From: Candidatus Blautia faecipullorum
GTDB lineage: Bacteria > Bacillota > Clostridia > Lachnospirales > Lachnospiraceae
Direction: 5' to 3'
Assembly: GCA_019115125.1 (NCBI GenBank)
Contig: DXEG01000036.1
Coordinates: 1-64,000, forward strand
Length of the DNA stretch: 64,000 nt
Both the position numbers and the translations under genes were made by a program. Each line of letters opens with the position of its first letter. Positions within the stretch are counted from its first letter, which is position 1. The notes below the pieces were generated by a model that was given only the letters and a program-made list of their open reading frames with translations, was not told the origin of the DNA and ran no database searches. Below, piece by piece: positions 1 to 64,000 of the stretch.

Positions 1-515
1 AATCCTACCCGCCATTCGGAATCCGCGGGGTCCCCGCCCCACTACTTCCTCATGTCGGGGCGCGTCATAAAGTCATGTCCCCACTTATGTGCAAGCACAA
101 CGTGTGGAATGACTTTTGACGCTTGAATCATTATAGGGAATTACTCCAAATTGTTCTATGCTGTAATATACAACCTTTCCTATAATATGAACGCCCCGCT
201 GTAGATGCGGCCAGATGCATGTGGAATTATGACTGCCTGCGGCAATCTGTATCTGGCGCGCAAAGTGTGCTGGTTTCCGCTCCGCTTCGGTCGGTGCTGT
301 ATATCTACTGGATGTCCAGCGCCCCTCAAGATTGAGGGGGAGTTGAAGTGTGTGCATACTCTGTTCTATTACAGGAAACGCCGTACCAGATCATGCAGGG
401 AACCGTATAAGATGGACAGAGAGGAAACTGCTGCATAAGATAAAGGGAAAAGAAAGTCTGTATGGAAAGCACAGACAACATGGAAGCTTCCGCAGGAAGC
501 GGGAAGGGGTGAAAT
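1..515. other. Intergenic or phage-derived stretch without a supported gene
   Basis: No reading frame here has a convincing start, ribosome site and protein-like composition. The open frames in it look like chance frames. It holds one copy of a 24-bp sequence (247-270) that recurs at 8132-8155 with two mismatches. The 3' end, about 500-515, carries the purine-rich ribosome site of the holin gene. Whether phage genes lie upstream cannot be seen. Confidence 0.5.
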
Positions 516-806
516 ATGGATCTCAGCTTTTTGATGGACTATGTGAATCTGGTGACTTTGGGCATTTGCCTTTGTGTGGGCTTCGCGCTGAAGTACGCGA
601 AGCTGTTCGAGTGGTTGGGAAATCAGTATATTCCTCTTGCAATGCTGATTCTCGGAACTGTGATCAATATTATGATCAACTGGCCGGAGGCGGGATCTCA
701 GGTGATTTTGGGAGGGATGATTTCAGGACTTGCGTCCACAGGGTTTTACGAAATGCTGCGCAATATGCTGCGAAAAGACGAAAAAGAGGGTGAAGAAGCC
801 CCGTGA
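516..806 (+). CDS. Phage holin family protein (Hol44/holin_5_2-like)
   Basis: A 96-residue membrane protein with hydrophobic segments near residues 11-27, 37-53 and 60-75 and a charged tail rich in Lys, Asp and Glu (LRKDEKEGEE), the usual holin layout. Holins make pores in the cytoplasmic membrane so that endolysin can reach the wall. The start at 516 is preceded by AAGGGGTG. A longer frame beginning near 350 overlaps it in another frame and is rejected. The lysozyme gene starts 32 bases after the stop, giving a classic two-gene lysis cassette. Family assignment rests on size, topology and neighbour, so a small non-phage membrane protein cannot be fully excluded. Confidence 0.75.
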   Translation: MDLSFLMDYVNLVTLGICLCVGFALKYAKLFEWLGNQYIPLAMLILGTVINIMINWPEAGSQVILGGMISGLASTGFYEMLRNMLRKDEKEGEEAP

Positions 807-837
807 GACTGTTGATGTATACAGGGAGGGAGATTTT

Positions 838-2673
838 ATGGAGATCAAGGGAATTGATGTGTCGGCGTGGCAGGGATATATAGACTGGAAAACCGTGGCG
901 GCCTATGGAATGGGCTTCGCCATTCTAAGAGTGACAGAAGCGGGAAACGTGGTGGACAGCACCTTTGAGGCAAATTATAAAGGATGCGCACAATATAAGA
1001 TTCCGGTGGGAGTATATAAATACAGCTATGCCATGACTGTGGAGGAATCCCGGGCAGAGGCGGAAAAGGTGATCAGCGTGCTGAAAGGGAAAAAGCTCCG
1101 GTTTCCTGTTTTTCTGGATCTGGAGTGGAGCAGGCAGAGGACTCTGGGCGCTTCCGGAGTTGAAAAGATCGCGGAGGCGTTTGAAAAAATTATTACGGAC
1201 GCCGGATACAGGTTCGGCATTTACTGCAATGTGGACTGGTATCATACAATGATCAGCTCCGGGCTGAAAAAATATGATTTCTGGATAGCCAGGTATCCGG
1301 CAGACGATAACGGAACTTTGAAGGAGAGACTGAGGCCGGATTTCGGCGTGGGCTGGCAGTACAGCAGCAAGGCCACGATTCCGGGGATTTCAGGCTATGT
1401 GGACAGAGACGTTTTTTACAAGAATTATCTGGATGAGGAAGACGGCAGTAAAGAAGAAGGAGAAAAGAAAAACGAGGATTTAAACGGAACAAAGGGCGGG
1501 GAAACCACGGCGTCGCCAGGGGAGACTGAGGAGCCAGAAGAAAAGAAAAACGAGGATTCAAACGGAACAAAGGGCGAGGAAACCACGGCGTCGTCAGGGG
1601 AATCTGGAGAAAATAGGAATCAGGGGAACGAGGAAGATCAGGAAAAAAATCCGGGACTGTGGGAAAAAACAGAAAGGCTGCTGGCGGAACAGACGGGATA
1701 TCTGGAGAAAAAATCTGCGGCAGACCTTGACAGCAAGAACGGAAACGCAGGATACGGGAACTATACCAAATATGCCAGAGACGTAAACGGATGGGGTCTT
1801 CCGGGATATCAGGGCCAGCCCTGGTGCGCGGTGTATCAGTTCTGGATCTGCGCAAAAATATTTGGCCGGGAAAAAGCCCTTGAAATCATGGGCGGCGGAT
1901 TTTATAACTGCAACAGTGTGAGAGCCCATGCCAAAGCAAAAGGAACCTGGCATACGGCGCCCAGACTGGGAGCTCTTGTGAATTTCCGGAACGGCGCCCA
2001 CATGGGCCGGGTCATACGGATTTCCGGAAACGTTATTTATACCAATGAGGGAAATACATCTTCGGGAAATATAAATCATGTGGAGGCAAACGGCGGGAGT
2101 GTGGCGGAAAAATCTTATACCGCGGATAATTCCCAGATTGACGGTTATGTGTGGATCGATTACGGAAAAGGCGCGGGAACCACGGAAGAAACTGTCTGGA
2201 AGCCGACAGGAACAGCCACGTCCACTGTAGATAATCTGTACGTCCGGTCGGCTCCTGCCGGGGAAGTGCTGGGCGAGCTGATGAAGGGCAATCGTTTTGA
2301 GATCAACGGGGCGGCCTCAGGCTCCTGGACACAGGTAAACGTGGCGAATATCGGCGTAGGCTGGGTATGGTCGGCCTACATAAAAAAGGACGGCGCCGGA
2401 GGCGCGGAGCATCAGGAGGATACCATTGAACACAAGCAGGATAAAAGGGAACGGCTTTTTGTGGGAGAGGTTACAGTCTCCGCTCTGAACGTCCGTACCT
2501 GGGCCGGGACAGAATATCCCCAGATCCGCTCCTACCCGTCGCTGGCGAAGGGGAATCTTGTAGATGTGATGAATTTTACCCAGAAAGCGGAGGACGGAAG
2601 TAAGTGGTACTATATCCGCATCGCAGGCCAATATTACGGCTTCGTCCACTCGCAGTATATTAAGAGAAAATAG
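838..2673 (+). CDS. Multidomain endolysin: GH25 lysozyme, CHAP-like domain and two SH3b repeats
   Basis: A 611-residue cell-wall hydrolase. Residues 1 to about 205 form a GH25 muramidase, with the opening motif GIDVSAWQG and the acidic pair in FPVFLDLEW. A hydrophilic linker follows (about 205-280) with two near-identical copies of a KKNEDxNGTKG block. A CHAP-like amidase/peptidase region (about 280-440) has the Cys in GQPWCAVYQFW and a His in NGAHMGRV. Two SH3b-type wall-binding repeats end the protein (about 455-520 and 545-611). The start at 838 is chosen for its GGGAGG ribosome site; the frame is open upstream to 730 but that part lacks protein character. There is no signal peptide, as expected for a holin-dependent enzyme. 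No other phage gene is visible downstream. Confidence 0.88.
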   Translation: MEIKGIDVSAWQGYIDWKTVAAYGMGFAILRVTEAGNVVDSTFEANYKGCAQYKIPVGVYKYSYAMTVEESRAEAEKVISVLKGKKLRFPVFLDLEWSRQRTLGASGVEKIAEAFEKIITDAGYRFGIYCNVDWYHTMISSGLKKYDFWIARYPADDNGTLKERLRPDFGVGWQYSSKATIPGISGYVDRDVFYKNYLDEEDGSKEEGEKKNEDLNGTKGGETTASPGETEEPEEKKNEDSNGTKGEETTASSGESGENRNQGNEEDQEKNPGLWEKTERLLAEQTGYLEKKSAADLDSKNGNAGYGNYTKYARDVNGWGLPGYQGQPWCAVYQFWICAKIFGREKALEIMGGGFYNCNSVRAHAKAKGTWHTAPRLGALVNFRNGAHMGRVIRISGNVIYTNEGNTSSGNINHVEANGGSVAEKSYTADNSQIDGYVWIDYGKGAGTTEETVWKPTGTATSTVDNLYVRSAPAGEVLGELMKGNRFEINGAASGSWTQVNVANIGVGWVWSAYIKKDGAGGAEHQEDTIEHKQDKRERLFVGEVTVSALNVRTWAGTEYPQIRSYPSLAKGNLVDVMNFTQKAEDGSKWYYIRIAGQYYGFVHSQYIKRK

Positions 2674-2677
2674 TGTC

Positions 2678-2710
2678 GGTGTACAAAGAGTGTATTGCCC
2701 TTTGTACACC
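2678..2710. terminator. Inverted repeat just after the endolysin gene
   Basis: An 11-bp perfect stem (GGTGTACAAAG and its complement) around an 11-base loop begins five bases after the endolysin stop codon. No U-run follows directly, but a second, stronger hairpin with a T-run lies at 2723-2753. The two may act together as a termination region. Confidence 0.5.
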
Positions 2711-2722
2711 AACGCTAAGACA

Positions 2723-2753
2723 ACGGGAAGCCCCAAACCCAGGGCTTCCCGCA
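2723..2753 (+). terminator. Terminator hairpin, copy 1 of a 31-bp duplicated sequence
   Basis: A 10-bp stem (CGGGAAGCCC with GGGCTTCCCG) with an 8-base loop is followed on the plus strand by AAATTTTTT, fitting intrinsic termination of the endolysin transcript. The same 31 bases occur exactly at 3366-3396, where the hairpin terminates tRNA-Leu on the other strand. Confidence 0.75.
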
Positions 2754-2852
2754 AATTTTTTATGGCCATTTTTATAATCTTTACAAAGCATTTTTTGACA
2801 ATTAGATTTTGGACATCTATATGTTTTAACTATGTATATATTCATTGATATA

Positions 2853-2861
2853 TGCTATACT
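2853..2861 (+). promoter_or_regulatory. Extended -10 promoter of the small toxin gene
   Basis: TGCTATACT forms an extended -10 element (TGn plus TATACT at 2856-2861). No good -35 lies at 17 bases, which is tolerated with an extended -10. Transcription from about 2868 would give a 5' leader of about 160 bases before the toxin start at 3031. Long structured leaders are usual for type I toxin mRNAs. Confidence 0.5.
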
Positions 2862-3030
2862 TTATGGAACGAAATGTGCCGTAGATCAGTTTGGTGAATC
2901 TGTAAATGGATATCTTAGACCGGCGGACAAAACACGAAAAAACTATCTATATGAAAAGAATATATTTACCCGGGCAGCCGACAGAGGCGGTTCTCTATCC
3001 GTTCCGAGTCTTGCGGAAAGGATGATTCTT

Positions 3031-3114
3031 ATGGATACATATGAAGAATTTCAAATCATTCTGGGCGTAGCCATGTTGATTGTTGCAATTCTGAATTTGA
3101 GAAATAAGAAATAG
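3031..3114 (+). CDS. Putative holin-like toxin (Hol_Tox type), 27 aa
   Basis: The peptide starts MDTYEEFQIILGVAMLIV and ends NLRNKK: a short charged start, one hydrophobic helix and a basic tail. This is the pattern of the small putative holin-like toxins of Firmicutes, membrane peptides of type I toxin-antitoxin loci. The ATG at 3031 lies nine bases after GGAAAGG, while an in-frame ATG at 3022 would touch that site. The frame is open upstream to 2845, but that part is judged to be untranslated leader. A convergent antisense RNA gene overlaps the 3' end. Family assignment is by motif and context. Confidence 0.72.
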   Translation: MDTYEEFQIILGVAMLIVAILNLRNKK

Positions 3115-3152
3115 CCGCTCCTGTCTCTGGCAAAGATTGAACGGCTATTTCT
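3109..3152. terminator. Shared hairpin at the 3' ends of toxin mRNA and antisense RNA
   Basis: AAATAGCCG at 3109-3117 pairs perfectly with CGGCTATTT at 3144-3152. The left arm overlaps the toxin stop codon. Lying between convergent transcripts, it could terminate both and forms the region where the two RNAs are complementary. Confidence 0.6.
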
Positions 3153-3214
3153 GTAGCTTATTTAATTAGTTCGCCGGAACGGGTAGCTTGCACCTACCTG
3201 TCGGCTGTCTTGTT
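3109..3214 (-). ncRNA. Candidate antisense antitoxin RNA, about 105 nt
   Basis: A near-consensus minus-strand promoter at 3221-3249 would start an RNA at about 3214. It runs into the 3' end of the toxin gene and ends at the 3109-3152 hairpin. Within it, GCCG/CGGC and GGTAG/CTACC arms (about 3173-3205) form a second stem-loop. Length, convergent orientation and 3' overlap match TxpA/RatA-type type I systems. The RNA itself is inferred. Confidence 0.6.
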
Positions 3215-3220
3215 AAATAT

Positions 3221-3249
3221 ATTATAGTCTTAGCAAGGCATTTTTTCAA
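3221..3249 (-). promoter_or_regulatory. Consensus promoter of the antisense RNA
   Basis: Read on the minus strand it is TTGAAA (3249-3244), a 17-base spacer, then TATAAT (3226-3221). No minus-strand protein frame follows, which supports an RNA product. Confidence 0.75.
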
Positions 3250-3304
3250 TATCTAAATTCAGGTTCTCGATTTAAAGAATTATTTTGGTTTCTGTTCACC
3301 TGCA

Positions 3305-3327
3305 AGCTTGACACTAGCTGTCAAGCT
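3305..3327. repeat. Second stem-loop resembling the antitoxin RNA core
   Basis: AGCTTGACA (3305-3313) and TGTCAAGCT (3319-3327) form a perfect 9-bp stem. The segment aligns with the stem region of the antisense RNA (about 3184-3207), sharing AGCTTG, CAC, TA, CTGTC and GCT in order. No clear minus-strand promoter sits above it. It looks like a degenerate or silent second antitoxin copy. Confidence 0.45.
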
Positions 3328-3365
3328 ATGCGCCAAAATCATTACTTTTCCGGCCTGATAAAAAC

Positions 3366-3396
3366 ACGGGAAGCCCCAAACCCAGGGCTTCCCGCA
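3366..3396 (-). terminator. Terminator of tRNA-Leu, copy 2 of the 31-bp duplicated hairpin
   Basis: The same hairpin as at 2723-2753. Read on the minus strand it lies 13 bases after the tRNA-Leu 3' end and is followed by GTGTTTTTATC, so it acts as the tRNA terminator. Confidence 0.75.
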
Positions 3397-3409
3397 GACA
3401 AAAAAATAA

Positions 3410-3493
3410 TGCAGGAGATGGGACTTGAACCCACACGATCTTGCGACCACAGGCACCTGAAGCCTGCGCGTCTGCCAATTCCGCCACTCCTGC
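3410..3493 (-). tRNA. tRNA-Leu, anticodon CAG
   Basis: The acceptor arms GCAGGAG and CTCCTGC pair fully, with discriminator A. The anticodon stem CAGGC/GCCTG encloses a TTCAGGT loop, giving anticodon CAG, and the long variable arm (TGGTCGCAAGATCGTG) is typical of leucine tRNA. The T-arm carries GGTTCAAGTCC. CCA is not encoded. Length is 84 nt. Confidence 0.97.
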
Positions 3494-3532
3494 ATTTCTT
3501 ATCTTCAGCCGCTCTCTCGCGACTGCTTGATT

Positions 3533-3561
3533 ATAATACCTCATTCCTGGATAAAAGTCAA
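3533..3561 (-). promoter_or_regulatory. Promoter of tRNA-Leu
   Basis: Read on the minus strand, TTGACT (3561-3556), 17 bases, then TATTAT (3538-3533), which overlaps an additional TATAAT. It lies about 40 bases upstream of the mature tRNA. Confidence 0.75.
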
Positions 3562-3653
3562 TAGGAATTTTTAAAAAAATTAAAAAAATTAATTCAGAAG
3601 CAAAAACCGATTCAGGGCTGTTTTAAATGAATGGGAAACAGAATTATTTTAAG

Positions 3654-3714
3654 TCAGACAGAATTATTTTTAGTGTCTGATTTTATTGAAAAAGGGAACC
3701 TCTTATGATACAAT
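3654..3714 (+). promoter_or_regulatory. carAB promoter with upstream dyad
   Basis: TTGAAA (3686-3691), a 17-base spacer and TACAAT (3709-3714) lie about 40 bases before the carA start. A dyad TCAGACA/TGTCTGA (3654-3660 and 3674-3680) ends five bases before the -35 box and could bind a regulator. The leader is too short to hold a PyrR-type attenuator. Confidence 0.7.
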
Positions 3715-3753
3715 CTTGAAGATTTAGGATAAAACAAGAGAAAGGGAGATTGT

Positions 3754-4842
3754 ATGAAAGCATTTCTGATATTAGAAGACGGTCATGTTTTTACCGGGAC
3801 CAGTATCGGTTCGGCCAGAGAAGTGATCAGCGAAATTGTTTTTAACACCTCTATGACCGGATATCTGGAAGTTATGACAGACCCGTCCTATGCCGGACAG
3901 GCTGTGTGTATGACATATCCTCTGATAGGAAATTACGGAATCTGTTATGAGGACCAGGAGTCCAGAAAACCATGGGTAGATGGTTTTATTGTCCGTGAAT
4001 TATCCCGTGTTCCCAGTAACTTCAGAAGCGTGGACACGATCCAGCATTTTCTTGAAAAGCATGATATACCAGGGATCGCCGGCATTGATACCAGAGCCCT
4101 GACGAAGATTCTCCGTGAAAAAGGTACCATGAACGGTATGATCACAGTCAATGAAAATTATGATTTAGATGCAATTATCCCCCGTTTAAAAGCATATACA
4201 ACTGGAAAAGTAGTGGAAAAGGTAACCTGCCGTGAAAAAGATGTGCTGAAAGGGAACGGCCCTAAGGTGGCTCTTATGGATTTTGGAGCAAAGAGAAATA
4301 TCGCCCGTTCTCTGAATAAGAGAGGCTGTCAGGTGACGGTTTATCCGGCTCTTACCCCGGCAGAGGAGATCCTGAAAGACAGGCCCGACGGGATCATGCT
4401 GAGCAACGGCCCCGGAGACCCGAAGGAATGTACTTCTATTATAGAAGAAATCCGTAAGCTCTATGAGTCGGATGTGCCGATCTTTGCCATCTGTCTGGGC
4501 CATCAGCTTATGGCGCTGGCGGCAGGCGGAGACACCCACAAAATGAAATACGGACACAGAGGCGGAAACCACCCGGTGAAGGATCTGGCTACCGGAAGAG
4601 TATATATATCTTCCCAGAACCATGGTTATGTGGTGGACGCGGAAGAGCTTGAGAAGAAGCATATCGCGAGACCGGCCTTTATCAATGTCAACGACGGCAC
4701 CAATGAAGGAATGATCTACGAGGGAAAGAATATTTTTACCGTGCAGTTCCATCCGGAAGCCTGCCCGGGACCTCAGGATTCCGGATATCTGTTTGACCGT
4801 TTTATGGAAATGATGGGAGGAAACAACAATGCCGAGAAATAA
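3754..4842 (+). CDS. carA: Carbamoyl-phosphate synthase small subunit (glutaminase)
   Basis: A 362-residue class I glutamine amidotransferase that releases ammonia from glutamine for carbamoyl phosphate synthesis, feeding pyrimidine and arginine pathways. The N-terminal CPSase small-subunit domain begins MKAFLILEDG. The C-terminal GATase has the catalytic Cys in AICLGHQLMALA and the His/Glu pair in QFHPEA. The start follows AAAGGGAG. Its last 14 bases overlap carB, so the two are co-translated. Full length for the family. Confidence 0.97.
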   Translation: MKAFLILEDGHVFTGTSIGSAREVISEIVFNTSMTGYLEVMTDPSYAGQAVCMTYPLIGNYGICYEDQESRKPWVDGFIVRELSRVPSNFRSVDTIQHFLEKHDIPGIAGIDTRALTKILREKGTMNGMITVNENYDLDAIIPRLKAYTTGKVVEKVTCREKDVLKGNGPKVALMDFGAKRNIARSLNKRGCQVTVYPALTPAEEILKDRPDGIMLSNGPGDPKECTSIIEEIRKLYESDVPIFAICLGHQLMALAAGGDTHKMKYGHRGGNHPVKDLATGRVYISSQNHGYVVDAEELEKKHIARPAFINVNDGTNEGMIYEGKNIFTVQFHPEACPGPQDSGYLFDRFMEMMGGNNNAEK

Positions 4843-7800
4843 AGACATCCAAAAAGTTCTTGTGATCGGTTCCGGGCCGATTGTGATCGGACAGGCGGCG
4901 GAATTTGATTATGCCGGTACCCAGGCCTGCCGCTCTCTGAAGGAGGAAGGCATTGAGGTAGTTCTTCTGAACTCCAATCCCGCCACGATCATGACAGACA
5001 AGGACATTGCGGACAGAGTTTATATCGAGCCTCTGACCGTAGAGGTTGTGGAGCAGTTAATATTGAAGGAAAAGCCGGACAGCGTGCTTCCCACCCTGGG
5101 CGGACAGGCAGGCCTGAATCTGGCTATGGAGCTGGAGGAAAAGGGCTTCCTGAAGGAGCACCATGTGCGCCTGATCGGCACTACGGCGGAGACCATCCGC
5201 AAGGCGGAGGACCGTCAGGAATTTAAAGACACCATGGAAAAAATCGGCGAGCCTGTGGCTGCTTCCAAGGTAGTCACTACAGTGGAGGAAGGACTTGCCT
5301 TTACCAATACCATCGGATATCCCGTGGTTCTTCGTCCCGCCTACACGCTGGGCGGCAGCGGCGGCGGAATCGCCAATAACGAGTATGAATTAAGAGAGAT
5401 CCTGGAAAACGGCCTTAGACTTTCCCGTGTAGGGGAAGTGCTGGTGGAGCGCTGTATTGCGGGCTGGAAGGAAATCGAGTATGAGGTGATGCGCGACGGC
5501 GCGGGCAACTGTATCACCGTCTGCAATATGGAAAACATTGACCCGGTAGGCGTCCACACAGGAGACTCTATCGTGGTGGCCCCGTCTCAGACTCTCGGAG
5601 ACAAGGAATACCAGATGCTCAGAACCTCCGCTCTGAATATCATTACAGAGCTGGGGATCACAGGCGGCTGCAACGTGCAGTACGCTCTGCATCCGGATAC
5701 CTTTGAGTATTGTGTGATCGAGGTGAATCCCCGTGTGAGCCGTTCGTCCGCTCTCGCCAGCAAGGCTACAGGCTACCCCATCGCGAAGGTGGCGGCGAAG
5801 ATCGCCCTGGGATACACCCTGGATGAGATCCCAAACGCCATTACCGGAAAAACCTACGCCAGCTTTGAGCCCATGCTGGATTACTGCGTGGTAAAGATTC
5901 CCCGGCTTCCCTTTGATAAATTTATTACAGCCAAGAGAACTCTGACCACTCAGATGAAAGCTACCGGAGAGGTTATGAGTATCTGCAGCAGCTTTGAAGG
6001 CGCCCTCATGAAGGCCATCCGCTCTCTGGAGCAGCATGTGGACAGTCTGATGTCCTATGATTTTACGGGACTGGATGAAGACGAGCTTATAGAGGAGCTG
6101 GCGGTAGTGGACGACCGCCGGATCTGGAAGATCGCGGAAGCCATCCGGAGGGATATTTCCAAAGAATACATTCACCGCATCACAAAAATTGACCGGTGGT
6201 TTATCGATAAAATTGCTGTTCTTGTAGAAATGGAGCAGGCGCTGAAGACACAGCCGCTGACAGGAGAGCTTCTTCTGGAGGCCAAGCGCCTGGAATTCCC
6301 CGATTATGTGATCGGCGGCCTCTGCGGCAGGACCGAGGCGGAGATCCGCGCGCTCAGGGAGGGCTATAAGATCCGGGCCGCTTATAAGATGGTAGATACC
6401 TGCGCGGCGGAGTTCGCGGCGGCCACGCCCTATTACTATTCTGTTTACGGAGGCCCCGAGACAGAAAACGAGGCTGTTGCCACAAAAGACAAAAAGAAAG
6501 TTCTTGTCCTGGGCTCAGGACCTATCCGCATCGGACAGGGAATCGAGTTCGACTTCTGCTCCGTGCATTGCACCTGGGCCTTTGCGAAAGAGGGCTATGA
6601 GACGATCATCATCAACAATAACCCGGAAACGGTCAGCACAGACTTTGATATAGCGGATAAGCTGTATTTCGAGCCGCTGACTCCCGAGGATGTGGAAAAT
6701 ATCGTAAACATCGAGAAGCCGGACGGAGCGGTTGTGCAGTTCGGCGGACAGACGGCTATCAAGCTTACGGAAGCCCTGATGAAGATGGGTGTGAAGATCA
6801 TGGGAACCTCCGCGGAAAATGTAGACGCCGCAGAGGACAGAGAGCTTTTTGACGGAATTCTGGAGCAGTGCCAGATCCCGCGTCCCAAGGGTCACACGGT
6901 GTTTACCGCTGAGGAAGCGAAGAAGGCGGCCGCTGAGCTGGGTTATCCGGTTCTGGTGCGTCCCTCCTATGTGCTTGGAGGCCAGGGCATGAGGATCGCC
7001 GTAAGCGACGAGGATGTAGATGAATATATCGGCATCATCAATCAGATCGCCCAGGAGCATCCGATTCTGGTAGATAAATACCTTATGGGAAAAGAGATCG
7101 AGGTGGACGCTGTCTGCGATGGAGAGGATATCCTTATTCCCGGTATTATGGAGCATATTGAGCGAGCAGGCATCCATTCCGGCGACAGTATCTCTGTCTA
7201 TCCGGCCAGAACCATCAGCGAGGGAGCGAAGGCGACCATTGCGGAATACACCCGCCGTCTGGCAAAGGCCCTCCATGTAATCGGAATGATTAATATCCAG
7301 TTTATCGTCTGCGGCGAGGAAGTGTATGTGATCGAGGTAAATCCGCGGTCCAGCCGTACCGTTCCCTATATCAGCAAGGTGACGGGCATCCCCATTGTTC
7401 CTCTGGCGACGAAGGTGATCCTTGGATATAAGCTGAAGGAGCTGGGATACCAGCCGGGACTTCAGCCGGAGGCGAAGCATATCGCCATTAAGATGCCGGT
7501 ATTCTCCTTTGAAAAGATCAGGGGCGCCGACATCAGTCTGGGACCGGAGATGAAATCCACAGGCGAATGTCTTGGCATCGCGGAAACCTTCAATGAGGCT
7601 CTCTACAAGGCTTTCCTGGGAGCCGGGATCCGTCTTCCGAAACACCGCAACATGATCATCACCGTGAAGGACGAGGATCAGCAGGAGGCGGTGCCTATAG
7701 CCAGAAGGTTTGAGGCTCTCGGATACCGTATTTACGCTACAAGAGGAACCGCCAGAGTCCTGAAGGAAAACGGGATCAAGGCGATCCGTACCAATAAGCT

Positions 7801-8044
7801 GGAGCAGCCCGCACCCAACCTGATGGACCTTATCCTGGGACATAAGATCGACGTAGTCATTGACACTCCGCCTCAGGGTGTGGAGCATCAGAAGGATGGC
7901 TTTGTGATCCGCAGAAACGCGATCGAGACAGGCGTGAATGTACTGACAAGCCTTGATACGGCGGAGGCGCTTGTGACCAGCCTGGAAAATACAGATCTGA
8001 ACCATCTGACGCTGATCGATATCGCTACGATCGCGGACAGATAA
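4829..8044 (+). CDS. carB: Carbamoyl-phosphate synthase large subunit
   Basis: A 1071-residue synthetase that makes carbamoyl phosphate from bicarbonate, ammonia and two ATP. It shows the duplicated ATP-grasp layout: the first half begins after VLVIGSGPIVIGQ and the second after VLVLGSGPIRIGQ near residue 555. Glycine-rich loops LGGSGGGIA and LGGQGMRIA mark the two ATP sites. The last 130 residues or so form the MGS-like allosteric domain. The start overlaps the carA stop. Full length and intact. Confidence 0.97.
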   Translation: MPRNKDIQKVLVIGSGPIVIGQAAEFDYAGTQACRSLKEEGIEVVLLNSNPATIMTDKDIADRVYIEPLTVEVVEQLILKEKPDSVLPTLGGQAGLNLAMELEEKGFLKEHHVRLIGTTAETIRKAEDRQEFKDTMEKIGEPVAASKVVTTVEEGLAFTNTIGYPVVLRPAYTLGGSGGGIANNEYELREILENGLRLSRVGEVLVERCIAGWKEIEYEVMRDGAGNCITVCNMENIDPVGVHTGDSIVVAPSQTLGDKEYQMLRTSALNIITELGITGGCNVQYALHPDTFEYCVIEVNPRVSRSSALASKATGYPIAKVAAKIALGYTLDEIPNAITGKTYASFEPMLDYCVVKIPRLPFDKFITAKRTLTTQMKATGEVMSICSSFEGALMKAIRSLEQHVDSLMSYDFTGLDEDELIEELAVVDDRRIWKIAEAIRRDISKEYIHRITKIDRWFIDKIAVLVEMEQALKTQPLTGELLLEAKRLEFPDYVIGGLCGRTEAEIRALREGYKIRAAYKMVDTCAAEFAAATPYYYSVYGGPETENEAVATKDKKKVLVLGSGPIRIGQGIEFDFCSVHCTWAFAKEGYETIIINNNPETVSTDFDIADKLYFEPLTPEDVENIVNIEKPDGAVVQFGGQTAIKLTEALMKMGVKIMGTSAENVDAAEDRELFDGILEQCQIPRPKGHTVFTAEEAKKAAAELGYPVLVRPSYVLGGQGMRIAVSDEDVDEYIGIINQIAQEHPILVDKYLMGKEIEVDAVCDGEDILIPGIMEHIERAGIHSGDSISVYPARTISEGAKATIAEYTRRLAKALHVIGMINIQFIVCGEEVYVIEVNPRSSRTVPYISKVTGIPIVPLATKVILGYKLKELGYQPGLQPEAKHIAIKMPVFSFEKIRGADISLGPEMKSTGECLGIAETFNEALYKAFLGAGIRLPKHRNMIITVKDEDQQEAVPIARRFEALGYRIYATRGTARVLKENGIKAIRTNKLEQPAPNLMDLILGHKIDVVIDTPPQGVEHQKDGFVIRRNAIETGVNVLTSLDTAEALVTSLENTDLNHLTLIDIATIADR

Positions 8045-8095
8045 ATATAATAAGGTGAAATATAACAAGGTGTCTATAAATCGGACGCCGCGGAG

Positions 8096-8134
8096 CAGAG
8101 ACCGGAGGAGCGCGAGCCGCTTCTCCGGTCTCTG
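8096..8134 (+). terminator. Strong hairpin after carB
   Basis: CAGAGACCGGAG and its exact complement enclose a 15-base loop, 51 bases after the carB stop. A U-tract is missing, so it may be a processing or Rho-independent-like stop of lower efficiency. Confidence 0.5.
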
Positions 8135-8155
8135 TGTCTGGCGCGCAAAGCGTGC
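8132..8155. repeat. 24-bp dispersed sequence, copy 2
   Basis: CTGTGTCTGGCGCGCAAAG followed by CGTGC matches 247-270 at 22 of 24 positions. Both copies are intergenic. The number of further genomic copies is unknown. Confidence 0.4.
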
Positions 8156-8407
8156 CTGCGCGCTCTGTCCGGCGGAGCGAATTAAATGGAAATGGATTTT
8201 GCAGCAGCTTACGCAAGGGGGGAACTGCGGCCCTGCTGTGATTTTCTTGAGAGAAAGATGTGATTGAGGTTTACTGGATAAGGAATCTGTAATATACTTA
8301 TAGAAACCGGAGCCGCCTGCGGGCGCGGGCCTGGCTCCGGTGAAAATATAAGCGTTGGTCTGCGGCGGCAGGAGCCGTATATCCGCGCGGAAGAAAGGAA
8401 ACAAAAT

Positions 8408-9313
8408 ATGAGTATTGTGGAATTCATAAAAACTGTGTTCCTGGGAATTGTAGAGGGGATCACCGAATGGCTTCCCATCAGCAGTACCGGACATATGATC
8501 CTGGTAGATGAATTTATCAGGCTGGATGTTACGCCGGAATTTAAGGAGTTTTTCCTTGTGGTGATCCAGCTTGGCGCGATTCTGGCGGTGGTCGTTCTTT
8601 ACTGGAGCAAGCTGTGGCCTTTTTACATCCGGGAGATACCAAAGAAAAAGATGAGAGCTATCAATTCCCAGTCTCCGGCGGTCCGCTGGCTTTTGATTTT
8701 TGTGGAGCGTTTCTGCGACAAGGAAAAATGGGTGCTCTGGTTCAAAATTCTGGTAGCCTGTATCCCCACGATCGTGATCGCCCTGCCCTTTAACGACGTG
8801 ATCGAGGCGAAGTTTAATAATTATGTGGTGGTGGCTGTGGCGCTGATCGTTTATGGCGTGATCTTCATCATTGTGGAAAATTACAACAAAAAACGCCGCC
8901 CGGCATGTACCTCTCTGGCGGATATGAGCTTCAGGACGGCGTTTCTCATCGGTATTTTTCAGGTGCTGTCTGTGATTCCGGGAACTTCCCGTTCGGGGTC
9001 TACGATCATCGGAGGGATCCTGGTGGGCACCAGCCGTACGGTGGCCGCGGAATTCACCTTTTTTCTGGCTATACCGGTCATGTTCGGCGCCAGCCTTCTG
9101 AAGCTTGTAAAATTCGGGCTGACATTCACAGGGGCTGAGATCGCCATACTGGCGACGGGGGTCGTGGTAGCTTTTGTAGTGTCCATCGTGGCGATCAAGT
9201 TTTTGATGGGCTACATCAAAAAGCATGATTTCAAGGCTTTTGGGTGGTACAGGATCGTGCTTGGAGTTTTGGTATTGGGATATTTCATCGGAAAAACAAT
9301 AATTGCGGCATAA
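8408..9313 (+). CDS. uppP: Undecaprenyl-diphosphatase (BacA type)
   Basis: A 301-residue integral membrane enzyme that dephosphorylates undecaprenyl pyrophosphate to recycle the lipid carrier of wall synthesis and gives bacitracin resistance. Two family motifs are clear: the Glu-rich [17 protein letters not shown] near the N terminus and [11 protein letters not shown] in the second half. Several hydrophobic helices follow. The start is preceded by GAAAGGAAACAAAAT. Length is slightly above the usual 270-280 residues because of an insert around residue 80. No operon partner is evident. Confidence 0.95.
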
Positions 9314-9378
9314 AAAAACGCTGAAAAATTTCGGACTGAAAATAGTACGGGGAAGAAAAAAGGAAGGAAGGTACGTTT

Positions 9379-10875
9379 ATGGGGCAGTACATTATGGCGA
9401 TGGATCAGGGAACTACAAGTTCCAGATGTATTCTTTTTGACAGGGCGGGAAATATCTGCAGTGTGGCGCAGAAGGAATTTGCGCAGTATTATCCTCACCC
9501 TGGATGGGTGGAGCATGACCCCCACGAGATCTGGTCGTCCCAGATGGCGGTAGCCATAGAAGCTATGGGGAAGATCGGAGCGGACGCGGAGGACATTGCC
9601 GCTATCGGGATTACCAATCAGAGAGAGACGACGATCGTCTGGGACAAAAGAACCGGAAATCCTGTCTATCCGGCAATCGTCTGGCAGTGCCGCCGCACCG
9701 CCGATATGATCGAGGAGCTGAAAAAGGACGGATTTGCGGATAAGATACAGGAAAAAACAGGTCTGGTACCGGACGCATATTTTTCCGCTACCAAGATCAG
9801 ATGGATCCTGGATCATGTACATGGCGCGCAGGAGGCGGCGGAAAGAGGCGAGCTTCTTTTCGGTACAGTAGACACATGGCTGATCTGGAAGCTTACCAAA
9901 GGGCAGGTCCATGTTACAGATTATACCAACGCGTCGCGTACAATGCTGTTTGACATTTATAAAAAACAGTGGGATAATGAAATCCTGGAAAGACTGCGGA
10001 TTCCTGCCGTTATGCTGCCGGAGGTGAAGCCCAGCAGCAGTGTCTACGGATATACCAATGAGAATCTGATAGGAGGAAGGATACCGATCTCAGGAGCCGC
10101 CGGAGATCAGCAGTCCGCGTTGTTCGGCCAGTGCTGCTTTGCTCCGGGAGACGTAAAAAATACATATGGGACAGGCTGCTTCCTTCTTATGCATACCGGA
10201 AACCGTCCGGTGCGCTCCGGCCACGGTCTTCTGACCACGATCGCGGTGAACCCGGACGGAACTCCGGGATACGCGCTGGAAGGAAGCGTGTTTGTGGCGG
10301 GGGCGGCGATCCAGTGGCTTCGTGATGAAGTGCAGATCCTCAATAGCGCCCCGGAATCAGAACGTTACTGCCTGTCGGTGCCCGATACCAACGGAGTCTA
10401 TGTAGTGCCTGCCTTTACAGGACTGGGAGCTCCCTATTGGGATCCGTACGCCAGGGGAGCGGTCCTGGGCCTGACCAGAGGAGCCGGAAAAGCCCATCTT
10501 ATCCGCGCTACGGTAGAGTCGCTGGCATATCAGGTGTCGGATGTGATCCATGCAATGGAAATGGATTCCGGTATGAAGCTCAACGCTCTCCGCGTGGACG
10601 GGGGAGCCAGCGCCAATAATTTTCTCATGCAGTTCCAGGCGGATCTGCTGAATGTTCAGGTGGTGCGCCCAAGCTGCATTGAAACTACCGCTCTGGGAGC
10701 GGCGTATCTTGCGGGACTGGCGGTGGGCTTCTGGAGAGATGCTGACGAGATCAGGAAAAACTGGCAGATGCAGAGGGCGTTTTCTCCGGAGATTACGGAG
10801 GGATACCGTCAAAAACTTCTTAAGGGCTGGCAGAGAGCAGTAAAATGTACCTTCGGCTGGGCCCGGGAGGAATGA
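9379..10875 (+). CDS. glpK: Glycerol kinase
   Basis: A 498-residue FGGY-family kinase forming glycerol 3-phosphate. The N-terminal ATP-binding motif is [16 protein letters not shown], followed by the glycerol-kinase signature [13 protein letters not shown] and a C-terminal [15 protein letters not shown] block. Length and motifs match true GlpK closely. The start at 9379 follows AAGGAAGG. It stands apart from glpF or glpD here, so it may be transcribed alone or with the downstream lipoprotein gene 28 bases away. A second glycerol-kinase-like protein occurs at 58156. Confidence 0.94.
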
Positions 10876-10903
10876 ACGGCTAAGTTTTCAGAAAGGAATG
10901 TGA

Positions 10904-11869
10904 GTGGAAATGAAAAAATCAAGAATACTTATGATAGCGGCCGGTACAGCTATGGCTATGGCTTTTGCCGGATGCGGCACAGAGAAAAAAGCGGCGGAGG
11001 TTACGCCGACACCTGCGCCTACAGCGACGCCGACGGCAGCGCCGGCGACGGTTACGCCTGCGCCTACAGCGACTCCTGCCCCCCGCGTGATCGGCGTGAA
11101 AACGTCGCAATCTAAATTTATTTATCTTACTAACAGCCTTGGTACTGACCTGAGGGAAATCTATTTAAAGACCGCGGGAACAGAAGACTGGGGAAAGAAT
11201 CTGATTCCGTCGGAGTCTATTGTGCAGGATGCCGAGCAGGTTCAGATGTATTATACCTCGGACTCTTCGTCGGCGGATTCCGCCGGAGACGCAGACGGAA
11301 GCGGCAGCTCATCAGACTCTGCTCTTTATGATATGAAGATCGTTACGGCTGACGGCAATACATATGAGATTTACAGCGTAGAGACGGAAGATATGGAAAA
11401 GGCTTCCCTGACTCTGGATGAAGAAAGCGGAGTGGCATATCTCAGGTATATGAGCCTGTCAGCGAAGAGTGAGAAGGATACCCGGGAAAATTCTCAGCAG
11501 ACGGGATATGGAGACGACGACTCAGACGACTATTATGAGGATTCCTCCGACAGTGATTCTGACGATTATTACTATGACGATTCCTCTGACGACTATTATT
11601 ATGACGATTCTTCTGATGATACAGACGATGGAAGCTATGATGATACAGACGACGGAAGTTATGACGATTCGTATGACGGAAGCTACGACGATTCGGACGA
11701 TGGAAGCTATGACGATTCGTATGACGGAAGCTACGACGACTCAGACGACGGAAGCTATGATGATTATTATGACTCGGACGACGGATATGTAGATGCCGGG
11801 GGAGACGGCGATTATGACGGCGGCGCCGATTATATGGAGGACGACGATATTCCCTGGGATTATGAATAA
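10904..11869 (+). CDS. Acidic, repeat-rich lipoprotein of unknown function
   Basis: A 321-residue protein with a lipoprotein signal peptide ending AMAFAGC, then a Pro/Thr/Ala linker (about residues 30-60), a compact region (about 65-205) with alternating structure, and a long C-terminal tail made almost only of Asp, Ser, Tyr and Gly in DDGSYDDSYDGSYDD repeats. It should be tethered to the outer face of the membrane, with the tail possibly binding cations. The GTG at 10904 has a good AAAGGA six bases upstream; an ATG at 10910 is an alternative. A terminator follows. No specific function is recognised. Confidence 0.78.
   Translation: MEMKKSRILMIAAGTAMAMAFAGCGTEKKAAEVTPTPAPTATPTAAPATVTPAPTATPAPRVIGVKTSQSKFIYLTNSLGTDLREIYLKTAGTEDWGKNLIPSESIVQDAEQVQMYYTSDSSSADSAGDADGSGSSSDSALYDMKIVTADGNTYEIYSVETEDMEKASLTLDEESGVAYLRYMSLSAKSEKDTRENSQQTGYGDDDSDDYYEDSSDSDSDDYYYDDSSDDYYYDDSSDDTDDGSYDDTDDGSYDDSYDGSYDDSDDGSYDDSYDGSYDDSDDGSYDDYYDSDDGYVDAGGDGDYDGGADYMEDDDIPWDYE
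11654..11749 (+). repeat. Two tandem 48-bp repeats in the lipoprotein gene
   Basis: Units 11654-11701 and 11702-11749 are nearly identical and each encodes 16 residues of the GSYDDSYDGSYDDSDD type. Degenerate partial units lie on both sides. In-frame units of this kind can change copy number without breaking the frame. Confidence 0.75.
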
Positions 11870-11946
11870 AGTATGAGAGCTGCGGACGCCGGTCCGGAAG
11901 GATTATAGCTGAGACAGACGCGGATTTTCAAACTAAATAAAAAAGG

Positions 11947-11988
11947 AAAGGCTGCTCCGGCGGAAGATGATTCCCCGGGGCAGCTTTT
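11947..11988 (+). terminator. Terminator after the acidic lipoprotein gene
   Basis: AAAGGCTGC and GCAGCTTTT arms with CCGG/CCGG inside form a long GC-rich stem ending in TTTT. It lies between the lipoprotein gene and the convergent regulator gene, and could serve both. Confidence 0.75.
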
Positions 11989-12029
11989 ACTGTACAACAT
12001 CCGGATGTCCGATCCGGCGCCGTATGTTT

Positions 12030-12956
12030 TCAAAGATATAACAGATGTCCTGTCCGGCTTGTGTCACAGCCGCTTTGATTGTGCAGGCTGGTACGGAATT
12101 CGTCGGAGCGGATAATGTCTGTCAGCGCGGAAAATCCCGGCTTGTCCATGGAAGCCTTCTCCATCACGAGAAACATGGGGAGCTTGACCAGAGGAAGAAA
12201 GTCCAGATCTCCGGACTGAAGAGCGACGGCCTCTTCTCCGAGGGCAGTGTCCGCCCGGCCGCAGATTACGGCGTCCGCAGTGGAAAGATCAGATACAAGC
12301 TCCCTGCCGTAGCCGCTGACAGATTCCGGCGTGATGCCGGATTTTTTCAGGCTTTCATCCAGAAAGATCCGGCAGGTGCTTCCTTTTTCCCTGTTTGCCA
12401 GTGTGATCCCCGGGCGGGTGAGATCCTGGATGGACACCAGATCTTTGGGGTTCCCTTTTGGAATATAAAAACCAAGATTATATTCGTAAAGGCAGAGCGC
12501 CGCCAGTGAAACGCCGGGAACAAAGGCCGGGATCTGCTCCGGTAAAAGGGCGGCCGTGGCCGCGTGTACTTTTTTGAAGTACAGAGAATAGAGGCCGTTG
12601 TATGTGTTCTGGTGTGAATGAAGCACCGGAAGCCCTTCGGGATGTATGGTCATCTGATTGATCAGTAGTTCCAGGGCTGGAGAAGCCTGACCGCTGATGA
12701 TGAGACCGTTGGAGTGAAGCAGGTAATCCCGCTTCAGGAGGGAGCTTTCAGGCTGAAAATCAGAAAACCGCGCCGGGCCCTCCCCGGACGGAGCATCGTT
12801 CACCTTCAGGTAACGGTTGAGCTGTTCCTCGCTGATCCGGAGCTGCTTTCCAATCTTTGAGGATTCCAGCTCACCCCGTTTGATCAGCTCGTAAACGGTT
12901 GTTTTTTTTATTTTCAGTCTGTCCGCTACCTCCTGGGCGGTGAACAGCTTATTCAT
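12030..12956 (-). CDS. Molybdate-type one-component regulator: excisionase-like HTH plus binding-protein domain
   Basis: A 308-residue protein. Residues 1-52 are a MerR/excisionase-type helix-turn-helix, with TAQEVADRLKIKKTTVYELI. Residues from about 85 to 300 resemble a PBP_like_2 ligand domain related to ModA. Proteins of this build sit beside molybdate or tungstate uptake genes and are thought to sense oxyanion or cofactor status. It overlaps the upstream Mop gene by eight bases, so the two are co-expressed, and both are divergent from modABC. Regulation of modABC is inferred from this layout. Confidence 0.82.
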   Translation of the reverse strand: MNKLFTAQEVADRLKIKKTTVYELIKRGELESSKIGKQLRISEEQLNRYLKVNDAPSGEGPARFSDFQPESSLLKRDYLLHSNGLIISGQASPALELLINQMTIHPEGLPVLHSHQNTYNGLYSLYFKKVHAATAALLPEQIPAFVPGVSLAALCLYEYNLGFYIPKGNPKDLVSIQDLTRPGITLANREKGSTCRIFLDESLKKSGITPESVSGYGRELVSDLSTADAVICGRADTALGEEAVALQSGDLDFLPLVKLPMFLVMEKASMDKPGFSALTDIIRSDEFRTSLHNQSGCDTSRTGHLLYL

Positions 12957-13161
12957 CGATTCCTACCATAACACTGGTGGCTTTGATTACCGCGTAGGCG
13001 TCGGAGCCCACCTCCAGTCCCAGCTCCTCCACTGCCGCGCAGGAGATCGTTGCTACGATGATATTTCCTCCGCCGATATCCAGAGTGACGATAGAGTTTA
13101 CCGCTCCTTTGTTGATGTTGATGACTTTGCCTTTTAACTGATTGCGTGCGCTTAATTTCAT
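12949..13161 (-). CDS. Mop/TOBE-family molybdate-binding protein (molbindin)
   Basis: A 70-residue single TOBE domain beginning MKLSARNQLKGKV, with NINKGAVNSIVTLDIGGG and the AVIKATSVMVGID end typical of Mop proteins. Molbindins bind molybdate or tungstate as oligomers and buffer it in the cytoplasm. The start follows an AAAAGGAG site. It is the first gene of a two-gene operon with the HTH regulator. Confidence 0.92.
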   Translation of the reverse strand: MKLSARNQLKGKVININKGAVNSIVTLDIGGGNIIVATISCAAVEELGLEVGSDAYAVIKATSVMVGIDE

Positions 13162-13400
13162 ATTTTTTCTCCTTTTCTTTTTGAGTTATTCCTGCAGGCA
13201 ATAGCCGGCATATCTATTTGGCTGCTGCCGCGGGGACTGAATACCGGATACCTGTATCTTTGCAGTTTGATACCTCTCGCCGGAGACGATTCTAAATGGG
13301 GTGGTTTCCGCTGTGGCTTAAACATAATGTAATCTGTAACGTTGTCTGCAAATTTCAGTATCAGCTTATACTGTGTTAAATATAGCATAGGACAAATAAA

Positions 13401-13429
13401 TTGACAAGGCAGGCAATATGGGCTAAAAT
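13401..13429 (+). promoter_or_regulatory. modA promoter
   Basis: Perfect TTGACA (13401-13406), 17 bases, then TAAAAT (13424-13429). The -10 box lies inside the first of the two 15-bp direct repeats, so a protein bound there would block polymerase. Confidence 0.8.
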
Positions 13430-13457
13430 AAATAAAACACAACTAAAATAAATAAAA
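13423..13457 (+). repeat. Two 15-bp direct repeats over the modA promoter
   Basis: CTAAAATAAATAAAA occurs at 13423-13437 and 13443-13457, 20 bases apart, close to two helical turns. A weaker third copy (GAATAAAACTAATAAAA) follows. This spacing fits two repressor dimers on one face of the DNA. Confidence 0.55.
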
Positions 13458-13489
13458 ATGAATAAAACTAATAAAAAAGGAGAATGGTT

Positions 13490-14425
13490 ATGAAGAAAAA
13501 AATTGTGACAGTTCTTATGGCGGGAATGATGGCGGCCAGTCTGACAGCCGGCAGCGTACAGGCGGCAGAGGAGCCCAGCGGGGAGCTTTATGTATTTATC
13601 GCGGCCAGCCTCAGCAATGCGATGGAGGAGATCCAGCAGAATTTTAATGAGGAGTACCCGGATGTGGAGATCCTCTATAACGCGGACAGCTCAGGCACTC
13701 TTCAGACCCAGATTGAGGAAGGCTCCAGATGCGATATTTTCTTCTCGGCGGCAACGAAGCAGATGGATGAGCTGGTGGCAGAGGGCCTGGCAAAAGAGGA
13801 CTCTGTAGTAGATCTTCTGGAAAATAAAGTGGTTCTCATCAAACCAATGGACGGAGAGACAAAGGTTACAGGCTTTGAGAACATTACAGACGCCGCGAAC
13901 ATCGCTCTGGCTGGAGAGGACGTCCCGGTAGGACAGTATGCCCGCGAGATTTTCAGCAATATGGGAATCATGGAAGACGTTGAGGCTATGGAGATCAACG
14001 AGGGCAAGAACGTAACAGAGGTTCTGGCAGCAGTCAGCGAGGGCAGCAACGAGGTAGGCGTGGTATATGCCACAGACGCTGCTTCCGTGGCGGACCAGGT
14101 GGAGATCCTCGCGGAAGCTCCGGCAGACGCGCTGAAGACTCCGGTCCTCTACCCGGTAGGCCTGACAGAAGACGCGGAGGCATCCGAAGCAGAAGCAGCC
14201 GCGGCGGATGTATTCCTGGAGTATCTGCAGTCTGACGAGGCGATGAGCGTGTTTGAGGAATACGGCTTTGCTCCTTATACAGCAGATGACGCTGCGGCAG
14301 AGGATGACGCTGAAGAAGAGACCGAAGCTGAGGAAGAAACTGAAGCGGAAGAAACAGAGACAGACGCTGCGGAAAGCACAGAGGAGGCGGCAGCCGGGGA
14401 AGAAGCGGAAGCTGAGGCCGAATAA
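13490..14425 (+). CDS. modA: Molybdate ABC transporter substrate-binding protein
   Basis: A 311-residue exported protein that captures molybdate or tungstate for ModBC. The signal peptide ends near SVQAAEE, and the mature part opens with LYVFIAASLSNAMEEI, the ModA anion-binding start. There is no lipobox cysteine, unusual for a Gram-positive binding protein. From about residue 262 it ends in a 50-residue tail of Glu, Ala, Thr and Asp absent from typical ModA. The ATG at 13490 is chosen because AAGGAG lies seven bases away; an ATG at 13484 is too close. It is followed by modB with a one-base overlap. Confidence 0.93.
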   Translation: MKKKIVTVLMAGMMAASLTAGSVQAAEEPSGELYVFIAASLSNAMEEIQQNFNEEYPDVEILYNADSSGTLQTQIEEGSRCDIFFSAATKQMDELVAEGLAKEDSVVDLLENKVVLIKPMDGETKVTGFENITDAANIALAGEDVPVGQYAREIFSNMGIMEDVEAMEINEGKNVTEVLAAVSEGSNEVGVVYATDAASVADQVEILAEAPADALKTPVLYPVGLTEDAEASEAEAAAADVFLEYLQSDEAMSVFEEYGFAPYTADDAAAEDDAEEETEAEEETEAEETETDAAESTEEAAAGEEAEAEAE

Positions 14426-15120
14426 TGATGGAATTTCTTCGGGAGATCAACTGGTCGCCATTATGGATCTCGCTGAAAACAGGAGCGGTGGCGACCGCTA
14501 TTGCTTTTTTTCTGGGTGTTTTCTGTGCCAGGAAGATCATGAAGCTCCGTCCCGGATCCCGTGCGGTTCTGGACGGGATCCTGACGATGCCGCTGGTGCT
14601 GCCTCCCACAGTGGCGGGATTTCTTCTGCTGATGCTTTTCAGTCTCAGAAGACCCCTGGGCTCCTTCCTTCTTGAGAATTTTGATTTTAAGATCGTACAG
14701 ACCTGGAAGGGATGTATTGTGGCGGCTGCGGTGATCGCTTTTCCGCTGATGTACCGGAACGCGAGAGCTGCTTTTGAGCAGGTGGATGTAAATCTGATCT
14801 ATGCCGGTCAGACTCTGGGGATGAGCGAGGCCAGGATATTCTGGAAGGTGATCGTTCCCACGGCGGCACCGGGGATCGCTTCCGGCACTGTGCTTGCCTT
14901 TGCCAGAGCCATTGGAGAATACGGAGCGACTTCCATGCTGGCGGGGAATATCCTTGGAAAGACCAGAACGGTCTCTGTAGCTATAGCGGCGGAGACTGCG
15001 GCCGGAAATTATGATGTGGCTGCGTTTTGGGTTGTGGTGATCATTTTGATTTCCTTTATTATCGTAACCCTGATCAATATTGTTTCCGGACGTGGAATGA
15101 GCAGCAGAAGGTGGATCTGA
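14425..15120 (+). CDS. modB: Molybdate ABC transporter permease
   Basis: A 231-residue inner-membrane permease with about five or six hydrophobic helices. The EAA-type loop is visible as QTLGMSEARIFWKVIVPTA, followed by GEYGATSMLAGNI, both typical of ModB. The start codon overlaps the modA stop (TAATG), and its own stop overlaps the modC start (TGATG), so the three genes are translationally coupled. Confidence 0.95.
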   Translation: MMEFLREINWSPLWISLKTGAVATAIAFFLGVFCARKIMKLRPGSRAVLDGILTMPLVLPPTVAGFLLLMLFSLRRPLGSFLLENFDFKIVQTWKGCIVAAAVIAFPLMYRNARAAFEQVDVNLIYAGQTLGMSEARIFWKVIVPTAAPGIASGTVLAFARAIGEYGATSMLAGNILGKTRTVSVAIAAETAAGNYDVAAFWVVVIILISFIIVTLINIVSGRGMSSRRWI

Positions 15121-16166
15121 TGGCAATTAGTATTGATATCGAAAAAAAACTGAAGGGTTTTACCCTGAAAACCAAATTTGAGAGCCAGACGGCCTCCGTG
15201 GGGATCCTCGGCGCGTCGGGAAGCGGCAAGAGCATGACTCTTCGGTGCATTGCCGGAATTGAGAAGCCGGACAGAGGGCGGATCGTTATTAACGGAAAAA
15301 CAGTTTTTGATTCAGAGAAAAAGATCAATCTCAGGCCCCAGGAGAGAAGAGTGGGATATCTTTTTCAGAATTATGCGCTTTTTCCTGCCATGACGGTGAA
15401 GGATAACATAAGCTGCGGTTTTCGGGCGGACAAAAGCTGCCGGGAGGAAAGAGTACGGGATTTTATGAAGCGTTACCAGCTTGAGGGACTGGAAAGCCGT
15501 TATCCCGCCCAGCTTTCCGGAGGACAGCAGCAGCGGGTGGCCCTTGCCCGGATGATGATCGGAGAGCCGGAGGCGATTCTTCTGGACGAACCTTTCTCTG
15601 CTCTCGACGGATATCTGAAGGATGTTCTGCAGAAGGATATGCAGGAGTTTTTGAAGGAATATCCGGGAGATATGCTGATGGTGACCCACAGCCGGGACGA
15701 GGCCTTTCGTTTCTGCCGGGAGCTGATGCTCCTGAAAGACGGAAAAACATTGACCTTCGGAGAGACCAGAGGGCTTTTTGAGCAGCCGGGGCTTTTGGAA
15801 GCCGCGAAGCTGACAGGCTGCAAAAATCATTCCAGGATCGAGCGGCTGGGCGATCATGATGTGTTTGCTCTGGACTGGGGAGTCTCTCTCAAAACAAAAT
15901 GCAGGGTAGAGCCGGATATGACCCATATCGCCATTCGGGGGCACTGGATCAGGGGCGCGGAGGAGGAGGGAATGAATTGTATTCCCTTTGAAGCCGCGGA
16001 ATATGTGGAAACTACCTTTGAGCATCAGTATCTGGTGAAAAGCCCGGAGAACGGGGAGTCGGTGCTCTGGTGGATGAGGCCTAAGGCGGGATTTCGGGAG
16101 GATCCGGGCAAGAACCTGCCCAGGTATCTCTACCTGCCTCCGGAGCATCTGATGCTGCTGAAATAA
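15120..16166 (+). CDS. modC: Molybdate ABC transporter ATP-binding protein
   Basis: A 348-residue ABC ATPase. The Walker A motif is GASGSGKS, the signature [14 protein letters not shown] and Walker [12 protein letters not shown]. The C-terminal third (about 250-348) resembles a TOBE-type oxyanion domain. The frame is open upstream to 15027, but that part is inside modB in another frame, so the ATG overlapping the modB stop is chosen. It ends the mod operon before a strong terminator. Confidence 0.94.
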
Positions 16167-16191
16167 AATTGAAATAGTTGAAAAGTGAGAG

Positions 16192-16249
16192 AAAAAAGCA
16201 GTTCCATACCAGCGGAAATGTGATCCGCGGGCAGGTGAACTGCTTTTTT
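16192..16249. terminator. Bidirectional terminator between modC and the convergent regulator
   Basis: AAAAAAGCAGTTC and GAACTGCTTTTTT pair across an inner GCGGA/TCCGC stem. A-run and T-run flank the stem, so it works on both strands. Confidence 0.88.
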
Positions 16250-16253
16250 ATTT

Positions 16254-17339
16254 TCATCGTTTGTTTTTGGAGTAGGTTACATAACCGGCGACCAGCATGG
16301 CCAGCTTGAAGGTCAGCGCGTCCTCGAAGGTTCTCAGATCCAGCCCGAATTTTTTCTGTATCTTTTCAAACCGGTATACAAGGGTGTTGCGGTGGACGTA
16401 GAGCTGGCGGGAGGTCTCGGAGAGGTTCAGATTGTTTTCAAAGAAGGTGCGGATAATAGCCAGGGTTTCGCTGTCAATGGAATCCAGGGACTCGTCTCCG
16501 AATATTTCCTGAATGAACATTTCGCAGAGAGAAACAGGAAGCTGATAGATCAGGCGTCCGATACCAAGTCTGCGGTAGCTGAAAACATTCTTTTCCGCGT
16601 AAAATATTTTGCCGATTTCGATGGCTGTCCGTGCTTCCTTGTAAGCGTTGGACAGCTGTCCCAGGTCCTCCGCCAGGTTGCTGTAGGATACCCAGGCCTG
16701 AGTCATGGCCTCAGTTCCGAGCATATCCACCAGCATGAAAGCGATGTCCTCCAGATCCTCTTCCGTCTCTGTGGAAGACAGCTCGTGAACAACAATGATC
16801 CCTCTGTCGTCAATGGAGGTGATGAAATCCTTTGTCCGGGCGGAGAAGATATTTTTGATAGTTGCGAGGGCGTGCTCATCCTTCTCCTGCCGTGTTTCCA
16901 CCAGAAAGACCGCGCGTCTGGCTGTGGAGGAGATGCGGAGTTTTTTGGCCTGGTTGAAAGCGTCCACCTGTGTGTAATTTCCCAGGAGAAGCCGCTGCAT
17001 AAAGGTGTTTTTGTCGTTCTTTTCTGCATAAGCCGTCAGAAGGCTTTCGATCTGGTAAACGGCAAGCTCTCCGATGGTGGGAACGCTTTCTCCGTTTCCC
17101 CAGACGATAAGGGTGTAGGCAAATTCTTCCTTATCCTGAATTTTATACAGACAGCAGCCTGAATTGGCCATACACAGGGCGGAGGCACTGTGAAATTCCT
17201 CCAGCTTTGACTGGGCCGGCAGTTGTCTTTGGCAGGTGGAAGAATAAATTCTGCCGTTCAGATCCAAAAGGCAGAAATCCAGTCCGCTGATTCTCTTCCA
17301 GTCATCCAGACATTTCTGCAGAGTTCTTTGTATTGACAT
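16254..17339 (-). CDS. CdaR/PucR-family transcriptional regulator
   Basis: A 361-residue regulator. The last 60 residues form the PucR-type helix-turn-helix, with NLNLSETSRQLYVHRNTLVYR, as in CdaR (sugar diacid) regulators. The middle part resembles a GGDEF-like/CdaR region without catalytic motifs. The N terminus has a Cys-rich sensor-like segment (FHSASALCMANSGCCLYKI). It lies 81 bases downstream of the sugar ABC ATPase gene on the same strand, behind that gene's terminator. A role in carbohydrate control is inferred from this context only. Confidence 0.82.
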   Translation of the reverse strand: MSIQRTLQKCLDDWKRISGLDFCLLDLNGRIYSSTCQRQLPAQSKLEEFHSASALCMANSGCCLYKIQDKEEFAYTLIVWGNGESVPTIGELAVYQIESLLTAYAEKNDKNTFMQRLLLGNYTQVDAFNQAKKLRISSTARRAVFLVETRQEKDEHALATIKNIFSARTKDFITSIDDRGIIVVHELSSTETEEDLEDIAFMLVDMLGTEAMTQAWVSYSNLAEDLGQLSNAYKEARTAIEIGKIFYAEKNVFSYRRLGIGRLIYQLPVSLCEMFIQEIFGDESLDSIDSETLAIIRTFFENNLNLSETSRQLYVHRNTLVYRFEKIQKKFGLDLRTFEDALTFKLAMLVAGYVTYSKNKR

Positions 17340-17385
17340 AAATAATTCCTCCTGTCAGGTATCATCCCATAATATAAAAAAGAAA

Positions 17386-17408
17386 ACCCGGGGAAATTTT
17401 CCCCGGGT
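17386..17408 (-). terminator. Terminator of the MsmX/UgpC-type ATPase gene
   Basis: ACCCGGGGAAA and TTTCCCCGGGT form an almost loop-free stem, followed on the minus strand by TTTTCTTTTTT. It lies 13 bases after the ATPase stop. Confidence 0.9.
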
Positions 17409-17420
17409 CTGAAATTTTTC

Positions 17421-18512
17421 TTAGTTGGTGATAACCAGTTCTGAATCTTTGTCGAAGAAGTGAGCTTTTTCCATGTCGAAGTCAAATTTGATAGCGTCGC
17501 CGGTCTTAGCTGTTGTATGAGGCTCAACACGAGCGGTAACCTGTGTGCCGTTGACATCGAAATACAGGAATACTTCTGCTCCGAGAAGCTCGTATACCTT
17601 AACGGTAGAGGTCATTGTTCCGTTAGGACTATCTGTAACGTCCTCAGGACGAATACCCATAACAACTGTTTTGCCTACATATCCGCCGTCCTTGAGAGCT
17701 TTTGCTTTGGCAGCCGGGATCACAACTTCGTCGGAACCGATCTGAGCAACAAGATTGCCGCCTTTTTCTTTGATCACTGCATCCAGGAAGTTCATCTGCG
17801 GAGATCCCATGAATCCTGCTACGAACAGGTTGCCCGGTTTCTGATACAGATTCTGCGGGGTATCTACCTGCTGAACGACACCGTCCTTCATAACAACGAT
17901 TCTTGTACCAAGGGTCATAGCCTCTGTCTGGTCATGTGTTACATAGATGATGGTAGCGCCCAGTCTCTGATGGATCTTGGAGATCTCAATACGCATCTGA
18001 ACACGAAGCTTTGCGTCCAGGTTGGAGAGAGGCTCGTCCATCAGGAATACCTTCGGGTTACGTACGATGGCACGTCCCATAGCAACACGCTGTCTCTGAC
18101 CACCGGAAAGAGCCTTCGGCTTACGGTCAAGAAGTTTCTCGAGATCCAGGATTCTTGCTGCTTCACGAACCTGCTTGTCGATCTGATCCTTCGGAACCTT
18201 GCGGAGCTTCAGACCAAACGCCATGTTGTCATAAACGGTCATATGAGGATACAGAGCGTAGTTCTGGAATACCATCGCGATATCACGATCCTTAGGCTCT
18301 ACATCGTTCATAACCTTATCGCCAATTTTCAGGGTACCGCTGGAAATCTCTTCCAAACCAGCAACCATACGCAGTGTGGTAGATTTACCGCATCCAGACG
18401 GTCCTACGAAAATGATAAATTCCTTGTCTTCAATTTCCAGGTTGAAGTCCTTAACTGCTTCAAATCCATTCGGATAAGTTTTGTTAATGTGCTGTAAGGA
18501 TAAACTTGCCAT
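17421..18512 (-). CDS. Multi-sugar ABC transporter ATP-binding protein (MsmX/UgpC/MalK family)
   Basis: A 363-residue ABC ATPase with Walker A GPSGCGKST, signature LSGGQRQRVAMGRAI, Walker B VFLMDEPLSNLDAKLR and a C-terminal OB/TOBE region containing MGIRPEDV. Proteins of this type energise several carbohydrate importers that lack their own ATPase. It has no permease or binding protein beside it, which fits a shared subunit. The ATG at 18512 follows GGAGGGAAAAG; the frame extends upstream without coding character. It ends at a strong terminator, so it is monocistronic. Confidence 0.93.
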   Translation of the reverse strand: MASLSLQHINKTYPNGFEAVKDFNLEIEDKEFIIFVGPSGCGKSTTLRMVAGLEEISSGTLKIGDKVMNDVEPKDRDIAMVFQNYALYPHMTVYDNMAFGLKLRKVPKDQIDKQVREAARILDLEKLLDRKPKALSGGQRQRVAMGRAIVRNPKVFLMDEPLSNLDAKLRVQMRIEISKIHQRLGATIIYVTHDQTEAMTLGTRIVVMKDGVVQQVDTPQNLYQKPGNLFVAGFMGSPQMNFLDAVIKEKGGNLVAQIGSDEVVIPAAKAKALKDGGYVGKTVVMGIRPEDVTDSPNGTMTSTVKVYELLGAEVFLYFDVNGTQVTARVEPHTTAKTGDAIKFDFDMEKAHFFDKDSELVITN

Positions 18513-18765
18513 TACTTTTCCCTCCAAAATAATTATGTAGTAATTGTTTCGTTTTGAACTGTACTCAGTATAACGAAATCCCTCTGTGCCTGCCAGAGAT
18601 GAATCATACAAATATTTTCGAGGTTTCTTGACAGATTGACGAAAGCCGGGGAAGGTTTCGTCAGTCTGACGGAAAAGACGGCAGGTGTACGGCATTTTCG
18701 CGGCGCCGGCGTACAGGGGAAAAAAGTCCCGGCCAGATGCCCGGAAAAGTGCGGGAATTCGGCAT

Positions 18766-19653
18766 CTATGAAAGAACAGAAGCGGCCCGGCGCTCGTTCA
18801 GGAACATTCCTTCAAGGGGTCTGGCGTGGAACTGCATCTGAAACCATTCGCATTTGCACAGAAACAGATAATAAATATTCAGTCCGCAGCCGTTCAGTGT
18901 CTCAAAGTTTCCCTGCCCCTTGGAAATGATGACATCGGCGCTGTCCAGAAGCGCCCTGGCTTCCTCGCTGATCCCGGGAAACCAGGTGCCGCATACATTG
19001 CTGCCGTTTCCTTTGACCCGGGCGACGGCGGTCATTCCGGTCTCCTCCGCGTCCTCTATGGTGGCGTCGTTGACTGTGGGAAAGCCTCTTACCAGAACGG
19101 TGATATGGAGATCCGGATACTGCTCTTTCAGAATTTTTACAGCAAGCTTATCCAGGACGATCTCTCCGCAGTTGTCTGTGATATAGACAAGGCTTTTCGC
19201 TTCCGCCAGCTCACAGAGGAAATGCTGATATTCTCCGGGATCCAGGGGATCCTTGTTTTCATCATCCAGAAGAGAGAAGACGGTTTGGGGATCCACGTCA
19301 GGCAGGGCTGCGAAATCTATATAGTTGCCGATACGGGCGTAGACCAGAGCCGCCTCCAGAGGATCGGAAGAGCTGCGGATTTTTTCCTCCACAGAAGGCT
19401 CAATCTTCAGCATGAGCTGATTGAAGTTTCTTTTTATTTCCGCGTAATCCTCTTCGGGCCTGTCCCAGAATTCGCTGAACAGCTTTTTCAGCTTTATGGA
19501 AATGCTGGGCGCGCAGTCCAGCTCATCTGCTTCCGCCAGAACGGCCATCACTTTTTTCATATATTCTGTTTTTCTCTCCATGTCGGAAAAGGCGCGGATG
19601 TTTTTTTCCTGTTTGTTGACTGCACAGCACATGCAGAACGGGTTCAGTTTCAT
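18766..19653 (-). CDS. DUF89/ARMT1-like damage-control phosphatase family protein
   Basis: A 295-residue protein with the family's N-terminal Cys motif (FCMCCAVNKQ) and central ITDNCGEIVLD, followed by VLVRGFPTVNDAT and VIISKGQGNFETL. DUF89 enzymes are metal-dependent phosphatases thought to remove damaged phosphometabolites such as sugar phosphates. The Asp and Asn residues of TDNCGE are the expected metal site. A TATAAT lies about 45 bases upstream. It is flanked by unrelated genes. Substrate unknown. Confidence 0.85.
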   Translation of the reverse strand: MKLNPFCMCCAVNKQEKNIRAFSDMERKTEYMKKVMAVLAEADELDCAPSISIKLKKLFSEFWDRPEEDYAEIKRNFNQLMLKIEPSVEEKIRSSSDPLEAALVYARIGNYIDFAALPDVDPQTVFSLLDDENKDPLDPGEYQHFLCELAEAKSLVYITDNCGEIVLDKLAVKILKEQYPDLHITVLVRGFPTVNDATIEDAEETGMTAVARVKGNGSNVCGTWFPGISEEARALLDSADVIISKGQGNFETLNGCGLNIYYLFLCKCEWFQMQFHARPLEGMFLNERRAASVLS

Positions 19654-19836
19654 GAAAATTTTCCTTTCTTATTAGTATGGGCGGTAACATATGATTAAAT
19701 TATAGTCCATTGCCGGAGGAAATAAAAGAACTTTTTGACCGCGCCGTCATATGATAAGGAGAAGAACCGCTTTTCATTCTGCAGGATCCCGGGGAAGGAA
19801 AGCGGGACTTGAAACATCAAAAAGGAGAATCTGTTT

Positions 19837-20841
19837 ATGAAAAAGAAGCTGGTTGCGGCGGCCCTTGCGGCAGTTCTGGCAGCGGCGGCGCTGCCGTCCG
19901 CGGTTTTTGCGGAGGAAGAAAAGGAGCTTACGAAGGTTACTCTGAATGAAGTGGCTCATTCTATTTTTTACGCGCCTCAGTATGTGGCTATTGAGGAAGG
20001 GTATTTCCGGGAGGAAGGACTGGAGATCGATCTTGTAAACGGGTTTGGCGCGGATAAGGTAATGACGGCGGTGATCTCAGGAGAAGCGGATATTGGCTTC
20101 ATGGGAGCGGAGGCGTCGGTATACGCTTACCAGGAGGGCGCCACCGATCCCGTGGTAAACTTCGCCCAGCTTACCCAGCGGGCCGGGAATTTCCTGGTGG
20201 CACGAGAGGAAATGCCGGACTTTCAGTGGTCGGACCTGAAGGGAAAGAAAGTGCTGGGCGGAAGGAAGGGCGGTATGCCGGAGATGGTATTTGAGTATAT
20301 TCTGCGCAAAAACGGCATTGATCCGCAGAAGGATCTGACCATCGACCAGAGTATCGACTTCGGTTCTACAGCGGCGGCCTTTACCGGAGATGCTTCGGCG
20401 GAATTCACAGTAGAGTTTGAGCCCTCCGCCACGGCTCTGGAGCAGGAGGGCGCAGGATATGTGGTGGCCTCTCTGGGCGTGGATTCCGGTTATGTGCCCT
20501 ATACCTCCTACAGCGCAAAAAGCAGCTATATGGAGGAGCATCCGGATATTATCCAGAAGTTTACCAACGGGCTCCAGAAAGGTATGGAATATGTGCAGAC
20601 TCATACGCCGGAAGAGATCGCGGAGGTGATCGCGCCTCAGTTTGAGGAAACAGACCTGGATACGATCACCACCATTGTGACCCGCTACTATGAGCAGGAT
20701 ACCTGGAAGGAAAATCTTATTTTTGAGCAGGAAAGCTTTGAGCTTCTGCAGGATATCCTGGAGGAATCAGGAGAGCTGAATGAGAGAGTGGCTTATGAAC
20801 AGCTTGTAACCACGGAATATGCCAAGGCGGCTGCCGAATAA
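19837..20841 (+). CDS. NMT1/SsuA-like ABC substrate-binding protein, without its permease
   Basis: A 334-residue exported protein. The signal peptide ends near SAVFAEEE and no lipobox is present. The mature part has YAPQYVAIEEGYFREEGLEI, typical of the NMT1/THI5 and sulfonate/nitrate binding family, and GADKVMTAVISGEADIGFMG. Members bind aliphatic sulfonates, nitrate, taurine or thiamine precursors. No permease or ATPase gene lies beside it, so its transporter must be elsewhere. The start follows AAAAAGGAG. Confidence 0.88.
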   Translation: MKKKLVAAALAAVLAAAALPSAVFAEEEKELTKVTLNEVAHSIFYAPQYVAIEEGYFREEGLEIDLVNGFGADKVMTAVISGEADIGFMGAEASVYAYQEGATDPVVNFAQLTQRAGNFLVAREEMPDFQWSDLKGKKVLGGRKGGMPEMVFEYILRKNGIDPQKDLTIDQSIDFGSTAAAFTGDASAEFTVEFEPSATALEQEGAGYVVASLGVDSGYVPYTSYSAKSSYMEEHPDIIQKFTNGLQKGMEYVQTHTPEEIAEVIAPQFEETDLDTITTIVTRYYEQDTWKENLIFEQESFELLQDILEESGELNERVAYEQLVTTEYAKAAAE

Positions 20842-20980
20842 CAGTCTGCTTTCCGCAAAGAAAATACAGATATTCTGCAATTTCCCGAAAAATTCTTTTA
20901 TTCATATACAAAATTGAACATTGACACCGGGATTTTGATGTGCCAGTATGTTCATATCAAAAACAAAAGGAGAGAAAGAA

Positions 20981-22480
20981 ATGGCATACAGGAGACAATG
21001 CGGCGTGCTGCTCCCGGTCAGCAGCCTGCCGTCAAAATATGGAATCGGATGTTTTTCAAAAAGCGCTTATGATTTTGTGGACGCATTGAAAGCAGCCGGA
21101 CAGGGATATTGGCAGATTCTTCCGCTGGGACCTACTAGCTATGGGGATTCTCCCTATCAGTCTTTTTCTACCTTTGCCGGCAATCCTTATTTTATCAGTC
21201 TGGAAGATCTGATCGAGGAGGGTGTGCTGACCAAGAGGGAATGTGACAGAGCTGATTTCGGCAAGGATCCCTCAAGCGTGGACTATGCGAAGATGTATAA
21301 GAGCCGTACAGAGCTGCTGAGAAAAGCATACGAGCGCAGCGGTATCGGAGAGGATCCCCAGTTCCGGAAATTTCAGGAGGAAGAGGCCTGGTGGCTGAAG
21401 GATTACGCTCTTTTCATGGCGGTAAAGCAGCGGTTTGAGGGAAAGCCCTGGAGCGAGTGGGCGGAGGATATCCGTCTGCGCTGGCAGAACGCGCTGGACT
21501 ATTACCGGCGGGAGCTGTATTTTGAGATTGAATTCCATGAGTATGTGCAGTATAAATTCCGGCAGCAGTGGATGAAACTAAAAGCCTACGCCAATCAGCA
21601 GGGAATCCGTATTATCGGGGATATCCCGATCTATGTGGCTATGGACAGCGCGGATACCTGGGCGAACCCATGGCTGTTCAAGCTGGACGAGGAGAACTGC
21701 CCCACGCAGGTGGCGGGCTGCCCGCCCGATGGATTTTCCGCTACAGGGCAGCTTTGGGGGAATCCTCTTTACAACTGGGAGGTTCACAGAAATTCCGGCT
21801 ACGACTGGTGGGTGAAGCGGATTGAAAACTGCTTCCGTCTGTATGATGTACTGCGGATCGACCACTTCAGGGGCTTTGATGAATATTACGCCATCCCTTA
21901 CGGAGATACAACAGCTAAGAACGGATGGTGGGAAAAGGGCCCGGGAATGGATTTGTTCCGCACTCTTTCCCAGAGGCTGGGGCCAAGGGATATCATCGCT
22001 GAGGATCTTGGTTATATGACAGATTCGGTGAAGCGTCTGGTGGAAGAAAGCGGCTATCCGAATATGAAGGTCATTGAATTTGCCTTTGATGAAAGAGACA
22101 CAGGAAACGCCAGTGATTATCTGCCCCATAATTATCCCAGAAACTGCGTGGTTTATACAGGAACCCATGACAACGAGACTCTGGTATCCTGGTTCCAGGA
22201 TATCACGGCGGCGGAGAGGAAGCAGGTTCGGCAGTACCTGAATAATTTCCATGATTCTGACGAGGAAATCTGTAAGGATCTGATCTGTATGGCTATGAGA
22301 AGCGTTGCGGATCTGTGCATCATTCCCATGCAGGATTATCTCGGCCTGGATAATTCCGCCCGTATGAACCAGCCCTCCACCCTGGGCAAAAACTGGAAAT
22401 GGCGGCTCAGAAGAGGTCAGTTTTCCAAAAAGCTCCAGCGTGAGATGAAGGATCTGGCAGCCAGGTACGGCAGGCTTTAA
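20981..22480 (+). CDS. malQ: 4-alpha-glucanotransferase
   Basis: A 499-residue GH77 amylomaltase that transfers alpha-1,4-glucan segments in maltodextrin and glycogen metabolism. Motifs include GVLLPVSSLPSKYGIGCFS at the start, GDIPIYVAMDSADTWA, the nucleophile region LRIDHFRGFDEYY and EDLGYM with the catalytic Glu. GTHDNETLVSW lies near the C terminus. The ATG at 20981 is chosen for AAAGGAGAG just upstream, although the frame opens at 20948. A strong terminator follows the stop. Confidence 0.96.
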   Translation: MAYRRQCGVLLPVSSLPSKYGIGCFSKSAYDFVDALKAAGQGYWQILPLGPTSYGDSPYQSFSTFAGNPYFISLEDLIEEGVLTKRECDRADFGKDPSSVDYAKMYKSRTELLRKAYERSGIGEDPQFRKFQEEEAWWLKDYALFMAVKQRFEGKPWSEWAEDIRLRWQNALDYYRRELYFEIEFHEYVQYKFRQQWMKLKAYANQQGIRIIGDIPIYVAMDSADTWANPWLFKLDEENCPTQVAGCPPDGFSATGQLWGNPLYNWEVHRNSGYDWWVKRIENCFRLYDVLRIDHFRGFDEYYAIPYGDTTAKNGWWEKGPGMDLFRTLSQRLGPRDIIAEDLGYMTDSVKRLVEESGYPNMKVIEFAFDERDTGNASDYLPHNYPRNCVVYTGTHDNETLVSWFQDITAAERKQVRQYLNNFHDSDEEICKDLICMAMRSVADLCIIPMQDYLGLDNSARMNQPSTLGKNWKWRLRRGQFSKKLQREMKDLAARYGRL

Positions 22481-22493
22481 CGAACAGAACGTC

Positions 22494-22535
22494 AAAAAGC
22501 CGGAGATATTGGATATTCAATATCTCCGGCTTTTT
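22494..22535 (+). terminator. Terminator after malQ
   Basis: AAAAAGCCGGAGATATTG and its complement form a long perfect stem ending in TTTTT. The symmetric A and T runs also allow it to end tRNA-Gly transcription from the other strand. Confidence 0.92.
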
Positions 22536-22536
22536 A

Positions 22537-22607
22537 AGCAGATAACGGGAATCGAACCCGCCTCCCCAGCTTGGGAAGCTGGTGTTCTACCGATGAACTA
22601 TATCTGC
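22537..22607 (-). tRNA. tRNA-Gly, anticodon CCC
   Basis: The acceptor GCAGATA pairs with TATCTGC and the discriminator is U, as usual for glycine tRNAs. The anticodon stem CCAGC/GCTGG encloses TTCCCAA, giving CCC. The T-loop is GGTTCGATTCC. CCA is not encoded. Length is 71 nt. Confidence 0.96.
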
Positions 22608-22615
22608 ATGTCTCT

Positions 22616-22643
22616 ATTATAACAGGTTCCATTTAAAAATCAA
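22616..22643 (-). promoter_or_regulatory. Promoter of tRNA-Gly
   Basis: Read on the minus strand, TTGATT (22643-22638), 16 bases, TATAAT (22621-22616). Confidence 0.75.
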
Positions 22644-22812
22644 GGCTCAAAAACCGCGGATACGAAAAGAATTTGAGAAAGATTTTGAGAATTTGAGCCC
22701 AAAGAATTTCAGATACTGTCTGTTTTAGCCGCCTGTTTTATGGTATGATATCCAATAACAGGAGCAGCAGCCGGCTGACCGGACATACAGACAAACACGG
22801 TAAGGAGGACGG

Positions 22813-23274
22813 ATGAAAAAGGAAGTAAATCATAAAATACGAAAGCGGTTTAATGACGCGGTATATAATATCGCGCGGTATACGGAGATCGCCCTGTCGG
22901 TGGTGATCCTTGTGGTGATCGCCCTGGCGGGCGTCAATCTGATACATAATCTGACGGAAATTTCCGTATGGAATATGGACATTGACTTTTTTACAGAATT
23001 TTTGTCAAATGCCCTTTCTCTGGTGGTGGGAGTGGAGTTTATCAAGATGCTCTGCCGCCATTCTGCCCAGAATGTAGTGGAGGTGCTTTTGTTCGCCACC
23101 GCCAGGCAGATGGTAGTGGAGCATCTTCAGACCTGGCAGACTTTGGTGGGAGTGGCGGCCATCGCCATGCTGTTTGCTATTCGCAAATTCCTGATGACTG
23201 GAGAGGACGATATGGGGAATTCTGGAAAAACAGGAAAAAAATGCGTTCCGGATCCTGGAGCGGAAACGAAGTAA
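22813..23274 (+). CDS. PsiE-like small membrane protein
   Basis: A 153-residue protein with four hydrophobic segments (about 26-46, 61-76, 88-98 and 109-125) separated by short loops, including SLVVGVEFIKMLCRHSAQNVVEV. The arrangement resembles the phosphate-starvation-inducible PsiE family, whose function is poorly known. The start follows AAGGAGGACGG. proC begins 45 bases downstream on the same strand, so they may be co-transcribed. The family call rests on topology and weak motif similarity. Confidence 0.6.
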   Translation: MKKEVNHKIRKRFNDAVYNIARYTEIALSVVILVVIALAGVNLIHNLTEISVWNMDIDFFTEFLSNALSLVVGVEFIKMLCRHSAQNVVEVLLFATARQMVVEHLQTWQTLVGVAAIAMLFAIRKFLMTGEDDMGNSGKTGKKCVPDPGAETK

Positions 23275-23319
23275 TATATGCCTGAAAATAAAAGACAGAG
23301 GAATTAAGGAGTGATTCAT

Positions 23320-24117
23320 ATGATGAAGGTAGGTTTTATCGGCTGCGGAAATATGGGAACTGCTATGGTCAGCGGAATCCTGAAAAAGGGACTGTTCCGG
23401 AAGGATGAGATTATTGTGTCCAATCTGACGGAGGCGGGCACCCGGAGGAGCAGAGAAAAGCTTGGGGTTGTAACTACCATGGACAACCGTCAGGTGGCAA
23501 AAGAGAGCAAAATTCTTTTTTTGGCGGTGAAGCCGCAGTTTTATCAGGAAGTGATCGAGGAGATCGCCGATCTTCTGACGGAGGATCAGATCCTGGTGGG
23601 GATCGCCCCGGGGAAAACCCTCGGCTGGCTGGAGGAGACCTGCAAAAAGCCCATGAAGGTGGTACGTCTTATGCCGAATACACCTGCGCAGGTGGGAGAA
23701 GGAATGACCAGCGTGTGCGTCAATGACAGGGTGACGGAGGAGGACGCCCGGCAGATCAGGGAGATCACAGACAGCTTCGGAAGAACGGAATTTATCCCGG
23801 AGCGTCTGATGGACGCGGCGGGAGCGGTCAGCGGCAGCTCGCCCGCCTATGTGTTTATGTTTATTGAGGCCATGGCCGACGCCGCGGTAGCTCAGGGAAT
23901 GCCAAGAAAGCAGGCTTATGCTTTTGCCGCGCAGGCGGTTCTGGGAAGCGCGAAAATGGTGCTTGAAACAGGAATGCATCCCGGAGAGCTGAAGGATATG
24001 GTATGCTCCCCCGCGGGCACTACGATAGAGGGCGTGAGAGTGCTGGAGAAGGCGGGGATGAGAAGCGCGGTATTTGAAGCGCTGAACGCCTGTGCCGAAA
24101 AAGGAAAGCGCCTGTAA
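23320..24117 (+). CDS. proC: Pyrroline-5-carboxylate reductase
   Basis: A 265-residue NAD(P)H-dependent enzyme for the last step of proline synthesis. The Rossmann start is VGFIGCGNMGTAM. Further motifs are LAVKPQ, RLMPNTPAQVGEG and the C-terminal SGSSPAYVFMFIEAMADAA and VCSPAGTTIEGV. The ATG at 23320 is chosen because AAGGAG lies eight bases upstream; the GTG at 23311 is part of that site. Full length. Confidence 0.96.
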   Translation: MMKVGFIGCGNMGTAMVSGILKKGLFRKDEIIVSNLTEAGTRRSREKLGVVTTMDNRQVAKESKILFLAVKPQFYQEVIEEIADLLTEDQILVGIAPGKTLGWLEETCKKPMKVVRLMPNTPAQVGEGMTSVCVNDRVTEEDARQIREITDSFGRTEFIPERLMDAAGAVSGSSPAYVFMFIEAMADAAVAQGMPRKQAYAFAAQAVLGSAKMVLETGMHPGELKDMVCSPAGTTIEGVRVLEKAGMRSAVFEALNACAEKGKRL

Positions 24118-24191
24118 AAACAGAGGCTGCTGTCTGGCAGATTTTATTATATTTCTTCAATAAGGAATATCACAAATAAAATATGAAAAAA

Positions 24192-24220
24192 TTGTGTTAA
24201 AGAACAGAATGTGCTAAACT
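24192..24220 (+). promoter_or_regulatory. Promoter of the small basic protein gene
   Basis: TTGTGT (24192-24197), 17 bases, TAAACT (24215-24220), followed by AGGAGG at 24227-24232. Confidence 0.5.
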
Positions 24221-24240
24221 CTTTTCAGGAGGTTTGGCAC

Positions 24241-24456
24241 ATGTTCTTTTTAATGCAGAAAATGTTAGAATGTTCTATGCGAATGGGGAAAAGCCGCCGC
24301 GGGATTGTCCGTCTGCTGGGAAGGCTTCTGGCCGTCTACCCGGTATGGTACGCGGAACGGATGGAGCGCAGGCTGATGGACGGAAGCTGGAACCCGGCGG
24401 AGAAATGGCAGAAAAAACAAAGAAAAAGAAAGCGGCGCGGAAAAAACAGGGGATAA
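24241..24456 (+). CDS. Small basic protein of unknown function, 71 aa
   Basis: An optimal AGGAGG lies eight bases before the ATG at 24241, and a plausible promoter lies upstream. The protein has a hydrophobic/basic first half (GIVRLLGRLLAVYPVWYAER) and a strongly basic end rich in Lys and Arg. It may be membrane-associated or nucleic-acid binding. No family is recognised. The next gene runs convergent and starts four bases past its stop. Confidence 0.6.
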   Translation: MFFLMQKMLECSMRMGKSRRGIVRLLGRLLAVYPVWYAERMERRLMDGSWNPAEKWQKKQRKRKRRGKNRG

Positions 24457-24460
24457 GCGG

Positions 24461-24925
24461 TTATCTGCTTATCCCGTCTCCGCGGCTCAGCGTACTGTTG
24501 TGATATTTGGAGGAGAAGGTTACGTCTTCCCCGAACCATGAGGGGGCGCGGTAGTCTTTGGCCGCTGCCTCTGTGGGGAATTCCACTTCCGCGAGAAGAA
24601 GGCCCTGGTAGGTATCGTGAAAAACGTCCAGCTCAATGGTCAGGCCGTCTTTTTCCGGAATCAGATACCGCGTTTTGGAAATGACGATTCCGTCCGCTTT
24701 TTCTTTCAGATGCCGGTAGGCCTCCTCCGTCAGCGGAAGATTATATTCCTCCCTGGACAAAAGCCCCTTGGACTTATAGGTCAGATAATATTCATCATTC
24801 TGACGGCGTATGCGGACCACCGGATCTGTACACAGATATCCCTGCTCGATCTCCAGACAGGGATATTGGCCGAGATTCTCCGGAAGCTGCTCTTTACTGA
24901 TCAAAAATTTTCTTTCTATTTCCAT
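24461..24925 (-). CDS. CYTH-domain (triphosphate tunnel) protein
   Basis: A 154-residue CYTH protein. The hallmark EIERKFLI is at the N terminus, followed by alternating charged strands such as VRIRRQNDEYYLTYKSKG, TIELDVFHD and LAEVEF, which supply the Glu, Lys and Arg residues of the tunnel. Family members hydrolyse inorganic triphosphate or related substrates with a divalent metal. Single-domain length suggests a triphosphatase rather than an adenylate cyclase. The start has GAGGA upstream. It is monocistronic. Confidence 0.9.
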   Translation of the reverse strand: MEIERKFLISKEQLPENLGQYPCLEIEQGYLCTDPVVRIRRQNDEYYLTYKSKGLLSREEYNLPLTEEAYRHLKEKADGIVISKTRYLIPEKDGLTIELDVFHDTYQGLLLAEVEFPTEAAAKDYRAPSWFGEDVTFSSKYHNSTLSRGDGISR

Positions 24926-25162
24926 AATTATATTCCTCCTGTTGTCATATTAAGAGTATATCCCATATTCGGAAAAACTTCAAATATTCCTGTCCTCTCT
25001 TAATCGACCGTGTGTGCTCTTGTAAAGAGGGGGGTACCATCTTTTGAAAAGTAATGATATACTTAAGCTATTGTTTACTGTAGGATATTTAATCCTATCC
25101 TATTATAGAGATAATAAAAAATGGAAAAAATTAGGAATATGAAAATGCAGGAGGTATGGAAT

Positions 25163-25714
25163 ATGAGCAAGGTGTATGTTTTTCTGGCGGACGGATTTGA
25201 AGATATCGAGGGGCTGACCGTGGTAGACCTGATGCGCAGGGCGGAGATCGAGACAGAAACGGTTTCCATCAAGAATTCCAGGGAGGTTGTCACCTCTCAC
25301 GGGATCACCATGTATACAGACAGGATTTTTGAGAATACAGATTTCTCCGACGCGGATATGCTTGTTCTTCCGGGAGGGATGCCCGGGACGAAATATCTGG
25401 GAGAGTACGCTCCCCTTACGGAGCTGCTCACGGAATTTTACAATAAGGGCGGAAAGGTAGCGGCTATCTGCGCGGCTCCCAGCGTCTTTGCGGCCCTGGG
25501 CTTTCTGAAAAACAGAAAAGCAACCTCCTATCCTTCTTTTATGGATAAGCTTGAGGGCGCGGAGGCAGTGGAAGAGGAGGTTGTCACGGACGGGAATGTG
25601 ACCACCAGCAGAGGACTGGGAACGGCCATTCCTTTTGCTCTTTCTCTGATCGCGCAGCTTGCCGGTGAGGAAAAGGCTCAGGAGATTGCGGATTCCGTGG
25701 TCTTTTGCCGCTGA
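25163..25714 (+). CDS. DJ-1/PfpI family protein
   Basis: A 183-residue protein of the DJ-1 class. It has the conserved Glu in GFEDIE near residue 15 and the nucleophile-elbow Cys in AAICAAPSVFAALG near residue 102. LPGGMPG is also typical. Members act as glyoxalases, deglycases or chaperones; the exact role here is unknown. The ATG at 25163 follows AGGAGG with eight bases, preferred over in-frame ATGs at 25121 and 25142. tig follows 124 bases later. Confidence 0.9.
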   Translation: MSKVYVFLADGFEDIEGLTVVDLMRRAEIETETVSIKNSREVVTSHGITMYTDRIFENTDFSDADMLVLPGGMPGTKYLGEYAPLTELLTEFYNKGGKVAAICAAPSVFAALGFLKNRKATSYPSFMDKLEGAEAVEEEVVTDGNVTTSRGLGTAIPFALSLIAQLAGEEKAQEIADSVVFCR

Positions 25715-25838
25715 TTTTTGCAAAAAAATACTGGCGTTTTTCTCAGGGTTGTGCTATACTACGATAATGACTGTAATTGTATCTCAATCGTATAAAAAAT
25801 AGAAGCAGAACCTGATAATTTAAGGAGGAACAGGAAAC

Positions 25839-27125
25839 ATGAGTTTACAGGTAGAAAAATTAGAGAAAAACATGGCGAAGCTGACAATCGAGGTCCCGGC
25901 AGAGGATCTGGACAAGGCGATGCAGAACGCATATCTGAAGGCGAAAAACAGAATCACAATTCCCGGCTTCCGTAAAGGAAAGGCTCCGAGAAAGATGATC
26001 GAGCAGATGTACGGAAAGGGCGTGTTCCTGGAGGACGCCGCGAACGCTCTGATCCCTGAGCATTACAGCAAGGCTCTTGAGGAGTGCGACCTTGAGATCG
26101 TTTCCCAGCCGGAGATCGACGTGACTCAGGCAGAGCCCGGAAAAGCATTTATCTTTACAGCGGAAGTAGCAGTGAAGCCGGAAGTGACCCTGGGCGAGTA
26201 CAGGGGCCTGGAGGTTCCGAAGACCGAGACAGAGGTTACTGAGGAAGAGATCGCCGCTGAACTGAAGAAAGAGCAGGAGAAGAACTCCAGAACCATCACT
26301 GTAGAAGACCGCGGCGCAGAGAACGGCGATATCGCGACCATCGACTTTGAGGGATTTGTTGACGGCACCGCTTTTGAGGGCGGAAAAGGCACAGACTATC
26401 CGCTGACACTTGGTTCCGGTTCCTTTATCCCGGGATTTGAGGATCAGCTTGTAGGCGCCAAGGCCGGAGATCATGTGGAAGTAAACGTGACCTTCCCGGA
26501 GGAATATCAGGCGGCAGAGCTGGCAGGCAAGGCGGCCGTGTTCCAGTGTGATGTGAAGAAGGTGGAGACCAAGGAGCTTCCGGAGCTGGACGACGATTTT
26601 GCTCAGGACGTATCTGAGTTTGACACTCTTGCGGAATACAAGGAAGATATCAAGAAGAATCTTTTAGAGAAAAAAGAAAAAGAAGCGCGCACCGCAAAAG
26701 AAAACGCGGCGGTAGATAAGGTGATCGAGAACGCGCAGATGGAAATCCCCGAGGCTATGATCAATACACAGATCAGCCAGATGCTGGATGATTTCTCCAG
26801 AAGAATGCAGGCTCAGGGACTGACTATGGAGCAGTATTTCCAGTTTACAGGCATGACTGCCGACAAGATGCGTGAGGAAATGAAGCCTCAGGCTCTTAAG
26901 AGAATCCAGACAAGACTGGTTCTGGAGAAGATTGCAGAGACAGAGAACATTCAGCCTTCCGAGGAAGAAGTAAATGAAGAGATCGGTAAGATGGCTGAGA
27001 TGTACAAGATGGAAGCGGACAAATTAAAAGAACTGCTGGGCGACCGCGAATTAGAGCAGATGAAGAAGGATATGGCTGTACAGAAGGCCGTAACTCTGGT
27101 TGCTGACGAGGCAAAGGAAGCCTGA
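25839..27125 (+). CDS. tig: Trigger factor, ribosome-associated chaperone
   Basis: A 428-residue chaperone with peptidyl-prolyl isomerase activity. The N-terminal ribosome-binding domain has the loop PGFRKGKAPRKMI near residue 45. The FKBP-type domain (about 150-245) begins around DRGAENGDIATIDFEG and includes GSGSFIPGFEDQL. The alpha-helical C-terminal arm fills the rest. The start follows AAGGAGGAACAGGAAAC. It opens the tig-clpP-clpX-lon cluster. Confidence 0.97.
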   Translation: MSLQVEKLEKNMAKLTIEVPAEDLDKAMQNAYLKAKNRITIPGFRKGKAPRKMIEQMYGKGVFLEDAANALIPEHYSKALEECDLEIVSQPEIDVTQAEPGKAFIFTAEVAVKPEVTLGEYRGLEVPKTETEVTEEEIAAELKKEQEKNSRTITVEDRGAENGDIATIDFEGFVDGTAFEGGKGTDYPLTLGSGSFIPGFEDQLVGAKAGDHVEVNVTFPEEYQAAELAGKAAVFQCDVKKVETKELPELDDDFAQDVSEFDTLAEYKEDIKKNLLEKKEKEARTAKENAAVDKVIENAQMEIPEAMINTQISQMLDDFSRRMQAQGLTMEQYFQFTGMTADKMREEMKPQALKRIQTRLVLEKIAETENIQPSEEEVNEEIGKMAEMYKMEADKLKELLGDRELEQMKKDMAVQKAVTLVADEAKEA

Positions 27126-27175
27126 GCAGGAGTGAATCATCATAGATGATCAGCTAGCGAACGGAGGCGTTTTAT

Positions 27176-27757
27176 ATGAGTTTAGTACCTTATGTCATTG
27201 AACAGACCAGCAGGGGAGAGAGAAGCTACGACATTTATTCCCGCCTGTTAAAGGACAGGATCATTTTTCTGGGCGAGGAAGTCAATGACGTCAGCGCAAG
27301 CATCATTGTGGCGCAGCTTTTATTCCTGGAAGCGGAAGATCCGGGCAAGGATATCCAGCTTTATATCAACAGCCCCGGCGGTTCTGTGACGGCTGGCATG
27401 GCAATCTACGACACGATGAAATACATCAAATGCGACGTTTCTACCATTTGTCTGGGAATGGCCGCCAGCATGGGCGCTTTCCTTCTGGCAGGAGGAACCA
27501 AGGGCAAGAGATATGCCCTTCCTCATTCCACGATCATGATCCATCAGCCCTCCGGCGGCGCCCAGGGGCAGGCTACGGAGATTCAGATCGTAGCGGATCA
27601 TATTGCTCAGACCAAGAGAACGCTCAATGAGATTCTGGCCGAGAATACAGGACAGCCCATTGAGGTGGTGGAAAAGGATACAGACCGCGACAATTATATG
27701 ACTGCGGAAGAAGCAAAAGCATACGGGCTGATCGACGGTGTTGTCGAACACAAATAA
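27176..27757 (+). CDS. clpP: ATP-dependent Clp protease proteolytic subunit
   Basis: A 193-residue serine peptidase forming the ClpP barrel. The catalytic triad is visible: Ser98 in GMAASMGAF, His123 in TIMIHQP and Asp172 in the DTDRDNYM segment. The N-terminal [19 protein letters not shown] is standard. It works with ClpX, encoded next. A hairpin just after the stop may reduce readthrough into clpX. Confidence 0.98.
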
Positions 27758-27764
27758 GACAAAA

Positions 27765-27788
27765 AAGACTCCTCTGACGGGGAGTCTT
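27765..27788 (+). terminator. Hairpin between clpP and clpX
   Basis: AAGACTCC and GGAGTCTT form an eight-bp stem eight bases after the clpP stop, followed by GTCTTGCTTTTA. The weak U-run suggests attenuation or partial termination rather than a full stop. Confidence 0.6.
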
Positions 27789-27910
27789 GTCTTGCTTTTA
27801 TCAGAGGGAAGAGGAATTTGCCGCTCAGGCGGATTTTAGTTTCACGCGGGGCACGGGAAGACGGCCCTGAACCGGCGTATTATCAAAAAGAAAGGAAACG
27901 AAGAAATTTC

Positions 27911-29218
27911 ATGGCAGACAAAATAAGAGAGGGAAAAGTCAGATGCTCTTTTTGTAAAAAATCCGAGGATCAGGTGCGCAAGCTGATCGCCGGTCCGGAG
28001 GGAGTATTTATCTGTGATGAGTGCATCGGGATCTGTTCGGAGATCATGGAGGAAGAGTTAGCCGGCTATGGACAGGATGAGAACTACGACACGGATATCA
28101 ATCTTCTGAAGCCGGAGGAGATACACAGGATCCTGGATGATTATGTGATCGGACAGGACGACGCAAAAAAAGCATTGTCTGTTGCTGTATATAACCATTA
28201 TAAAAGAATCCTGGCTGCCCGGGATCTGGACGTGGAGCTGCAGAAGAGCAATATTCTCATGCTCGGCCCCACCGGCTCAGGAAAAACACTGCTGGCCCAG
28301 ACTCTGGCCCGGCTTTTGAACGTGCCCTTCGCCATCGCGGACGCCACTACTCTGACCGAGGCGGGCTATGTGGGCGAGGATGTGGAAAACATCCTGCTGA
28401 AGATCATTCAGGCGGCGGATTATGATATCGAGAGAGCACAGTACGGAATTATCTATATTGACGAGATCGATAAGATCACCAGAAAATCCGAGAACGCGTC
28501 CATTACCAGGGATGTTTCCGGGGAAGGCGTGCAGCAGGCGCTTCTGAAGATCCTGGAGGGTACGGTCGCCAGTGTTCCGCCCCAGGGAGGAAGAAAGCAC
28601 CCACATCAGGAATTTATCCAGATTGATACGACGAATATTCTCTTCATCTGCGGCGGCGCCTTTGAGGGAATTGAGAAGATCATTGAGGCCAGACAGGATA
28701 CCAAGTCCATTGGCTTCGGCGCCGAGGTAGCGGTAAAAGAGGAGCGCAATGTAGGCGAGATCCTCAAGAGTGTGATGCCGGAGGACTTTATAAAATTTGG
28801 TCTTATACCTGAGTTTATCGGGCGTGTTCCCATTGTGGTGACTCTGGACGGACTTGACGAGAAGGCGTTGATCCGGATTCTGAGAGAGCCCAAAAACTCT
28901 CTGACCAGGCAGTACCATAAGCTGTTCGAGCTGGACGGCGTGGAGCTGGATTTCCAGGAGGACGCGCTGGAGCTTGTCGCCAAAAAATCACTGGAACGTA
29001 AAACCGGGGCCAGAGGCCTGCGCTCTATCATGGAAAATTCTCTGATGGATCTCATGTATAAAGCGCCCTCGGACAACACGATCCGCAAGGCGATCATTAC
29101 AAAAGAGGCCGTGGAGGGAACAGGAGAACCGGAAATTATCTACGGCGACGCTCCTGCGCAGCCTGTAAACAGGAGAAATTCCCGTTCCAGAAAAAAAGGA
29201 AAACCTGAGACGGCCTGA
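27911..29218 (+). CDS. clpX: ATP-dependent Clp protease ATP-binding subunit
   Basis: A 435-residue AAA+ unfoldase that feeds substrates to ClpP. The N-terminal zinc finger has CSFCKK and CDECIGIC. Walker A is GPTGSGKT, Walker [10 protein letters not shown], and the ClpP-contacting IGF loop is in KSIGFGAEV. The frame is open from 27818, but the conserved start is [12 protein letters not shown] at 27911. It is followed 18 bases later by lon. Confidence 0.97.
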
Positions 29219-29236
29219 GGAAGGGACTGACAATAT

Positions 29237-31555
29237 ATGACACAGCTTATTCATATTCTGCCGGCGATCGCCCTTCGGGGAACCACGATCCTGCCGGATA
29301 TGATCGTTCATTTTGACGTAAGCAGAGAACGCTCAGTGAAAGCCATTGAAGCGGCGATGCTCCACGACCAGAAGATTTTTCTTGTAACACAGAAGAATCC
29401 GGAGATCGAGGAGCCCACGGGAGCAGATTTATATAAAGTTGGGACAGTAGCCTACATCAAACAGGTGGTGAAGCTTCCCCATGAACTTCTCAGGATCCTG
29501 GTGGAAGGACAGGAGAGGGCGGAGCTTTTGTCTCTGGAACAGGAGGAGCCTTTTCTCAAAGCGGAGATCACCGGTTTCGAGACGGAGGCGGAACCCTATT
29601 CGGATACTGTCCGGGAAGCGATGTACAGAAGTATCCGCGGACTGTTCCAGCGTTACTGTATGGACAGCGGGAAGATCAGCCGGGAGCTGGCGGCTCAGAT
29701 TCTTGGTATCGGGGATATCCGGGAGCTGATCTCCCAGATTTCTGTCAATCTTCCTTTGTCTTACCAGAACAGACAGAAGCTTCTGGAGGCAGTGACACTG
29801 GAGGAACAGTACGAGGTTCTTGGGGCTATGCTGCAGAGCGAGATCGAAGTCCTTCAGGTGGGGCATGATCTTCAGCAGAAGCTGAAAAGCAGGATCGATA
29901 AAAACCAAAGAGAATATATTTTAAGAGAACAACTGAAACTGATCAGAGAAGAGCTTGGAGAGGACCGTACCTCTGACGCGGCTGAGGAATACAGGAAAAA
30001 ACTGGAGACTCTCGAGGCTTCAGAGGAAGTCAAAGAAAAAATCGGCAAGGAGATCGACCGGTTTAAGAGCATGAGCAGCAGCGCCGCGGAAAGCGGCGTC
30101 CTCGGCACTTATATCGAAACCCTCCTGGATCTTCCATGGAACAAAAGATCAAAGGATTCCGACGATCTGAAGGAAGCATGGCGTGTTCTGGAGGAAGGGC
30201 ATTACGGACTGAAGGATGTAAAAGAGCGTATTATGGAGTTTCTTTCTGTGCGCAGGCTTACCTCCGGGGGCAAAACGCCCATCCTATGCCTTGTGGGTCC
30301 GCCGGGCACCGGTAAGACCTCCATTGCCAGATCTGTGGCGGAGGCTCTTCACAAGAAATATGTGAGGATCTGTCTGGGCGGCGTCCGTGATGAGGCGGAG
30401 ATCCGGGGACACAGAAAAACATATGTGGGCGCTATGCCGGGGCGTATTACAGACGCTCTCCGGCAGGCGGGCGTCAGCAATCCTCTGATGCTTCTTGACG
30501 AGATCGACAAGACCAGCAGCGACTACCGGGGAGATGTTTCCTCCGCTCTTCTGGAGGTGCTGGATCCGGAGCAGAACAGCCGCTTTAACGATCATTATGT
30601 GGAGATCGCCCAGGATCTTTCAGAGGTGCTTTTCATAGCTACCGCCAATGATATGCAGGAGATCCCGCGTCCGCTTCTGGACCGTATGGAGGTCATTGAG
30701 ATTTCCGGCTACACGGAGAATGAAAAAGAGCATATCGCGAAGGAGCATCTGATCCCTAAACAGATGGAGATCAACGGGATCCAGAAAAACCAGATGTCCA
30801 TTCAGACGCCTGCTCTGAGGAAGATCATCAATCAGTATACAAAAGAGGCCGGAGTCCGTAATCTGGAGAGAAAGATCGGACAGATCTGCCGTAAGGCGGC
30901 CCGTGAGATCATGGAGAACGGAAAAGCAAAGGTAACGGTAAACAGCAGAAATCTGGAAGCCTTCCTGGGAAGAAGCCGCTACAGCTATATGATGGCCAAT
31001 AAAAAAGACGAGATAGGCATCGCGAGGGGGCTGGCCTGGACACAGGCCGGCGGCGACACCCTTCAGATAGAGGTGAATGTTCTGCCCGGAAAGGGCGAGC
31101 TGGTGCTTACGGGCCAGCTTGGAGATGTGATGAAGGAATCCGCTCAGGCAGGCATTTCCTATATCCGCTCCGTGGCCGGCAGGTACAGGATCGCGCCTGA
31201 GTTCTTCCAGGAGCATGATATTCATGTACATATACCGGAGGGAGCGGTTCCCAAGGACGGACCTTCCGCAGGTATTACCATGGCTACGGCAATGCTGTCG
31301 GCCATTACTGAAAAAGAAGTCCGCGCGGATGTAGCCATGACGGGAGAGATCACTCTCAGAGGGCGCGTTCTTCCCATTGGAGGGCTGAAGGAAAAGCTGC
31401 TGGCGGCAAAATACGCGAAGATTAAAGAGGTTCTTGTTCCGAAGGAGAATCAGGCGGATATCCAGGATATGGATTCCGAGATCCTCGAGGGGCTGAAGAT
31501 CTTTTATGTAGACAATATGACAGAGGTGCTTCATGAGGCCCTGAGCCAAAAATGA
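29237..31555 (+). CDS. lon: ATP-dependent Lon protease
   Basis: A 772-residue single-chain AAA+ protease. The N-terminal substrate domain begins [19 protein letters not shown], the AAA+ core has [11 protein letters not shown] and MLLDEIDK, and the serine protease domain has catalytic Ser in PKDGPSAGI and Lys in [13 protein letters not shown]. Full length. It overlaps the upstream part of the engB frame and is probably co-transcribed with it. Confidence 0.98.
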
Positions 31556-31581
31556 CCGCGCCGTACACAGAGAGGAAACCA

Positions 31582-32187
31582 ATGGTTATCAAACAGGCAG
31601 AATTAGATATCGTATGCGGCGTCACCAGCCGGCTTCCGGATACCGGAATGCCGGAGGTGGCTTTTGCCGGAAAATCCAATGTGGGGAAATCCTCCCTGAT
31701 CAACGGTCTTATGAACCGGAAATCCCTGGCCCGGACCAGCGGGCAGCCTGGGAAGACGCAGACGATCAATTTTTATAAAATAAACAGGGAGATGTATCTG
31801 GTGGATCTTCCGGGCTACGGATACGCCAGAGTCTCACAGTCAGAAAAAGAGAAATGGGGGAAGATGATCGAGCGTTATCTTCATACCTCCAGGAATCTCA
31901 AGGCAGTGTTCCTGCTGATCGACATCCGTCACGCTCCCTCGGCCAACGACTGCCAGATGTATGAGTGGATCCTTCATAACGGCTTTGAGCCGATCATTAT
32001 CGCCACCAAGCTGGACAAGCTCAAGCGCAGCCAGGTACAGAAAAATCTGAAGATTCTGAGGGAGGGACTCGGCCTGAAGCCGGGAACCCCAGTGATTCCT
32101 TTCTCAGCGGAAACAAAGCAGGGCAGAGAGGAAATCTGGGAACTGATCGGATCGTTTATTACGCCGGATTCCGGGGAAGAATCCTGA
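31582..32187 (+). CDS. engB: Ribosome-biogenesis GTP-binding protein YsxC/EngB
   Basis: A 201-residue TRAFAC GTPase needed for large-subunit assembly. The G1 motif is FAGKSNVGKSSL, G3 DLPGYGYARV and G4 ATKLDKLKR. The ATG at 31582 is preferred over one at 31552 that overlaps lon, because GAGAGGA lies just upstream and the conserved protein start MVIKQAELDIV fits. It follows lon, a widespread Firmicute arrangement. Confidence 0.95.
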   Translation: MVIKQAELDIVCGVTSRLPDTGMPEVAFAGKSNVGKSSLINGLMNRKSLARTSGQPGKTQTINFYKINREMYLVDLPGYGYARVSQSEKEKWGKMIERYLHTSRNLKAVFLLIDIRHAPSANDCQMYEWILHNGFEPIIIATKLDKLKRSQVQKNLKILREGLGLKPGTPVIPFSAETKQGREEIWELIGSFITPDSGEES

Positions 32188-32200
32188 AAGGACTTGAGAA

Positions 32201-33046
32201 ATGGGAATCATCAAAACAGCAAAGCTTGGATTTGATTATTTTAAATATGATGAGGACGGCAACGTACAGGAGATGCAGAGAGCGGTGGACGATGTAAATA
32301 TTGACATCCGCGAGGGAGAGTTCGTAGCTGTTTTAGGGCATAACGGCTCCGGCAAATCCACGCTGGCCAAGCATATGAACGCACTGCTCCTTCCTACGGA
32401 GGGGACGGTCTGGATCGACGGAATGGATACCCTGAAAGAACCGGAGCTCTGGGAGATACGCCGGAGAGCGGGGATGGTTTTCCAGAATCCGGATAACCAG
32501 ATCATAGGCTCCATTGTGGAGGAGGACGTAGGATTCGGTCCGGAAAATATGGGGATCCCCACAGAGGATATCTGGAAGCGTGTGGAGGAAAGTCTCCAGA
32601 AAACAGGAATGTCCGCATACCGCGCCCATTCCCCCAACAAGCTGTCAGGAGGACAGAAGCAGAGAGTTGCCATTGCCGGAGTGATGGCTATGAGACCGAA
32701 GTGTATTGTTCTGGACGAGCCTACCGCCATGCTGGATCCCAACGGACGCAGAGAGGTACTGGAAGCTGTGCGCCAGTTGAATAAACAGGAAAAGGTGACG
32801 GTGGTTCTGATCACTCATTACATGGAGGAGGTGATCCACGCGGATCATGTTTATGTGATGGATGAGGGCCATGTGGTTCTGGAGGGCACGCCCAGGGAAA
32901 TTTTTTCACAGGTGGAGACTCTGAAAAAATACCGGCTGGATGTGCCGCAGGTGACGCTTCTGGCCTATGAACTGAAAAAATCCGGAGTGGATCTTCCGGA
33001 TGGAATTCTTACTACGGAAGAGCTGGTGAATATTTTATGTCAATAG
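32201..33046 (+). CDS. ecfA1: ECF transporter energy-coupling ATPase EcfA1
   Basis: A 281-residue ABC ATPase of the energy-coupling factor module that drives uptake of vitamins and metal ions through exchangeable S-components. Walker A is GHNGSGKST, the Q-loop VFQNPDNQI, the signature [13 protein letters not shown] and Walker [14 protein letters not shown]. Its end overlaps ecfA2 by ten bases. No S-component gene is adjacent, so this is a shared group II module. Confidence 0.95.
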
Positions 33047-33921
33047 AACTGAAAAACGTAACTTATACCTACAGCCCGGGAACCGCATACGAAATCCATG
33101 CGCTGAAAGACATTAATCTGACCATTCCGGACGGACAGTTTATCGGGATCATCGGCCACACCGGAAGCGGGAAATCAACGCTGATCCAGCATTTCAACGC
33201 CCTGATCCGTCCAACCTCCGGCAAGGTTCTTTATAATGGGGAGGATGTCTGGGAAGAACACTATAACAGGAAAAACCTCAGAAGTCATGTGGGGCTGGTA
33301 TTCCAGTATCCGGAGCATCAGCTTTTTGAGAGCGACGTACTTTCCGACGTCTGTTTCGGCCCCATGAATCAGGGACTGAGCCGTGAGGAAGCGGAGGAAG
33401 AGGCCAGGAAAGCGCTTTTCCAGGTGGGCTTCAGGGAAAAGAATTTTAAGAAATCCCCCTTCGAGCTGTCCGGCGGGCAGAAAAAGAGAGTGGCTATCGC
33501 CGGGGTTCTGGCCATGAACCCTGAAATCCTGATCCTGGATGAGCCTACGGCGGGGCTGGATCCAAAAGGAAGGGACGATATCCTTGATCAGATCGCTGAG
33601 CTTCATTCTGTCCGGGGTATCACCATTGTTCTTGTTTCTCACAGCATGGAGGACGTCGCCAAATATGTGGAGCGCCTGATCGTGGTAAACAAAGGGGAGC
33701 TTCCTTTCGACGGCAGACCAAGGGAGGTCTTTTCCCACTATAAGGAGCTGGAGAAGATGGGACTTGCGGCGCCCCAGATCACCTATATTATGCATGATCT
33801 GAGAGAAAAGGGACTGCAGGTGGATCCCGGCGCTACGACGGTGCCGGAAGCCAGAGAGGATATTCTGAGAGCCTTAAGAGAAGCAGGATCTCCTTTGCTG
33901 AAAGGAGGTCGGACGAAATGA
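33037..33921 (+). CDS. ecfA2: ECF transporter energy-coupling ATPase EcfA2
   Basis: A 294-residue partner ATPase with Walker [11 protein letters not shown]-loop [10 protein letters not shown], signature [13 protein letters not shown] and Walker [14 protein letters not shown]. EcfA1 and EcfA2 pair as a heterodimer beneath EcfT. It overlaps ecfT by four bases. Confidence 0.95.
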
Positions 33922-34721
33922 TCAGAGATATTACCATAGGCCAGTATTATCCGGCCGATTCAGTGATCCACAGGCTGGATCCCAGGACAAAGCTCGCCGG
34001 TACGCTGGTTTTTATCATTTCCATATTTCTATTTCATACACTGCCCGGATACGCGGCTGCCACTGTATTTCTGGCCGCTGTGATCAGGATATCCAAGGTG
34101 CCGGTGAAGTTTATTTTTAAGGGGCTGAAAGCGATCTTCCTGATCCTTCTTATCACTATGGTGTTTAATATGCTTCTGACTCCGGGAGAAGAATTGTGGA
34201 GATTTGGTATACTGAGGATTACGCGGGAGGGAATTTCCATGGCGGTGCGCATGGCGATCCGTCTCGTGTATCTGGTGGTAGGCTCTTCGCTGATGACCCT
34301 GACCACCACGCCCAATCAGCTTACGGACGGCCTGGAGAAAAGTCTCCGTCCTTTAAATAAAATTCATGTGCCTGTCCATGAGATATCCATGATGATGTCT
34401 ATCGCCCTCCGTTTTATTCCGATCCTTCTGGAAGAAACGGACAAGATCATGAAGGCGCAGATCGCCAGGGGTGCGGATTTTGAAAGCGGAAACCTGATCC
34501 AGAAGGTAAAAAATATGGTTCCTCTTCTGGTGCCGCTTTTTATCTCAGCGTTCCGGAGAGCCAATGATCTTGCCATGGCCATGGAAGCAAGATGCTATCA
34601 CGGCGGAGAGCACAGAACACAGATGAAGCCGCTGCAGTACAAGAAAAGAGACAGGCTGGCTTATCTTGCCCTTTTTCTTTATCTGGCTCTGGCAGTCCTC
34701 TTCCGCGTTCTGGGAATATGA
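33918..34721 (+). CDS. ecfT: ECF transporter transmembrane component EcfT
   Basis: A 267-residue membrane protein with about five or six helices. The two ATPase-coupling motifs are seen: Ala-Arg-Gly in AQIARGADFESG and a second Ala-Arg in AMEARCYHGG, where Cys replaces the usual Gly. The opening YYPADSVIHRLDPRTKL is typical. It starts inside the ecfA2 end and precedes truA by 21 bases. Confidence 0.95.
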   Translation: MIRDITIGQYYPADSVIHRLDPRTKLAGTLVFIISIFLFHTLPGYAAATVFLAAVIRISKVPVKFIFKGLKAIFLILLITMVFNMLLTPGEELWRFGILRITREGISMAVRMAIRLVYLVVGSSLMTLTTTPNQLTDGLEKSLRPLNKIHVPVHEISMMMSIALRFIPILLEETDKIMKAQIARGADFESGNLIQKVKNMVPLLVPLFISAFRRANDLAMAMEARCYHGGEHRTQMKPLQYKKRDRLAYLALFLYLALAVLFRVLGI

Positions 34722-34742
34722 CGGGACAGGGAGGCAGAGAGC

Positions 34743-35483
34743 ATGAAAAGAATCGGACTTGTGGTAGCTTATGACGGAACCAATTACTGCGGATGGCAGA
34801 TACAGCCCAACGGAGTGACGATACAGGGGATTCTGAACGATACCCTGTCGGAGCTTCTGGGAGAAAAGATCGAAACCATGGGAGCGAGCCGTACGGACGC
34901 GGGGGTACACGCTCTGGGAAACGTGGCGGTGTTCGACACAAATACCAGGATTCCCGGAGAAAAAATCTCCTACGCCCTGAACCAGCGGCTTCCTGAGGAT
35001 ATACGGATCCAGTTGTCCGAGGAGGTGGAGCCGGATTTTCATCCCAGATACTGCGACAGCGAAAAAACATATGAGTACCGTATCCTGAACAGAAGATTTC
35101 CGGTTCCTACGGAGAGGCTTTATTCTTATTTTTATCATTACAGGCTGGATGAGAAGAAAATGCGGGAGGCCACCTCTTATCTGATCGGTCGGCACGACTT
35201 TGCCAGCTTCTGCGGCACCGGCGCTCAGGTAAAATCCACAGTGCGGACGATCACCGGGATAGAGGTGGAGCGTGACGGAGATATGATCACCATCCGGATA
35301 TCCGGAGAGGGATTTCTCTATAATATGGTGCGGATCATCGCGGGTACGCTGATCCAGGTCGGAAACGGCCAGTATCCGCCCGAAAAAGTGCGTGATATTC
35401 TGAACGCCTGCGACCGGGCCGCCGCCGGACCTACAGCCCCGGCTCACGGCCTTACGCTGATGGGGATACAGTTTTATGACTGA
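34743..35483 (+). CDS. truA: tRNA pseudouridine(38-40) synthase
   Basis: A 246-residue TruA enzyme that modifies the tRNA anticodon arm. The catalytic Asp lies in GASRTDAGVHALG, and the start has VAYDGTNYCGWQIQPNG. The C-terminal FLYNMVRIIAGTLIQVG motif is intact. It ends the ecf operon before a bidirectional terminator. Confidence 0.96.
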   Translation: MKRIGLVVAYDGTNYCGWQIQPNGVTIQGILNDTLSELLGEKIETMGASRTDAGVHALGNVAVFDTNTRIPGEKISYALNQRLPEDIRIQLSEEVEPDFHPRYCDSEKTYEYRILNRRFPVPTERLYSYFYHYRLDEKKMREATSYLIGRHDFASFCGTGAQVKSTVRTITGIEVERDGDMITIRISGEGFLYNMVRIIAGTLIQVGNGQYPPEKVRDILNACDRAAAGPTAPAHGLTLMGIQFYD

Positions 35484-35545
35484 GAGGACCGGAGCAGAAG
35501 CAAGGCTTCTGTAATATACGGAATAAATATACGAAAGAAATTAAA

Positions 35546-35585
35546 AACAGCAGGACGACGGTTCCGGGACCGTCATTCTGCTGTT
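35546..35585. terminator. Bidirectional terminator between truA and the CDF gene
   Basis: AACAGCAG/CTGCTGTT and inner ACGGT/ACCGT arms form a two-part stem. Read on the minus strand it ends GTTTTTAATTT, and it lies between two convergent genes. Confidence 0.8.
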
Positions 35586-35609
35586 AATTTATATTATAGA
35601 ATACCCGGG

Positions 35610-36779
35610 TCAATAGTATTCGTGATCGATCTGGATCACGGCGAAATACCTGCTGCCCGGAATCTGATGGATCCGGTTTTTCAGCTCGTTCACAATCTGA
35701 TTATCCGTATACCGGGCTCCGCTCGGAACGGATACATCGAAGATCAGATTGGTGCGGGTGGTGCCTTTGACCATACGGAAGTCATGCATACTGAAGGTGC
35801 TGTCAAAATCCTGGACAATGCCCTGGACAGTATCCTTCATTTCCAGCACCTCCGCGTCGTTGGTGACGATAGGGTCCATATGGATGGTGGCGGAGCAGTG
35901 GAGCTTTTCCTGAAGCTCATGCTCTATGTGGTCGATCTGCTCGTGGATGGCCTGGATATCCCCGTCGGCGTCAACCTCCGCGTGAAGTGAGATCATCAGC
36001 CGTCCCGGTCCGTAGTCATGTACAATGAGATCATGGATATCATAAATCAGAGGATGGGAAATTACAATGTCCCGGATCTCCCTGATAAATTCTTTTTTGG
36101 GGGGCTGCCCCAGAAGAAGGTCCATGGTTTCCTTTAAGGTGGATCCGCCCGTATAAAAAATGAAAATACCTACAAGAACGCCCAGCCAGCCGTCCAGAAG
36201 AAGCCCGGTGAGCTGACTGATCACCGTGGCGGCCAGCACCAGGGCGGTGGAGACGGTATCGCTTAAGCTGTCCATGGCGGTTGCCCGCATGGCCGCGCTT
36301 TCTATTTTTTTGCCGATGGAACGGTTATAGTAAAACATATAAAGCTTTACCAGAATGGACGCCGCCAGGATGCCAAGGATCACAGGACTGCTGTCGATCG
36401 CCTCCGGGCGGAGGATTTTTTCGGCGGAGGATTTTACCAGCTCAAAGCCCATGATCAGGATCGCTACGGACACCAGCATACCGGAGATATACTCCATCCG
36501 CCCGTGACCGAAGGGATGCTCCGGGTCGGGCTTCTGTCCGGAAATACGGAATCCGATCAAAGTTATAATAGAGGATCCGGCGTCGGAAAGATTGTTGAAG
36601 GCGTCGGCGGTAATGGCGATCGAATTGCTCAGCGAACCGGCGATCCATTTTCCGAGAAAAAGGAGCAGGTTCAGACCGATCCCCACGGCGCCGCAGAGGG
36701 TGCCGTATGCCTGCCGTACTCTGGGGGACGAATAATTCTGCCGGTTTTTGATGAATAGAACAGATAATAAATGAATCAT
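35610..36779 (-). CDS. Cation diffusion facilitator family metal exporter
   Basis: A 389-residue CDF protein with about six membrane helices and a long C-terminal cytoplasmic metal-sensing region. Putative metal-site residues are in ADAFNNLSDAGSS (helix II) and TAMDSLSDTVSTA (helix V), giving Asn/Asp-rich sites rather than the His-containing site of zinc-specific members. PEHPFGHGRMEY is a family hallmark. Manganese or iron export is therefore plausible but not certain. The C-terminal part is longer than usual, with a duplicated-looking alpha/beta region. It is monocistronic. Confidence 0.9.
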   Translation of the reverse strand: MIHLLSVLFIKNRQNYSSPRVRQAYGTLCGAVGIGLNLLLFLGKWIAGSLSNSIAITADAFNNLSDAGSSIITLIGFRISGQKPDPEHPFGHGRMEYISGMLVSVAILIMGFELVKSSAEKILRPEAIDSSPVILGILAASILVKLYMFYYNRSIGKKIESAAMRATAMDSLSDTVSTALVLAATVISQLTGLLLDGWLGVLVGIFIFYTGGSTLKETMDLLLGQPPKKEFIREIRDIVISHPLIYDIHDLIVHDYGPGRLMISLHAEVDADGDIQAIHEQIDHIEHELQEKLHCSATIHMDPIVTNDAEVLEMKDTVQGIVQDFDSTFSMHDFRMVKGTTRTNLIFDVSVPSGARYTDNQIVNELKNRIHQIPGSRYFAVIQIDHEYY

Positions 36780-36802
36780 ATTTGTCTCTCCCTGTGAAAT
36801 AA

Positions 36803-36862
36803 CAGTTCTAAGGTTGTCATAAATAAAGTAACCACTTATTTTTTATGATAACTTAAGAACTG
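36803..36862. promoter_or_regulatory. Long imperfect inverted repeat upstream of the CDF gene
   Basis: A 20-base arm (36803-36822, starting CAGTTCTAAGG) pairs with 36843-36862 (ending AAGAACTG) with three mismatches. It lies 24 bases upstream of the CDF start and between divergent genes. It could be a metal-regulator operator or a leader hairpin. It does not match the known manganese riboswitch core. Confidence 0.5.
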
Positions 36863-36991
36863 CTGCAAATTTCATTCCTTCGATATTATCATATTCTATT
36901 ATAAAATTCCAGAAATATTTACAATTTTAACAGAAGATGATATATTTCAAATATGAAAGCAAACAGGAGGCTCGTCAGGAGAAAATAATTT

Positions 36992-37759
36992 ATGAAGAAT
37001 CTTGAAAGTATAGCAATGCTGATCGACGCAGATAATACCCAGCTGTCCAGGCTGGAAGCTGTGATACAGGAAATTTCCGCCAAAGGGCGTATTGTCGTAA
37101 AAAGAGCTTACGGAAACTGGCGGAAGGAAACGCTGAAAAACTGGGAGGAGGAGCTGAAGCGCCTTGCGATCAAGGCGGAACAGCAGTTTGACTATGTGTC
37201 CGGGAAAAACGCCACGGACATGGCTCTCGTGATCGACACTCTGGATCTGCTGCACAGAGGACTGTACGACGCTTTTGTCATCGTCGCCAGCGACAGCGAT
37301 TATACGCCGCTGGCTATTAAGCTCCACGAATCCGGCGTGTATGTAATGGGAGTAGGTGAAAAAAATACTCCGGTGGCTTTCCGGAATGCCTGCGACGAAT
37401 TTGTATTTCTGGAAAACCTGAATAAAAGCACAGATAATCACAATGCGAAGCAAAACAGCAAAAACAGCGGAAAAAAGGAGCTGGAGGTTTCTGAGGCGGA
37501 ATCTCAGGGCGACGATATGCAGGAGATCCATAAGCTTCTCAGGATCGCCTGGGATAAATACCAGGAAAACGACGGATATGTAAACGTCAGCTCCGCGGGG
37601 CAGTATATCAAGCGGGCAAAACCTGACTTTGACGCAAGAACCTACGGCTTTTCCAAGCTGCCGGATCTGATCGAGGCATTTCCGAAAAAATACTCTGTAA
37701 AACGTTATAAAGGAAAGGGAACTGTCACGATCATTGCCTACAGATGTGAGAATTCCTGA
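36992..37759 (+). CDS. NYN-domain protein with C-terminal OST-HTH/LOTUS domain
   Basis: A 255-residue protein. Residues 1 to about 145 form a NYN (PIN-like) nuclease domain with the acidic residues expected for metal binding in LIDADNTQ, DMALVIDTLD and VASDSDYTPL. A Lys/Asn/Ser-rich linker (145-175) leads to a LOTUS/OST-HTH RNA-binding domain (about 178-250) with YVNVSSAGQYIKRAKPDFD. Such fusions are predicted RNases or RNA regulators. Substrate unknown. The gene stands alone. Confidence 0.88.
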   Translation: MKNLESIAMLIDADNTQLSRLEAVIQEISAKGRIVVKRAYGNWRKETLKNWEEELKRLAIKAEQQFDYVSGKNATDMALVIDTLDLLHRGLYDAFVIVASDSDYTPLAIKLHESGVYVMGVGEKNTPVAFRNACDEFVFLENLNKSTDNHNAKQNSKNSGKKELEVSEAESQGDDMQEIHKLLRIAWDKYQENDGYVNVSSAGQYIKRAKPDFDARTYGFSKLPDLIEAFPKKYSVKRYKGKGTVTIIAYRCENS

Positions 37760-37821
37760 AAAGAGGCTGCCGGACAGATGCCTGGTCCGGCATAGCGGAG
37801 GCTGATAGAAGTGCGGAAAAT

Positions 37822-37909
37822 GTAACAGTTCAACTCATACAGATGTCCGCGCGCAAAAACATGCAAGCATGTTTTATGCTTCCCGATCACTGTATGGCTG
37901 AACTGTTAC
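37822..37909. repeat. 88-bp palindromic intergenic element
   Basis: The ends are perfect complements over 11 bases (GTAACAGTTCA), followed inward by a second paired block, CATACAG/CTGTATG. The centre carries a third palindrome, AAACATGC/GCATGTTT. This three-tier symmetry resembles MITE-like or REP-like elements. It lies in the gap before the phosphorelay genes and could also form an RNA hairpin in their leader. Confidence 0.6.
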
Positions 37910-37985
37910 CAGAAAATACAGCAGAATATAAATTATGCTTTACAGTACAAAAAGTACAGAATATTTAAAATTGAGGAGGGACGGA

Positions 37986-39077
37986 ATGGACGGACAAACA
38001 ATAGAAGAGCAGAGCAGGGTTACGGCGGATACCATTCTGATCGTGGATGACAGTGAGATAAACAGGGTGATCCTGGCAGAAATCTTTAAGGATACTTATC
38101 AGATCGCGGAGGCAGAAAACGGAAAGGAATGTCTGGAAGTGCTTTTAAGCAGAAAAGATCATATCTGCGCTGTGCTTCTGGATGTGATGATGCCTGTGAT
38201 GGACGGTGTGGAGCTTCTGAGAATTCTGAAATCGGGTACGGATATCCTGGATACTATTCCCGTGTTTCTCATTACTGCCGAAGCGGGCGAGCAGGTGGTG
38301 AAGGAAGGGTACGGGCTGGGCGTGATGGACGTGATCGCCAAGCCGGTAGTTCCCTATGTGGTTAAACGGCGGGTGGATTCCGTGATCGAGCTGTTTCTGT
38401 CCAGGCGCAAGCTGAGCCGCGTGGCGGAGGTCCAGAAGCAGGAGCTGATCAATAAAGAGCTGGAGATTATGGATCTGAATAAGGGAATGATCGAAGCTCT
38501 GTCTACCGCGATCGAATTCCGGAGCGGAGAATCAGGAGAACACGTGCAGAGGATCAGCGGGATCACGGAATATCTTCTCGCGAATACGTTTCTGGGCGAA
38601 GGGCTCACCCGGGAAGATATCCGGCTGATCTCCATGGCCGCCATCATGCACGACGTAGGCAAGATCGCCATTTCCGATACCATTCTCAACAAACCGGGAA
38701 GGCTCACCCAGGAGGAGTTTGAGATTATGAAAACCCACACTCTTCAGGGAGCGGAGCTGCTGGAAAGAATCCCCCAGCTAAGAAGACATGAGGTTTTTCA
38801 TTACGCCTATGATATCGCCCGACACCATCATGAGCGATGGAACGGGAAGGGATATCCGGACGGTCTGAAGGGGGATGAGATTCCCGTGTGGGTACAGATC
38901 GTGTCAATTGCGGACGTCTATGACGCGCTGGTGAGCAAGCGGGTTTATAAGGACGCTTTCAGCTTTGACGAGGCCAGAAAAATGATAGAGGAAGGGCAGT
39001 GCGGAGTGTTTAATCCCAGGCTGCTGGAGGCATTTTTCGGAGCAGAAAAGGAACTGCGCAAACTTTACAACAGATAG
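37986..39077 (+). CDS. Response regulator with HD-GYP output domain
   Basis: A 363-residue protein. The receiver domain (about 15-135) has the acidic pair in IVDDSE and phospho-acceptor Asp in VLLDVMMPVMDG. The HD-GYP domain (about 170-360) has MHDVGKIAISD and HHERWNGKGYPDGL, so the GYP motif for cyclic di-GMP hydrolysis is intact. A coiled linker joins them. The ATG at 37986 follows GAGGAGGGA; the frame opens earlier at 37935. It heads a three-gene phosphorelay with HPt and hybrid kinase genes. Confidence 0.94.
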   Translation: MDGQTIEEQSRVTADTILIVDDSEINRVILAEIFKDTYQIAEAENGKECLEVLLSRKDHICAVLLDVMMPVMDGVELLRILKSGTDILDTIPVFLITAEAGEQVVKEGYGLGVMDVIAKPVVPYVVKRRVDSVIELFLSRRKLSRVAEVQKQELINKELEIMDLNKGMIEALSTAIEFRSGESGEHVQRISGITEYLLANTFLGEGLTREDIRLISMAAIMHDVGKIAISDTILNKPGRLTQEEFEIMKTHTLQGAELLERIPQLRRHEVFHYAYDIARHHHERWNGKGYPDGLKGDEIPVWVQIVSIADVYDALVSKRVYKDAFSFDEARKMIEEGQCGVFNPRLLEAFFGAEKELRKLYNR

Positions 39078-39087
39078 GAGAAAAAGG

Positions 39088-39447
39088 ATGAATGAGAAAT
39101 TAAAAGAAAAACTGGAAATGACAGGTGTGGACGTAAGGGCTGGTATTGAGAGATTTATGGGGAATGAAGGTCTTTATCTGAAATTCACGTTAAGGTTTCT
39201 TGACGATCTCAACGCGCAGAAGCTTACGGATGCTTTCGCGGAGGGAGATATGGACGCGGCTTTGACCGCGGCGCACACTCTCAAAGGAGTATGCGGCAAT
39301 CTGTCCTTTCAGACACTTTTTAATAACGCTTCGGAGATCACCAATCTGCTCCGTGAGGATAAAGCGGAGGAAGCGAAGGCGAAGCTTCCGGAGCTTCAGA
39401 AAAATTATCGTGAGCTGACAGAAATCCTCAGGGAGTACAGCCAATGA
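39088..39447 (+). CDS. Stand-alone HPt phosphotransfer protein
   Basis: A 119-residue four-helix HPt protein with the phosphorylatable His in AAHTLKGVCGNLSF near residue 69. It should shuttle phosphoryl groups between the receiver of the hybrid kinase and the HD-GYP response regulator. The start follows GGAGAAAAAGG. Its stop overlaps the kinase start by four bases. Confidence 0.93.
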   Translation: MNEKLKEKLEMTGVDVRAGIERFMGNEGLYLKFTLRFLDDLNAQKLTDAFAEGDMDAALTAAHTLKGVCGNLSFQTLFNNASEITNLLREDKAEEAKAKLPELQKNYRELTEILREYSQ

Positions 39448-41981
39448 AAAGGAAAAACAGGGAGGCAAAGAGCGGCCTGAAAAAAAGAGCGGTGATATTT
39501 CTCGTTGTTTTGGCCATGGCGGGATGCAGCCTGCTGGTCGTGAGGGGAATTCTTCTGTCCAATGCGCAGAGTATGGGAAATGAGATCGCTCACAGCTATT
39601 CGGTGGAAAATACAAGAAGTCTCGTGGCCTATGAGACAATGCTGCGCTTATGCACAGGATATATTGACCATCAGCTTGAGGAGAGCGATGATCCGGAAAA
39701 ATGGATTCAGTCTTTTATGAAAGATATTACCGGAATTCTCGGAGAAAATACGGTGGATCCCTATGCGGTCATTGCCGGGAAGATCATTGCCGCCAATCCC
39801 TGGGAAGGGGATGCCAGCTACGATGTGGAGGGATCGGAGTGGTACTCCGCGGCTATAGCGGCAAAGGGAGACGTCATTTTTACAGACGGTTATGAGGATG
39901 CTATCTCCGGGCGGATGGTGCTCACCATCGCTCAGGCGGGGGCGGTTCCCGGAAACGTAGTGGCCTTTGATATTTTTCCGGAACAGTTCCGCATGGAAAA
40001 CCAGGACAGCAGGCTCCCGGACGGCAGCGCCTATTATCTCTGTGATTCCTCCGGCGATCTTATCTATGCCAACGCCCCCTTTGATATCACAGGCGACACA
40101 ATGCAGCAGTATATGGATCAGATCGTTTCAAAAATTCAGGACGGAAGCTTTGACAGTACAAGCGCTTATATTTATGCTCCGGGAGGAGATAAAAGAGCCG
40201 CTTATTATGATATAGCCGACAATGGATGGATCTCTATCGCTACGATTCCCTACAGCTCTCTTCTGGGCGGCGTGCGCACGATTTCTATATGGTACGGGGC
40301 TATTCTTCTGGTGTACCTTGTTGTATTTCTCGTGATGACCATAAGGGAGGAGAAAATAAACAGAACTTACCGCAGAACCAACGAGACGGTCCGGGTTCTG
40401 GGCAATTCCTACTACGCCATCTACCGTATGGATTTTTCCGGTGGCACCTATGAGATGATCAAGGGATCGGATTATGTGAGAAACAAAATACCGCCTGAGG
40501 GAAGGTATGAGCTTCTGATGAATACCATGGGAGAACTGATGAAACCGGAGGTTTTTGAGGATTTCAGGACAAGCTTTTCCCTGGAGAATATCAGGAGCCT
40601 TGTGTCCAGAAGAGTCCGTGATTACGGCGGGGATTTTCAGAGGATGTTCGACGGTGAATACCGCTGGGTAAACGTCCGCCTTCTTTTTGACGAGTCTCTG
40701 AACCCGGAGGAGGCTGTGCTCTGCTTCCGTGAGGTGGATGAGGAGAAAAAAGAGCAGCTTGGACAGATGCAGCTTTTGAAGGAGTCGCTGAAAACCGCCC
40801 GGGAAAGCGAGGAGTCCAAGATTTCATTTTTTTCTAACATGTCTCATGATATGAGGACGCCGCTGAACGCTATCATCGGTCTTTCCGAGCTGGCGGATAA
40901 GCACCTCGGCGATCCTGAAAAAATCAGAGAATACATGGATAAGATCAATCTGTCCAGCCGTCAGCTCCTGGGGCTGATCAACGACATCCTGGAAATATCC
41001 AAGCAGGAAAAGGGCAAGATCACCCTGGACAGCAGCCATTTTGATCTGGAAAAATGTATCACGGACTGCACGGCGATGGTGCGCGATCAGATAGCAAAAG
41101 AAGAAAAAAGCTTTGATCTCCGCTTTGATATAAAGACAAAGGAGGTTTACGGGGATTCCTTCCGGGTCACTCAGATATTCAGCAATCTTTTGTCCAACGC
41201 GGTGAAATTCACCTCAAAAGGAGACCGGATTTCTCTTGACGTAAGTGAAATAGAAAGCCAGGAGTTTGTGAAGTATAAGTTTGCCCTCAGCGATACCGGA
41301 GTAGGAATGTCCAGGGATTTTCTGGATAAGATTTTCATTCCATATGAAAGGGAGGTAAGGTTCGGGGCAAAAAATGTATCCGGAACCGGCCTGGGAATGC
41401 CTATTGTAAAAAATATTCTTTCACAGATGAACGGAGAGATCTATGTGGAAAGCGAGCTTGGAAAAGGAAGCGTATTTACGGTGATTCTTCCTTTCCGAAG
41501 GGTGCCGGAAGAAGAAAAAAATGAGGGGATTCCGGAGGAGAGTTTTGTGGAAGCTGCGCAGGCAGGCCGGGAACAGCAGTCGGACGAGGAGTTTTTGTCA
41601 GGCAGGAAGATCCTTCTGGCGGAGGACAACGAGATCAATATGGAGATTGCCTGTGAGCTGCTGTCCATGTACGGCGCTCAGGTGCTGAAGGCGTGGAACG
41701 GCCGCGAGGCTGTGGAGATTTTTGGCGGCTCGGAGGAATATGAGATCGACGTGATCCTGATGGATATGCAGATGCCGGAGATGGACGGCTGCGAAGCGGC
41801 CAGGGCCATCCGCAAAATGAAGAGAAGAGACGCGGAGAGTGTTCCTATTCTCGCGGTGACAGCCAACGCCTTTGCGGAGGATCTTTCCGCCACAGCGGCG
41901 GCGGGCATGAACGCTCATATTTCTAAGCCCATTGATTTCGGCCTTCTGTGCCGGACTCTGAAGGATGTGATGAAGCTGTAA
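39444..41981 (+). CDS. Hybrid sensor histidine kinase with extracytoplasmic Cache-like sensor
   Basis: An 845-residue protein. A membrane helix (about 14-36) is followed by an external sensor of about 240 residues, with AANPWEGDASYDVEGSEWY typical of Cache domains, and a second helix (about 283-303). A PAS-like segment, HisKA with NMSHDMRTPLNAIIGL, HATPase_c with SNLLSNAVKFT and DTGVGMS, and a C-terminal receiver with LAEDNEINME and LMDMQMPEMDG complete it. The sensed ligand is unknown. Genes for HPt and REC-HD-GYP lie directly upstream, so signalling to cyclic di-GMP is likely. Confidence 0.94.
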   Translation: MKRKNREAKSGLKKRAVIFLVVLAMAGCSLLVVRGILLSNAQSMGNEIAHSYSVENTRSLVAYETMLRLCTGYIDHQLEESDDPEKWIQSFMKDITGILGENTVDPYAVIAGKIIAANPWEGDASYDVEGSEWYSAAIAAKGDVIFTDGYEDAISGRMVLTIAQAGAVPGNVVAFDIFPEQFRMENQDSRLPDGSAYYLCDSSGDLIYANAPFDITGDTMQQYMDQIVSKIQDGSFDSTSAYIYAPGGDKRAAYYDIADNGWISIATIPYSSLLGGVRTISIWYGAILLVYLVVFLVMTIREEKINRTYRRTNETVRVLGNSYYAIYRMDFSGGTYEMIKGSDYVRNKIPPEGRYELLMNTMGELMKPEVFEDFRTSFSLENIRSLVSRRVRDYGGDFQRMFDGEYRWVNVRLLFDESLNPEEAVLCFREVDEEKKEQLGQMQLLKESLKTARESEESKISFFSNMSHDMRTPLNAIIGLSELADKHLGDPEKIREYMDKINLSSRQLLGLINDILEISKQEKGKITLDSSHFDLEKCITDCTAMVRDQIAKEEKSFDLRFDIKTKEVYGDSFRVTQIFSNLLSNAVKFTSKGDRISLDVSEIESQEFVKYKFALSDTGVGMSRDFLDKIFIPYEREVRFGAKNVSGTGLGMPIVKNILSQMNGEIYVESELGKGSVFTVILPFRRVPEEEKNEGIPEESFVEAAQAGREQQSDEEFLSGRKILLAEDNEINMEIACELLSMYGAQVLKAWNGREAVEIFGGSEEYEIDVILMDMQMPEMDGCEAARAIRKMKRRDAESVPILAVTANAFAEDLSATAAAGMNAHISKPIDFGLLCRTLKDVMKL

Positions 41982-42163
41982 AAGCTTTCTTGGCAGAGAA
42001 GACAGAAATTTTCAGATTTTTACATTTCCCGGAAAATTTGATTTAGATTTAACAGAACAGCGAATGTGTTTTTAATAATGAACTGATAATCTAATTGCGT
42101 CAGGGAAACAGACCCTGGATCAGAACCTGAAATAATGGGAAAGAAAAAGGAGAACAACGTGTT

Positions 42164-43726
42164 ATGAACGCAAAAAAAATCAGCGCATTATTATTGGCTG
42201 CAGCTTTGACAGTACCCTGCGCGGCGCCTGCTCAGGCAGTATCCGCTGCGGAAACACAGGAAACCGCGGAAACTGAAGCTGCTGCAAAAGCACCGAAGTA
42301 TATTTTTCTGTTTATCGGCGATGGAATGAGTTATCCTCAGATCCAGACCACCAATTATTATCTCAATGCTGTGGAGGACGACGGGGATGAGATCCTCACA
42401 AGTGAAAACAAGCTGAACATGATGCAGTTTCCGGTGGCCGGATCCGCCCAGACCTACGACAGTACTTCCTTCTGTCCGGATTCCGCTTCCACCGCTACTT
42501 CTATTTCGACAGGACATAAGACCTACAGCGGAACCATCAACATGGACGAAAACATGGAGGTTTCCTACGAGACCATCGCGGAGAAACTGAAAGCGCAGCT
42601 TGGCTACAAGGTGGGCATCCTCTCAACAGTAAACCTGAACCATGCCACTCCGGCGGCTTTTTACGCGCATCAGGCGTCCAGAAGCAATTACTATGAAATC
42701 GGCGAAGAGCTGATTGCCAGCGAATTTGACTATTTTGCGGGCGGCGGTCTTTTAAGCCCCACAGGAGAGAATGAGGATCAGACGGATCTTTACCAGCTTG
42801 CTCAGGAGGCCGGATACACGGTTGTAAAGACTAAGGCCGAGGCGGAGGCCCTTACCGCTGAGAGCGGAAAAGCTATTGTAATTGACGAAACTCTTGCGGA
42901 CGACGACGCAATGAGCTATGACATGGATCTGGAAGAAGGAGAGTGGGCTCTGGCCGATTATGTGGAAAAAGGAATCGAAGTGCTGAACAACGATACCGGT
43001 TTCTTTATGATGGTAGAGGGCGGAAAGATCGACTGGGCATGTCACGCGAATGACGCGGGAGCTACGATCACAGATACGGTTGCTCTGGACGAGGCGGTAG
43101 GAAAAGCTGTGGAATTCTACAACGAGCATCCTGACGAGACCCTGATCCTGGTAACAGGCGACCATGAAACCGGCGGTCTCACCATCGGTTTTGCGGGAAC
43201 AGATTATGACACCTTCCTTACAAACCTTACCAATCAGAAGATCTCCTACGCGAAATTTGATTCTGATTATGTGACGGGATACAAAGAGAATAAGACAGAT
43301 TTTGACACAGTGATGAAGGATGTGACAGAGCTGTTCGGTCTTCAGGCTCCCCAGGGAGAAGCCGAAACCACGAACCAGGCGGACAGCAAGGATCAGCATC
43401 CGGAAGGAGAGACCGGCGGCACTCTTGTAATGACGGATTATGAATACGCGAAGCTGCAGGCAGCCTATGAAGAAACCATGAGCCGTACAGGAGACGAGGA
43501 AGAATTTTCTCAGGAAGAATATCTGTTATACGGAAGCTACGAGCCGCTGACAGTAACCATCACCCATATCCTGAACAACAAATCCGGTATTAACTTCTCC
43601 TCATACGCGCATACAGGACTTCCTGTAGAAGTGTTCGCCATGGGCGCCGGACAGGAGGAATTCGGCGGATACTACGACAACACGGATATTTACAATAAAA
43701 TGGCGGCACTGACAGGAGTACAGTAA
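42164..43726 (+). CDS. Exported alkaline phosphatase (PhoA family)
   Basis: A 520-residue secreted enzyme. The signal peptide ends near AQAVSAAE and no lipobox is seen. The metal-site start is FLFIGDGMSYPQ, and the nucleophile Ser sits in CPDSASTATSISTGHKT. Metal ligands are in EGGKIDWACHAND and VTGDHETGGL. A Gln/Glu-rich insert lies near residues 400-430. It releases phosphate from organic esters outside the cell. The start follows AAAGGAGAACAAC. A YibE/F gene follows four bases after the stop. No Pho box is certain. Confidence 0.92.
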   Translation: MNAKKISALLLAAALTVPCAAPAQAVSAAETQETAETEAAAKAPKYIFLFIGDGMSYPQIQTTNYYLNAVEDDGDEILTSENKLNMMQFPVAGSAQTYDSTSFCPDSASTATSISTGHKTYSGTINMDENMEVSYETIAEKLKAQLGYKVGILSTVNLNHATPAAFYAHQASRSNYYEIGEELIASEFDYFAGGGLLSPTGENEDQTDLYQLAQEAGYTVVKTKAEAEALTAESGKAIVIDETLADDDAMSYDMDLEEGEWALADYVEKGIEVLNNDTGFFMMVEGGKIDWACHANDAGATITDTVALDEAVGKAVEFYNEHPDETLILVTGDHETGGLTIGFAGTDYDTFLTNLTNQKISYAKFDSDYVTGYKENKTDFDTVMKDVTELFGLQAPQGEAETTNQADSKDQHPEGETGGTLVMTDYEYAKLQAAYEETMSRTGDEEEFSQEEYLLYGSYEPLTVTITHILNNKSGINFSSYAHTGLPVEVFAMGAGQEEFGGYYDNTDIYNKMAALTGVQ

Positions 43727-43730
43727 AAAA

Positions 43731-44906
43731 ATGAAGGACAGACTGAAAAAACATTCTGTTTCCATCATAGCGGTCTTGCTGATTGTCATCCTCATAGCTC
43801 TTCCCACGGGCTATGAGGATGCTCTTATTTATCAGGGAACAGATAAAGTAAAGGCAAAAGTGATATCCACAGATGAAAGCGCCGTGAGAAGCTCGGGACT
43901 GATCCAGTCCGGGGAACAGTACTGCCAAGTGGAGCTTCTGGGCGGAAAATTCAAAGGAGAAACCACACGGGCGGTTAATATGCTCAGCGGCTCTCTGGAG
44001 TCCGATAAAATTTTTGAGGCGGGGGATATAGCCCATGTGGTGGTAAGCTACGGGGACGGCGGGATCACCTCTGTTACCATGAACGATCACTACCGGCTGG
44101 ATAAAGAAATGATCCTGGCGGGAATGTTCGTTCTGTTTCTGATCCTTTTCGCGGGAGGCACAGGACTGCGTTCCGTTTATTCCTTTGTAATAACCGTCCT
44201 TGCCATATGGAAGATTCTGGTTCCGGCATATCTTGGAGGAATCAATCCCATATGGTGCGGAATTCTGATCACGGCTTTTCTGACCTTGCTGATCATATTT
44301 CTTGTATACGGATTCGATATGAAGACAATATCCGCCTGCAGCGGCGCTCTTCTGGGAGTTCTTGTGACCTGTATCCTGGGCTGTGTTTTTACGGACGCCT
44401 TCAAAATCCACGGAGCTGTGATGTCCTACTCGGAAAGTCTTTTATACGCAGGGTATCAGAATCTGAATCTCACACAGATCTTTATGAGCGGCATTTTTAT
44501 CGGCGCCTCGGGGGCAATGATGGATCTTTCTGTGGATATTACCTCCGCGGTCAACGAGGTGGTGCATAAAAAGCCTGATATCGGCTGGAAAGAGGCCATG
44601 CGCTCCGGAATGAACGTAGGGCGCGCGGCCATGGGAACCATGACCACCACGCTCCTTCTGGCCTATTCCGGGGGATATATTGCCCTTCTGATGACGTTCA
44701 TGGCTCAGGGAACGCCCATAGAAAACATACTGAATTATAAATATGTGTCCGCCGAGATCCTGGATACTATTGTGGGAAGCTTCGGTCTGGTGACCGTGGC
44801 GCCCTTTACCGCTCTCACAAGCGGGCTTCTCCTTACAGGGAAGAAATATAAGGCTTCCGTTATGAAGGAAAAGGATGCCGGAAGCGGGGACACAGGACGC
44901 GGATAA
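43731..44906 (+). CDS. YibE/F family membrane protein
   Basis: A 391-residue protein. One N-terminal helix is followed by an external beta-rich region (about 30-120) and then seven or so membrane helices with SGIFIGASGAMMDLSVDI, the characteristic YibE/F motif. The family has no established activity. The four-base gap to the alkaline phosphatase gene suggests co-transcription and a linked role, possibly in phosphate handling; this is inference. Confidence 0.85.
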   Translation: MKDRLKKHSVSIIAVLLIVILIALPTGYEDALIYQGTDKVKAKVISTDESAVRSSGLIQSGEQYCQVELLGGKFKGETTRAVNMLSGSLESDKIFEAGDIAHVVVSYGDGGITSVTMNDHYRLDKEMILAGMFVLFLILFAGGTGLRSVYSFVITVLAIWKILVPAYLGGINPIWCGILITAFLTLLIIFLVYGFDMKTISACSGALLGVLVTCILGCVFTDAFKIHGAVMSYSESLLYAGYQNLNLTQIFMSGIFIGASGAMMDLSVDITSAVNEVVHKKPDIGWKEAMRSGMNVGRAAMGTMTTTLLLAYSGGYIALLMTFMAQGTPIENILNYKYVSAEILDTIVGSFGLVTVAPFTALTSGLLLTGKKYKASVMKEKDAGSGDTGRG

Positions 44907-45061
44907 AAAATGAAAATTTTTCTCTTTCGCTGTCACGGTGAAGATGATAAAATGAGGCTGCGGAAACCAATACAGAAGGACAGCGGAAGCAGATCTGATC
45001 ACAGCAGAGCCAGGTGAGCAGACTGAGGAAGGGTATTCAGAAATAAAAAGGAGGGATACAT

Positions 45062-45763
45062 ATGGAAGGACATAAGAATCTGGAAAATTTGTGGGTCCTG
45101 AAAGACTGTAAACCTTCTACACGCAGTCTCTTCCTGCAGGCGGGACAGCAGATAGAGCATCCAAAGGGGCGGCAGTTTATCCGTGCGCGGGAAAAGAATC
45201 CTTCTATTTTTTTTATCATGGAGGGAAAGGTGCAGATCTATAATCTGACAAAGTGCGGGAAAAAGAAAATTCTGTTTATTCTGGGAAAAGATAATATCGC
45301 AAATGAGAGCCTTGTGGGAGATTATAATACTATTTTCTGCGAGACCATTGAAAAGTGTATTTTTTTTGTAATAAAGAGGGTACAGCTTCTGGCGCTCATG
45401 AAGGATGATTTTGCGCTGACAAAAAACCTGTTCCAGTATCAGGAAAGAAAACTCTGGAGACTGGGACACCAGTTGAAAAACACAGTGGGGAGCATTTATC
45501 TCGAGAGAAAGCTTGCTTCCAAGCTGTGGAAACTAGCGAGAGATTTTGGTGTTTCGGAAGAAAGAGGAATACTGATCGATATGGATTTAAGTGTTACATT
45601 TTTGGCGGATCTTCTGGGAGTTCCGCGGGAGACTGCCTCACGTGCCTGCCGGAGGCTGGCGGACAGCGGTCTTATTCTGATGGAAAAAAAGAAGATATGG
45701 ATTCCTGACGCGGAGAGAATGTCCCGCTTTTATAAAACCGGAAATCCGGAGGATCCTGACTGA
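45062..45763 (+). CDS. Crp/Fnr family transcriptional regulator
   Basis: A 233-residue regulator. The N-terminal cyclic-nucleotide-like domain (about 15-130) is followed by a helix-turn-helix (about 165-225) with TFLADLLGVPRETASRACRRL. No N-terminal Cys cluster of FNR type is present, so oxygen sensing by an iron-sulfur cluster is unlikely. It lies directly upstream of asrABC in the same orientation, and a CRP-like palindrome sits before asrA, so control of sulfite reduction is likely. The start follows AAAAGGAGGG. Confidence 0.9.
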   Translation: MEGHKNLENLWVLKDCKPSTRSLFLQAGQQIEHPKGRQFIRAREKNPSIFFIMEGKVQIYNLTKCGKKKILFILGKDNIANESLVGDYNTIFCETIEKCIFFVIKRVQLLALMKDDFALTKNLFQYQERKLWRLGHQLKNTVGSIYLERKLASKLWKLARDFGVSEERGILIDMDLSVTFLADLLGVPRETASRACRRLADSGLILMEKKKIWIPDAERMSRFYKTGNPEDPD

Positions 45764-45803
45764 TACCGGAAAACTTCAGATCTTTTTTGTGAAAATGATA
45801 TTT

Positions 45804-45819
45804 CGTGACATCTGTCACG
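45804..45819 (+). promoter_or_regulatory. Crp/Fnr-type operator before asrA
   Basis: CGTGAC, four bases, GTCACG is a perfect dyad in an AT-rich promoter region 136 bases before asrA. It resembles Crp/Fnr sites and shares TGTCACGG with 44931-44938 upstream of the regulator gene itself. Confidence 0.7.
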
Positions 45820-45955
45820 GAATATTTTTTTTGCCTGTTTTAAGATAAGACTGAGAAAAAACAATAAGTTGATTCGCTGTGCTGTTTCAAATGAAATCTG
45901 CGGAGACCATATTTAAAAACATGGATTTTTAAATTCAAAGAAAAGGAGTTAAGTT

Positions 45956-46954
45956 ATGGGATATCAACTGTCAAGAAAAACAGCCGATGAAATATTCGGC
46001 AGGCTGAAGCAGGACTATGATATTTTTGCGCCGAAACTGTATCCCGGCGAGGGATGCTTTTCGGATACGGATGTGATCCGATATGGAAAAGTCGGTTCCC
46101 TGGATGAAATCGAGTGGTCAAAAAGATCTGACTATTCCTTTAAGGAAGCGCTTCTTGCCGTCAACGAAGTTCTGTTTTATTTTACTGAAAAGGAGACAAG
46201 GGTTCCTTCCTGTACAGACAAGAAGCTTCTGATTTTTCTGAGAAGCTGTGATCTTCATGCGGTGAAGCGCCTTGATGCCATTTACCTGAACAATGGACCG
46301 GAGGATTTTTATTATAAGAGACTGAGGGAAAAAGCGCGTTTTGTACTGATGGGATGCAGTGAAACCTGCGGAACAGGATTCTGTGTGAGTATGGGAACAA
46401 ACCGCACAGAGGAGTATGACCTGTATCTGAAGCCGGAAGGAGAGCTGTATCGGGCGGACTGCCGTCTGGAAGAGCTTCAGCGCTATTTTTTGACGGAAGA
46501 AGTATCTGTCTGTGAAGCGGTACCGGATTATGTAAGGGAAAACAAAGAAAAAGTGACTTTTCCTGAAAAGCTTTCCACGGAGACGTTCTCAAATCCTCTC
46601 TGGGCAGAGTACGGAAGCCGCTGCATCGGCTGCGGCCGCTGCAATTCCGTCTGTCCGACCTGCACCTGCTTTACCATGCAGGATATTACTTACCGTGATA
46701 ATGAAAATGCAGGAGAAAGAAGAAGAGTCTGGGCGTCCTGCCAGGTGGACGGATATACCGATATTGCGGGAGGAAACAGCTTCCGCAAAACGCAGGGTGA
46801 AAAAATGCGTTTTAAAGTCATGCATAAGATCTATGATTTTGAAAAGCGTTTTGGATATCCCATGTGTGTGGGCTGCGGCCGGTGCGATGAAGTATGTCCC
46901 GAGTACATATCTTATGTGAATATAATTAACAGACTGGCAAAGGAGGAAGGCTGA
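45956..46954 (+). CDS. asrA: Anaerobic sulfite reductase subunit A
   Basis: A 332-residue iron-sulfur electron-transfer subunit. Two 4Fe-4S ferredoxin motifs lie in the C-terminal third: CIGCGRCNSVCPTC and CVGCGRCDEVCP. The N-terminal part has LRSCDLHAVKRLDAIYL and GCSETCGTGFC. It passes electrons to the siroheme subunit for reduction of sulfite to sulfide. The start follows AAAGGAG. It is the first gene of asrABC. Confidence 0.95.
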   Translation: MGYQLSRKTADEIFGRLKQDYDIFAPKLYPGEGCFSDTDVIRYGKVGSLDEIEWSKRSDYSFKEALLAVNEVLFYFTEKETRVPSCTDKKLLIFLRSCDLHAVKRLDAIYLNNGPEDFYYKRLREKARFVLMGCSETCGTGFCVSMGTNRTEEYDLYLKPEGELYRADCRLEELQRYFLTEEVSVCEAVPDYVRENKEKVTFPEKLSTETFSNPLWAEYGSRCIGCGRCNSVCPTCTCFTMQDITYRDNENAGERRRVWASCQVDGYTDIAGGNSFRKTQGEKMRFKVMHKIYDFEKRFGYPMCVGCGRCDEVCPEYISYVNIINRLAKEEG

Positions 46955-47746
46955 ATGAAGAACGAATATATTCCGTTTCCGGCCCAGGTAAAGGAAATTA
47001 TCCGGCATACGGATATTGAATACACCTTTCGCATGAGCTATGAGGGAGAGGTAAAGCCAGGGCAGTTTTTTGAGGTTTCCATACCCAAATACGGAGAGGC
47101 GCCTATCTCTGTCAGCGGAATCGGAAAAGACTATGTGGACTTGACCATCCGTAAAGTGGGCAGAGTTACAAACAGAATTTTTGAACATTATGAAGGAAAT
47201 TCCCTGCTTATGCGCGGACCGTACGGAAACGGCTTCGACATTGAAAACTTCAGGGGAAAAGAAGTGGTGGTAGTGGCAGGCGGAACCGGTCTTTCTCCGG
47301 TAAAGGGCATTGTGGACTATTTCAGCGCAAATCCGCAGGATGCGGAAAAGGTCACTTTGATTGCGGGATTTAAGTCTCCTGAGGATATTCTCTTTAAGGA
47401 AGACTTCAAAGAGTGGGAAAAAAATCTGCAGGTGTTTAAAACCGTGGACACCGCTCCGGAGGGCTATGAAGGACTGACTGGTATGGTGACAAAGTATATA
47501 CCGGATCTTCAGATCGACGACATAGAAAACACCGTGTTTATCACAGTGGGTCCTCCGGTAATGATTCGTTTCACCATTATGGAAATCCTGAAGCTTGGTG
47601 CGGCAGAGAGCAGCATCTGGATCTCTCACGAGAGAAAAATGTGCTGCGGTCTCGGAAAATGCGGCCACTGCAAAATGAACGCTGCCTATGTATGTCTTGA
47701 CGGGCCGGTATTTAATTATGCCGAGAGCAAGGATCTGATTGATTAA
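46955..47746 (+). CDS. asrB: Anaerobic sulfite reductase subunit B
   Basis: A 263-residue flavoprotein of the ferredoxin-NADP reductase type. The FAD-binding region has RGPYGNGFDI, the NAD-binding region VAGGTGLSPVKG, and the C-terminal 2Fe-2S motif CCGLGKCGHC. It oxidises NADH and feeds AsrA. The start codon directly follows the asrA stop, and AGGAGG lies at the end of asrA. Confidence 0.95.
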   Translation: MKNEYIPFPAQVKEIIRHTDIEYTFRMSYEGEVKPGQFFEVSIPKYGEAPISVSGIGKDYVDLTIRKVGRVTNRIFEHYEGNSLLMRGPYGNGFDIENFRGKEVVVVAGGTGLSPVKGIVDYFSANPQDAEKVTLIAGFKSPEDILFKEDFKEWEKNLQVFKTVDTAPEGYEGLTGMVTKYIPDLQIDDIENTVFITVGPPVMIRFTIMEILKLGAAESSIWISHERKMCCGLGKCGHCKMNAAYVCLDGPVFNYAESKDLID

Positions 47747-47762
47747 ACGGGAGGTATGGGAA

Positions 47763-48737
47763 ATGGGTCTGGATATCAACACAAAAAAGGCTAAAAAAAA
47801 CGCTTACAGAATCGGTAAGGTAAGAGGTGAGGGGGCTTCCAGGATCCGTGTTCCGGGAGGCTATCTGAAAGCGGAGATTCTGGGGATGGTGCAGGAGATC
47901 GCGGAAAAATATGGAAATGGAATTGTCCACCTGACGACCCGCCAGGGATTTGAGATCGAAGGGATCCGTCTGGAGGATATGGATGCCATCAATGAAATGC
48001 TTCAGCCGATCATCGAGATTTTGGAAATTAACCAACAGGATCCGGGAACAGGGTATCCTGCCTCCGGGACAAGAAATATCTGCGCCTGCATCGGAAACAA
48101 TGTCTGTCCCTTTGCCAATTACAATACATCCAAATTTGCAAAGCGGATTGAAAAAGAAATTTTTCCCAATGACCTTCATTTTAAGGTGGCTCTTACGGGC
48201 TGCTCAAATGACTGCGCGAAGGTAAGACTTCACGATTTCGGGATTATCGGTATGACGATGCCCCAGTACGATCCTTCCCGCTGTGTAAGCTGTCAGGCAT
48301 GTGTCAAAGGCTGCAGGAGCCTTTCTGTCAACGCTCTGCGCATGGAAAACTATAAGATCATCCGCGACGAGGAGAAATGCATCGGCTGCGGTGTGTGTAT
48401 TACCAAATGTCCTACAAGAGCATGGACAAGAAGTCCGAAGAAATATTACAAGCTGACTCTCATGGGAAGAACCGGAAAGAAAAATCCGAGACTGGGAGAG
48501 GACTTTCTGATATGGACGGATGAGGATACCATTGTAAAAATTATCCTTAATACATACCGGTTCGTGAAAGAATATATCAGCCCCGATGCGCCAGGGGGAA
48601 AAGAACACATTGGTTATATTATCGACCGCGTAGGTTTCGAGGAGTACAAGAAATGGGCGCTGGACGGAGTAACGCTTCTTCCGGAAACGAAAATGAGAGA
48701 GTGTGTTTACTGGAGCGGTATTCATTTTGACCGATGA
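47763..48737 (+). CDS. asrC: Anaerobic sulfite reductase subunit C (siroheme)
   Basis: A 324-residue sulfite reductase catalytic subunit. The siroheme/4Fe-4S region contains CACIGNNVCPFANYNTSKFA and LTGCSNDCAK. Two ferredoxin clusters follow, CVSCQACVKGC and CIGCGVCITKCP. The ATG at 47763 is chosen because GGGAGG lies eight bases before it; the frame is open to 47739 inside asrB. Full length for AsrC. Confidence 0.95.
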   Translation: MGLDINTKKAKKNAYRIGKVRGEGASRIRVPGGYLKAEILGMVQEIAEKYGNGIVHLTTRQGFEIEGIRLEDMDAINEMLQPIIEILEINQQDPGTGYPASGTRNICACIGNNVCPFANYNTSKFAKRIEKEIFPNDLHFKVALTGCSNDCAKVRLHDFGIIGMTMPQYDPSRCVSCQACVKGCRSLSVNALRMENYKIIRDEEKCIGCGVCITKCPTRAWTRSPKKYYKLTLMGRTGKKNPRLGEDFLIWTDEDTIVKIILNTYRFVKEYISPDAPGGKEHIGYIIDRVGFEEYKKWALDGVTLLPETKMRECVYWSGIHFDR

Positions 48738-48888
48738 TTCTGTGTCGCAGTGCGGTTTTACGGATGGCGAGGGTCTGGATTCTTTGGTCATTTTTTGTAC
48801 TGGCCCGTGCATTTTCAGCAAGTGAAAATGCCGGGAGTGAACAGTAATCTGAAATGCTTCAAAATATGTAAAATGGCGGCCGTAGGAT

Positions 48889-48917
48889 TTGGCTTTTTTA
48901 ATTGCCGGTGTTATAAT
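48889..48917 (+). promoter_or_regulatory. Promoter of the CDCPAC protein gene
   Basis: TTGGCT (48889-48894), 17 bases, TATAAT (48912-48917), 29 bases before the start at 48947. Confidence 0.7.
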
Positions 48918-48946
48918 AGAGAAAAATCTCAAAAGGAGGCTTGGCA

Positions 48947-49309
48947 ATGAAGAATGAAGTACGGGAGTATGTAGCTGAGAAGTCAAAGGAGCTTATGGCG
49001 GCCTTTTCCTGCAGCCAGGAGGCAAAGGACGCGGCACAGAAATGGCTGGACGCCGCGGGAACAGAAAAGGAAGCCGAGGAGACGAAAGCGTATATCGCGG
49101 AGCTGGAGGCGGACATTGTTACAGTGGACGGCCTGATCAGCTTTGCGGAATCTGAAATGGGAGCAAAGGTGTTCGGCGGAGAAGAGAAAGCGAAGGGCGT
49201 CGCCGCTCATGGAAGAGAGCTGAAGGCCGCCGGGGCGAAATACTGCGACTGCCCGGCATGCGCGGCTGTGGAAGCCATTCTTGCCAAAAAGGACGAAATG
49301 CTTGGCTAG
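48947..49309 (+). CDS. Small helical protein with CDCPAC motif, unknown function
   Basis: A 120-residue acidic, mainly helical protein. A short Cys motif, YCDCPACAAVEAIL, near the C terminus could bind a metal. Similar short proteins occur in Lachnospiraceae under uninformative names; the function is not established. The ATG at 48947 follows GGAGG by seven bases. A LOG-family gene follows 33 bases later, so the two may form an operon. Confidence 0.75.
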   Translation: MKNEVREYVAEKSKELMAAFSCSQEAKDAAQKWLDAAGTEKEAEETKAYIAELEADIVTVDGLISFAESEMGAKVFGGEEKAKGVAAHGRELKAAGAKYCDCPACAAVEAILAKKDEMLG

Positions 49310-49342
49310 GCTCCGGAGGGCGGCCCGGGAGGAGAAAAGCTC

Positions 49343-49894
49343 ATGAATATCTGCATTTACGGAGCCTCCAGCGCGAAGCTGGATCCGGTTTATTATGAAA
49401 AAACAGAGACCCTTGGAAAAATGATGGGCGCCCGCGGCCACGGCCTGGTGTTCGGAGGCGGGAAGGAAGGCCTTATGGGCGCTGCCGCCAGAGGCGCCGC
49501 GTCGGAACATGGATATATTCTGGGGATCGCTCCCACCTTTTTTGACCGCCCCGGGGTGCTGTATGAGAATTGCTCGGAATTTATTTTTACGGAAACCATG
49601 CGGGAGAGAACGCAGCTTCTGGAGGAAAGATCAGAGGCGACCATCGTGGTTCCGGGAGGGATCGGCACGTACGAGGAATTTTTCGAGATACTGACCCTGA
49701 AAAGTCTCAGGCGGCTGGACCGTCCCATCGTACTGTACAATATCAGAGGATATTATGATATTGTGCGGGAGCTTCTGCGGCATACGGCGGAGGAAGAGTT
49801 TATGGACAGAGAGAATCTGAAGCTATGCGAGTTTATGGACGATCCCGGGGAAATCCTGGACTACATAGAACACTGGCGGGGAGAAAATATCTAA
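49343..49894 (+). CDS. LOG family protein (TIGR00730 Rossmann fold)
   Basis: A 183-residue protein with GLVFGGGKEGLMGAAARGA and the signature PGGIGTYEEFFE plus an upstream Arg in MRERTQLLEE. LOG enzymes release the base from nucleoside 5'-monophosphates by phosphoribohydrolase action. Older annotations call them lysine decarboxylases, which is not supported by the motifs. The start follows GGGAGGAG. A small gene follows 34 bases later. Confidence 0.9.
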   Translation: MNICIYGASSAKLDPVYYEKTETLGKMMGARGHGLVFGGGKEGLMGAAARGAASEHGYILGIAPTFFDRPGVLYENCSEFIFTETMRERTQLLEERSEATIVVPGGIGTYEEFFEILTLKSLRRLDRPIVLYNIRGYYDIVRELLRHTAEEEFMDRENLKLCEFMDDPGEILDYIEHWRGENI

Positions 49895-49928
49895 AAGGCA
49901 GATATAAGCCGGAAAGGAGGCGGCGGGG

Positions 49929-50150
49929 ATGCTGTTTGGGAAAAAGAAACGGACGGTAACGCCATATGACCGGGAGCGCCTGGCGCCGGTGATCCGCTCC
50001 AGTATCTGCAGCGGAGAGCAGGTGGCCGGCTTTCGCGACCGTAAAACAGGAAAATTTACGGAGACAGCGCTGCTGCGGGGACAGAAGGATCTGGAAGAAT
50101 TTCTGGAAACCTACGCAATAGATCCGGCAGATGTCAAAAAAGAATATTGA
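49929..50150 (+). CDS. Small conserved protein of unknown function, 73 aa
   Basis: A 73-residue protein beginning MLFGKKKRTVTPYDRERL, with ETALLRGQKDLEEFLETY near the middle. The ribosome site AAAGGAGG lies nine to ten bases upstream. A terminator follows the stop. It is probably the last gene of the 48947-50150 unit. No domain is recognised. Confidence 0.7.
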   Translation: MLFGKKKRTVTPYDRERLAPVIRSSICSGEQVAGFRDRKTGKFTETALLRGQKDLEEFLETYAIDPADVKKEY

Positions 50151-50156
50151 TCTAAG

Positions 50157-50202
50157 AAAAGGAATCCCAAAAGTCACGGAAGTGCTCAGGGGTTCCTTTT
50201 TT
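50157..50202 (+). terminator. Terminator of the small-protein/LOG unit
   Basis: AAAAGGAATCCC and GGGGTTCCTTTTTT arms form a stem with a 20-base loop and a T-run, seven bases after the preceding stop. Confidence 0.85.
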
Positions 50203-50500
50203 GATGAGGTTATATAAATGATATTTGTATAGAGTTATTTGAGAATTTAAAAATAATTTATATAAAAATTTATATAAACGTTTATGAAAGAGGAAATAGA
50301 AAAGCGTACATAATGCAGGGAGAGAAGGAGAAAATATGTGCAAATTGAATAATTTTAAATAAATATAATTGTATATATGGACGAAATGAACGTAAAAATA
50401 CCAAAAAACTATTGAAATAAATATATAAATATTTATAATAAAAATCACAAACGCGGCAGGACGACCGCACAAAAAACCTACATATAAAGGAGGACAAAAA
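50203..50500 (+). promoter_or_regulatory. AT-rich control region of the sugar operon
   Basis: Nearly 300 AT-rich bases without a gene. A perfect LacI-type palindrome ATAAACGTTTAT lies at 50274-50285. A promoter TTGAAA (50412-50417), 16 bases, TATAAT (50434-50439) precedes the binding-protein gene. The palindrome is upstream of the promoter, so looping or activation rather than simple blockage may apply. It could also serve catabolite control, since CcpA sites share its ACGT core. Confidence 0.65.
50274..50285. promoter_or_regulatory. LacI/CcpA-type palindromic operator
   Basis: ATAAACGTTTAT is a 12-bp perfect palindrome with central CG, as bound by LacI-family proteins. The operon's last gene encodes such a regulator. 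Confidence 0.6.
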
Positions 50501-51589
50501 ATGAAAGTGAAGAAAATGTTGGCATGTGCAGTGACAGCAGCAATGGCAGTCTCCGCATTGAGCGCGCCGGTTATGGCGGAAGAAGCAGAGCTGCTCCCGG
50601 GCGGAGGAAGCAACATCATCTACTGCATCACTCCTTCCCCCTCCAATCCCTACTTCAAGACAGTTCAGGACATTGCGACCGCAAAAGGAGAGGAGCTTGG
50701 CTACGAAGTAAAATGCCAGTCTCATGACGACGACGCGGCAAAACAGCTTGAGATGTTTGAAGCAGCCATCGCGGACGGCGCGGCAGCCATCATCTGTGAC
50801 AACGCAGGCGCAGACGCTTCTATCGAGGCAGTGCAGAAAGCTTATGACGCCGGAATCCCCACTTTCCTGGTAGACCGTGAGATCAATGAGTCCGGTCTTG
50901 CAGTCGCGCAGCTCGTAGCGGACAACGCGCAGGGCGCGGCAGCTATCGCAGAAGCATGGGTAGAGGCTATGAACTATGAAGGACAGTACGCGGAGCTTCT
51001 GGGACTGGAATCCGACACAAACTGCCAGGTTCGTTCCGACAACTTCCACTCTGTGATCGACGAGTATCCGGATCTTGAGATGGTAGCTCAGCAGTCCGCG
51101 AACTGGGATCAGACCGAGGCATATGAAAAGACCGAGGCCATTCTTCAGTCCAATCCGGAGATCACCGGAATCATCTGCGGAAACGACACCATGGCATGCG
51201 GCGCCGTTCAGGCATGTATCGACGCAGACCGCGAGGATATCAAGATCATCGGCGTTGACGGCTCCGACGAAGCAAACGCATACATCAAATCCGGCAACAT
51301 GGTAGGTACCGCTCTTCAGCAGATCGCTCTGATCACTGAGATGGCAGTAGAGCAGGCGGACGCATATCTGAACGGAACAGCTCCGGAGCAGGAAAAACAG
51401 CTTATCCCCTGTGTAGCTGTTACCGCTGACAACACAGACAACCTTTCCGGTTTCGTATACACAGAAGAAGGCGCGGCAGATGACACAGCAGCCGAAGAAG
51501 AAGTAACCGACGAGGCAGCAGCCGAAGAAGAGGCGGCAGACGACGCAGCGGCAGAAGAAACAGAAACCGAGGAGACAGAGGCAGAATAA
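50501..51589 (+). CDS. Sugar or polyol ABC transporter substrate-binding protein (RbsB type)
   Basis: A 362-residue exported protein with signal peptide ending near APVMAEE and no lipobox. The mature part has YCITPSPSNPYFKTVQD and SHDDDAAKQLEMFEAAIADG, close to binding proteins of erythritol, ribitol and related substrates in the RbsB fold. ICDNAGADASI and LVDREI line the ligand cleft. From about residue 320 it ends in an acidic Ala/Glu/Asp/Thr tail similar to that of ModA at 13490. It is the first gene of the operon. The start follows AAAGGAGG. Confidence 0.92.
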   Translation: MKVKKMLACAVTAAMAVSALSAPVMAEEAELLPGGGSNIIYCITPSPSNPYFKTVQDIATAKGEELGYEVKCQSHDDDAAKQLEMFEAAIADGAAAIICDNAGADASIEAVQKAYDAGIPTFLVDREINESGLAVAQLVADNAQGAAAIAEAWVEAMNYEGQYAELLGLESDTNCQVRSDNFHSVIDEYPDLEMVAQQSANWDQTEAYEKTEAILQSNPEITGIICGNDTMACGAVQACIDADREDIKIIGVDGSDEANAYIKSGNMVGTALQQIALITEMAVEQADAYLNGTAPEQEKQLIPCVAVTADNTDNLSGFVYTEEGAADDTAAEEEVTDEAAAEEEAADDAAAEETETEETEAE

Positions 51590-51673
51590 TCATTGCGAAA
51601 TGTTTCAGAACATATCTCAAAAGGCGGTGCAGTGCGCCGCCTTTTATCTTAAAACTGCAAGGAGAAGATAGAT

Positions 51674-52261
51674 ATGAAAAAAAGAGTATTCTTTATGGCG
51701 ATGGCAGCGGTCATGGCAGTGTCCGTTACCGGCTGCGGCATTGTGAAAGTCGTTCCCATCGGGGAAGAAGCGGCATATTCCGGAGAGGAAGTATTTGATT
51801 CCGCGGCGGAGTCCAGCAGCGACTGGGAACAGGTGGCTGCGGAGATCACCGATGGAGCCGCGGACCTGGCAGAGGTGCTGGACGGAGACGGTGTAGGAAC
51901 GGCGGCGGCAGTTTCCGGTACGGCAAAGATCGTGGAATTTAATACCGATACCCCGAAATATTATCTGCTGATCGAGCCGGAGGGCTACACCGGCGACGCG
52001 GAGATCCGCATCCAGGCCGGCGGCGTTTACTCCGGCACCGCGCTCCGAGACGTACAGACGGTGAAAAACTTCGAGTCCTTTACCAATCAGACAGAATGGT
52101 CTCAGTACGGAAAAGCGCTGAACTCCGAGGTAGACACGCAGGTGGTGGCGCCTCTTGCGCTAGATGACAGCGTGGCGGGAAAGACGGTGACCTTTGCTGG
52201 TGCGGCTACAGAGAGCGCAGACACTGTAACCATCACTCCGGTTTCCTTAACGATTGAATAA
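51674..52261 (+). CDS. DUF2291-like lipoprotein of the ABC transporter
   Basis: A 195-residue lipoprotein with lipobox VSVTGCGIVKVVP. The rest is beta-rich, with DTPKYYLLIEPEGY and IRIQAGGVYSGTALRD. DUF2291 proteins are found beside RbsABC-like operons, including, from memory, rhizobial polyol transporters. It may help hold the non-lipidated binding protein at the membrane. Function is inferred from context. Confidence 0.75.
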   Translation: MKKRVFFMAMAAVMAVSVTGCGIVKVVPIGEEAAYSGEEVFDSAAESSSDWEQVAAEITDGAADLAEVLDGDGVGTAAAVSGTAKIVEFNTDTPKYYLLIEPEGYTGDAEIRIQAGGVYSGTALRDVQTVKNFESFTNQTEWSQYGKALNSEVDTQVVAPLALDDSVAGKTVTFAGAATESADTVTITPVSLTIE

Positions 52262-52275
52262 AAAGGAGGAGCATT

Positions 52276-53814
52276 ATGTTTGACGATCCCAATGTTGTTC
52301 TCCATTGTGAAAAAATAGATAAGATTTATCCAGGCACCAAAGCGCTGGACGGTGTTTCCTTCGACCTTCTCAAAGGCCAGGTAAACGTTCTGATCGGCGA
52401 GAACGGCGCAGGAAAATCCACACTGATGAAAATGATCGCCGGAATCGAACAGCCCTCCGCAGGAAAAATGTACATGGACGGACAGGAAGTGTATTTTAAG
52501 GACACCAACGCTGCCCGGGCAAAGGGCATCGGCATTATCCATCAGGAGCTTAGTCTTTTTTCCAATATGACAGTTTATCAGAACATCTTTATCGGTCATG
52601 AGGAAAAGAAAGGATTGTTCCTCAATGACAAAGAGCATATCAAAGGCGCGGAAAAGATCCTGAAGCGGCTGGAGCACGAGATCCCGCCGGACACCATGGT
52701 GGGAGACCTCCGTGTGGGGCAGCAGCAGATGGTGGAGATCGCGCGCAACCTGATCCAGGACGATCTGAGAGTCCTTATCATGGACGAGCCCACTTCCTCC
52801 CTTTCCGCCGCGGAAGTAAAGGTTCTTTTCAAAATTATGAAAGAGCTTCTGGAACAGGGGATTTCCATTGTTTACATATCTCACCGTCTGGAAGAGATCA
52901 TGGAGATCGGAGATCACGTGACCATTCTCCGGGATGGAAAATATGTGGCGGACGCGGCGGTCAAGGACATCGAGCTGAGCTGGATTGTAGAAAACATGGT
53001 GGGAAAGAACACAGAGTACCATCGTTTTGAGCGCGGCATCGATCTGGACCATGCGGAAAAGATCTTGGAGATCAAAAATCTGAACCTTCCCAAGACAGGC
53101 GGCGGCTGGCTTTTGGAGGACGTGAACATGTACCTGAAAAAAGGAGAGGTTCTTGGAATTTACGGCCTTCTGGGCGCGGGGCGGAGCGAACTGTTTGAAT
53201 GTCTTATGGGACTTCGGCCGGAGCATACCGGGGAGATCATTTACGAGGGCAAGCCGCTCAAGGTAGCCAGTATCTCCGCGCAGATCAAGAACGGCTTCGC
53301 GCTGGTGCCAGAGGATCGGCAGCGTCAAGGACTGATCCAGACGCTGGATATCTGCAAGAACACCTCTATTTCTTCTTTAAAGGATTATGTAAGAGGCATT
53401 TTCCTGAACAATAAGGCGGAGGAAGCGGCGGTAGATGAGCAGATCAAGGATATCCATATCAAGGTGGCGGACAAAAAGCTTCCGATCCTGTCGCTCTCAG
53501 GAGGAAACCAGCAGAAGGTTGTTATCGGCAAGGGGCTTCTGACAAAGCCGAAGGTTCTGCTTCTGGACGAACCTTCCCGCGGTATTGACATCGGGGCGAA
53601 GACAGAAGTATTTGAAATTATTCATGACCTTTCTGAACGTGGACTTTCTATTATCGTGATCTCTTCCGAGCTGAAAGAGATCATGGCGATCGCTGACAGA
53701 ATTTATGTACTGTCCAACGGAAAATGCACCGGTGAGCTTGCCGGAGATGAAATCAACGAGGACACTCTTGTCCGTACATCCTATGCCGGACTTGGCACAG
53801 GCAAGAGTGCGTAA
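52276..53814 (+). CDS. Sugar or polyol ABC transporter ATP-binding protein (RbsA/MglA type)
   Basis: A 512-residue double ABC ATPase. The first Walker A is GENGAGKST and the second the usual degenerate GLLGAGRSE. Signatures are LRVGQQQMVEIARN and LSGGNQQKVVIGKGL. The fused layout is typical of ribose/galactose importers. The start follows AAAGGAGGAGC. The permease gene follows 22 bases later. Confidence 0.95.
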   Translation: MFDDPNVVLHCEKIDKIYPGTKALDGVSFDLLKGQVNVLIGENGAGKSTLMKMIAGIEQPSAGKMYMDGQEVYFKDTNAARAKGIGIIHQELSLFSNMTVYQNIFIGHEEKKGLFLNDKEHIKGAEKILKRLEHEIPPDTMVGDLRVGQQQMVEIARNLIQDDLRVLIMDEPTSSLSAAEVKVLFKIMKELLEQGISIVYISHRLEEIMEIGDHVTILRDGKYVADAAVKDIELSWIVENMVGKNTEYHRFERGIDLDHAEKILEIKNLNLPKTGGGWLLEDVNMYLKKGEVLGIYGLLGAGRSELFECLMGLRPEHTGEIIYEGKPLKVASISAQIKNGFALVPEDRQRQGLIQTLDICKNTSISSLKDYVRGIFLNNKAEEAAVDEQIKDIHIKVADKKLPILSLSGGNQQKVVIGKGLLTKPKVLLLDEPSRGIDIGAKTEVFEIIHDLSERGLSIIVISSELKEIMAIADRIYVLSNGKCTGELAGDEINEDTLVRTSYAGLGTGKSA

Positions 53815-53836
53815 GGCGGGAAGGAGAAAGTAAGCA

Positions 53837-54877
53837 ATGAACAAAAAAACAAACAACAATCAATTATTAATGACCCTGTTAAAAGGGCGTACCTTTATCG
53901 TTTTGATCCTTCTGGTGATCTTCTTCAGCGTTGTAAAGGACAACTTCCTTGCTCCTTCCACCCTGACCATGGTGGCGAAGCATGTGGCGCTGTACGGTAT
54001 TTTGGCCCTTGGCATGACCTTTGTCATCATCACCGGCGGAATCGACCTTTCGGTGGGCTCGGTTGTCGGTCTGGTAGGTATGCTGGCCGGCGGAATGATC
54101 CAGGAAGGCCTCACCCTTAAATTTGCAGGCGTGACCCTTTATTTCAGCGTACCCATGATCGTGATCTTCATGCTGGTTGTGGGATGCCTCATCGGCGCGG
54201 CCAACGGTCTGATCATCACCAAGCTGAACGTAGCGCCCTTTATCGCGACCCTGGGTACCATGTATATCTGCCGCGGCTTCGCGAACCTGCGCTCCAACGG
54301 AGCGACCTTCTCCGATATCGCGGGTTATGAAGGCCTTGGAAACACCGGCTTCAAGGCTCTGGGAAGCAACTTTGCCAGCATCCCGGCAGGCGTTTATGTA
54401 TTTGCCATCCTCGCGGTGATCGCCGCCGTTCTTCTGAAAAAACTGCCCTTCGGCTGGTATGTCCTGGCAGTGGGCGGCAACGAAAAATCCGCACGTCTGT
54501 CCGGTATCAAGGCGGACAAGATCAAGATTCTTGTGTACATGATCTCCGGCTTCTGCGCAGCCTGGGTAGGTATGATCAATACCGCGCAGCTTTCCGCGGC
54601 ACATCCGGCATCCGGCGACGGCTGGGAAATGAACGCTATCGCGGCGACCGTGCTGGGCGGTACCTCCATGAGCGGCGGCTCCGGAACCGTCCTTGGAACT
54701 GTTGTGGGCGCCTTCGTGATCGGCGTGATCAATGACGGTATGACTATGTGCGGTGTGTCTGAGTTCTGGCAGAAGGTCATCCGCGGCGTGGTGATCATCC
54801 TCGCGGTAGTGATCGACCAGACTCAGAGAAACCTGCAGGCCAAGATGGCTCTTCAGGCACGCAACGAGAATAAATAG
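53837..54877 (+). CDS. Sugar or polyol ABC transporter permease (RbsC type)
   Basis: A 346-residue BPD_transp_2 permease with about eight to ten helices. Motifs are VIITGGIDLSVGSVVGLVG and TVLGGTSMSGGSGTVLGT, both typical of RbsC. The start follows AAGGAGAAAGTAAGC. The isomerase gene begins 21 bases downstream. Confidence 0.95.
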   Translation: MNKKTNNNQLLMTLLKGRTFIVLILLVIFFSVVKDNFLAPSTLTMVAKHVALYGILALGMTFVIITGGIDLSVGSVVGLVGMLAGGMIQEGLTLKFAGVTLYFSVPMIVIFMLVVGCLIGAANGLIITKLNVAPFIATLGTMYICRGFANLRSNGATFSDIAGYEGLGNTGFKALGSNFASIPAGVYVFAILAVIAAVLLKKLPFGWYVLAVGGNEKSARLSGIKADKIKILVYMISGFCAAWVGMINTAQLSAAHPASGDGWEMNAIAATVLGGTSMSGGSGTVLGTVVGAFVIGVINDGMTMCGVSEFWQKVIRGVVIILAVVIDQTQRNLQAKMALQARNENK

Positions 54878-54898
54878 CTGCTAAGGAGGTAGAAACCT

Positions 54899-56299
54899 AT
54901 GGAAAAAATTAAACTTGGATACGCGCCGACGCGCCGCAGCATTTTCAGCGCGCCGGACGCTGTCAAATACCGCGGTCTGACTGCGGACCGCCTGACGGAA
55001 CTGGGAATTGATTTCGTGGATATCACAGACATCAACGAGGAAGGACTCCTCTACAATGATGCGGATATGGAAAAGATTGCCGAGAAATTCAAAGCGGAAA
55101 AGATCGACGGACTGTTTCTTCCCCACTGTAATTTTGGCACGGAGTTTGAATGTGCCAGACTGGCGAAAAAGCTGAATGTTCCGGTGCTTCTCTGGGGACC
55201 GCTGGACGAGCGCCCCGATGAGAACGGCGTGCGTCTGCGGGACACGCAGTGCGGCCTGTTCGCCACAGGAAAGGTACTCCGGAGATTTCAGATTCCCTTT
55301 ACCTACATGACAAACTGCCGTCTGGACGATCCGGTCTTTGAGAGAGGACTTCGCGATTTTATGGCTGTCTGCAACGTGGTAAAGACCTTCCGTAATATGC
55401 GGATCCTGCAGATTTCCACGAGACCCTTTGAGTTCTGGACAACCATGTGCAATGAGGGAGAGCTTCTGGAGAAGTTTAACATTCAGCTTTCTCCGATTCC
55501 CATGCCGGAGCTGACCGACGAGATCAAAAAAGTAAAAGCCGAGGGGAACGAGGTTGCCAAAGTCGTTGCGTACTGCCGTGAAAATATGAAAATCGAAGTC
55601 AAGGACGACGAGCTGGAGAATGTGGCCGCCCTCAAGGTCGCCATGAGGAATCTGGTGGACAAATACGGCTGCCAGGCGGCGGCGATCCAGTGCTGGAATC
55701 AGCTCCAGTCTGAGATCGGCATCATGCCCTGCGCGGCAAACTCCCTTCTCAACGAGGAAGGAATCCCCGTTGTGTGCGAGACTGATATCCACGGCGCTAT
55801 CACCGCGCTTCTGGTAGAGGCGGCAGGCATGGGCGAGACCAGAAGCTTTTTCGCGGACTGGACTATCCGCCATCCTGATATTGAAAACGGCGAGCTTCTG
55901 CAGCACTGCGGCCCCTGGCCCATCTCTGTGGCGAGAGAGACGCCTAAGATCACCTATCCGCTGGCATTCGATCATCCCGGCGCCATCACCGCCGAGGCAA
56001 AGCATGGCCTGGTGACTCTGGCGCGTTTCGACGGGGACAACGGCGAATACTCCATGCTCCTTGGAAACGCCAAAGGCGTGGACGGTCCCAAAGGTATGGG
56101 TACCTATCTGTGGGTGGAAGTGGACAATATCAAACGTCTGGAAGCAAAGATTGTAGAAGGCCCGTACATTCATCACTGCGTCGGTATCCACAAGGATGTG
56201 GTTCCCGTACTCTACGAGGCATGCAAATACATGGGAATCAAACCGGATCTGTACGACCCGGTGGAGGAGCAGGTAAAAGCATATCTTCGCGGTGAATGA
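54899..56299 (+). CDS. L-fucose/L-arabinose isomerase-fold sugar isomerase
   Basis: A 466-residue protein of the FucI/AraA superfamily. The N-terminal Rossmann-like region has GLFLPHCNFGTEFE. The C-terminal half has CETDIHGAITALLVEAAG and HPGAITAEAKHGLVTL, which hold the expected Glu, Asp and His metal ligands. It should convert an aldose to a ketose. Sequence features do not decide which sugar. The neighbouring transketolase and FGGY kinase indicate that the ketose is phosphorylated and then cleaved or transferred. Confidence 0.85.
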   Translation: MEKIKLGYAPTRRSIFSAPDAVKYRGLTADRLTELGIDFVDITDINEEGLLYNDADMEKIAEKFKAEKIDGLFLPHCNFGTEFECARLAKKLNVPVLLWGPLDERPDENGVRLRDTQCGLFATGKVLRRFQIPFTYMTNCRLDDPVFERGLRDFMAVCNVVKTFRNMRILQISTRPFEFWTTMCNEGELLEKFNIQLSPIPMPELTDEIKKVKAEGNEVAKVVAYCRENMKIEVKDDELENVAALKVAMRNLVDKYGCQAAAIQCWNQLQSEIGIMPCAANSLLNEEGIPVVCETDIHGAITALLVEAAGMGETRSFFADWTIRHPDIENGELLQHCGPWPISVARETPKITYPLAFDHPGAITAEAKHGLVTLARFDGDNGEYSMLLGNAKGVDGPKGMGTYLWVEVDNIKRLEAKIVEGPYIHHCVGIHKDVVPVLYEACKYMGIKPDLYDPVEEQVKAYLRGE

Positions 56300-56376
56300 C
56301 AGGAGGAAAAAGCTTGGAAGGAAACTTCCGAATCTACCATTGTTGGCGCAGCCAGTGCGCCATGAAAGGAGCAAAA

Positions 56377-57207
56377 ATGGAAAATTTAAAAGCAAAAGCA
56401 TATGAGCTCCGCAAGGACGTCATCCGGATGATCGTATCCGGAAAGGGCGGACACATCGGCGGGGACATGAGCGTGATGGAAATACTGGTTTCTCTTTACT
56501 TTCATGAAATGAACGTAAGCCCGGAGAATTTCTCCGACCCCAACCGTGACAAGTTTGTCATGAGCAAGGGACATTCTGTGGAGGCGCTGTACGCGGTTCT
56601 GGCTGCGAAGGGCTTCTTCCCTATCGAGCAGGTGATCGCGGAATTCTCTAAATTTGGTTCTAAATTTATCGGCCATCCCAACAACAAGCTGCCGGGCATT
56701 GAGATGAATTCCGGCTCTCTGGGACACGGACTTCCCGTGTGCGTGGGTATGGCTCTGGCGGAGAAAATGAACGGCAGAACGGCAAGAGTTTATACGGTCA
56801 TGGGAGACGGCGAACTGGCAGAGGGCTCTGTGTGGGAGGGCGCCATGGCGGCGTCCCACTACAAGCTGGACAATCTCTGCGCTGTGGTTGACCGCAACCG
56901 TCTGCAGATTTCCGGAAACACAGAGGATGTGATGCACCACGACGACCTGAAGGCCCGCTTTGAGAGCTTTGGCTGGAATGTGCTCAGCGTGGACGGCAAC
57001 AATATCGACGAGCTGAACGAAGCCTTTGCAGAGGCCCGCACAGTAAAAGGAATGCCTACCGTGGTGATCGCCAACACAGTGAAGGGCTGCGGTTCTCCGG
57101 TGATGGAGAACAAGGCAAACTGGCACCACAAGGTTCCAAATGAAGAAGAAATGGCTCAGATCATGAGTGATCTGGAAGCAAGAAGGGAGGCTGCGGAGCA
57201 TGAATAA
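56377..57207 (+). CDS. Transketolase N-terminal subunit
   Basis: A 276-residue protein equal to the TPP-binding half of transketolase. It begins with a helix then GGHIGGDMSVMEILVSLYF and has the TPP motif GDGELAEGSVWEGAMAAS. The ATG at 56377 follows AAAGGAG; the frame opens at 56296 without coding character. It overlaps the C-terminal subunit by eight bases, so the halves are made in equal amounts. Split transketolases occur in specialised sugar pathways, including, from memory, apulose phosphate cleavage and the sulfo-transketolase route. Confidence 0.92.
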   Translation: MENLKAKAYELRKDVIRMIVSGKGGHIGGDMSVMEILVSLYFHEMNVSPENFSDPNRDKFVMSKGHSVEALYAVLAAKGFFPIEQVIAEFSKFGSKFIGHPNNKLPGIEMNSGSLGHGLPVCVGMALAEKMNGRTARVYTVMGDGELAEGSVWEGAMAASHYKLDNLCAVVDRNRLQISGNTEDVMHHDDLKARFESFGWNVLSVDGNNIDELNEAFAEARTVKGMPTVVIANTVKGCGSPVMENKANWHHKVPNEEEMAQIMSDLEARREAAEHE

Positions 57208-58132
57208 GATACCAAACAGACAGGCGATCTGCGAGGTGCTCATGGAGCACGCAAAAGAGGACAAGATGATTACGGTACTGTGCAGCGATTCCAGAGGATC
57301 CGCTTCCATGACGTCCTTTGCGGACGCATTTCCGGAGCAGTTTGTGGAGACCGGGATCGCGGAGCAGAATCTGGTGAGCATTTCCGCGGGACTGGCAAAA
57401 GGCGGTAGAAAGCCCTACGCGGCATCTCCGGCATGTTTTTTGTCCACCAGAAGCTATGAGCAGGCGAAAGTGGACTGCGCATATTCCAATACCAACGTAA
57501 AACTCATCGGCATCAGCGGCGGCATCAGCTACGGCGCGCTGGGTATGAGCCATCATTCCGCCCAGGATATCGCGGCAATGTCCGCCATCCCCAACATGCG
57601 CGTGTACCTTCCCAGCGACCGCTTCCAGACAAGATGTCTGATCGAGGCGCTATTGAAGGACGAGAAGCCGGCCTACATCCGTGTGGGAAGAAATCCGGTG
57701 GAGGATATCTACGAGGAGGGCAAGGTTCCCTTTGTTATGGACAAGGCGACGGTTCTCTGTGAGGGAACGGACGTAGCCATCATCGCCTGCGGAGAGATGG
57801 TAAAGCCGGCCTATGACGCGGCAAAGCTTCTGGGAGAAAAAGGGATTTCCGCCACGGTTCTGGATATGTACTGCGTGAAGCCCCTGGATAAAGAGGCCGT
57901 TGTAAAGGCCGCCTCCAACGCGAAGGCAGTGCTTACCGCGGAGGAGCACTCTCCCTTTGGCGGGCTTGGCTCCATGGTAAGCCAGGTGGTAGGCGCGGAG
58001 TGTCCGAGGAAGGTTGTAAACCTGGCGCTGCCGGACGAGCCGGTCATCACGGGAACCTCCAAAGAAGTGTTTGACTACTACAGACTGAACGCGCAGGGAA
58101 TCGCGGCGAAAGCGGAAGAACTACTGAAATAG
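57200..58132 (+). CDS. Transketolase C-terminal subunit
   Basis: A 310-residue protein with the central pyrimidine-binding and C-terminal domains: FVETGIAEQNLVSISAGLAKGG carries the catalytic Glu, and EHSPFGGLGSMV lies in the last domain. It forms the active site with the preceding subunit. A second full transketolase for the pentose phosphate pathway is expected elsewhere. The kinase gene follows 23 bases later. Confidence 0.92.
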   Translation: MNKIPNRQAICEVLMEHAKEDKMITVLCSDSRGSASMTSFADAFPEQFVETGIAEQNLVSISAGLAKGGRKPYAASPACFLSTRSYEQAKVDCAYSNTNVKLIGISGGISYGALGMSHHSAQDIAAMSAIPNMRVYLPSDRFQTRCLIEALLKDEKPAYIRVGRNPVEDIYEEGKVPFVMDKATVLCEGTDVAIIACGEMVKPAYDAAKLLGEKGISATVLDMYCVKPLDKEAVVKAASNAKAVLTAEEHSPFGGLGSMVSQVVGAECPRKVVNLALPDEPVITGTSKEVFDYYRLNAQGIAAKAEELLK

Positions 58133-58155
58133 TGCCAGATAAGGAAGAGTGACAT

Positions 58156-59634
58156 ATGGCGAACTATGTACTGGGCATCGATCAAAGCACCCAGGGTACG
58201 AAAGCGCTTCTGTTTGGTGAGGACGGGAAGCTTCTGGAGAGATGCGACCTGCCTCACCGGCAGATCGTCAACGAGCGGGGCTGGGTCGAGCATGACCTAA
58301 ATGAAATATACGCAAATACCATCCAGGTGGTGAAAAATCTGGTGGAGAAGGCGGGCATCCACAAAAGCGAGCTGAGGGCTGTGGGGATCAGCAATCAAAG
58401 AGAGACCGGGGCCTGCTGGAACAGAGAGACAGGCGAACCGGTGTACAATGCCATTGTGTGGCAGTGTGCCCGGGGCGCGGCTATCTGCGAGCGCATTGAA
58501 GGCGAGGGCGCGGCGCAGATGATAAAGGAGCGGACCGGGATTCCCCTTTCCCCGTATTTTACCGCAGCCAAGCTGGCCTGGATCTTTGAAAATGTGGACG
58601 GCGTGAAGGAGCTGGCGCAGGAGGGAAAGATTGCCTGCGGCACCATAGACAGCTATCTGGTGAACCGTCTTACCCGGGGAGAACGGTTTCAGACCGATTA
58701 CTCCAACGCGTCCCGGACACAGTTGTTTAACATCCATACCCTTGCATGGGATCCGGAGATTCTGGAGATATTCGGGATTCCGGCCTCCTGTATGGCGAAA
58801 GTGACCGACTCCGACGGAGATTACGGCACAACGGATTTTGACGGCTTTCTGGACGATCCCATTCCCATCCGCGGCGTCCTGGGAGATTCCCACGGCGCTC
58901 TGTTCGGACAGGGCTGTCTGGAAAAAGGTATGGTGAAAGCTACCTACGGAACGGGCTCCTCCATCATGATGAATATCGGGGAGACTCCGGTTTCTACCGA
59001 TCTGGGCGTTGTGACTTCCCTGGCCTGGTCCATGGGCGGCAAGGTCAATTATGTTCTGGAAGGGAACATCAATTATACAGGGGCGGTCATTACCTGGCTG
59101 AAGGACGACTTAAAGCTGATCTCCTCCGCCGGTGAGACGGAAGCGCTGGCACGGCAGGCCGCGCCGAGGGATCAGACGTATCTGGTTCCGGCTTTCTCTG
59201 GGCTTGGCGCTCCCTACTGGGACAGCAAAGCTACCGCTGTGATCTGCGGTATGACCAGGACCACCGGACAGGAGGAAGTGGTGCGGGCGGCTCTGGACTG
59301 TATCGCGCATCAGATTACGGATATCGTGGAGATGATGGGGGAAGCGTCAGGGATCCCTATTGGGGAGCTGCGCGTGGACGGCGGCCCCACCAGGAATGGT
59401 TATCTGATGCAGTTCCAGAGCGATATGCTGGGAATTCCTGTGAGCATTCCGGAATCCGAGGAGCTTTCTGGAATCGGCGCCGCTTATGCGGCGGGATTTT
59501 CCGCAGGGATTTTTGACAAAGAAGTATTCTATCGTCTGGGAAGAAAAAGCTATGCGCCCCAGATGGAACCGGAAAAGAAGGATGAGATCCGGAAAGGCTG
59601 GAAGAATGCCGTCCGGCTTGTCATGAGAAAATGA
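58156..59634 (+). CDS. FGGY-family carbohydrate kinase, glycerol-kinase-like
   Basis: A 492-residue FGGY kinase. LGIDQSTQGTKALLFG binds ATP, and GISNQRETGACW and GDSHGALFGQGCL resemble glycerol kinase more than xylulokinase. GlpK at 9379 is a paralogue, but this one sits in a sugar operon after a sugar isomerase, so a ketose or small polyol is the more likely substrate. An apulose or erythritol-type substrate fits the operon. The start follows AAGGAAGAG. The LacI gene follows behind its own promoter. Confidence 0.88.
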   Translation: MANYVLGIDQSTQGTKALLFGEDGKLLERCDLPHRQIVNERGWVEHDLNEIYANTIQVVKNLVEKAGIHKSELRAVGISNQRETGACWNRETGEPVYNAIVWQCARGAAICERIEGEGAAQMIKERTGIPLSPYFTAAKLAWIFENVDGVKELAQEGKIACGTIDSYLVNRLTRGERFQTDYSNASRTQLFNIHTLAWDPEILEIFGIPASCMAKVTDSDGDYGTTDFDGFLDDPIPIRGVLGDSHGALFGQGCLEKGMVKATYGTGSSIMMNIGETPVSTDLGVVTSLAWSMGGKVNYVLEGNINYTGAVITWLKDDLKLISSAGETEALARQAAPRDQTYLVPAFSGLGAPYWDSKATAVICGMTRTTGQEEVVRAALDCIAHQITDIVEMMGEASGIPIGELRVDGGPTRNGYLMQFQSDMLGIPVSIPESEELSGIGAAYAAGFSAGIFDKEVFYRLGRKSYAPQMEPEKKDEIRKGWKNAVRLVMRK

Positions 59635-59637
59635 TGT

Positions 59638-59674
59638 TTTGCTTGTTGCAAACCGGGGGACGGTAGGGTAGAAT
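59638..59674 (+). promoter_or_regulatory. Promoter and overlapping palindrome before the LacI gene
   Basis: TTGCAA (59646-59651), 17 bases, TAGAAT (59669-59674) sits after the kinase gene. The palindrome TTTGC, five bases, GCAAA (59638-59652) covers its -35 box and may be an autoregulatory site. Confidence 0.6.
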
Positions 59675-59753
59675 AAAATTAAATATTTACATAAATTTTT
59701 ATATTCTGCCCAATGCAGGAGTTGCTGTGCGGAATACAGGAACGGAGTCACAT

Positions 59754-60752
59754 ATGAAGGTGAGTGTGAAAAAAATCAGTGAAATCACAGGTTTTTCGCC
59801 TGCTACGGTTTCCAATGCATTAAACTACAAACGGGGCGTCAACGCGGAAACATCCGCGCACATTTTGAAAGTAGCCAAGGATCTGGGATATTTTGATGAG
59901 AATCATATCACAAAGGTAAAATTTGTTATGTTCAAGCGAAACGGCATTGTGGTGGAGGATACGCCGTTCTTTCCGGCGATGATCAGCGGTGTGGAGCAGG
60001 AATGCCGTACCTGCGGCATGGAGATGAGCCTCTGTGATCTGGACAGAAGGCATCATGATTTTAAGGAGCAGGCGAAATGGCTGATGAATGACAAAGCGGC
60101 GGCGGTGATCCTTCTGGGAACAGAGATGATAGATGAGGATATCGATCTGATCCGGGGCATTACAAGTCCTTTTATCGTGATTGATTACTGGAGAGAGGAT
60201 ATGTCCTTTGACGCGATGCTCATCAACAACGCGGATTCAGCACGGATGGCGACAGAATACCTGATCGCCAACGGGCACCGTGAGATCGGATATCTCCGGG
60301 GCAGTTTCCGCATCAAGCCGTTCCGGTCGCGGTTTGTCGGGTATCAGACGGCGCTTCAGAAGGCGTCCATCTCTTTGCAGAAAAACTATATTGTGAATTT
60401 GTCCCCTACTATGGACGGGGCATGTGCGGACATGCGGGCGTATCTTGCCAAAAAACCTGAGCTTCCCACGGCGTTCTTTGCGGACAACGACATGATTGCT
60501 CTGGGCGCCATGAAGGCTATGCGGGAATGCGGCATCCGGGTTCCGGAGGACGTGTCGGTGGTCGGCTTTGACGACCTGACTTTTTCGTCGATTTCCGATC
60601 CGCCCCTGACAACCCTGCGGGTGCCAAAGCGCGAGATGGGCCGGGCTACGGTCCGCCGTCTCCGGGATATGATCAAGGACAAAGACGATACAAAGCTGAA
60701 AATACAGATGTGCACGCAGTTCGTGGAACGGGACAGCGTGCGGAGGATTTGA
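59754..60752 (+). CDS. LacI-family transcriptional regulator
   Basis: A 332-residue regulator. The N-terminal HTH is KKISEITGFSPATVSNALNY with a hinge helix, and the ligand domain has SPFIVIDYWRED and PEDVSVVGFDDL. The ATG at 59754 has CGGAG seven bases upstream; a GTG at 59727 with AGGAG is an alternative. It likely senses an intermediate of the upstream operon. A strong terminator follows. Confidence 0.92.
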   Translation: MKVSVKKISEITGFSPATVSNALNYKRGVNAETSAHILKVAKDLGYFDENHITKVKFVMFKRNGIVVEDTPFFPAMISGVEQECRTCGMEMSLCDLDRRHHDFKEQAKWLMNDKAAAVILLGTEMIDEDIDLIRGITSPFIVIDYWREDMSFDAMLINNADSARMATEYLIANGHREIGYLRGSFRIKPFRSRFVGYQTALQKASISLQKNYIVNLSPTMDGACADMRAYLAKKPELPTAFFADNDMIALGAMKAMRECGIRVPEDVSVVGFDDLTFSSISDPPLTTLRVPKREMGRATVRRLRDMIKDKDDTKLKIQMCTQFVERDSVRRI

Positions 60753-60766
60753 CAAAACCTCAGAAG

Positions 60767-60806
60767 AAAAAACGGCAGTGCGGCAGACGACCGCGCTGCC
60801 GTTTTT
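60767..60806 (+). terminator. Terminator of the LacI gene and sugar operon
   Basis: AAAAACGGCAG and CTGCCGTTTTT arms with an inner GCGG/CCGC pair form a strong stem ending in TTTTT. Confidence 0.92.
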
Positions 60807-60891
60807 GTACGGCTTCAGGCAGCGGAATTTGAAGCAGATGTTGAAAGAAAATGGTGTAGTAAATGGAGGGGTGAAATTGTGAGGGGGATAG

Positions 60892-60928
60892 TTGAAATAA
60901 TAGTCATTGGATGATATAATACGACTAT
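60892..60928 (+). promoter_or_regulatory. Toxin-antitoxin promoter with dyad operator
   Basis: TTGAAA (60892-60897), 17 bases, TATAAT (60915-60920). Complementary hexamers ATAGTC (60900-60905) and GACTAT (60923-60928) flank the -10 box, a plausible autorepression site for the antitoxin. Confidence 0.7.
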
Positions 60929-60949
60929 AAAAAGACGGGAGGTACAATT

Positions 60950-61228
60950 ATGTTTTCATTACAAGAATCTATTCGTCCATCAGCAGATCTGAGAAATCAT
61001 TACAGTGAAATATCGAGGCAGTGCAGGGAAAACAAAGAGGCTGTCATTATCACGGTGAACGGCAGAGGAGATACAGTTTCTCTTTCTTATGATGAATACA
61101 AGAGGATGAAATCAAGAATAGAGTTGTTGGAAATTCTGGCAGAAGCTGAAGATGATGAGAAGAACGGAAGGGTAGAACCTATTGAAAATACTTTCCGTGA
61201 TCTGAGACAGATCTTGAAGGTGAAATAA
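60950..61228 (+). CDS. Phd/YefM-type antitoxin
   Basis: A 92-residue antitoxin. The N-terminal Phd-type DNA-binding half has RNHYSEISRQCRENKEAVIIT and NGRGDTVSLSYDEYKRM, and the C-terminal half is a charged helix that should wrap the toxin. It lies two bases before the toxin gene. The start follows GGGAGG. The family is confident; the exact sub-family is less so. Confidence 0.88.
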   Translation: MFSLQESIRPSADLRNHYSEISRQCRENKEAVIITVNGRGDTVSLSYDEYKRMKSRIELLEILAEAEDDEKNGRVEPIENTFRDLRQILKVK

Positions 61229-61229
61229 C

Positions 61230-61547
61230 ATGAAATACACAGTTATTCGTACTGATACAGCAGATGAGCAGATCCGTAAAATTATCCTTTATATTAACGA
61301 GAATTTCGGCGCAGAAGTTGCATTGCAGAAATTAGATAAATTAGAGAAAAGTATTTTGCATTTGGGTGATCATCCGGATATCGGAATCATTCCCAGATAT
61401 GGAGTTTTAAGACGGAAAGGATATAAAGTGTTAGTTTTAGAAAAAAATCTTGTGTTCTATAAAGTGGATGAAAAAAGAAAAAGAGTGGTTATCTATGCAG
61501 TTGTGGATCAAAGGCAGGATTATGTGAATATCATTAGAGGCTTATGA
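61230..61547 (+). CDS. ParE/RelE-family toxin
   Basis: A 105-residue toxin with the RelE/ParE fold pattern: an N-terminal strand (MKYTVIRTDTADEQIRKI), two helices, then YKVLVLEKNLVFYKVDEKR and VVIYAVVDQRQDYVNII at the end. The final Arg-rich strand resembles ParE rather than RelE. Target, gyrase or ribosome-bound mRNA, is not decided by sequence. Confidence 0.88.
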   Translation: MKYTVIRTDTADEQIRKIILYINENFGAEVALQKLDKLEKSILHLGDHPDIGIIPRYGVLRRKGYKVLVLEKNLVFYKVDEKRKRVVIYAVVDQRQDYVNIIRGL

Positions 61548-61694
61548 GAGAAAAATGACAATTTTTGCTTTTTGAAAATGGCTATGCATGAGTATGTCCT
61601 GAATAAAATGGAAAAGTGACAGGGATATGGTACAATCATTTTGGAGAAGTCGGGTTGGGTGTAAAAAGAATTTATAGAACGAGGAGAGGTTTTT

Positions 61695-61957
61695 ATGCAA
61701 AGGGAAGAGATTTTAAAAACCAACAAAACATATTGAAATGAAAATGCAGATTCGTGGTTTGGGACAACTGCATTACCTACATATGGAGTTAAGTTTGTTA
61801 CAGAGGAAGACTTACATTTATTCGGAGATGTTTCCGGTAAAAAATGTTGGGGATTTGTTGTGGAAGTGGACATTCATTAAAATACCATGCTGATAGGAAT
61901 GCCGCCGAATTGTGGGGAGTAGATTTGTCACATAAGCAAATCGAAAATGCCCAAGTA
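61695..61957 (+). pseudogene. Frameshifted, truncated SAM-dependent methyltransferase
   Basis: From the ATG at 61695 the frame reads MQREEILKTNKTY, then meets TGA where Trp is expected, and continues NENADSWFGTTALPTYG. Near 61842-61850 a missing base in an A-run shifts the frame, after which MLGICCGSGHSLKYHAD, the class I methyltransferase SAM loop, and ELWGVDLSHKQIENA can be read. The gene then stops where it joins a pglX fragment. Two lesions and one truncation make it a pseudogene. Confidence 0.85.
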
Positions 61958-62567
61958 TGCTTCTTTCGACGTTGATAAGGATAACATTATTACGATTTGT
62001 GACGATGAATACTTTGAGGATGATATTGTCGGTCTGTTTGTGAAATTTGTGAAAACTGTTTACGGCACAGATACGCTGGACGAAAACCTGAAATTCATTG
62101 CGGATGCTCTGGGCGGTAAAGGTCAGCCGAAAGATGTAATTCGGAATTATTTCATAAATGAATTTTTTAAGGATCATTGTAACACTTATCAGGTTGCGGG
62201 TTCTGGAAAACGCCCGATTTACTGGTTATTTGACAGCGGTAAAAAGAATGGCTTTAAGGCACTGATTTATATGCACCGCTATCAGCCGGACACCATTGCC
62301 CGTATCCGTACCGATTATGTACATGAACAGCAGGCCCGTTATCGTACTGCCATTGCTGATTTGGAACAGCGTATTGCCAATGCTTCTACTAGTGAACGAG
62401 TGAAGCTGAATAAAAAGCTGATCAGCTTGCAGGCACAGGATTTCGAAATTAGGACCTATGAGGAAAAGATTCATCATCTTGCCGATCGGATGATTTCTAT
62501 TGATCTGGATGATGGCGTGAAGAAGAATTATAATGTTTTCCAAGATGTTTTGGCTAAAATAAAGTAA
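61947..62567 (+). pseudogene. pglX: C-terminal fragment of BREX adenine methyltransferase PglX
   Basis: The 206-residue frame begins MPKYASFDVDKDNI and carries YFINEFFKDHCNTYQ and KRPIYWLFDSGKKNGF, typical of the last 200 residues or so of PglX, the BREX DNA methyltransferase of about 1200 residues. The catalytic methyltransferase half is absent. There is no ribosome site before 61947. The first bases overlap the methyltransferase pseudogene, so a deletion joined two unrelated genes. No function is expected, although a stand-alone target-recognition role cannot be excluded. Confidence 0.8.
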
Positions 62568-62586
62568 GGAGAATAGAGAGAATAAA

Positions 62587-63444
62587 ATGACTCGTGAACA
62601 ATTAGAATTGCGAATAAAGGCTAACGTAGAAAAGTATATACATAAAGATAAAGAAGAATGTGTGGATGCGATAATGGAATTATATAATCGTATTCCCGAT
62701 GTGGGAGGAGTTTTCAAACCTCTTTATAGATATAGATCTTTAAACTCAAATGAGCTTGATGGTTTGGAAAACGAAACTATTTTTATGAGATGGCCATCGT
62801 CGTATGATGATAAAAGTGATTGCACTCCTGTATTTGATTTTGAAGAGATTAGTGAATATATCATCAAAAAAAATCATCCGATTTTGAATGCAGAAAAAGT
62901 TGTCAAAGAGTTTATCAATGTTGATGATATTATAGAAAATCCAAGATTTGCAGAGAAAATAAATGAAATGCGAAATATGTGGATGATTGCTTGTTTTACA
63001 GAAAGATATAACAATAGTAAGATGTGGGCGCAATATGCGAATAACTTCAGTGGAATTTGTTTGGTTTATAGTTTCTTTGATGTTTTGGAAAAAATTAAAC
63101 ATTCTGAAGAAATGAGTATTATGCCGGTAATGTATGTAGATAATAGAGAGAAATATAAAGATATTTGTCTAAATCATAATGATTTACTTGAATTCAATGA
63201 TGAAACTGAATCGAAATATCAGCTGACATGTACTACAAAGGAAAAATTGAGCTATAGCTTTGAAGAAGAATGGAGATTGATTTACGAAAGAGAAAAAGAG
63301 GATAAAGATGGTAAAAAAATAGGTGACTGTATTCCATTCATAAATCCTGCTGTGATTATTTGCGGAAATTCAGTAGACAAAAATTCATTGGATTACCAAA
63401 GGCTTATGAGGATAGCAGAGGAAAAAGAAATAAGGGTAATATAA
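62587..63444 (+). CDS. DUF2971 family protein
   Basis: A 285-residue protein. Typical DUF2971 blocks are LYRYRSLNSNELDGLEN, FMRWPSSYDDKSDC, ACFTERYNNSKMWAQYA and YSFEEEWRLIYE. The biochemical role is unknown; members are frequent in defence and accessory islands. Base composition is clearly more AT-rich than the chromosome to the left. It lies 19 bases after the pglX remnant with a GGAG-type ribosome site. Confidence 0.85.
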   Translation: MTREQLELRIKANVEKYIHKDKEECVDAIMELYNRIPDVGGVFKPLYRYRSLNSNELDGLENETIFMRWPSSYDDKSDCTPVFDFEEISEYIIKKNHPILNAEKVVKEFINVDDIIENPRFAEKINEMRNMWMIACFTERYNNSKMWAQYANNFSGICLVYSFFDVLEKIKHSEEMSIMPVMYVDNREKYKDICLNHNDLLEFNDETESKYQLTCTTKEKLSYSFEEEWRLIYEREKEDKDGKKIGDCIPFINPAVIICGNSVDKNSLDYQRLMRIAEEKEIRVI

Positions 63445-63493
63445 TATTCCAAAGGCTATGTATTGCGTAGCGAATTGAAAGCGAGGTGTTACA

Positions 63494-64000
63494 ATGACCA
63501 TAGAAGAAATTCTTGCAGGGGAATCAAAGAATGTGGAGTTCAAGGAGAATCTGCCGGAGAAAAGCATCAAATATATGAAGTCTGTGGTTGCCTTTGCAAA
63601 TGGAACCGGAGGAAAAATCATTTTCGGAATTGCCGATAAAACCAGAGAGGTTGTTGGCTTTGACAAAGAAGATGTGTTCAAGAAAATGGATGCCATTGCC
63701 AATGCTGTATCAGATAGCTGTGAACCGGCAATTATCCCAGATATTACTTTACAGACGGTTGATGGTAAAACTGTTATTGTGGTAGAGGTTTCTGAGGGCA
63801 GACAGCGTCCATATTATATCCAGGCTCTTGGCAGAGATGGCGGTGTATATGTCCGTGTTGCCGGAACTACCCGTCTTGCCGATGAGTATATGATAAAAGA
63901 ATTATTGTTTGAGGGAAGCAATCGTTACTACGATCAGGCTTTATGTACTGGGTTAAATGTTACAGATGAAGATATTGATGCCCTTTGCAAAGCTATGAAA
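63494..64000 (+). CDS. AlbA_2/Schlafen-domain ATP-binding protein, 3' end outside the window
   Basis: The frame is open from the ATG at 63494 to the window edge (169 codons seen). It begins MTIEEILAGESKNVEFKE, the start of the AlbA_2 (Schlafen) domain, and continues with FANGTGGKIIFGIAD and GGVYVRVAGTTRLAD. Full proteins of this family usually add a winged-helix or ATPase-like C-terminal part. They are common in defence islands and beside toxin-antitoxin genes. The start follows GCGAGGTG. Confidence 0.88.
   Translation, partial: MTIEEILAGESKNVEFKENLPEKSIKYMKSVVAFANGTGGKIIFGIADKTREVVGFDKEDVFKKMDAIANAVSDSCEPAIIPDITLQTVDGKTVIVVEVSEGRQRPYYIQALGRDGGVYVRVAGTTRLADEYMIKELLFEGSNRYYDQALCTGLNVTDEDIDALCKAMK

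Follow-up and report, generated by a model that had tools for sequence, protein, structure and literature searches.

A nine-gene operon of Candidatus Blautia faecipullorum with a probable role in D-apiose utilisation

Gene content and proposed pathway

A stretch of 64,000 nucleotides from Candidatus Blautia faecipullorum (hereafter, the window) carries importer, isomerase, kinase and transketolase genes whose combination raises the question of which sugar they serve. The first-pass annotation had described an operon for an unassigned sugar, plausibly a new variant pathway, and had pointed to a parallel with the apiose route. The operon was confirmed as nine genes on the plus strand (positions 50501-60752), comprising all those named in that annotation and one that it had overlooked, encoding a DUF2291 lipoprotein. 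A new pathway is not needed, since the known D-apiose route fits, and the parallel with apiose was supported as the likely function. Judging from sequence, predicted fold and genomic context, we estimate at roughly 85% the probability that this operon directs D-apiose utilisation through the known non-oxidative route.

Apiose occurs in rhamnogalacturonan II and plant glycosides, and the chemistry of its route comprises isomerisation, phosphorylation and two-carbon transfer. The non-oxidative D-apiose pathway was reportedly described by Carter et al. in 2018. In the available portions of a later source, apiose is given as a plant cell wall component, the ApsI-AplK-AptA/AptB pathway corresponds to MetaCyc PWY-8089, and four Escherichia strains carrying the SE15-type apiose cluster grew on D-apiose, and E. 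coli K-12 showed no growth on this sugar (PMC13001218). The two transketolase subunits and the kinase encoded in cassettes of Klebsiella, Rahnella and Sodalis are 70-79% identical to AptA, AptB and AplK of E. coli SE15. In the mechanism proposed for the window, the solute-binding protein (SBP) and the CUT2 ABC transporter would import free D-apiose, which a metal-dependent isomerase of AraA/FucI fold would convert into the ketose apulose. The GlpK-like kinase would then phosphorylate a terminal CH2OH of apulose to give apulose 4-phosphate, and the two-subunit transketolase would transfer the C1-C2 unit to glyceraldehyde 3-phosphate, yielding dihydroxyacetone phosphate and, as net product for the pentose phosphate pathway, xylulose 5-phosphate. 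Among the matches of the nine operon genes there was no family corresponding to OiaX or to the apionate enzymes of the oxidative apiose/apionate pathways.

The last gene (59754..60752; the listed frame begins at 59727 with GTG, the start being uncertain) encodes a LacI-family regulator, with PF13377 above the cut-off and PF00356 slightly below it (25 vs 27 bits), which would probably release its repression in response to apiose or an intermediate. A putative sigma-70-like promoter, TTGAAA-16-TATAAT (50412..50439, plus strand), is proposed from a consensus match only (11/12 positions), and the stretch contains 16 promoter-like sites vs 9.6 expected. The palindrome TATAAACGTTTATG (50273..50286), a candidate LacI operator, is the sole site with at most one mismatch in the window, and searching with this exact motif revealed a similar site, again with at most one mismatch, in 5 of 49 related loci. 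No general signal of operator conservation emerged from a filter for CG-centred palindromes, which retained 6 of the 64 upstream stretches screened, two belonging to the window itself, vs a background of 8.65%.

Importer, transketolase and kinase

The importer is encoded by the first four genes: an apiose-type CUT2 SBP (50501..51589; 362 aa, PF13407, with an acidic tail at the C terminus and no lipobox), the predicted DUF2291 lipoprotein (51674..52261; PF10054, 107.5 bits), an RbsA-type ATPase (52276..53814; NCBIfam/Pfam) and an RbsC-type permease (53837..54877; PF02653). The best PDB matches of the SBP were 5ibq/4ry0 (E 2e-93), followed by a match at E 3e-61; we take both entries to be R. etli proteins, and the ligand of 5ibq to be D-apiose. 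Identities of 49-55% were found with the SBPs of enterobacterial cassettes and with a Rhizobium SBP (55%) whose gene lies two genes from one annotated OiaX and about 12 kb from a DUF5060/apiosidase-type gene; the SBP of E. coli SE15 is divergent (36%). The corresponding values for the enterobacterial and Rhizobium cluster proteins were 46-48% for the ATPase and 50-54% for the permease, and a DUF2291 gene was present in 13/13 SBP-bearing loci of the window's family. From the likeness of its SBP to 5ibq/4ry0 and to the cluster SBPs, the CUT2 importer may be apiose-specific.

The two-subunit transketolase that the apiose route requires was identified by profile matches as an AptA-like N-terminal, ThDP-binding subunit (TktN; 56377..57207, PF00456, 175 bits) and an AptB-like C-terminal subunit (TktC; 57200..58132, PF02779/PF02780). 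Both starts are uncertain: 56377 is preferred for TktN over a longer frame from 56296, and TktC has a longer frame from 57167. TktN is 43% identical to E. coli AptA and TktC 36% to AptB; in the identity comparisons with reference proteins Met was put as residue 1 of each of these, the TktN frame began at 56374, one codon upstream of the preferred start, and that of LacI was likewise one codon off. This similarity is unspecific, since the second split TktN of the genome, compared with the same 56374 frame, shows 49% identity. The split form, which the first-pass annotation had likened to the two-subunit enzyme of the apiose route, was rejected as evidence for apiose because it is the usual one: the other transketolase of this genome and those of most sampled family members are also split. 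In the TktN tree, a fully supported branch parts 39/39 cassette rows from 25/26 other split TktN.

The FGGY kinase (58156..59634), a proposed D-apulose 4-kinase, belongs to the GlpK subfamily and passes the wide PRK00047 model (581.7 vs 498 bits), whereas its score against the GlpK equivalog TIGR01311 (558.0 bits) is under the cut-off of 590.35. Like GlpK, it retains NQRET, W and the D preceding a changed Gln; unlike GlpK, it has Ser in place of both Gln246 and Phe270, which in E. coli GlpK numbering we presume to act in the glycerol pocket. Both replacements were observed in 39/39 cassette kinases, including E. coli AplK, whereas the two GlpKs examined keep Gln and Phe, and neither replacement occurs in the window's own true GlpK (9385-10860). 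A glycerol kinase reading was rejected on these grounds. Together with 38% identity to E. coli AplK, the two-Ser signature suggests that the protein may be of the AplK type, although the kinase tree, built with 14 of the 15 family loci requested, 11/12 Bacteroidota-type and 8/8 enterobacterial ones, leaves some cassette kinases unseparated from GlpK. The end of apulose, HOCH2-C(OH)(R)-CH2OH, is a C2-substituted glycerol, and thus an opened glycerol-kinase scaffold would fit it. The paired Ser changes could serve as an easily read sequence criterion for distinguishing apulose from glycerol kinases.

Apiosidase association and isomerase lineages

A comparison of genome neighbourhoods, as suggested in the first-pass annotation, placed the cassette near apiosidase-type genes in Listeria, in Monoglobus and in 15 of 49 loci of the window's family. 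In these 49 loci the labels are top BLAST matches against a limited set of reference proteins, in a survey of eight listed genes; neighbours in the other cassettes compared were likewise labelled by BLAST. In Listeria, a PTS and then an Apiosidase-family protein (PF13204, 313 bits) come after isomerase, TktN, TktC and kinase genes in the same order. In Monoglobus pectinilyticus, whose isomerase is 81% identical to the window's, what follows is a single protein of DUF5060 plus Apiosidase-family type (60 bits). These Pfam scans covered three apiosidase-type proteins only; PF13204 is a broad family, in which proteins with DUF5060 reach low scores (60 bits, and 42 where the end of the locus truncates the protein). 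Of 299 genomes sampled from the family, 50, the window's own among them, had an isomerase at least 70% identical, and PF13204 occurred in 34 of these 50 vs 18 of the 249 others (Fisher p 9.5e-20, kinship ignored). At most 10 kb separated the match from the isomerase in 13/64 cases, counted over 64 of the 68 matches above cut-off, four short ones being left out. In Kluyvera, a Listeria-like PTS (62%) and apiosidase (48%) lie near an enterobacterial cassette, and therefore these partners are shared by the two isomerase clades.

The kind of importer differs among cassettes (SBP-type ABC, PTS and others), and none of the 49 family loci combined an SBP importer with an apiosidase-type gene, so the apiosidase link runs via the enzyme cassette and not via the SBP importer. 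Neither a PF13204 nor a DUF5060 gene was found in the window's own genome, which therefore could only scavenge apiose released by others. The variety of transporters means that the imported form may vary (e.g. apiosides); nevertheless, an apiose derivative or another branched C4-C5 sugar as substrate, in place of free D-apiose, is very improbable here, given an SBP type common to Rhizobium and Enterobacterales, an operon devoid of glycosidase genes and the absence of both families from the genome.

The proposed D-apiose isomerase (54899..56299) has a predicted AraA/FucI fold, in which its putative metal ligands are conserved. Fold comparison was needed because the sequence-profile search against the PDB gave only weak unrelated matches; hhalign with AraA reached E 7e-4 at a probability of only 25.8. 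L-arabinose was rejected as substrate, the AraA score being only 20.4 bits vs a cut-off of 622 and a bona fide AraA being encoded elsewhere in the genome. AraA being the closest fold, the presence of ribose binders within the SBP family and the lack of any branched-sugar step visible in sequence alone would also suit another rare or ordinary pentose (e.g. D-arabinose, D-ribose or a lyxose), which after isomerisation to a ketopentose and phosphorylation would go to a dedicated transketolase. We regard this as unlikely: besides the separate AraA, the SBP is much closer to the R. etli pair than to ribose binders, neither the apiosidase association nor the glycerol-type signature of the kinase would have a reason, and an ordinary pentulose 5-phosphate would presumably require no private transketolase.

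The strongest named isomerase model was SftI, at 115.8 bits far under its cut-off of 700, and AraA was the only other one matched, so that the isomerase belongs to neither equivalog. It shares with SftI/SqvD the superfamily and conserved positions E294, D320, H336 and H426, but differs in having Pro at position 425 and in its separate clade, 12/12 SftI-like rows being distant in the isomerase tree. A sulfo-transketolase pathway for sulfoquinovose, with a split transketolase like SqwGH, does employ a FucI-family isomerase and a transketolase, yet the accessible part of its description gives no role to a kinase (PMC9594981). The Pfam families of its other enzymes were absent from the matches of the nine operon genes, and another gene of this genome is SftI-like (415 bits). 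Sulfoquinovose was rejected as a highly improbable substrate.

Returning to D-apiose, enterobacterial and Bacteroidota cassettes also have an isomerase of the AraA/FucI superfamily, approximately 27% identical to the window's. The first-pass view that this fold is foreign to the apiose route is thereby weakened, as Klebsiella, Rahnella, Sodalis and many other loci have same-superfamily isomerases. On the other hand, superfamily alone is not proof of apiose use, because in two loci of the window's family (L142 and L144) an isomerase of the enterobacterial kind, 45-46% identical to that of Sodalis, is unaccompanied by transketolase genes; another locus (L055) has an isomerase and a DUF5060 gene, with neither transketolase nor kinase nearby.

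In the isomerase tree, the window's protein falls in another clade than the enterobacterial one, nested among local paralogues, most of them without transketolase genes. The rows were 14 of the 49 family cassettes, the window, Monoglobus and Listeria, 7 enterobacterial and 12 + 5 other ones; of the 20 paralogue loci retrieved, 19 yielded an isomerase sequence, and the long branches L160 and L157 were left out. All trees were quick ones, with support by SH-aLRT only. No Pectobacterium locus was among the 80 loci listed, and no description of the characterised ApsI sequence was found in the literature searched. This distant lineage is what may be new here, and an independent recruitment of the Gram-positive isomerase is possible. 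We tentatively suggest, at somewhat less than even odds, that the D-apiose route was built at least twice with different AraA/FucI members. The Gram-positive enzyme would have arisen from a local Clostridia radiation of isomerases with other functions, non-orthologous to the enterobacterial/Bacteroidota one, as an unrecognised second D-apiose isomerase lineage, accompanied by a glycerol kinase adapted through the same pair of changes in its pocket.

Comparison with known systems

The pathway itself is already known, and the enzymes described here would be distant versions of its own, called glycerol kinase and fucose isomerase in databases. The analysis thus offers a testable substrate for genes labelled 'glycerol kinase' and 'L-fucose/L-arabinose isomerase' in public records, and the cassette marks bacteria that could use apiose. 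With the ApsI-AplK-AptA/AptB pathway the operon shares an isomerase, an FGGY kinase with the AplK site signature, the two-subunit transketolase and the CUT2 importer with DUF2291; it has a LacI regulator, whereas that of the known system is of the SorC type. The first-pass annotation had held that novelty would be refuted if the isomerase and kinase were highly identical to those of a single known pathway whose operon has matching content. The content does coincide, but identities of the enzymes to their E. coli apiose counterparts are no more than 36-43% and the isomerase is of a far-off clade; the E. coli SE15 cluster, moreover, has no isomerase gene, whereas the window operon has one.

The Klebsiella, Sodalis and Rahnella cassettes (SBP-DUF2291-ABC-SorC-TktN-TktC-isomerase-kinase) have the gene set and isomerase superfamily of the window, but differ in the low identity of their isomerase, in regulator family and in gene order. 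In the Listeria monocytogenes operon, which from its gene order appears to be lmo1030-1036 of PMC2996996, the order is that of the window and identities reach 73% for the isomerase, 58% for TktN, 58% for TktC and 38% for the kinase; Listeria, however, has a PTS and an apiosidase-family enzyme where the window has an ABC importer.

Operon layout and importer

Nine plus-strand genes separated by short gaps (50501-60752, on contig C9 of the 3.5-Mb draft genome) encode, in order, a CUT2 solute-binding protein (SBP), a DUF2291 lipoprotein, an ABC ATPase, a permease, an isomerase, the N- and C-terminal transketolase subunits (TktN and TktC), an FGGY kinase and a LacI regulator. Gene calls and domain searches bore out the genes listed in the first-pass annotation, which had overlooked the DUF2291 gene. 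As judged from sequence, the operon most likely serves the import of D-apiose and its non-oxidative catabolism to xylulose 5-phosphate. The strongest lines of support for apiose are the type of SBP, the association of the cassette (isomerase, TktN, TktC and kinase) with apiosidases, the signature residues of the kinase, and the relatedness of parallel cassettes to the E. coli apiose genes.

Among solved structures, the SBP matched 5ibq and 4ry0 best (E about 2e-93), ahead of the ribose binder 2fn8 (3e-61). The two best matches, presumably from Rhizobium etli, bear only the database name 'probable ribose ABC transporter', and we take D-apiose to be the ligand held in 5ibq. In Rhizobium ruizarguesonis, an SBP relative (55% identical) is encoded beside DUF2291 and ABC genes; a gene annotated as OiaX (3-oxo-isoapionate-4-phosphate decarboxylase) is two genes away and a DUF5060/apiosidase-type gene about 12 kb away. 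This neighborhood links the type of SBP to apiose without recourse to the ligand assumed for 5ibq.

The window SBP (50501-51589) has no lipobox (signal end ...PVMA-EE) and carries an acidic C-terminal tail of roughly 40 residues. A lipobox-like Cys starts all 13 SBPs from other genera of the family; among six same-genus SBPs, four lack a lipobox, the one from locus L257 shows a lipobox-like site and that from L255 was unreadable. The DUF2291 lipoprotein might act as a tether for the lipobox-less SBP. At E 1e-80 or better, the SBP was found in 7 of 41 genomes of the genus, its own included, and the operon is thus patchy within the genus.

Gram-positive cassettes and the kinase signature

Searches of the plasmid collection revealed the order isomerase, TktN, TktC, kinase in Monoglobus pectinilyticus (isomerase 81% identical), followed by a DUF5060 plus Apiosidase-family protein, and in Listeria monocytogenes (73%), followed by a PTS and an Apiosidase-family protein (313 bits). 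Judging by gene order, this Listeria operon appears to correspond to lmo1030-1036, a cluster that PMC2996996 describes as disparately distributed. The isomerase was present at about 70% identity or more in 50 of the 299 sampled genomes of the window's family (two in pieces), and at E 1e-150 in 5 of 299 genomes of a separate phylum sample, its own included. Among 49 loci from the other family genomes with the isomerase, TktN followed the isomerase in 48, TktC was found in 47 and the kinase nearby in 46, with all three in 46; cassettes were incomplete in L055, L164 and L186, of which L186 is truncated where its contig stops. A ribokinase-family gene accompanies seven of the 49 (L042, L046 and L049-L053).

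Matches to the Apiosidase family PF13204 over the cut-off occurred in 34 of the 50 isomerase-bearing genomes vs 18 of the 249 without it (p 9.5e-20, uncorrected for relatedness), and 13 of 64 matches (68 over the cut-off minus four short ones) lay within 10 kb of the isomerase. A search of the window's own genome found neither PF13204 nor DUF5060. In the 49 family loci, SBP and DUF2291 genes accompanied 13 cassettes, an apiosidase-type glycosidase 15 and a Listeria-like PTS one; no locus combined SBP and apiosidase-type genes, and this separation of importer and apiosidases is a weak point of the apiose reading.

The operon kinase belongs to the GlpK subfamily, yet scored under the GlpK equivalog cut-off; the true GlpK (9385-10860, about 48 kb upstream) exceeded it with 741.6 bits. 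The operon kinase has GDSH and TGSS where the two GlpKs compared (window GlpK and PDB 3g25) have GDQQ and TGxF. These Gln-to-Ser and Phe-to-Ser changes, at what we take to be Gln246 and Phe270 of E. coli GlpK, lining the glycerol pocket, were common to all 39 cassette kinases compared, of which 17 come from Gram-positive bacteria, 11 from enterobacteria (E. coli SE15 AplK among them) and 11 from Bacteroidota, Verrucomicrobiota and Planctomycetota. None of the four other FGGY proteins of the window's genome carried both. Apulose is a glycerol unit with a hydroxyacetyl group at C2, and a widened GlpK pocket is therefore what an apiose route would need. The kinase tree did not show the cassette kinases as a group of one origin apart from GlpK.

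Parallel cassettes and isomerase lineages

Clusters in Klebsiella, Sodalis and Rahnella combine SBP, DUF2291, ABC, SorC-like regulator, TktN, TktC, isomerase and kinase genes. Their isomerase is about 27% identical to that of the window. In transketolase and kinase they share 70-79% identity with E. coli SE15 aptA, aptB and aplK, as the genes are named in PMC13001218. According to the same paper, E. fergusonii, three cluster-bearing E. coli strains and Pectobacterium grew on D-apiose and K-12 did not, and apsI, the known apiose isomerase gene, is absent from the Escherichia cluster. The SE15 cluster (L038, 12042-17944) contains genes for two SDR oxidoreductases and none for an isomerase. The ANW and SDTN features seen in the other apiose-type SBPs are missing from its SBP, so the compound imported may differ.

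With the combined isomerase alignment as query, the best 80 of 585 loci included TktN in 24 of 29 enterobacterial-type loci and 44 of 51 others (Bacteroidota, Verrucomicrobiota, Chloroflexota and others), short contigs included. Seven of these 80 had an apiosidase-type match (L065, L084, L096, L101, L102, L103 and L134) and three an OiaX-like gene (L118, L133 and L139). In Kluyvera (L065), a Listeria-like PTS (62%) and an apiosidase (48%) lie near the enterobacterial cassette. We interpret these loci as carrying what would be a single pathway, with isomerases from two clades far apart.

The Gram-positive cassette isomerases formed a single clade (99%) nested among same-family isomerases, the enterobacterial and Bacteroidota-type ones a separate deep clade (99%), and 12 sulfoquinovose-isomerase-like proteins a third (100%). 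Among 17 paralogue rows, L141 comes with a complete cassette, and a transketolase-like gene lies near the isomerase of L147; the neighbor listing held no transketolase gene for the rest. In L142, L143 and L144, paralogues 57-60% identical to the window isomerase accompany other FGGY-like kinases, and transketolase genes are missing. Two of these loci (L142 and L144) encode an additional isomerase that shares 45-46% identity with its Sodalis counterpart, again without transketolase; hence membership of either clade does not by itself point to apiose. In L160, left out of the tree, an isomerase 29% identical lies near TktN-like (41%) and FGGY-like (25%) genes, and these may make up a further cassette of the same sort. 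Elsewhere (contig C22, 67252-68577), the window's genome encodes a sulfoquinovose-isomerase-like protein that scored 415 bits, under the 700 cut-off; 20 others of the 299 sampled family genomes have one too.

In the TktN tree, a fully supported branch set all 39 cassette rows apart from the family's remaining split TktN sequences (25 of 26); the exception, L219, grouped with the cassettes. Transketolase similarity is unspecific, a weak point of the apiose reading.

Relation to known apiose catabolism

The open-licence literature searched yielded no description of the Gram-positive isomerase. For apiose degradation by gut Clostridia, PMC13001218 cites its reference 61, Carter et al., which may thus already describe the Gram-positive route. 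What makes the Gram-positive enzyme interesting is that it may represent a D-apiose isomerase recruited a second time, independently; the D-apiose pathway itself is already known, and the operon would be a further instance of it.
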